A stretch of 23,317 bases of DNA from a virus: positions 1 to 23,317 of the IMG/VR virus record IMGVR_UViG_3300038363_000014. One strand, written 5' to 3'. The position numbers and the translations under genes were made by a program. Positions 1-23,317 of this stretch are shown here, in pieces (position 1 is the first letter of the stretch; each line of letters opens with the position of its first letter). The notes below the pieces were generated by a model that saw only the letters and a program-made list of their open reading frames with translations, did no database searches and was not told where the DNA came from.

Positions 1-2
1 TC

Positions 3-1136
3 CCAGATAAGAAACTACCATTCGTATTAGTTCAGTATTTACCTAAGCGTAATAGCGTATATGGTGAACCTGATGGTGTATTGATTGAAGACAATCAGAA
101 GATCGTAGGTGCTGTCACTAGAGGTATGATAGATATTATCGGTAGATCAGCTAATGGTCAGGTAGGCTCTAGGAAGGATGCCTTAGATACCGTTAATGCT
201 AGGAAGTTTAAGAATGGTGAAGACTACACTTTCAATAGTAATGTAGATCCTCGTCAGGCTTTCCATATGGGTACATACCCTGAGATACCTAATAGTGCAA
301 TGAATATGCTCAGTCTTCAGAATAACGAAGCAGAGAGTCTTACAGGGGTGAAAGCATTTAGTAGTGGTATTAGTGGGGCAGCTCTCGGAGACACTGCTAC
401 GGGCATTAGGAGCGCCTTAGATGCCACTTCTAAGAGAGAGCTTGGTATACTCCGTAGACTAGCTAACGGTATTACTCAGGTAGGTAGAAAGATTATATCT
501 ATGAATGCTGAGTTCTTAGATGACCAAGAGATTATCCGCATTACTAATGATGAGATGGTAGAGATCAATAGAGATGATCTAGGTGGTGATTATGATATTA
601 AGTTATCTATATCTACCCCAGAAGAAGATAACCAGAGAGCAGAACAGTTAGCATTCATGTTACAGACTATGGGTAACAGCATGCCTCAGGATATGTCTCA
701 AATGATTCTAGCTGATATAGCTAAGTTACGGAATATGCCTACTCTCGCACATAAGATTGAGAACTTCCAACCTCAGCCTGATCCTATGCAGCAGCAGAAG
801 GTACAGCTAGAGATGCAGTTACTACAAGCACAGATAGCTAATGAGACTGCTAAGGCACAAGAGAATCAAGTTGATGTTGGACTTAAACAAGCTAAGACTG
901 TCACTGAGGAAGCTAAGGCAAGAGCAATGCACAGTGGAGCTGACCTACAAGACTTGGACTTTGTAAGTAAGGAATCCGGTGTAGATGACGTTAACCAAGA
1001 AGAGAGAATGAAGCTAGGTCACCAACAAGCTATGGAACAGAAGGAGTTCGATAGAAGGAAGGACTTGGATTCTAAGACATTTGATGCTATGCTTAACAAA
1101 GAATCAGAGGTACCTCAACAGTACCCAGGTTTATAA
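3..1136 (+). CDS. Portal protein, C-terminal part (N4 gp59-like); 5' end outside window
   Basis: The portal is the dodecameric ring at the capsid vertex through which DNA is packaged and ejected. The frame is open from base 3, so the gene begins upstream; 377 codons are visible before TAA at 1134-1136. The visible part starts with LPFVLVQYLPKR and includes a helical segment around RSALDATSKRELGILRRLAN, both typical of podovirus portals of the N4 type. The last 120 or so residues form a Gln/Ala/Glu-rich helical tail ending with DLDFVSKESG and KTFDAMLNKES, as in the portal barrel and crown of this class. It sits directly upstream of the small head gene, scaffold-like gene and capsid gene, the order found in N4. 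The family call comes from recognised segments and context, not from a database search. The TTG at 81 is an internal Leu codon and not the start. Confidence 0.85.
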   Translation, partial: PDKKLPFVLVQYLPKRNSVYGEPDGVLIEDNQKIVGAVTRGMIDIIGRSANGQVGSRKDALDTVNARKFKNGEDYTFNSNVDPRQAFHMGTYPEIPNSAMNMLSLQNNEAESLTGVKAFSSGISGAALGDTATGIRSALDATSKRELGILRRLANGITQVGRKIISMNAEFLDDQEIIRITNDEMVEINRDDLGGDYDIKLSISTPEEDNQRAEQLAFMLQTMGNSMPQDMSQMILADIAKLRNMPTLAHKIENFQPQPDPMQQQKVQLEMQLLQAQIANETAKAQENQVDVGLKQAKTVTEEAKARAMHSGADLQDLDFVSKESGVDDVNQEERMKLGHQQAMEQKEFDRRKDLDSKTFDAMLNKESEVPQQYPGL

Positions 1137-1137
1137 T

Positions 1138-1174
1138 TTAACTAACTTTTTAACTAACCACATAAGGATTTACC
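1138..1174 (+). promoter_or_regulatory. Leader of the 113-aa gene: tandem TTAACTAAC and ribosome-binding site
   Basis: The 38-base gap after the portal gene holds two copies of TTAACTAAC (1138-1146 and 1150-1158, 12-base period). CACATAAGGA follows at 1159-1168, and six bases later the ATG at 1175. AAGGA is the Shine-Dalgarno sequence and fixes the start. A very similar arrangement precedes the gene at 3942. I see no convincing -35/-10 promoter pair here. Confidence 0.5.
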
Positions 1175-1516
1175 ATGACTAGACAGGATCAAGCTATACA
1201 AGAAATAGAAGTAGGGATTGAAGAAGCTAAAGAAATTATAGCTTTGAGGGACAGCCTAGATAAGTTAAGGAGCAATCCAGACTTTAAGAAAGTAATCAAT
1301 AAAGCTTACTTTCAGGACGAAGCAGTCAGACTAGTTATGGCTAAAAGTTCTCCTATGGAAGAAGCACAGCTTGCAAACATAGATAAAATGATGTACGGTA
1401 TAGGTAGTTTAGCTCAGTTCTTAGATACTATACTACGTAATGGGGATGCAATGGAGCAGTCAGTTAAGGAAAGTGAACAAGCTAGAGAAGAGATACTTAG
1501 AGAGGGACTTGATTAA
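1175..1516 (+). CDS. Small helical head protein downstream of portal (N4 gp58-like by position)
   Basis: This gene encodes 113 residues of unknown biochemical role. The sequence is almost entirely alpha-helical in character and charged. Its central segment, NPDFKKVINKAYFQDEAVRL, resembles a small protein often found next to portals in podoviruses, so a role in the head or connector is likely. The start ATG at 1175 has a good AAGGA six bases upstream. The stop TAA (1514-1516) shares its last A with the ATG of the next gene (TAATG), which suggests translational coupling to the scaffold-like protein. There is no signal peptide and no membrane segment. The N4 gp58 equivalence rests on position and size only. 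Confidence 0.6.
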   Translation: MTRQDQAIQEIEVGIEEAKEIIALRDSLDKLRSNPDFKKVINKAYFQDEAVRLVMAKSSPMEEAQLANIDKMMYGIGSLAQFLDTILRNGDAMEQSVKESEQAREEILREGLD

Positions 1517-2676
1517 TGAATACTATAAATGATAGCAGTTTAGGGATGACAGATGAAGAGTTCCTAAAACAAGACCCTAGTACCTTTGAAACAGATGATA
1601 TAGATACTGCTGGAGATACAGAAGCAGTATTAGAAGAGAATACAGATACTGAGGCAGAGCATACTGCTGATGTGGAAGTAGAGGATGAGAATCCTCAAGA
1701 TGTAGAAGCCCAAGAGCAACTTGATCCATCAAGTGAAGATGACGAAGTAAGCCAACCAGAAGGGGATACCCAGACGGAGCATGAAACTGAATCTAAAGTT
1801 AATGAGGAAGAGTCTCTTGATACAGAAGCCGAAACTAGTGACACAAATGGGGATACTCAGGAAACACAAGAGGTAGACTTCCAAGGAGCGTATAAGAGGA
1901 TCTTTGCACCGTTTAAAGCCAATGGTAAAGAGATGCAGGTAGACAATGTCGAGGACGTTGTTAAGCTTATGCAGATGGGTGCTAATTACAATAAGAAGAT
2001 GTCGGCTATTAAGCCGCAGCTAAAGATTGTGAAGATGCTAGAGAATAACGGTTTACTTCATGAAGGTAAACTTAATAATCTCATTGACCTATCTAAGAAA
2101 GACCCTGCAGCTGTAGCCAAGCTTATTAAAGATAGTGGTATAGATCCTTTAGATATTGATACTGATAAGGATGTTGATTACAACCCAACCGAGTATAGTG
2201 TATCAGATAAAGAGTATGAGCTAGACCAAGCCCTGAATGATATTAGGGATAGTAGCACTTTTAATAAAACACTAGACGTTATGAGTCAACAGTGGGACAC
2301 TAAGAGTAAAACTATTATTTCAGATAGTCCTGCGATAATTGGTATTATTGACCAGCATATGCAGAATGGTGTATATGAACAAGTCAGTAGTCTTGTTGAA
2401 AGAGAGAAAGCATTAGGCCACCTTGATGGGGTGGCTGATGTGGAAGCTTATAGACAAGCAGCAGAGTACTTAGCATCTACCGGTGTACTAGTTGGGGGGA
2501 CACAAACACAACAACCAGCTACCAGTGTATCAGAGACTAAAGCAAAACCGGATACAGCAGAGCTAAATAAGAAACGTAAAGCTGCTGCATCCAGCAAGTC
2601 TAAGCAGGCTGCTTCTAAACCTAAGGAAGACTTCCTAGGGTTGTCAGATGAAGAGTTTATGAAGCAGTACGCTTAG
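1516..2676 (+). CDS. Scaffold-like capsid assembly protein (N4 gp57-like by position)
   Basis: The gene encodes 386 residues and lies immediately upstream of the capsid gene, where assembly scaffolds usually sit. Residues 12-120 are extremely acidic and low in complexity (Glu, Asp, Thr), as expected of a disordered region. Residues 125-320 look more ordered and helical, beginning near FQGAYKRIFAPFKANGKEM. Residues 340-370 are Lys/Ala/Ser-rich and basic. Nearly the same 11-residue motif occurs at both ends: LGMTDEEFLKQ at residues 9-19 and LGLSDEEFMKQ at residues 374-384. Phage scaffolds often bind capsid protein through a short terminal helix, so these may be two capsid-binding motifs (inference). 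The start ATG overlaps the preceding stop. Scaffold function is inferred from position, acidity and disorder; no catalytic motif is seen. Confidence 0.65.
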   Translation: MNTINDSSLGMTDEEFLKQDPSTFETDDIDTAGDTEAVLEENTDTEAEHTADVEVEDENPQDVEAQEQLDPSSEDDEVSQPEGDTQTEHETESKVNEEESLDTEAETSDTNGDTQETQEVDFQGAYKRIFAPFKANGKEMQVDNVEDVVKLMQMGANYNKKMSAIKPQLKIVKMLENNGLLHEGKLNNLIDLSKKDPAAVAKLIKDSGIDPLDIDTDKDVDYNPTEYSVSDKEYELDQALNDIRDSSTFNKTLDVMSQQWDTKSKTIISDSPAIIGIIDQHMQNGVYEQVSSLVEREKALGHLDGVADVEAYRQAAEYLASTGVLVGGTQTQQPATSVSETKAKPDTAELNKKRKAAASSKSKQAASKPKEDFLGLSDEEFMKQYA

Positions 2677-2711
2677 ATTAATTTAACTTTAATTTATAAG
2701 GATATATTATT
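2677..2711 (+). promoter_or_regulatory. AT-rich leader and ribosome-binding site of the capsid gene
   Basis: The 35 bases between the scaffold-like and capsid genes are almost all A and T. They include AAGGAT at 2698-2703, eight bases before the ATG at 2712. Such an unstructured leader fits very high expression of the capsid protein. I do not see a reliable -35 element, so no promoter is claimed. Confidence 0.45.
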
Positions 2712-3842
2712 ATGGCTACAAATTACAATGACCCACTAGGTGGGACAGCTTCAACTATCGGGTCTCAGGCACGTACTGATTACTACCACAAGAAAGCACT
2801 TATCGCTGTACGTGATAAGCAGTACTTTATGCCTTTGGCTAATGTACGTGCTATGCCTAAGCATATGGGCAAGAAGATTAAGCAAGATGTCTACATCCCA
2901 TTGCTTGATGACCGTAACGTAAATGACCAAGGTTTGAGTGCTGCAGGTGCAGTAATCGCAGACGGTAACCTATATGGCTCTAGTAAGGATACTGGAGTTA
3001 TCGGTACTAAGATCCCTACTCTTACTGAGAATGGTGGACGAGTTAACCGTGTAGGTTTCACACGTCTACAGATTGAGGGTGATATCCACAAACGTGGTTT
3101 CTTCACTGAGTATACTCAAGAGTCTTTAGACTTTGATAGTGATGCAGAGCTTCTATCCCATATTACTGAGGAAGCTTTAGTAGGTGCTAATGAGCTTACT
3201 GAGGCAGAGCTTCAGTCGGACCTTATTACTACTGCTTCTGCAGATGGTACTGTTTACTACATCGGTGGTACAGCTAAGGATGAGGTTACTGGTGTAGTTA
3301 CTTATACTGATCTTATGAACTTGTCTATTGCATTAGATAATAACAAGACTCCTAAGCAGACTAAAGTAATTGCAGGTTCACGTATGATTGATACTAAAAC
3401 TATCAATGGTGGGCGAGTAATGTACATTGGTTCTGAGATGATTCCTGCTATCCGTGCTATGACTGATTTGCATAGTAACCCAGCATTTGTTTCAGTAGAG
3501 AAATATGCTAATGCAGGTAACATCCTAAACGGTGAGATTGGTTCAGTAGATCAGTTCCGTCTAGTAGTCGTTCCTGAGATGCAATCATCTGTAGGTGCTG
3601 GTGCTGCTGGAGTAGATATCTACCCAATGCTTGTTGTTGGTGATGGTTCATTTACTACTATCGGTTTCCAGACTGACGGTAAGACTGTGAAGTTCACTAT
3701 TAACCACAAGAAACCTGGGAAAGAGATTGCAGATCGTACTGACCCTTATGGTGAGACTGGCTTCTATTCTATCAAGTACTACTATGGCTTCATGGCTCTA
3801 CGCCCTGAACGTCTTGGTATTGTTTGGACAGAAGACGCATAG
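2712..3842 (+). CDS. Major capsid protein (N4 gp56-like)
   Basis: This 376-residue protein is called as the HK97-fold major head protein that forms the icosahedral shell. N4 gp56 is about 400 residues, so the length fits. Visible features include an early segment with [20 protein letters not shown], a glycine-rich stretch ([20 protein letters not shown]), then a long helical region with [19 protein letters not shown]. It ends with [18 protein letters not shown], a C-terminal pattern seen in N4-type capsid proteins. The start ATG at 2712 follows an AAGGAT. The codons appear more regular than in neighbouring genes, as expected for a highly expressed gene. It lies between the scaffold-like gene and a hairpin that could end or stabilise its transcript. 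Confidence 0.85.
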
Positions 3843-3858
3843 GTAGAAGTGTAATAGT

Positions 3859-3890
3859 GTAGCCCTCTAGTTTGTATTGTAGAGGGCTAC
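3859..3890 (+). terminator. 11-bp hairpin downstream of the capsid gene (possible terminator or mRNA-stabilising element)
   Basis: GTAGCCCTCTA (3859-3869) and TAGAGGGCTAC (3880-3890) are perfect inverted repeats around a 10-base loop. The hairpin begins 17 bases after the capsid stop. No run of T follows it, so a standard factor-independent terminator is doubtful. Partial termination, a processing site or a 3' stabiliser of the capsid mRNA are alternatives. Confidence 0.5.
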
Positions 3891-3892
3891 CA

Positions 3893-3911
3893 TATGAAAA
3901 CTTCTTTCATA
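3893..3911 (+). other. Second small hairpin in the capsid/179-aa intergenic region
   Basis: TATGAAA (3893-3899) and TTTCATA (3905-3911) are perfect 7-base inverted repeats with a 5-base loop. This AT-rich hairpin starts two bases after the stronger hairpin at 3859-3890. The two could act together, but the weaker one may be chance in AT-rich DNA. Confidence 0.3.
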
Positions 3912-3913
3912 GA

Positions 3914-3941
3914 TAACTAACTAAACACATAAGGACACAAC
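3914..3941 (+). promoter_or_regulatory. Leader of the 179-aa gene, a second copy of the TAACTAAC / CACATAAGGA cassette
   Basis: TAACTAAC (3914-3921) is followed by CACATAAGGA (3926-3935), and the ATG at 3942 comes six bases later. The same 10-mer with the same six-base spacing precedes the gene at 1175. AAGGA is the Shine-Dalgarno sequence. The shared upstream part is not needed for ribosome binding, so the leader may be a duplicated or conserved translation-start module. Confidence 0.5.
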
Positions 3942-4481
3942 ATGGATATTGACAATATGGATATTGAGGATGTAAAAGCAGAACTAGAAGTAGCTGGTGT
4001 TAAACTCCACCATAAGACAGGTGAAGCCAAATACCGTCAAGTGCTCTCAGAGGTCGTAGCAGGGACTTATAACAATAAGCCTGATAATACTCCTCCTGTA
4101 GCCGTAAGCAGCCCGACAGAGCTTACAGTAGAGCAGAAAGCTATGAAGCTATCACGTATTGTAGTATCTCCAAATGATCCACTGCAATCTACGTATACAG
4201 GCCTAATCTTTACAGTCAGTAGCTCTATCATTAATAGAGGTAAAGCTATTAAGAAGTTTGTACCATTCAATAATGATGAAGGGTGGCATGTACCTAATAT
4301 CTTAGTTAAGCAAATTCAGAATGCTGAGATGCAGAAGTTTAAAACTATTAAAGCAGCGAACGGTGAGAAGCAACTAGTACCGTATATCACTAAAAAATAT
4401 AATGTACAAACTCTTCCTGACCTAACTCAACCAGAGCTAGATAAACTAGCAGACCAACAAAAAGCTAGAGGAGATACCTAA
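3942..4481 (+). CDS. Small structural/head-completion protein (N4 gp55-like by position)
   Basis: The gene encodes 179 residues. Residues 5-40 (around IEDVKAELEVAGVKLHHKTG) resemble a short helix-extended-loop-helix or SAP/LEM-like module, which in other phage proteins binds DNA or proteins. Residues 60-80 are Pro/Thr-rich and look like a linker. The second half contains MKLSRIVVSPNDP and KKFVPFNNDEGWHVPNILV, a beta-rich segment that recurs in small phage structural proteins, followed by a helical tail. The gene lies after the capsid gene and its stop touches the next start, which points to a head-tail joining or head-completion role. Function is not established from the sequence. The N4 gp55 match is by position. 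Confidence 0.55.
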   Translation: MDIDNMDIEDVKAELEVAGVKLHHKTGEAKYRQVLSEVVAGTYNNKPDNTPPVAVSSPTELTVEQKAMKLSRIVVSPNDPLQSTYTGLIFTVSSSIINRGKAIKKFVPFNNDEGWHVPNILVKQIQNAEMQKFKTIKAANGEKQLVPYITKKYNVQTLPDLTQPELDKLADQQKARGDT

Positions 4482-6317
4482 ATGGCGATAACTATAGCAG
4501 ATCTTACAAGTAACGTAGCTACAGTAGACGGTGTAGTTACTGGTGATGGCGTATTTGATGAACTAATGGAAGCAGTCAATTCACAGCTAGAAAACCAGTA
4601 CGCTTTAGGTAGAATAACTGGTGGAGATTTTGCAACTGTTTATTTAGGAGCAATGCAAAGTGCCTTACAATCTTCAGTTAGTTATACACTTGATCAAGAA
4701 AAAACAAATGCTGATGTAGTATTAATAGGTAAACAAGGTTTAAAAATAGATGCAGATAAATTATTAGTTGATGCTCAAGAATTACTAACAGATGCACAAA
4801 AATTAAAAGTAGATGCAGATATAGTTTTAAGTGGTAAACAAGGTGCAAAAGTTGATGCTGATAAATTACTAGTAGATGCTAATGAATTATTAACTGATGC
4901 GCAGAAATTAAAAGTTGATAGTGATGTAGCATTAAATACTAAACAAGGGGCTTTACTTGATGCTCAAGAATTAAAAGTTGATGCAGATGTAGTATTAGTA
5001 GGTAAACAGGGCTTAAAAGTTGATGCAGATAAATTATTAACTGATAAACAGGTAGTTAAACTAACAGCAGATGTTGCATTAGGTGTTAAACAAGGTACAT
5101 TAACTGATAATCAAGCAGCAACAGAACTAAAGAAAGCTCTTGATATTGTTAATACAACTACTAATAGAAGTGCGTCACAAGCTACATCAGAAAATACAGC
5201 AATAAAACAAAGATTATTACTTGTTAATCAAACTGCGACTGAACTTAAACAAGCTTTAGACATAGTTGCTGCTACTTCACTTAAAGATAAGCAAGCATTG
5301 ACTGAAGTCAAACAAGCACTAGATATAGTAGGTGCCACTACACTCAAAGGTAAACAAGGTTCATTAACTGATAACCAAGCAGCATCAGAGTTGAAAAAAG
5401 CTCTTGATATTGTATCAACTACAAGTGTTCGTGATACACAATCTACTAAAGATGGTTTACTTAAGACTGCTCAAACTTCAGTGGCAACTAATCAAGCCGC
5501 TACTGAACTTAAACAAGCACTAGATATAGTAAGTGCTACTTCACTCAAAGGTAAACAAGGAAGTTTAGTAGATAATCAATCTGCTACTGAACTTAAAAAA
5601 GCTTTAGATTTAATTGGAGCTACTTCACTTAAAGGATCACAGAAAGAATTAGCAGACAAACAAGCATTAACCGAAGTTAAACAGACATTAGATGTAATAG
5701 GTGCTACTGCACTCAAAACTAAACAAGGAAGTTTAATTGATAATCAAGCAGCAACTGAACTTAAAGTAGCATTAACTGAAGTTAAAAAAGCACTAGATGT
5801 AGTTGCTTCTAGTTCACTTAAAGATAAACAAGCATTAACTGAAGTTAAGAAAGCTTTAGATTTGGTTTCTAGTCAAGAAGTTCGTGATGCACAATCTGGT
5901 GCTGATATTACATTGAAAGGTAAACAAGGAGGATTAGTTGATAATCAATCAGCAACTCAAGTTAAACAAGCTTTAGATTTAATTGGTGCTACTGCACTTA
6001 AAAATGCTCAAGAAGAAAAAACAGATGCTGAAAAAGCTTTATTAGGACAGAAAGAAATTACTGAGTATGCACAAACACAAAAAAGTACTAAAGCTGCTCC
6101 TGATGCTGGTAGTATTATGGGTAAACAAGCTACCTTATATGGTGAACAATCTAAAGGGTTTAAATGGAACGCTGACCAGAAGTATTTAGATACTCTCCTT
6201 AAAGCTTGGCAGATGAATGTTAATACTGCTGGTATCCCTAGTACAGGTGTGGATGCACTAAACGCTACAGGTACACCAAATATCAATACAATTATCTCAG
6301 ACTCTAAACCTACATAA
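4482..6317 (+). CDS. Heptad-repeat virion protein (N4 gp54-like ends with an expanded coiled-coil middle)
   Basis: This 611-residue protein has three parts. Residues 1-76 (with GDGVFDELMEAVNSQLE and GGDFATVYLGAMQSALQ) and residues 526-611 (with GFKWNADQKYLDTLLKAWQ) resemble the conserved ends of N4 gp54-type structural proteins. Residues 77-525 are about 64 successive seven-residue units built on variants of LKVDADK, LLTDAQK, GKQGSLT, DNQAATE and LKKALDI. These predict a long rod-like coiled coil. The start at 4482 directly follows the previous stop, with AGGAG at 4469-4473 as its binding site. The repeat DNA is visibly more AT-rich than the ends, about 28-30% GC in two lines I counted against 37-42% in two flanking lines. 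The likely role is a head-neck or tail component; the exact location in the virion is unknown. Confidence 0.65.
   Translation: MAITIADLTSNVATVDGVVTGDGVFDELMEAVNSQLENQYALGRITGGDFATVYLGAMQSALQSSVSYTLDQEKTNADVVLIGKQGLKIDADKLLVDAQELLTDAQKLKVDADIVLSGKQGAKVDADKLLVDANELLTDAQKLKVDSDVALNTKQGALLDAQELKVDADVVLVGKQGLKVDADKLLTDKQVVKLTADVALGVKQGTLTDNQAATELKKALDIVNTTTNRSASQATSENTAIKQRLLLVNQTATELKQALDIVAATSLKDKQALTEVKQALDIVGATTLKGKQGSLTDNQAASELKKALDIVSTTSVRDTQSTKDGLLKTAQTSVATNQAATELKQALDIVSATSLKGKQGSLVDNQSATELKKALDLIGATSLKGSQKELADKQALTEVKQTLDVIGATALKTKQGSLIDNQAATELKVALTEVKKALDVVASSSLKDKQALTEVKKALDLVSSQEVRDAQSGADITLKGKQGGLVDNQSATQVKQALDLIGATALKNAQEEKTDAEKALLGQKEITEYAQTQKSTKAAPDAGSIMGKQATLYGEQSKGFKWNADQKYLDTLLKAWQMNVNTAGIPSTGVDALNATGTPNINTIISDSKPT
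4710..6056 (+). repeat. Degenerate 21-base (7-codon) repeat array encoding coiled-coil heptads
   Basis: About 64 heptads run through codons 77-525 of the 611-aa protein. Two families are visible. The first part uses DADKLLV/DAQELLT/GKQGLKV units. The second part uses larger modules of 21, 28, 35 or 39 residues built from GATSLKG, KQGSLTD, NQAATEL and KKALDIV. The two 39-residue modules both contain VRDxQS and equal four heptads plus eleven residues, the usual length of a coiled-coil stutter. Such arrays can change length by recombination or slippage. Confidence 0.8.
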
Positions 6318-6330
6318 GGGGTAATCTGCT

Positions 6331-9186
6331 ATGGCTTTTGTAGTAGCTTGGGTAGCAGCAGCCACAGTAGTGACGATAATAGTGGCAGTGGTAGTTATTG
6401 TCGCTGTTGTACTAGTTGTCACGGATCTGTTGGGAATGCTGGATGACCAAGTCATTGAGCTATTTGATGTACATAATCAACCTCTGTTCGCATCCGATAC
6501 CATCGAACAGAGTAATCAAAATGTAGCTACTGCATTATTTAATGATATACCATTAGCTGATTACCTACTAATACACGCAGCCTACGCTCCCTCAATCTCC
6601 GTAGATTTACGTAAGTTTATTACTTATATAGATGATGATAACTACTTTAGTGGTTTCCCTGAAGTAACCTCCTTTATGAATTACGTAGATACAGAGGAAG
6701 TGTTAGATGTATTAAATACATTAGAAGGTACCCCCTGTTCTCTACAGTCCTCCAAATTAGGGGGATTGTCTATTACAACTTGGATACGTTATTGGTTACA
6801 AGAGAATAAAGGATATGACTATACCACCAACACCTTAATTGAGCCTACGATTAGTGCTCTACCTCTAGTGGTTCAGTATACTGACTACACGTACAATGAG
6901 GCGACAGATGACTATAGTGTATCCATATCTTTAACCGGAGAGGCTATCCTACTACCTTACGTAATACCTAGTAAACCTATAGGTAGCCATTATACAATTG
7001 TATATATAAAAGATAATGATCCAGTAGTAGATAAACTCTTTATCTATAAGACGGGTACAGGTACATACCCAGAATTAGATAATCCTACTATTGATGTAGA
7101 TACAGATGCAGATGCATTACAAGTATTACCTGCGATACCCCTCAGAGTAAATAATGTTAATTATAATACTACCCCCTCTACTCGTACAGATCAGATAAAT
7201 GAATTATGTGGATTCCTTAATTTACAGCCTGATGGTATATTAAGTAGTATCCTAGATAATCATGATGGGGATATTAATGATTTAGATCATATCTACCTTA
7301 ACTTTGGGGTACGGATGTGGGATACTACACAAGCGGGTATGACGTATTTATTTAATGTGTTCCAGAATTTATATAGTGGGGGTATATCAACTCAAGGGGA
7401 TTATGATTCTACCTCTAGTTCGGATGATAAACCCTACAATGCGATAGCTATAATATCAGAGGATTATAGGTATGCATTTAAGTTTAGTTATATAAATTAT
7501 ACTCATACCCCCTTAGCTGATATTAACTCTAATCCTAGTAGTATAGAAAATGAGGTATATTATTCTCAACCTAAATTCTTTGAGGGTACTACGTTAGTAA
7601 AGACTTACTACGCCTCTAGTGGGCAGGCTACGTATAATCTTAAATACGCAGCAAGCAATGCTACAGAGGTTCAGGACTTTTTAGATGGTAATGGCCACCT
7701 AGCTCCTGGGGCTACTGCTAGTGAAGCAGGAGAGTGGTTACAAGTAACAGAGAGGTTTGCTTGGTCAGGTAATGTATATGATAAAGACTTTGAGCTGGTT
7801 ACTGGTAGTCAGCTACAACCTTTTAAAATATACAGGGGAATGCCTAACACTTCGTTTGGATCCTACAACGCTGAGAGTTGGGGTTATGCTTATGGGGAGA
7901 CAGATACCCCTGACAATATTATTAGTATGACACTCACTACCCAGCACTCAAACAGTGTGTGTGCACTAGACCAGTCTTTCGGTATCCTCGACAGTAACAG
8001 CGGTATATGGGCAGATCACGGATGTAGAGGGACATTCTCACTTAGGTTCAGTCAGCCAGGGTACAATGGAGACCTACAGGAGGTCGATACAGCTACTGAC
8101 GCTACATTTATAGGTCAACATATGACTTACTACCAGATTGTCCCTAACGGGCTTAATGCGTACACTGTACAAGCTCCTACAGGAGTATTTAATGTACGGG
8201 ATACAGAGTCTAGTAAGTACAAGATGGTTAACTTCAATCTAGCTAATAGAGATGACCTAATGGTTCCTCTATTCTATTCCCAATTGCAGGGTATTTCTAA
8301 AGAAGATGTAGGCAAGTTATGGTTAACTAGTTCCCGTGTAACTGTGATGGTAGCCCACTACGAGGTTATTGAGGTAGACATCTGGTCGCTGGTATTGATG
8401 ATTGTACTGATTATTATAATCGTTTATGTGACTATGGGTACTGGAGCTCCAGGATCTACAAACCCAGGGATTACGTCTGTTCTGAAAGGATCAAACGTGC
8501 AATTAGCTACAATGACTTCTGCTGAAACCGGTGCGCCTATGTTAGTAAATTCTGCTAATGGAATTGGGGTAACAGGGGACGTATTAGTGACTAGTAGTTT
8601 AGGGATAACCTATACAACACCATACGCTTTAGGTGTAGCTATAGGACCAACTTCAATTGCATGGGCTCCTACAGCAATTAGTTTTGCTACTAATTTGATA
8701 ATCAATCAGATGATTAATTTAGTCGTACAAGAGATAGCAGAGGAGAGTCCTTTAGTAGGATTTATAGTAGCTGTAGGCTTACACATGAATTTTGGTATAG
8801 GTAAAGATATATCATTTGATAGTATCGACTTAGTGGATGTATTAAAATTAAGTACTATTACTATTGATTCAGTAGCTACTGTGACTACTGTAGTGGCAAG
8901 AATGGAAGCTGAAGAAGAGGCAATTAGACATGAAAAAGCTATAGCCCTAATTGCTGATACTGATTTATTAGTACAAGAAGAACTAGATAAAATAGCCGCA
9001 TTGACAAATGACCGTAATACTGATACATTAGAGATGTTAGATGTAGATATACGGGGGGTCATTACCCCCATATACCCTGAGAAGTTTTATGCTAAAGTAT
9101 ATGCTAATAAGCTATATGATAATGTCTTTAATATATCAGGACAAATAGATTATAAATTTAAACAAGATTTTAGTAGAATGACTTAG
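6331..9186 (+). CDS. Large virion protein with hydrophobic segments (N4 gp53-like by position; possible ejection protein)
   Basis: This 951-residue protein has no catalytic motif that I recognise. Residues 3-35 form a strongly hydrophobic Val/Ala-rich segment long enough to span a membrane. A second hydrophobic helix is at about 685-701 (SLVLMIVLIIIIVYV), and a broad Ala/Ile-rich region covers about 765-830. Between the first two, residues 40-670 are Tyr/Asp/Thr/Ser-rich and look beta-structured. The last 120 residues are helical and end with a short basic stretch. The ATG at 6331 has AAGGGG at 6316-6321, overlapping the preceding stop. Its place in the block leading to vRNAP, together with the hydrophobic helices, suggests an internal protein that inserts into the cell envelope during ejection; that is inference. 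A tail or neck protein is the main alternative. Confidence 0.5.
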   Translation: MAFVVAWVAAATVVTIIVAVVVIVAVVLVVTDLLGMLDDQVIELFDVHNQPLFASDTIEQSNQNVATALFNDIPLADYLLIHAAYAPSISVDLRKFITYIDDDNYFSGFPEVTSFMNYVDTEEVLDVLNTLEGTPCSLQSSKLGGLSITTWIRYWLQENKGYDYTTNTLIEPTISALPLVVQYTDYTYNEATDDYSVSISLTGEAILLPYVIPSKPIGSHYTIVYIKDNDPVVDKLFIYKTGTGTYPELDNPTIDVDTDADALQVLPAIPLRVNNVNYNTTPSTRTDQINELCGFLNLQPDGILSSILDNHDGDINDLDHIYLNFGVRMWDTTQAGMTYLFNVFQNLYSGGISTQGDYDSTSSSDDKPYNAIAIISEDYRYAFKFSYINYTHTPLADINSNPSSIENEVYYSQPKFFEGTTLVKTYYASSGQATYNLKYAASNATEVQDFLDGNGHLAPGATASEAGEWLQVTERFAWSGNVYDKDFELVTGSQLQPFKIYRGMPNTSFGSYNAESWGYAYGETDTPDNIISMTLTTQHSNSVCALDQSFGILDSNSGIWADHGCRGTFSLRFSQPGYNGDLQEVDTATDATFIGQHMTYYQIVPNGLNAYTVQAPTGVFNVRDTESSKYKMVNFNLANRDDLMVPLFYSQLQGISKEDVGKLWLTSSRVTVMVAHYEVIEVDIWSLVLMIVLIIIIVYVTMGTGAPGSTNPGITSVLKGSNVQLATMTSAETGAPMLVNSANGIGVTGDVLVTSSLGITYTTPYALGVAIGPTSIAWAPTAISFATNLIINQMINLVVQEIAEESPLVGFIVAVGLHMNFGIGKDISFDSIDLVDVLKLSTITIDSVATVTTVVARMEAEEEAIRHEKAIALIADTDLLVQEELDKIAALTNDRNTDTLEMLDVDIRGVITPIYPEKFYAKVYANKLYDNVFNISGQIDYKFKQDFSRMT

Positions 9187-9197
9187 GAGAAATAAAT

Positions 9198-9806
9198 ATG
9201 AGTTTAGGTGATAAGAAGAGTACCGCTCAACAAATTAGGGACAAGCGCCTAAAGGCGTTCCAGCAGCTCCAGTCCAGCGACGTAATCCAATCCACACGGG
9301 ACACAGACAATCAAAAGTATGAGACAGCCCTGAATGCAATGTCCGGGTACCAACCAAAAAAGACTAAGCAACCTGTAGTTGCACCAGAAGTAGTGGAGCC
9401 CTCTGCCCAATGGACTCCGGAATACAAAGAATTTTTAACGAATCTTTATACGTTAAATAATAATAACGCAAAAGATTCAGGGTTGTTTGGGTACTCTAGG
9501 AATCAGGTTGGGGCGGCTACTGGATTGTTAGGAGCAGGTGCTAATATCTTTGGTGTATATGACCAATACCGAGCCAATAAAGAAACAGCTAGACATAACC
9601 TCGTTGCAGAAAACCAAGGGTGGCTAAATGCTATTGGGGCAATCCAGCAGGTTGATTATGACATAGCAGCTAATAAACCTATGGCAGTCGCTATGGGTGG
9701 TTGGGCAGATAGTCAAGGTATGCAGGATGTAGCAGCTAATTATGACCAACTATCTAATTATAAATTAGCTGAGCCTATGCAAGCAGCACTAACCCGTACA
9801 ATATAA
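9198..9806 (+). CDS. Small virion protein upstream of the vRNAP partner (N4 gp52-like by position)
   Basis: The gene encodes 202 residues with a strong AGGAGA (9184-9189) eight bases before the ATG. Residues 1-70 are polar, charged and probably disordered. A helical region follows at about 75-90, then a glycine/alanine-rich amphipathic segment at 100-125 (NQVGAATGLLGAGANIFG) that could contact or enter a membrane. The C-terminal 70 residues are helical, with GWADSQGMQDVAANY. Small Gly/Ala-rich proteins of this kind next to large ejected proteins are often injected with the genome, but the role here is inferred. N4 gp52 equivalence is by order. Confidence 0.5.
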   Translation: MSLGDKKSTAQQIRDKRLKAFQQLQSSDVIQSTRDTDNQKYETALNAMSGYQPKKTKQPVVAPEVVEPSAQWTPEYKEFLTNLYTLNNNNAKDSGLFGYSRNQVGAATGLLGAGANIFGVYDQYRANKETARHNLVAENQGWLNAIGAIQQVDYDIAANKPMAVAMGGWADSQGMQDVAANYDQLSNYKLAEPMQAALTRTI

Positions 9807-9818
9807 AGGAGTATACTC

Positions 9819-11702
9819 ATGGCAGTAGCTACAGCATTTAACATAAGTGACGGGCAATTCAAAGCGCAGGAGTATATCGAGCCTACAGCACTTGATGTAG
9901 GGGATATCTTCGCACCAATAAGTGACGAATTGGCTGCTGGGAGCACACGAGACTACAGAGGTGCTTTAACTGACCATACTGACGAATTAGCCCGACAGAA
10001 GGCAATCAAAAACTACGTAGCCATAGAAGAGGAGCGTTTACTAAACGCACCGGATCGTGAGTTAGCGAGTGTTCAAGCAGCAGATAGTATTGCTGCGTAC
10101 CTTAGTCCGCAGGCTAAGGCTAATAGGGACGAGGCTCAAAAGCAACTTGAGGCGAAGAAAAGCATAGATTTATATCTAACTGGCAATACGATATCTAACA
10201 GGAAACAGTATCTCCCAGACGAGATAGTTAGGGCTAACGTCGCTGCAGGGCAAACTGAAACAGTTACCCAAAATAAGGCAGACCTAGATACTCAGTTGTT
10301 TAACTTAAGCACAGAACCTAGTGCATTAGAGCAAATGACGAAAATGCAGGAAGATATCTTTAGGACCCAACTAATGCAAGGGGGTCAGACTGCTGAACAG
10401 GGTTATAATGACATACTGATTAAAAAAGCAATAAATGAGTTCACTAGTCCATTGGCTCGCGATCTGGCCCTACGACAGGCGCAGGTAGCCCAGCAAACTG
10501 CTGAGAACAATATAAGGAAATTGGAGAATGAGGCGAAGATAATAGACACACACCTAACCGCAAGCTTACCAATTGCCCTGGACACAGCTAATAAGGTAGC
10601 TGCAGACAAGACAAAGAATGCAAGTACGATAGTGGCTAATGCTGTCACTGCACAGGCTCAGAAGGTTCGGGAGGAACAGCTGCGTTTGTCACTTGCTGAA
10701 ACAACTTTAACTATAGAGGAACAGAAGGCTGCCCTCAAGGTAGTCGAGGGTTTGGGTGAGGAGATAGAAATAGATCAAGCAATAAAGGTAGCCAAGTATG
10801 TCGTCAATGAAACCCCCCACCTAACGGGCGTAATGAATGACCTTAATAATACGACTGAAGATAAATTAACTGCTATAACTAACCTGGCACAAGGTATTAT
10901 TAGTCAAGGGGTAACACCAGAGCAAACAGCTACTCAAATTAAACCATATCTGGATACCCTCACAGCGACACATAAATTCGCTACCGATAGTAAACAAAGT
11001 GTGGATACTCTTATACAAGACCTTGTAGGTGAGGGAGGGGCAGTAACCCTCGCTACCTTGAAAGATGTAAGGAAAAGCCTTACAGCCTTTCACGGGAAGC
11101 GCTTCGTATTTACTCCACTTGCTGATGATTACGCTAAGAAGGTAATGGGGGCATCTAATCTACCTACACAGTATAAACAATTAGCAATTAGCCATAACCA
11201 AAGTATTATCGCTGCGCAAGAACAAGTAGACTTAATGAAAGCGGCTAGCAGTGGTGAGTTATTTACTGCACAACAGTTTGCAGATAGTGTGGGTATCTCT
11301 GTTGAGGAGCTAAGAGATACTGTGTTCGGTGAATCTCCGTATACGGACTTTAAATCAGCTATAATTAATATAGCAGATCAGTTATATGGTACGGATCCTA
11401 CTGATATTAGAAGAAGGCAGCTGTACTCTCAGGTGAACCAACGGGTAATCTTTAGTATAAGTGGGTCTAATGAAGGTGGTATAGCTGCACTTGGTGGGGT
11501 CGATACTCTTGAAGATGGGGTGGGAGATGATGCAGCCAACTGGAATAAAGCTGAGGCAACGTCTTGGCTTAAGGCTACTTTCCCTGATGGCTTTGGTCCG
11601 AATAGCAAGTTCAACAAAAAACTTTTAATAGAGGAAATACGGGCTGCCTCAGAAAAGTTAGACCCTAAGAATTGGAAATCCTTCGTATACGGTGAGAACT
11701 AA
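9819..11702 (+). CDS. Helical internal virion protein adjacent to vRNAP (N4 gp51-like by position)
   Basis: This 627-residue protein is strongly helical and rich in Ala, Gln, Glu and Lys. Long probable coiled coils lie at about 60-120 and 190-330. The second half (330-600) looks more globular. No enzymatic motif is visible. The start ATG at 9819 follows AAGGAG at 9806-9811, which overlaps the stop of the previous gene. The stop TAA at 11700-11702 shares its final A with the vRNAP start, so the two are probably translated in a coupled way and in fixed ratio. Position immediately before vRNAP suggests an inner-virion protein that packages or travels with the polymerase. That is inferred from synteny with N4. 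Confidence 0.55.
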   Translation: MAVATAFNISDGQFKAQEYIEPTALDVGDIFAPISDELAAGSTRDYRGALTDHTDELARQKAIKNYVAIEEERLLNAPDRELASVQAADSIAAYLSPQAKANRDEAQKQLEAKKSIDLYLTGNTISNRKQYLPDEIVRANVAAGQTETVTQNKADLDTQLFNLSTEPSALEQMTKMQEDIFRTQLMQGGQTAEQGYNDILIKKAINEFTSPLARDLALRQAQVAQQTAENNIRKLENEAKIIDTHLTASLPIALDTANKVAADKTKNASTIVANAVTAQAQKVREEQLRLSLAETTLTIEEQKAALKVVEGLGEEIEIDQAIKVAKYVVNETPHLTGVMNDLNNTTEDKLTAITNLAQGIISQGVTPEQTATQIKPYLDTLTATHKFATDSKQSVDTLIQDLVGEGGAVTLATLKDVRKSLTAFHGKRFVFTPLADDYAKKVMGASNLPTQYKQLAISHNQSIIAAQEQVDLMKAASSGELFTAQQFADSVGISVEELRDTVFGESPYTDFKSAIINIADQLYGTDPTDIRRRQLYSQVNQRVIFSISGSNEGGIAALGGVDTLEDGVGDDAANWNKAEATSWLKATFPDGFGPNSKFNKKLLIEEIRAASEKLDPKNWKSFVYGEN

Positions 11703-14700
11703 TGACAGGACATGTATTAGACTCTGCAATTGACCGAGCCAAAGCAAATGTAGCACCTGCGTTACTAGCGGAAAAAGCTAGTATAATGGATAAAGTACTA
11801 CAACGTAAAGTCAGTGTATTAGCTCCTACCATCCCAGAGATGGTGGCACCAGTACCAGAAGTGACCCCCGAGATCATGTTAGAAGTGACCCCTGCGCTCA
11901 CACCTGAGATTGTGCCAGAGATCACACCTGCGATTGCGTCAGAGAGCGCAGCTGGGATGTTGGAGCCTGAAGGTACACTAGGAGACCCTGCAGTTGTAGA
12001 TATGGCTGTATCGCCTCCTGAGGAGCCTAAGGATAGCTTTACACGTATACCCATCCCAGAATACTTACGCCAGCAAGCAGAACCTCCCACTAGGAATGAC
12101 ATACCTGTAGATATTCTACCTAAGGAGGACACAACTCCTGTAGATACTAGTTGGTTGAATGCTTTTAAGGGTATTGGGAGTATGGGTGGGGCTGCTTCAG
12201 TAGATACTGTTAAGGCACTTAGGGATATGTATCAGTATGTCGCAGGAGATGATATTAGTGATTTAGCTAAACAGTTTAATTCACATGCCCCAGCTGAGGA
12301 TGTAATTACTGAAGCAGACTTACAGATGTTTGTTGGTACTAAAAAATTAAGTTATACCACTCCACCTTCTAATGAACAAATAACCTTTATGCAATCTTCC
12401 CAGTATAAGAATCTGAATAAGATGGATACTGACTTAGAGATGCTAGACATGGAATGGAAAGAAGCCAGTATAAACACAAAGGCTGAACTACATGAACTAT
12501 CTGGTTGGGATAACAGGGACTTAAATGAATTAGTACAAGGCAGTAATGTTACCTGGCAGAGCGGGAAGGGCTTTACAGATACTTTTGGTAAGATGGTGGA
12601 TTATTACATGGATAACTCAGGAGCTAGTCTCCGATCTGCTATTCCATCATTAGTTCATACTATCCTTTACTCTGGGGGTAAGGCGGTAGAAGCAGCGTTC
12701 TCTACAGTACAAGTACATAAGTATTACAATGAATTTGTAGATGCTAATGAGAAACTGTATGCAGACTTTACTACTGAAGAAAAAGCAGAGGCTTTTGTAT
12801 ATGCATTAGGAGCTGTAGGGACTGAATGGTTTGGTGAAAAAATATTAGGTAATGTTGGTAAAAAATTAGGTAAAGCAATACCTGGTAAATTTAAGAACAT
12901 GGATTTTGAGATTCCTTCGTTAACCAAAGCAGGACAAGTAGCTGTTAATGCAACTGGGGTAGTATTTGCTTCTGGTGCCTCTGAGGCCTCTACAGAAACA
13001 TTTCTACAACTTGGCACAAATGTACGTGACCCAAATTTCAAAGAAGGGGATGTCGCTACAGCATTTGCATTAGGATTAGTTGGTACACCTACGGTAGTTA
13101 GTACAGTAGCAGCAGGGGATACAGCTATCAATACTGTTATAGATAGTACACAATCTACAAATACACAGGTTACTACAGAGCTAGATAGATTAACCCAGAT
13201 TCAGACTGATAATCTGGCGAGTATAGCTAAAGGGGAATCAGATCTAGATATTGATGTAATCCCACATTCTGAGAAAGATACATCTATTAGTGCAGCGGCA
13301 CAGACAGTACAAGCTTCAATTGCTGAAGTAGAAGCTAATTTAGCTCAAGCGACGCGTAATCTCAATACAGAGAAAGTGGATGCAAACGATCCTGAAGCAA
13401 TAGCTGAAGCACAAAAGAATATTGACACGTTCACCACTAGACTGAAATTACTAAAAGAACGCCAACAGGGCATAGTCAAATCCTTAGCGATAGCCAAGCG
13501 AGCACAACTCGCTGTTGGGACAGTAGAAGCTGAAATTGTTAAGAAGCAAGCTCAAATAGACAAGCTAGATACGAAGGTACCTGCTAATGAAAAAGAGACA
13601 GTTAAACTAATCAATCGCAAAGCTAAGATACAGGGGGAGATTGACCAATTAAAACAAAACAAGACGAAGGCAGAGGAGTTAGCTAATGTTGATTACACAG
13701 GCTTAACAGATGCTGATAAAACTACCACTACTACTAAACTCACTGAATCTGTTAAGTCAACAGTCAGGGAGCATCGGGAGGATAGGGCACAAGAGCGTGC
13801 AGACAAGCAAACTGAAAATGCAGTACGTACCGACCAGGTTAAAGAAGAACTAGACACTGTAAATGAAGAAAGAGAAGTACTGCGTAAGGAGATCCTAGCA
13901 GAGAAAGACCCTACTAAAAAACAGGCACTGAAAGATGACTTATCAATCAAGTATGCCGAGAAACAAACTCTGCTACAAGAGCAGCAGAAGTTAGCAAAGG
14001 AGAAGGATACATACCAACAAAGTTTTGTTAAGAGAAGTGTAGCTAAAACTAAGAATGTAGTATCTAAGGTGGTAGACACAGTTGCCGCTACTGCTAAGGG
14101 TACAACTAAATTTATCAAAGAACAGTCTAATACCAATAGGGTTATCAAATCTATCGTAGAGGATTTCCAAACCTACGCTGAGGACTTTACAGGGATATCT
14201 ATAGTAATAGATACAGAAGAGAAAGATAACGACAATAAGAATACTCCAATAGATCTAAGTGCAGGCACTACCTCACCAGAACGTGTAATGGAGTATATCG
14301 TGACTGCAGCGGGGCAGGTTACTACGAAAGTAGAAGATGAATTAGCTAAAATAGAGGAAGGCAGTTCTGAGAAGACGTTATCAGTTGCTGAATTGAATGA
14401 GGCTTTAACTAAAGCCCAAGAAGCATTGCTGCGTGTCACTCGTGCAGAGAATCAACTACCAGCAACTAATCTTGATTCTGGGCGAGTCAAACAAGATGTG
14501 AATACCAGAATAAATAAAGCAGCTAAAAAAATAGATAAATTAGCTAAAGCACAAGGAATACCTGCTACTGCAAAAAAACAAAACAAGAAATTAATGAAGT
14601 TAATAGAGGCTGTTGAGAAGGCACAAACAGATGAAGAAGTCAGTACAACCCTCGCAGCATTTACTAGTATAGTTGAGTCCACACCGGGAAAAGAACTATC

Positions 14701-17700
14701 CGGTGACTATGGTACTATGCTTGATACATTAGCAGAACGTAGTGGGGTAGCTAAATCAGCAATACAGTCCCTATTTAGTTTAGTAGAGGTGACTGGCACT
14801 GAGCAAGGAGAGCAGTTAATACAGACTCTTCGTAAGAAAGCTAGAGGAGAACGTATATCTGAGTATAGTGATGTTGCCTTAGCTAATGAAGTAGCCTCTC
14901 CATTAATTAAAAGTCTTGTTTCCTTTTTAGATTCTGAACCCACTGCTACATCCTTAGCTGCTGATGTAGAGCAAGCGTACAGCGAGGGTTTAGATAAAGT
15001 ATCTACTGATATACTACAAGATGTTGGGCAACACCCTAGATATCAATCAGCAGCAGCCAGGGTTGCCAAGCTATTAACTGCCCTAGAATCAAATGAGGAT
15101 CTAGGTACTGTACTTGAACAGAATAAGAAACTCCGACAGTTTAAAGGACTTCACCAGAAGAAGCTAAATGCTTTTCGGGAAGCAGCACAACTACATCAGG
15201 AGTTGACTGATACAAGTGCCCTCTCAGCTGATGAAGTAGTATTGATTACAAAAACCTCAGCTGATGGTGGGCGTTTCGATGCTCCTCGTGTTGTTACACG
15301 AGAAGAGTATGCTGAATTAACTGAAAATAAAAAATCAGGAGAACACTACTGGTATTACGATGGGGACAAATCAACTAATTTGGTTAATCGTATAGCAGCA
15401 GAAAATGCATTCTTACGTACTGAATTAGATTTAGCTAATAAGATAGGTTTAGCTATCCAGCAACAACATGCACGAGGCATTGCACGTAAATCTCTTGAGG
15501 AGTCTTCTGCAAGTGAGACTGAGGACTTTACGGAGGTACCTGAGGCAAAGGTAGAGGGTAAGAAGCCTCCTGAGGCCCCTAAGAAGGGCAAAGAGGCAGA
15601 CCTACATACAATAGTAAATAAAGATGGTGCTACTACAGATGCACTTGAGGTATATATTAAAAAGCATGTTGGGGCACCTAAACCAACGGATCCCAGTGGA
15701 GATACACACCCATCTATTAAGTTTGCTCTCTGGCACCAAATACTATTAGATGCAGTGAATAAACTGAGTATGTCTGCGGAGAATATTACTAAAGTAAAAC
15801 ATTTAATAAAAGATGCCAAGAAAGATGAGATACTTGCAGCAGTCAAAGCAGAAGGAATAAATCCAGCTACGTTAGATAGTACTGTAAAATATGCTTTGAT
15901 TAAAGAGTTATACGCTGTGTACGGTGATACTGTCCCTCCTCCTATTTCGGCAGGAGAGATAACAAAAGCGGGCATTGACCAGTTAATAGCAACAGTAACA
16001 GAAGAGAATGCAGAGAGTATGGCTGATATACTGGAATCAGTACCTGAACCTAAAGAAGGAAAAGCTGAACTAATACAGTCCGTAAAAAACTTCGCTTCTT
16101 TAACTACAAAAGAACAAGCCCAAGTAAATATAGATCTATCTAATTTCTTAGCTGCAGCAAAAGAAGAAGCTTCTAGTAAAGCCCCTCATTGGTTGTACAA
16201 TCAACCTGACCCTTTACGCCTACTCGTAGGTGAGGGAGCTAAATCCCAATCTAAGTTTTTCACTTCGTTAGCGCAACTAAATAACGGGAAAGGATTTGAT
16301 ATCCATAAGTTGTTTACAGCTGACCCTACCACTGCAGATAAAACTCTTGCTAACTTCCCCTCGATTATCTTCACTAAAGAGAATATACTACGAGACCATA
16401 TTATTGGGCTATTGGCAGATCAGAAGAATGCTCTGCCAGCAGGGAATAAGTTAAGTCAAGAGGAGCATCTGGAGACTTTAACTAAATATGCTAAAACCAT
16501 CGCTCGTAAGTTCTTTGCGTACCGTAAAGCATACGCAGGCATTACTGATCTGCACGTACCTTTGAGTCAGGTGTACCTAACTACGGATTTAGTGGGTTGG
16601 TTTTATAATGTTGAAAAAGTGGATGGGGTAACTAAAATCAACACTACATTACCTGATGCATTGTTATTTAGTATGTTTATGCGTGCGGAAAATTGGCTAG
16701 TAACTGAGGGTACATCGGATCCTTTATCAAATGAACGATTAAGGGAAGCGTTCTTTTATGGTACCTTAGAGCGGAAATTAAATGAGATTGAGAGGAATGA
16801 GTTAACAACCCCTGGGGGACATAAAATAGGTAGAGGGTTTGCTACTGTAGCTAGTAGCATAGGTACTAAGATTATACGTAATACTGGACTCAAACCGGTA
16901 GCATATAAAAAAGATAAGAACGGAAGTAATAATAAAACTAACATAGCAAATCGTGTGCAGGAAAGTATAACTGAAGCTGTAGGCATGCTGGCGTTACGTG
17001 TAATGGAGGAGATGTATTCAAGTACTGAAGTCGGATCTAATAAATACTTATCTAATAAAAAAGATAGACAATATAAGATTAAAATATTTAAACATACCTT
17101 TGTATTGAAAGGGGATGAGCACAATCCTATACGCACATACAATGGTAAAAGTAAATCACGTAAAGCTGATTCAGCCAGATATATATCTGTGATAGATAAT
17201 GCGTATAAAATACTTGCCGATACCCCTCTGAACTCGAAAAGAGAAAGACAACTATATAATACTAATAGTACAAGCAAGAAAGAGATATATGACATTAATG
17301 TAATGTATGCATTGTTGTCAGGAGATAGGGACTTCAACTATGGGGAACCCTTACAAGAGATACACACTGATGCTGCTAAACCTAAGTTTAGTCATTTTCC
17401 TGTATCTAGTAAGTTGCAGGAAGTGGTACAAGGACTTAATAAAGTACCTTGGGGACCTACGGAAATACTGGATGTAGCATTAGAATTATACCAAGATGAT
17501 GATAGCCAAGAGGCTATGTTAAATTTAAGTGAGTTTGTCCATGATCCTAATATATTCACACAAGTGGACCAAGGCTCATTAATAGCTCAAAATGATAATA
17601 CATTAGCTGTCTTACGTGATCTTATTGCGTATCGGGAAGCTGGGTTATTAGATAAATTCTATATCCCTCATGGGGTAATGAACCAGTACCGTATTATGCA

Positions 17701-20700
17701 ACACGGAAAGGTTAGCCCACAAAGCTCACATATAACTAGGTATCTAGTTAAATCCCATGCCGCTGTTACGTTTACTCCAGACAACATTAATTGGTTTAAG
17801 TTAGCCGTAGTATTTAATTTACAGCGAAGCCCAGATAAGTTAACACGAGAGCAAGTACTCCTAGAATTTGATAAGATCATGAATGATCCTGTTATTGTAG
17901 ATGCTGTACAAACTTTCTCAGCTGAGAGTAGAGCCTCTAACAAAGCGAAAGGGAAGGCCCTACAAAATATTATGGATGCTGGGTATGATGCAGATGTCTC
18001 CCTACTATCGGGTGTGTTTGCCTTGATGAAGGCAACTGATATGGTGGAGGGTAAGTTGCAGCTTAAAGATACCTTTGTTTCTGATATAGCTATGGAAGTG
18101 GATGGAATCAGTAATGGTATAGCAATGGCTATTATGCAATTCCCATTCTTCAATACAGAAGAGTTACGTCGTAAATTAGAGCAAGTTGGTAACTTTAATA
18201 AAGACCACTTCACCGCAGCAGAATTTGAGCAGCACTTAGTTGGTATTGAGGATATATACGTATCTTTAGCTAACTTGATGACAGATCAATTTACTGGGAA
18301 AAAAGGTAAAGAGATACTAGGTGCACTACATAATATGTTCGGTTCTTTAATCTCTAAAAATGAGACTGATAAAGGAGTCACTTATCAAATTGCACGTAAC
18401 CTTGTTAAGTATCCTGCTCTAATATTTATATACGGAGGACAAGCTAAACGTATTGCCTCAGAATCTGTACATGAATTACTTACAGCGTTGCAACGTAATA
18501 TTGCAATATTAAATGCTGATTCCACTAGTTTATCCAGAAAAATAGCCAAAGTAAAAAAGAAGATAGCAGAAGTAGAGCAGCAACAAAACACAATACAAGC
18601 AGAGAAGACCAAGGCACTTGAGGCATTCAGTGCTGCGGATACAACCCTAGCTTTACCTGGAATTTCTAAGCTAGAGTCTGAGCATATATTAGCTACTTTA
18701 GATAAAGAGAAGGCACTTGCTGTTATTAAGCAAGTCAACAAGAAACTAGAGGAAGCAAAAGTAAGTAAGAATAAAAAACAAGAGAAACTCTCTACGTTAG
18801 ATTCAGAATTACAAAGTATTACCAATGAGGCTATACGGATCCAAAAAGGAGTCCGTGCATTTACAAATCTTACTGATATTGCCCCTACAGATTTACATAA
18901 GGTAAGTAAGTTTATAGGTAAAGAGAGGGGGGATATAGAAAAGTTTAGTATAACCGAGAATCTTGAATACAGTGCTTTTAGGGCGAAGCTAGAAAGTAAA
19001 TTTGAGACAGCTTACCAAAACTCTCTCCAGACATTATTTAGTGGTGCGGAGGATGGTTTAGGTGGGATATCTGCTGGCCGTGATGCAATTAATGAGTCTG
19101 TTACATTAGTCTATGCTGTGTTTCAAACTAAACTAAATGCAGAGATAAGTAAATTTGTTAACGCACAAGGATACATCCCAGCTAAAACTACTATTAAGCA
19201 GATGATACGTGACCAACTACAATCAGTATTTCCTCATTACAAAGGACCTCTTGATGTAGGTAATTCTGCTATTGATATGGCTGGTACGGCACAACCTAGA
19301 ATAGTTTCTCGACACTTTAAAGATGACCCTGCATTTACTAAAGCACTCTCTGCGTCACAAATAAATGTGAAGTACAAAGAAGGTACGCCTACGGATAGGC
19401 TATCTCCTATTCTAACTCAATACGAGGCTTCAGGACTCAAAGCAGTTATACGTCAGATTATTAATCTCGATGCAACCATACAAGCTGAGACTATAGCTGG
19501 TACAGATTTTACAGGTCTCAGTCTGTATGATGCGAAAATGACAGATGCCCTCTCAGCTGCTACACATGCCTTTGCTTATTCAGATAACTATATTAATACT
19601 AATATGCAAGTAAACTTATCACAGGCAGCGTATGATAATGTAACATCAGTATTTGCAGTTATTAAACCAGTATTAGCTATTGTAGAGCAACAAAAAAACA
19701 CACAACCTAAAAATAGAACGGATATTGATGCTCTAAACAATACTGAGAATTACCTAGATACGTGGAAGAGCTTGAAGCACACGGATAAGGAATATGCAGG
19801 TAACTTTACAACTCTAATAGAATCCTCTCTAGATACCTTGAAATTACATGCTAAGGCGAAAGAGAAGTTCAATAAGATGTTCGATAATTGGGGGTCGTTG
19901 CAAATGCGTATTCCTTTAATGCAAGGGGGGAATGTAGAGGTCGCTCCACAACACTCATTATCACATGAGGTTGCGAGGGCGACGCAGGAGATAGGGGTAC
20001 AGCCTAGCATTGACACAGAGGTAGATTTTTCTTTAGATAGCCTTACGCGTGCTAATATCACCCCTAATACAACCTTCCTAGCTGAAGGCCAGAATGTGGG
20101 CCGAATTACAGTTAATAATTTTACTACACTGTACACAGCGTTTGCCGATATAAGTGATGGGTATTATCAGAGTAAAGGGGAACAGCTCGTACATGAGAAA
20201 CAGCTTACTACTATACTGGATATTATGGCTCCAGTATTGGAGAACCTTAAAAACATTAAACTAGAGATATCAGATATAGATGGCTTGACTCAAGGGGAGG
20301 CAGGAAAACACCGTAACATAGTGTCTATGTACCTTGATAGAAAGAGTGTTCCAGATACACTCTTTGCAATGACTCCTGCTGAAGTATATGTACATGAGAA
20401 TGGGCATATACTTCTCACAAGAGCATTTAAGAATGACTATAAGCTGCAGCGTAAAGCACAACGGATGCTCAGTAATCTAAAAGGTTATATGAATGATAAT
20501 GGGAAATACAAAGTATTTCTCAAAGGGGTTAGTAACCCTACCCCTGCTGATATTGCAATGGCTAAAAGATTATATAATTATTTATTAGATAATCCAGGCA
20601 AAGAGTTAGATGAACTCGCTGAATTTGTAATGCTCGCCACTACGAATAGACAATATATAAGTGCACTTGAAGCATTCAAGAATACACCTAAACATGCAGA

Positions 20701-23317
20701 TGCTACTGGTTGGTTCACCCAACTTATGCAGATAATTAATACTGCTATTGATTCTATTATTCGTACTATTAATAATACTGCAGATAATAAGGCCTACGAC
20801 GATATATTGGATCTAGCTAAAGAGCTGGTACAAGCACAGACAACGCAGATAGATAAATATGCAATAGCTATGGAGAAAATCTCTAGTGCATTGGCTACAT
20901 CTAATAAAGCTATACAAGCGTATACCTCAAGAGTGCATCGTAAAATTAGATCAATGGAAATTGAGGGTAAATTCCAAATACCATTATCGATCTATGTTGG
21001 TGCTACAGCAATGCTGAATAAGAATGTCTACATACGTCTAATCCGTGAAGAGTTAATCAGTAAAATAGGGCTTAAAACTATACGGGATATACTACATGAA
21101 TTAGGTAATGGGGTGTTGTCCAATAAGATGACTCTCTTATTACTGAAAAGCAAGCATCAGATTTCTAAGTTACGACGAATGGTTGAAATAGCTTATGAAA
21201 ACCACTTTAAACAGTTGTTGCCAACAGTCACAGAAAGTGAAGAGCGTATGCTTACTAGAATTGTGTTAGATGCTGATTTGAGTGCCCTTAGTTTATTAGG
21301 TATGAGTTCAAGTAAAATTCTAAAAGTATTAGGTGATTCTGCTCTCTCTTCTGCACAACGAGACAAGTTACTTGCAGAGGTTGACTCTAACATAGTAAAA
21401 CAGGTATTGCCTTATTTAGATGAACTAGCTCACTATATGGCTACAGGAGAGGCAGATGTAACAGGGGCAATTAGGGATGGGTATGATAACGTATACGCCC
21501 TTCTGGTAGATAAGATATATAGACATGAGCAAGTACCTAACAAAGTACTTAAACGGTTAGATGCTTATGTGACTCTCAAAGCACTTGAGGTATTGGGTCC
21601 TCAAGAAATGTCAGTACTAAAGCAGCTTTCTACTGAAAGTCTTAATGACCTATTACAAGAACATTTAATGTATAAGAATGAGGCTCTTGTTAACTTATTC
21701 GATGGGGATAAATATGGAATGAAGAAGGGGTATACTAAAAAACGTATAGACCCATTTATCCATTTTAAGATTGGTACTGCATCAGACACAAAGCAGTATC
21801 GAGCATTGGGATACACGACAAGAATTGATTTAGGAGTTATTCCGGATGTAAATAATACGGCCTCTGGTAATTTCCAAAAGTCCTATATATTTATAGGTAA
21901 GTACACCCCTAATGCTAAACTGATTAGTGGGGGAGCTTCATTCACTGAAATGACCCCATCACATAAATTTGATTTACACCGTTTAGGTAAAGATGGTACA
22001 ACATTGAATAATCAGGATATTAAGCATATCCAGCAACAGCTACAAAAACATAAGATCAAAACACCAGTTAATATTAGACCTATCCGAAAGAGATTCGTAA
22101 CTGCCTCAGGAGATACAGGATTTGGTATTGTTGGTTATCGTGCTATTTTAGGTAATGAGATTGAACATAAAATGCTTAATATTGACCGGCAATTTTCTGA
22201 TGTTATGGCTCACATGAAGTCAAACTACCATGACCAAGTGATGTCCCAGAGTATCAATAATAAATGGCTAACATTGTTTGATGAAGAGCGCAGGAAGCTG
22301 TATAAAAATAACAAGTTTAAATTTGTAGATATATTAGCAGCACCTTACAACACATATTATGATCGTCTACCTCGTACAATGCAAAAATCTATACATGACC
22401 GTAAAGATTCTAAGGGAAGGTACATGATTAGGGAAGAGGTTCTAGATAAAACTTTAGGGTTCTTGCAAGATACTGTAGCAGATTTATTAATTGATCCCAA
22501 CGTAAATCCGCAGATGTACAAATGGGTTAATAGGGTTACTCATGCATTGAAAGCATTAATGCAATCAGCAGTAGAGCGTATCGCTCTGGGTACAGTAGCG
22601 GTAATCAAAAGTAATATAATATCTAATATATACCAGCTTACTATACGTGGTATAGATCCTCGTTATATGATTAAGAAAGTCCGTGAAGGGTATGTAGCAT
22701 ACAAAGAGTATACTACTATGTACGTAGAGGTAGCTAAACTACAGGAGCGTATTAAAAAGTTTAACCTCCCTAGTAAACATAGTACTGTTAAGCGTACTAC
22801 AGCTCTTAAATCCCGTATGAAAGTTAACCCTATGCACCAGTTTTTCAAATATGGGCTCAACAGTATGATCGTGGAAGAAGTAAATGAAGCTTCCCATACA
22901 GGATACTACTCCCATGTAATAGAGCAGACACTATTCGGTAAGAAGGTGGCTAAATTACCTCAAGGTATACTTGATGTAGCACAGACAATCTCTTTATCCC
23001 CTAACAGTAAAGCATTCACTGCATTAAAGCATGTTGTGGCAATGACAGATCTATTAGCTAGGTATGTAATGGTAGAGCACGCAGGGGATACTGCTAAACG
23101 TAAAGGTACAAGTATTAAAGCAGCAAAAGATGCTGAGTTAATCGAAGCTCTACGTGCTTTTGTAGTCTTCGATGAAAACCTATCCCCTAAATTACAGTTG
23201 CTTAGTGATTTAGGTTTATGGTGGTTTGCTCGCTACTTCTTCAGAAATCAGCGTGTAGCATTAGATCTTGTGTCCAAATATCCTACTAATACAGCAATAG
23301 CTGCTGGTATACAGTAC
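11702..23317 (+). CDS. Giant virion-encapsidated RNA polymerase (N4 gp50-like), 3' end outside window
   Basis: The frame is open for all 3872 codons to the window edge. In N4 the homologue (3500 residues) is packaged, injected first, and transcribes early genes from hairpin promoters. Parts seen: a Pro/Glu repeat (residues 42-79); Gly/Ala-rich hydrophobic stretches (413-430, 453-472); coiled coil (about 528-785); polymerase core (about 1480-2765); a metallopeptidase-like motif (2898-2902); and a C-terminal region reaching the edge. The core has MNQYR followed by SPQSS (1993-2009), motif A with D2134, motif B with R2232, K2236 and Y2244, and motif C with D2610. Motif spacings between TxxGR, A and B are close to N4. 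The ATG at 11702 overlaps the previous stop; GGTGAG at 11691-11696 is a modest binding site. By N4 proportions some 300 residues may be missing. Confidence 0.9.
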   Translation, partial: MTGHVLDSAIDRAKANVAPALLAEKASIMDKVLQRKVSVLAPTIPEMVAPVPEVTPEIMLEVTPALTPEIVPEITPAIASESAAGMLEPEGTLGDPAVVDMAVSPPEEPKDSFTRIPIPEYLRQQAEPPTRNDIPVDILPKEDTTPVDTSWLNAFKGIGSMGGAASVDTVKALRDMYQYVAGDDISDLAKQFNSHAPAEDVITEADLQMFVGTKKLSYTTPPSNEQITFMQSSQYKNLNKMDTDLEMLDMEWKEASINTKAELHELSGWDNRDLNELVQGSNVTWQSGKGFTDTFGKMVDYYMDNSGASLRSAIPSLVHTILYSGGKAVEAAFSTVQVHKYYNEFVDANEKLYADFTTEEKAEAFVYALGAVGTEWFGEKILGNVGKKLGKAIPGKFKNMDFEIPSLTKAGQVAVNATGVVFASGASEASTETFLQLGTNVRDPNFKEGDVATAFALGLVGTPTVVSTVAAGDTAINTVIDSTQSTNTQVTTELDRLTQIQTDNLASIAKGESDLDIDVIPHSEKDTSISAAAQTVQASIAEVEANLAQATRNLNTEKVDANDPEAIAEAQKNIDTFTTRLKLLKERQQGIVKSLAIAKRAQLAVGTVEAEIVKKQAQIDKLDTKVPANEKETVKLINRKAKIQGEIDQLKQNKTKAEELANVDYTGLTDADKTTTTTKLTESVKSTVREHREDRAQERADKQTENAVRTDQVKEELDTVNEEREVLRKEILAEKDPTKKQALKDDLSIKYAEKQTLLQEQQKLAKEKDTYQQSFVKRSVAKTKNVVSKVVDTVAATAKGTTKFIKEQSNTNRVIKSIVEDFQTYAEDFTGISIVIDTEEKDNDNKNTPIDLSAGTTSPERVMEYIVTAAGQVTTKVEDELAKIEEGSSEKTLSVAELNEALTKAQEALLRVTRAENQLPATNLDSGRVKQDVNTRINKAAKKIDKLAKAQGIPATAKKQNKKLMKLIEAVEKAQTDEEVSTTLAAFTSIVESTPGKELSGDYGTMLDTLAERSGVAKSAIQSLFSLVEVTGTEQGEQLIQTLRKKARGERISEYSDVALANEVASPLIKSLVSFLDSEPTATSLAADVEQAYSEGLDKVSTDILQDVGQHPRYQSAAARVAKLLTALESNEDLGTVLEQNKKLRQFKGLHQKKLNAFREAAQLHQELTDTSALSADEVVLITKTSADGGRFDAPRVVTREEYAELTENKKSGEHYWYYDGDKSTNLVNRIAAENAFLRTELDLANKIGLAIQQQHARGIARKSLEESSASETEDFTEVPEAKVEGKKPPEAPKKGKEADLHTIVNKDGATTDALEVYIKKHVGAPKPTDPSGDTHPSIKFALWHQILLDAVNKLSMSAENITKVKHLIKDAKKDEILAAVKAEGINPATLDSTVKYALIKELYAVYGDTVPPPISAGEITKAGIDQLIATVTEENAESMADILESVPEPKEGKAELIQSVKNFASLTTKEQAQVNIDLSNFLAAAKEEASSKAPHWLYNQPDPLRLLVGEGAKSQSKFFTSLAQLNNGKGFDIHKLFTADPTTADKTLANFPSIIFTKENILRDHIIGLLADQKNALPAGNKLSQEEHLETLTKYAKTIARKFFAYRKAYAGITDLHVPLSQVYLTTDLVGWFYNVEKVDGVTKINTTLPDALLFSMFMRAENWLVTEGTSDPLSNERLREAFFYGTLERKLNEIERNELTTPGGHKIGRGFATVASSIGTKIIRNTGLKPVAYKKDKNGSNNKTNIANRVQESITEAVGMLALRVMEEMYSSTEVGSNKYLSNKKDRQYKIKIFKHTFVLKGDEHNPIRTYNGKSKSRKADSARYISVIDNAYKILADTPLNSKRERQLYNTNSTSKKEIYDINVMYALLSGDRDFNYGEPLQEIHTDAAKPKFSHFPVSSKLQEVVQGLNKVPWGPTEILDVALELYQDDDSQEAMLNLSEFVHDPNIFTQVDQGSLIAQNDNTLAVLRDLIAYREAGLLDKFYIPHGVMNQYRIMQHGKVSPQSSHITRYLVKSHAAVTFTPDNINWFKLAVVFNLQRSPDKLTREQVLLEFDKIMNDPVIVDAVQTFSAESRASNKAKGKALQNIMDAGYDADVSLLSGVFALMKATDMVEGKLQLKDTFVSDIAMEVDGISNGIAMAIMQFPFFNTEELRRKLEQVGNFNKDHFTAAEFEQHLVGIEDIYVSLANLMTDQFTGKKGKEILGALHNMFGSLISKNETDKGVTYQIARNLVKYPALIFIYGGQAKRIASESVHELLTALQRNIAILNADSTSLSRKIAKVKKKIAEVEQQQNTIQAEKTKALEAFSAADTTLALPGISKLESEHILATLDKEKALAVIKQVNKKLEEAKVSKNKKQEKLSTLDSELQSITNEAIRIQKGVRAFTNLTDIAPTDLHKVSKFIGKERGDIEKFSITENLEYSAFRAKLESKFETAYQNSLQTLFSGAEDGLGGISAGRDAINESVTLVYAVFQTKLNAEISKFVNAQGYIPAKTTIKQMIRDQLQSVFPHYKGPLDVGNSAIDMAGTAQPRIVSRHFKDDPAFTKALSASQINVKYKEGTPTDRLSPILTQYEASGLKAVIRQIINLDATIQAETIAGTDFTGLSLYDAKMTDALSAATHAFAYSDNYINTNMQVNLSQAAYDNVTSVFAVIKPVLAIVEQQKNTQPKNRTDIDALNNTENYLDTWKSLKHTDKEYAGNFTTLIESSLDTLKLHAKAKEKFNKMFDNWGSLQMRIPLMQGGNVEVAPQHSLSHEVARATQEIGVQPSIDTEVDFSLDSLTRANITPNTTFLAEGQNVGRITVNNFTTLYTAFADISDGYYQSKGEQLVHEKQLTTILDIMAPVLENLKNIKLEISDIDGLTQGEAGKHRNIVSMYLDRKSVPDTLFAMTPAEVYVHENGHILLTRAFKNDYKLQRKAQRMLSNLKGYMNDNGKYKVFLKGVSNPTPADIAMAKRLYNYLLDNPGKELDELAEFVMLATTNRQYISALEAFKNTPKHADATGWFTQLMQIINTAIDSIIRTINNTADNKAYDDILDLAKELVQAQTTQIDKYAIAMEKISSALATSNKAIQAYTSRVHRKIRSMEIEGKFQIPLSIYVGATAMLNKNVYIRLIREELISKIGLKTIRDILHELGNGVLSNKMTLLLLKSKHQISKLRRMVEIAYENHFKQLLPTVTESEERMLTRIVLDADLSALSLLGMSSSKILKVLGDSALSSAQRDKLLAEVDSNIVKQVLPYLDELAHYMATGEADVTGAIRDGYDNVYALLVDKIYRHEQVPNKVLKRLDAYVTLKALEVLGPQEMSVLKQLSTESLNDLLQEHLMYKNEALVNLFDGDKYGMKKGYTKKRIDPFIHFKIGTASDTKQYRALGYTTRIDLGVIPDVNNTASGNFQKSYIFIGKYTPNAKLISGGASFTEMTPSHKFDLHRLGKDGTTLNNQDIKHIQQQLQKHKIKTPVNIRPIRKRFVTASGDTGFGIVGYRAILGNEIEHKMLNIDRQFSDVMAHMKSNYHDQVMSQSINNKWLTLFDEERRKLYKNNKFKFVDILAAPYNTYYDRLPRTMQKSIHDRKDSKGRYMIREEVLDKTLGFLQDTVADLLIDPNVNPQMYKWVNRVTHALKALMQSAVERIALGTVAVIKSNIISNIYQLTIRGIDPRYMIKKVREGYVAYKEYTTMYVEVAKLQERIKKFNLPSKHSTVKRTTALKSRMKVNPMHQFFKYGLNSMIVEEVNEASHTGYYSHVIEQTLFGKKVAKLPQGILDVAQTISLSPNSKAFTALKHVVAMTDLLARYVMVEHAGDTAKRKGTSIKAAKDAELIEALRAFVVFDENLSPKLQLLSDLGLWWFARYFFRNQRVALDLVSKYPTNTAIAAGIQY
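16139..19996 (+). other. Single-subunit (T7/N4-type) RNA polymerase core within vRNAP
   Basis: Approximate limits (residues 1480-2765) were set by projecting N4 mini-vRNAP boundaries from the motifs. TxxGR region: 17666-17740, where R1997 aligns without gaps to T7 Arg425, and the following PQ (2006-2007) also aligns. Motif A: 18095-18121, EVDGISNGI, catalytic D2134 with the DGxxxGI pattern of T7. Motif B: 18395-18436, R2232-x3-K2236-x7-Y2244-G, the same spacing as T7 R627, K631 and Y639. Motif C: 19523-19534, LYDA, D2610. Distances R to A (137) and A to B (102) compare with about 135 and 111 in N4. B to C is 374, against about 281. Confidence 0.9.
18482..18856 (+). other. Coiled-coil insertion between polymerase motifs B and C
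   Basis: Residues 2261-2385 are rich in Lys, Glu, Gln and Ala with regular hydrophobic spacing (for example IAKVKKKIAEVEQQQ and KLEEAKVSKNKKQEKL). They lie soon after motif B. The motif B to C distance is about 90 residues longer than in N4, and most of the excess falls here. In T7-like polymerases this interval belongs to the fingers subdomain. Confidence 0.65.
20393..20623 (+). other. HExxH zincin-like metallopeptidase motif in the C-terminal part of vRNAP
   Basis: Residues 2898-2902 read HENGH, preceded by TPAEVYV and followed by hydrophobic residues, as in zincin active-site helices. The second His is followed 69-72 residues later by DELAEF (20609-20626). Its E2971 or E2974 could be the third, gluzincin-type ligand. 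H2898 and H2902 would bind zinc and E2899 would activate water. Zincin domains occur in other giant phage proteins. Activity and substrate are not shown. Confidence 0.55.

Follow-up and report, generated by a model that had tools for sequence, protein, structure and literature searches.

The virion RNA polymerase (vRNAP) encoded in the window, the whole stretch of 23,317 nucleotides analysed here, appears to carry in its C-terminal third a zincin-type peptidase domain with a presumed active site made up of H2898, E2899, H2902 and E2974. The domain occupies a position that we call Z2. At least one intact site of this kind seems to be maintained by selection, and because every complete vRNAP examined has at least one intact site while the other is expendable, the site most likely does chemistry. 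Zinc binding and catalysis are deduced in this reading, to which we assign a probability of roughly 60%.

The idea of a zincin peptidase in this polymerase is right in kind and has already been published for N4. Iyer et al. (2017, PMC5512222) identified residues 2130-2448 of N4 vRNAP as a zincin-like peptidase, described N4-like RNAPs as fused to 'one or more' zincin domains and suggested that these serve in autoprocessing or act on host targets; a 2021 review (PMC8472413) restates the assignment. In the cryo-EM analysis of N4 vRNAP (Bellis et al. 2025 preprint, PMC12633501), domain C1 (2124-2375) bears HExxH and C2 (2376-3500) is described as having no known relative. The HExxH of N4 gp50 itself reads HELVH, at residue 2228. 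What appears to be new is the tandem two-domain anatomy, with one intact and one decayed zincin; the available text of PMC5512222 makes no mention of a decayed tandem copy or of a switch of the intact site.

The window polymerase and its presumed zinc site

The window contains ten ORFs in the same order and number as N4 gp59-gp50, running from portal through major head and ejection proteins to vRNAP. PHROG matches among these ORFs comprise portal, tape measure, major head protein (gp57 and gp56 being among the matches) and vRNAP. The ORF at the gp54 position (4482-6317) encodes 611 residues, about twice the length of N4 gp54, and its PHROG 2050 match is split.

The ORF at 11702..23317 belongs with the N4-type vRNAPs both by its match to PHROG 2206, 'virion RNA polymerase' (E = 4e-128), and by RNAP motifs A, B and C at residues 2132, 2236 and 2609. 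A contig with 100% identity (L003/L199) gives the full protein as 3927 residues, 55 of them past the window end. Profile comparison matched the RNAP region of its clade to N4-type RNAP with a probability of 100 (E = 2e-53), and the motif-C HMM matched residues 2553-2647 (64 bits). The PHROG 2206 match at residues 2883-3869 corresponds to profile positions 2335-3358, and the profile comparison extends beyond the zincin into the C-terminal helical region. By homology to N4, the window vRNAP itself would be ejected into the cell. The vRNAPs in MG592410, MG592668, OM982646, PV053165 and PP301343 are annotated as 'lysozyme domain protein', 'coil containing protein' or 'DNA polymerase'.

11702..23317, + strand: vRNAP (N4 gp50 type), first 3872 of 3927 residues, by PHROG 2206; 3' end open in the window
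18095..18118, + strand: RNAP motif A, EVDGISNG (residues 2132-2139)
18392..18439, + strand: RNAP motif B region, ARNLVKYPALIFIYGG (residues 2231-2246), with KYPALIFIYGG at residue 2236
19523..19540, + strand: RNAP motif C, LYDAKM (residues 2608-2613; YDAKM from 2609), by the motif-C HMM
20393..20407, + strand: HENGH, two presumed His ligands and general-base Glu (H2898, E2899, H2902), from the alignment of 72 relatives
20621..20623, + strand: E2974, presumed third zinc ligand, 72 residues past H2902, invariant in 72 relatives
20888..23317, + strand: C-terminal helical region collinear with N4 C2, by PHROG 2206 and profile comparison; runs 55 residues past the window

An earlier note on this DNA had singled out HENGH at residues 2898-2902 and the downstream DELAEF (nucleotides 20393-20623) as a possible active site some 290 residues past motif C. 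The coordinates are exact, with the codon for E2974 ending at 20623; the distance from motif C is 289 residues for HENGH and 365 for E2974. HENGH is the sole HExxH in the 3872 residues scanned. Composition predicts 0.095 such motifs in this protein, so the motif alone is unconvincing and conservation had to decide.

In an alignment of 72 window-type relatives (A6), the only invariant columns are H129, E130, H133, E205 and N213, the last of these being an Asn eight residues past the Glu equivalent to E2974. As HExxH, but neither the Glu nor the Asn, was used in picking the relatives, only the Glu and Asn columns count as independent evidence. Two candidates had been offered for the third ligand: E2974 is upheld by its invariance in the 72 relatives, while E2971 was dropped because its position is not conserved among them. 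The motif is likewise present at the homologous region in 19/19 GenBank Schitoviridae representatives (separate records). Since this GenBank set had been found through the domain itself, a further set of vRNAPs was gathered with RNAP motif A as the sole criterion, and all 55 of the complete proteins recovered in this way have HExxH downstream, against 0.044 expected in each. Loss of HExxH from close homologues, which would have told against the proposal, was thus seen neither in the relatives nor in the motif A retrieval nor in the Schitoviridae.

In zincin chemistry the Glu of HExxH serves as the general base and is dispensable for holding zinc. That it is nevertheless invariant speaks for catalysis, and we regard the zinc site, judging from these alignments, as being under selection and probably catalytic.

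Predicted fold and structural relatives

The domain was modelled with AlphaFold2 on the 72-sequence alignment (pLDDT 82.4, pTM 0.79). In the model three strands are followed by the HExxH helix, a helical insert and the Glu helix.

20009..20887, + strand: zincin-like domain Z2 (residues 2770-3062 as modelled), from A6, AlphaFold2 and HMM
20255..20338, + strand: three predicted zincin-sheet strands (residues 2852-2859, 2864-2868 and 2873-2879), from DSSP on the model
20375..20434, + strand: active-site helix PAEVYVHENGHILLTRAFKN (residues 2892-2911), carrying HENGH, from the AlphaFold2 model
20603..20644, + strand: Glu helix ELDELAEFVMLATT (residues 2968-2981), carrying E2974, from the AlphaFold2 model

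A structure in which the two His did not share one helix with a Glu to face them had been named as a reason to abandon the proposal; in the AlphaFold2 model, one helix holds both His and a second helix holds the Glu. Model and alignment together display the features of clan MA zincins, namely HExxH on a helix, a conserved Glu on a downstream helix and a preceding sheet. The Z2 domain HMM, which included the identical contig of the window, matched residues 2771-3040 with 231 bits. The domain also fits the definition of the MPTases of polyvalent proteins given in PMC5512222, as a zincin core within a large multidomain protein delivered by a mobile element. Conservation and predicted fold therefore both support a zincin domain of gluzincin layout downstream of the virion RNAP.

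The top Foldseek matches in the PDB were mostly zincins (anthrax lethal factor, E = 0.25; M61 aminopeptidase; LTA4 hydrolase), none of them significant. Among the BFVD viral models the best matches were Vibrio-phage vRNAP-type proteins (E = 4e-8 and 3e-4), with polyvalent and 'zincin protease' proteins ranking lower. At the level of sequence, no Pfam zincin family matched the window vRNAP, and SprT-like matched in 2/72 relatives (1.5e-4 at best). The window domain had no sequence match in the PDB, and N4 C1 matched only N4 vRNAP entries there at meaningful E-values. A search of genome contigs yielded two weak matches.

Tandem zincin-derived domains in N4-type polymerases

The domain HMM matched N4-type proteins twice, and the second match was without HExxH. 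From sequence comparison, N4-type vRNAPs appear to contain two zincin-derived domains in tandem, the intact C1 (Z1) and a decayed copy 228 residues further on, and the window zincin would be the counterpart of the decayed domain and not of C1. Comparison by hhalign of A6 with A7 (62 N4-type second domains), two independent and non-overlapping alignments, gave a probability of 99.4 and E = 4.2e-21 over 176 columns; against N4-type C1 the match of A6 was weaker and shorter (probability 97.7, E = 1.9e-12, 131 columns). The controls (six with shuffled columns, one reversed, and three taken from elsewhere in vRNAP) all remained at probabilities of at most 1 and E-values of at least 0.055, and we rejected on their basis the suggestion that the second N4 match is a low-complexity helix artefact. 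An HMM derived solely from window-type zincins scored the Humphriesvirinae second domain at 80-86 bits. When orthology with N4 C1 was tested, the window domain proved closer to N4 2362-2666, its distance of 1029 residues to the C-terminus is that of Z2, and no counterpart of C1 was found in the window vRNAP.

In the second domain of N4, FQMVT (2456-2460) stands in place of HExxH and T2534 in place of the Glu, with the spacing of 74 retained. The first His has become Phe in 61 of the 62 N4-type second domains, and the third-ligand Glu is kept in 0/62. AlphaFold2 (pLDDT 84.9) models the N4-type second domain as all-helical, with helices from the active-site helix onward and without the sheet. 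Fossils of the decay are seen in early-branching lineages, which read SxQEAYVxExxE as against SxQEVYVHELVH: the string LSAQEAYVSEQVEAV occurs in L265 and similar ones in L266, L270 and L252, while active ones read SAQEVYVHELVHAV.

We then consider the survey of 158 complete, de-duplicated C-terminal regions, most of them from metagenomic contigs, in which the assignment to Z1 or Z2 relied on HMM matches and on how far the site lies from the C-terminus. From HExxH to the C-terminus the distance is 1019-1147 residues in 78 proteins (Z2) and 1204-1342 in 75 (Z1); the corresponding values are 1272 for N4 C1, 1044 for the dead site of N4 and 1029 for the window HENGH. Both sites are intact in three proteins (L229, L264 and L253), where they lie 233-235 residues apart. 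A vRNAP with neither site was found in 0 of the 158 complete C-terminal regions. Five had first been classed in this way; in four of them the HExxH is at the Z1 place and the HMM score falls below the threshold, and the fifth, L179, combines an HExxH with a cut C-terminus. In the split vRNAPs L242, L245 and L254 the HExxH lies on a separate C-terminal ORF, and in L255 a C-terminal ORF with a decayed EELQH is accompanied by a separate 661-residue ORF with HELIH and the Glu motif. The vRNAPs spread over two or three ORFs, with RNAP and C-terminal zincin part apart (L242, L245, L254, L255, L112 and L253, the last broken between motifs A and C), may reflect either genuine splitting of the gene or faulty assembly.

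When the site states are mapped on a tree built from the RNAPs of 128 proteins, in which the labels of L154 and L196 are doubtful owing to short or cut ends, they need 7 changes compared with 44.6 in shuffles. The window groups with 23 others of the same state (support 99), with L080 as their sister (100). A tree computed for the zincin domains has a branch (support 82) that separates Z2 from N4-type Z1 and some extra N-terminal zincins. Both are unrooted 'quick' trees with many long branches, so gain of Z1 and loss of Z1 are not told apart. The distribution of sites suggests that selection preserves at least one intact zincin in each vRNAP and permits the other to be lost.

Several vRNAPs have further inserts. 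Extra zincin-like HExxH domains occur upstream of the RNAP in L055 (residue 1572), L056 (1563), L058 (1510), L062 (407), L074 (1542), L154 (389) and L159 (1049), and those of L154 and L159 group with N4-type Z1 in the domain tree. L085 has an extra HExxH zincin at residue 2511, between motif C and the main zincin (residue 2926) and farther away than the N4 spacing, and in L105 a Peptidase_M90-like HExxH (residue 1072, E = 9e-4) is inserted between RNAP and zincin. HETKH in L088, HEYAH in L082/L084 and some further HExxH motifs were rejected as zincins, being without zincin context or part of other inserts. A superfamily 1 helicase lies between the RNAP motifs and the zincin in the marine vRNAPs L204 (ORF at 1657, 4933 residues), L211 (5001 residues) and L223/L069 (5742+ residues), with matches to Pfam AAA_30 (E = 2e-18 to 4e-16), AAA_19 and UvrD_C_2. 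N4 vRNAP needs single-stranded hairpin promoters, which makes a helicase in the same polypeptide worthy of note.

Possible roles and comparison with known systems

The structural work on N4 (PMC12633501) reports that the C-terminal region autoinhibits the RNAP, that a flexible linker joins the two, that recombinant full-length vRNAP is intact with 'no evidence of degradation', and that vRNAP is ejected into the cell. The protein is packaged unprocessed (PMC5512222), and its C-terminal part is required for encapsidation (PMC4496689, citing unpublished work; PMC5512222). Since N4 vRNAP is found uncut both in recombinant form and in the particle, at least the N4 protein is unlikely to cleave itself constitutively, and a peptidase would have to be latent and act post-ejection. 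We therefore picture an enzyme that would be latent in the virion, would become active after ejection into the cell, and might then cleave in cis or in trans near the junction of polymerase and C-terminal region, or cut ejectosome or host proteins. The substrate and the timing in this scheme are what we infer around the observed motif, its conservation, the predicted fold and the pattern of tandem copies and decay. The flexible linker and the inhibition of RNAP by the C-terminal region make the junction a plausible cis target, the chief alternative being a target in the host or the ejectosome. In a more specific and decidedly speculative form, N4-type vRNAPs would descend from ancestral forms in which two zincins stood in tandem and one or the other had to remain intact, and the survivor would be a post-ejection switch that cuts the C-terminal linker and so relieves the inhibition of the polymerase.

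It is possible, if unlikely, that the zincin is an injected effector which, as infection begins, cuts a host protein involved in defence, the envelope or transcription instead of vRNAP. Entry of vRNAP into the cell by ejection and the lack of self-degradation of the recombinant protein (PMC12633501) would suit such a role, as would the proposal of polyvalent-protein zincins as possible effectors (PMC5512222) and the varied extra zincins elsewhere in marine vRNAPs. However, a position adjacent to the junction, together with retention in every complete vRNAP examined across many unrelated hosts, fits a core function better. We consider it unlikely that the site is a structural one in a pseudo-enzyme, where zinc would lend stability to the C-terminal region as it is packaged, ejected or refolded and nothing would be cut. 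The need for the C-terminal part in encapsidation (PMC4496689, citing unpublished work; PMC5512222) and the modelled persistence of the decayed N4 copy as an all-helical domain without ligands are in keeping with this, but the HExxH Glu, though dispensable for zinc, never varies in sequences that retain the two His, and in the disused copy the His, this Glu and the third ligand vanish together (first His to Phe in 61/62, third Glu in 0/62).

The remaining explanations concern what the domain is. In their N4 structure paper (PMC12633501), Bellis et al. cite an alphaKG-HExxH-type hydroxylase and leave such a non-peptidase HExxH enzyme open; we find it highly improbable, as zincins are indicated by the placing of the downstream Glu helix, by the topology of the sheet and by the fold neighbours, and the window vRNAP showed none of the other catalytic domains of that pathway. 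That the window zincin is an ordinary orthologue of N4 C1, with the second N4 domain an unrelated helical region, is improbable. Both domains directly follow the RNAP (motif C to HExxH is about 289 residues in the window and about 269 in KP8), and N4-type C1 does match the window-type profile (probability 97.7, E = 1.9e-12), yet the second N4 domain matches it better and over more columns (E = 4e-21, 176 columns), the distance to the C-terminus falls in the Z2 range and not that of Z1, tandem-active intermediates and decay fossils exist, and the domain tree sets Z2 apart from Z1 (support 82). As for a chance HExxH without a zinc site, the expectation of 0.095 from composition and the unusual variant HENGH lend it next to no probability when set against invariance in homologues together with the downstream Glu, the predicted fold, and 55/55 in a motif-independent retrieval where 0.044 was expected each.

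Work on N4 has yet to settle what the C-terminal third of vRNAP does, and C2 is without a relative in the 2025 structure paper (PMC12633501). The decay pattern indicates that N4 C2 starts with a former zincin, and that every complete vRNAP examined has at least one intact zinc site although its place has changed. Phages with the other site only (window type, Pontosvirinae) or with both (L229, L264 and L253) offer natural controls.

Compared with known systems, the window zincin resembles N4 C1 (gp50 2124-2375; PDB 9PNR, 9PNT and 9PNW) in having HExxH with an xEF Glu about 72-78 residues on, and in lying between the RNAP and the C-terminal helical region. The two nevertheless differ in being paralogous by profile score and C-terminus distance, and whereas N4 has a decayed zincin after C1, the window carries a single, intact zincin and nothing that corresponds to C1. 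The N4 gp50 region at about 2362-2666, the start of the published C2, is collinear and profile-homologous with the window zincin and shares its order of helices from the HExxH helix on, but it has lost all ligands and is modelled without a beta sheet. In common with the MPTases of polyvalent proteins (PMC5512222), the window domain has HExxH, a Glu on a second, C-terminal helix, a three-stranded sheet and fusion to an N4-type RNAP. The Vibrio-phage Pontosvirinae vRNAPs (1.026.O, 1.097.O and pVa5) carry, as the window does, a single intact Z2-type zincin (HELNH) with an equal C-terminal length, at about 23-31% identity to the window over the domain.
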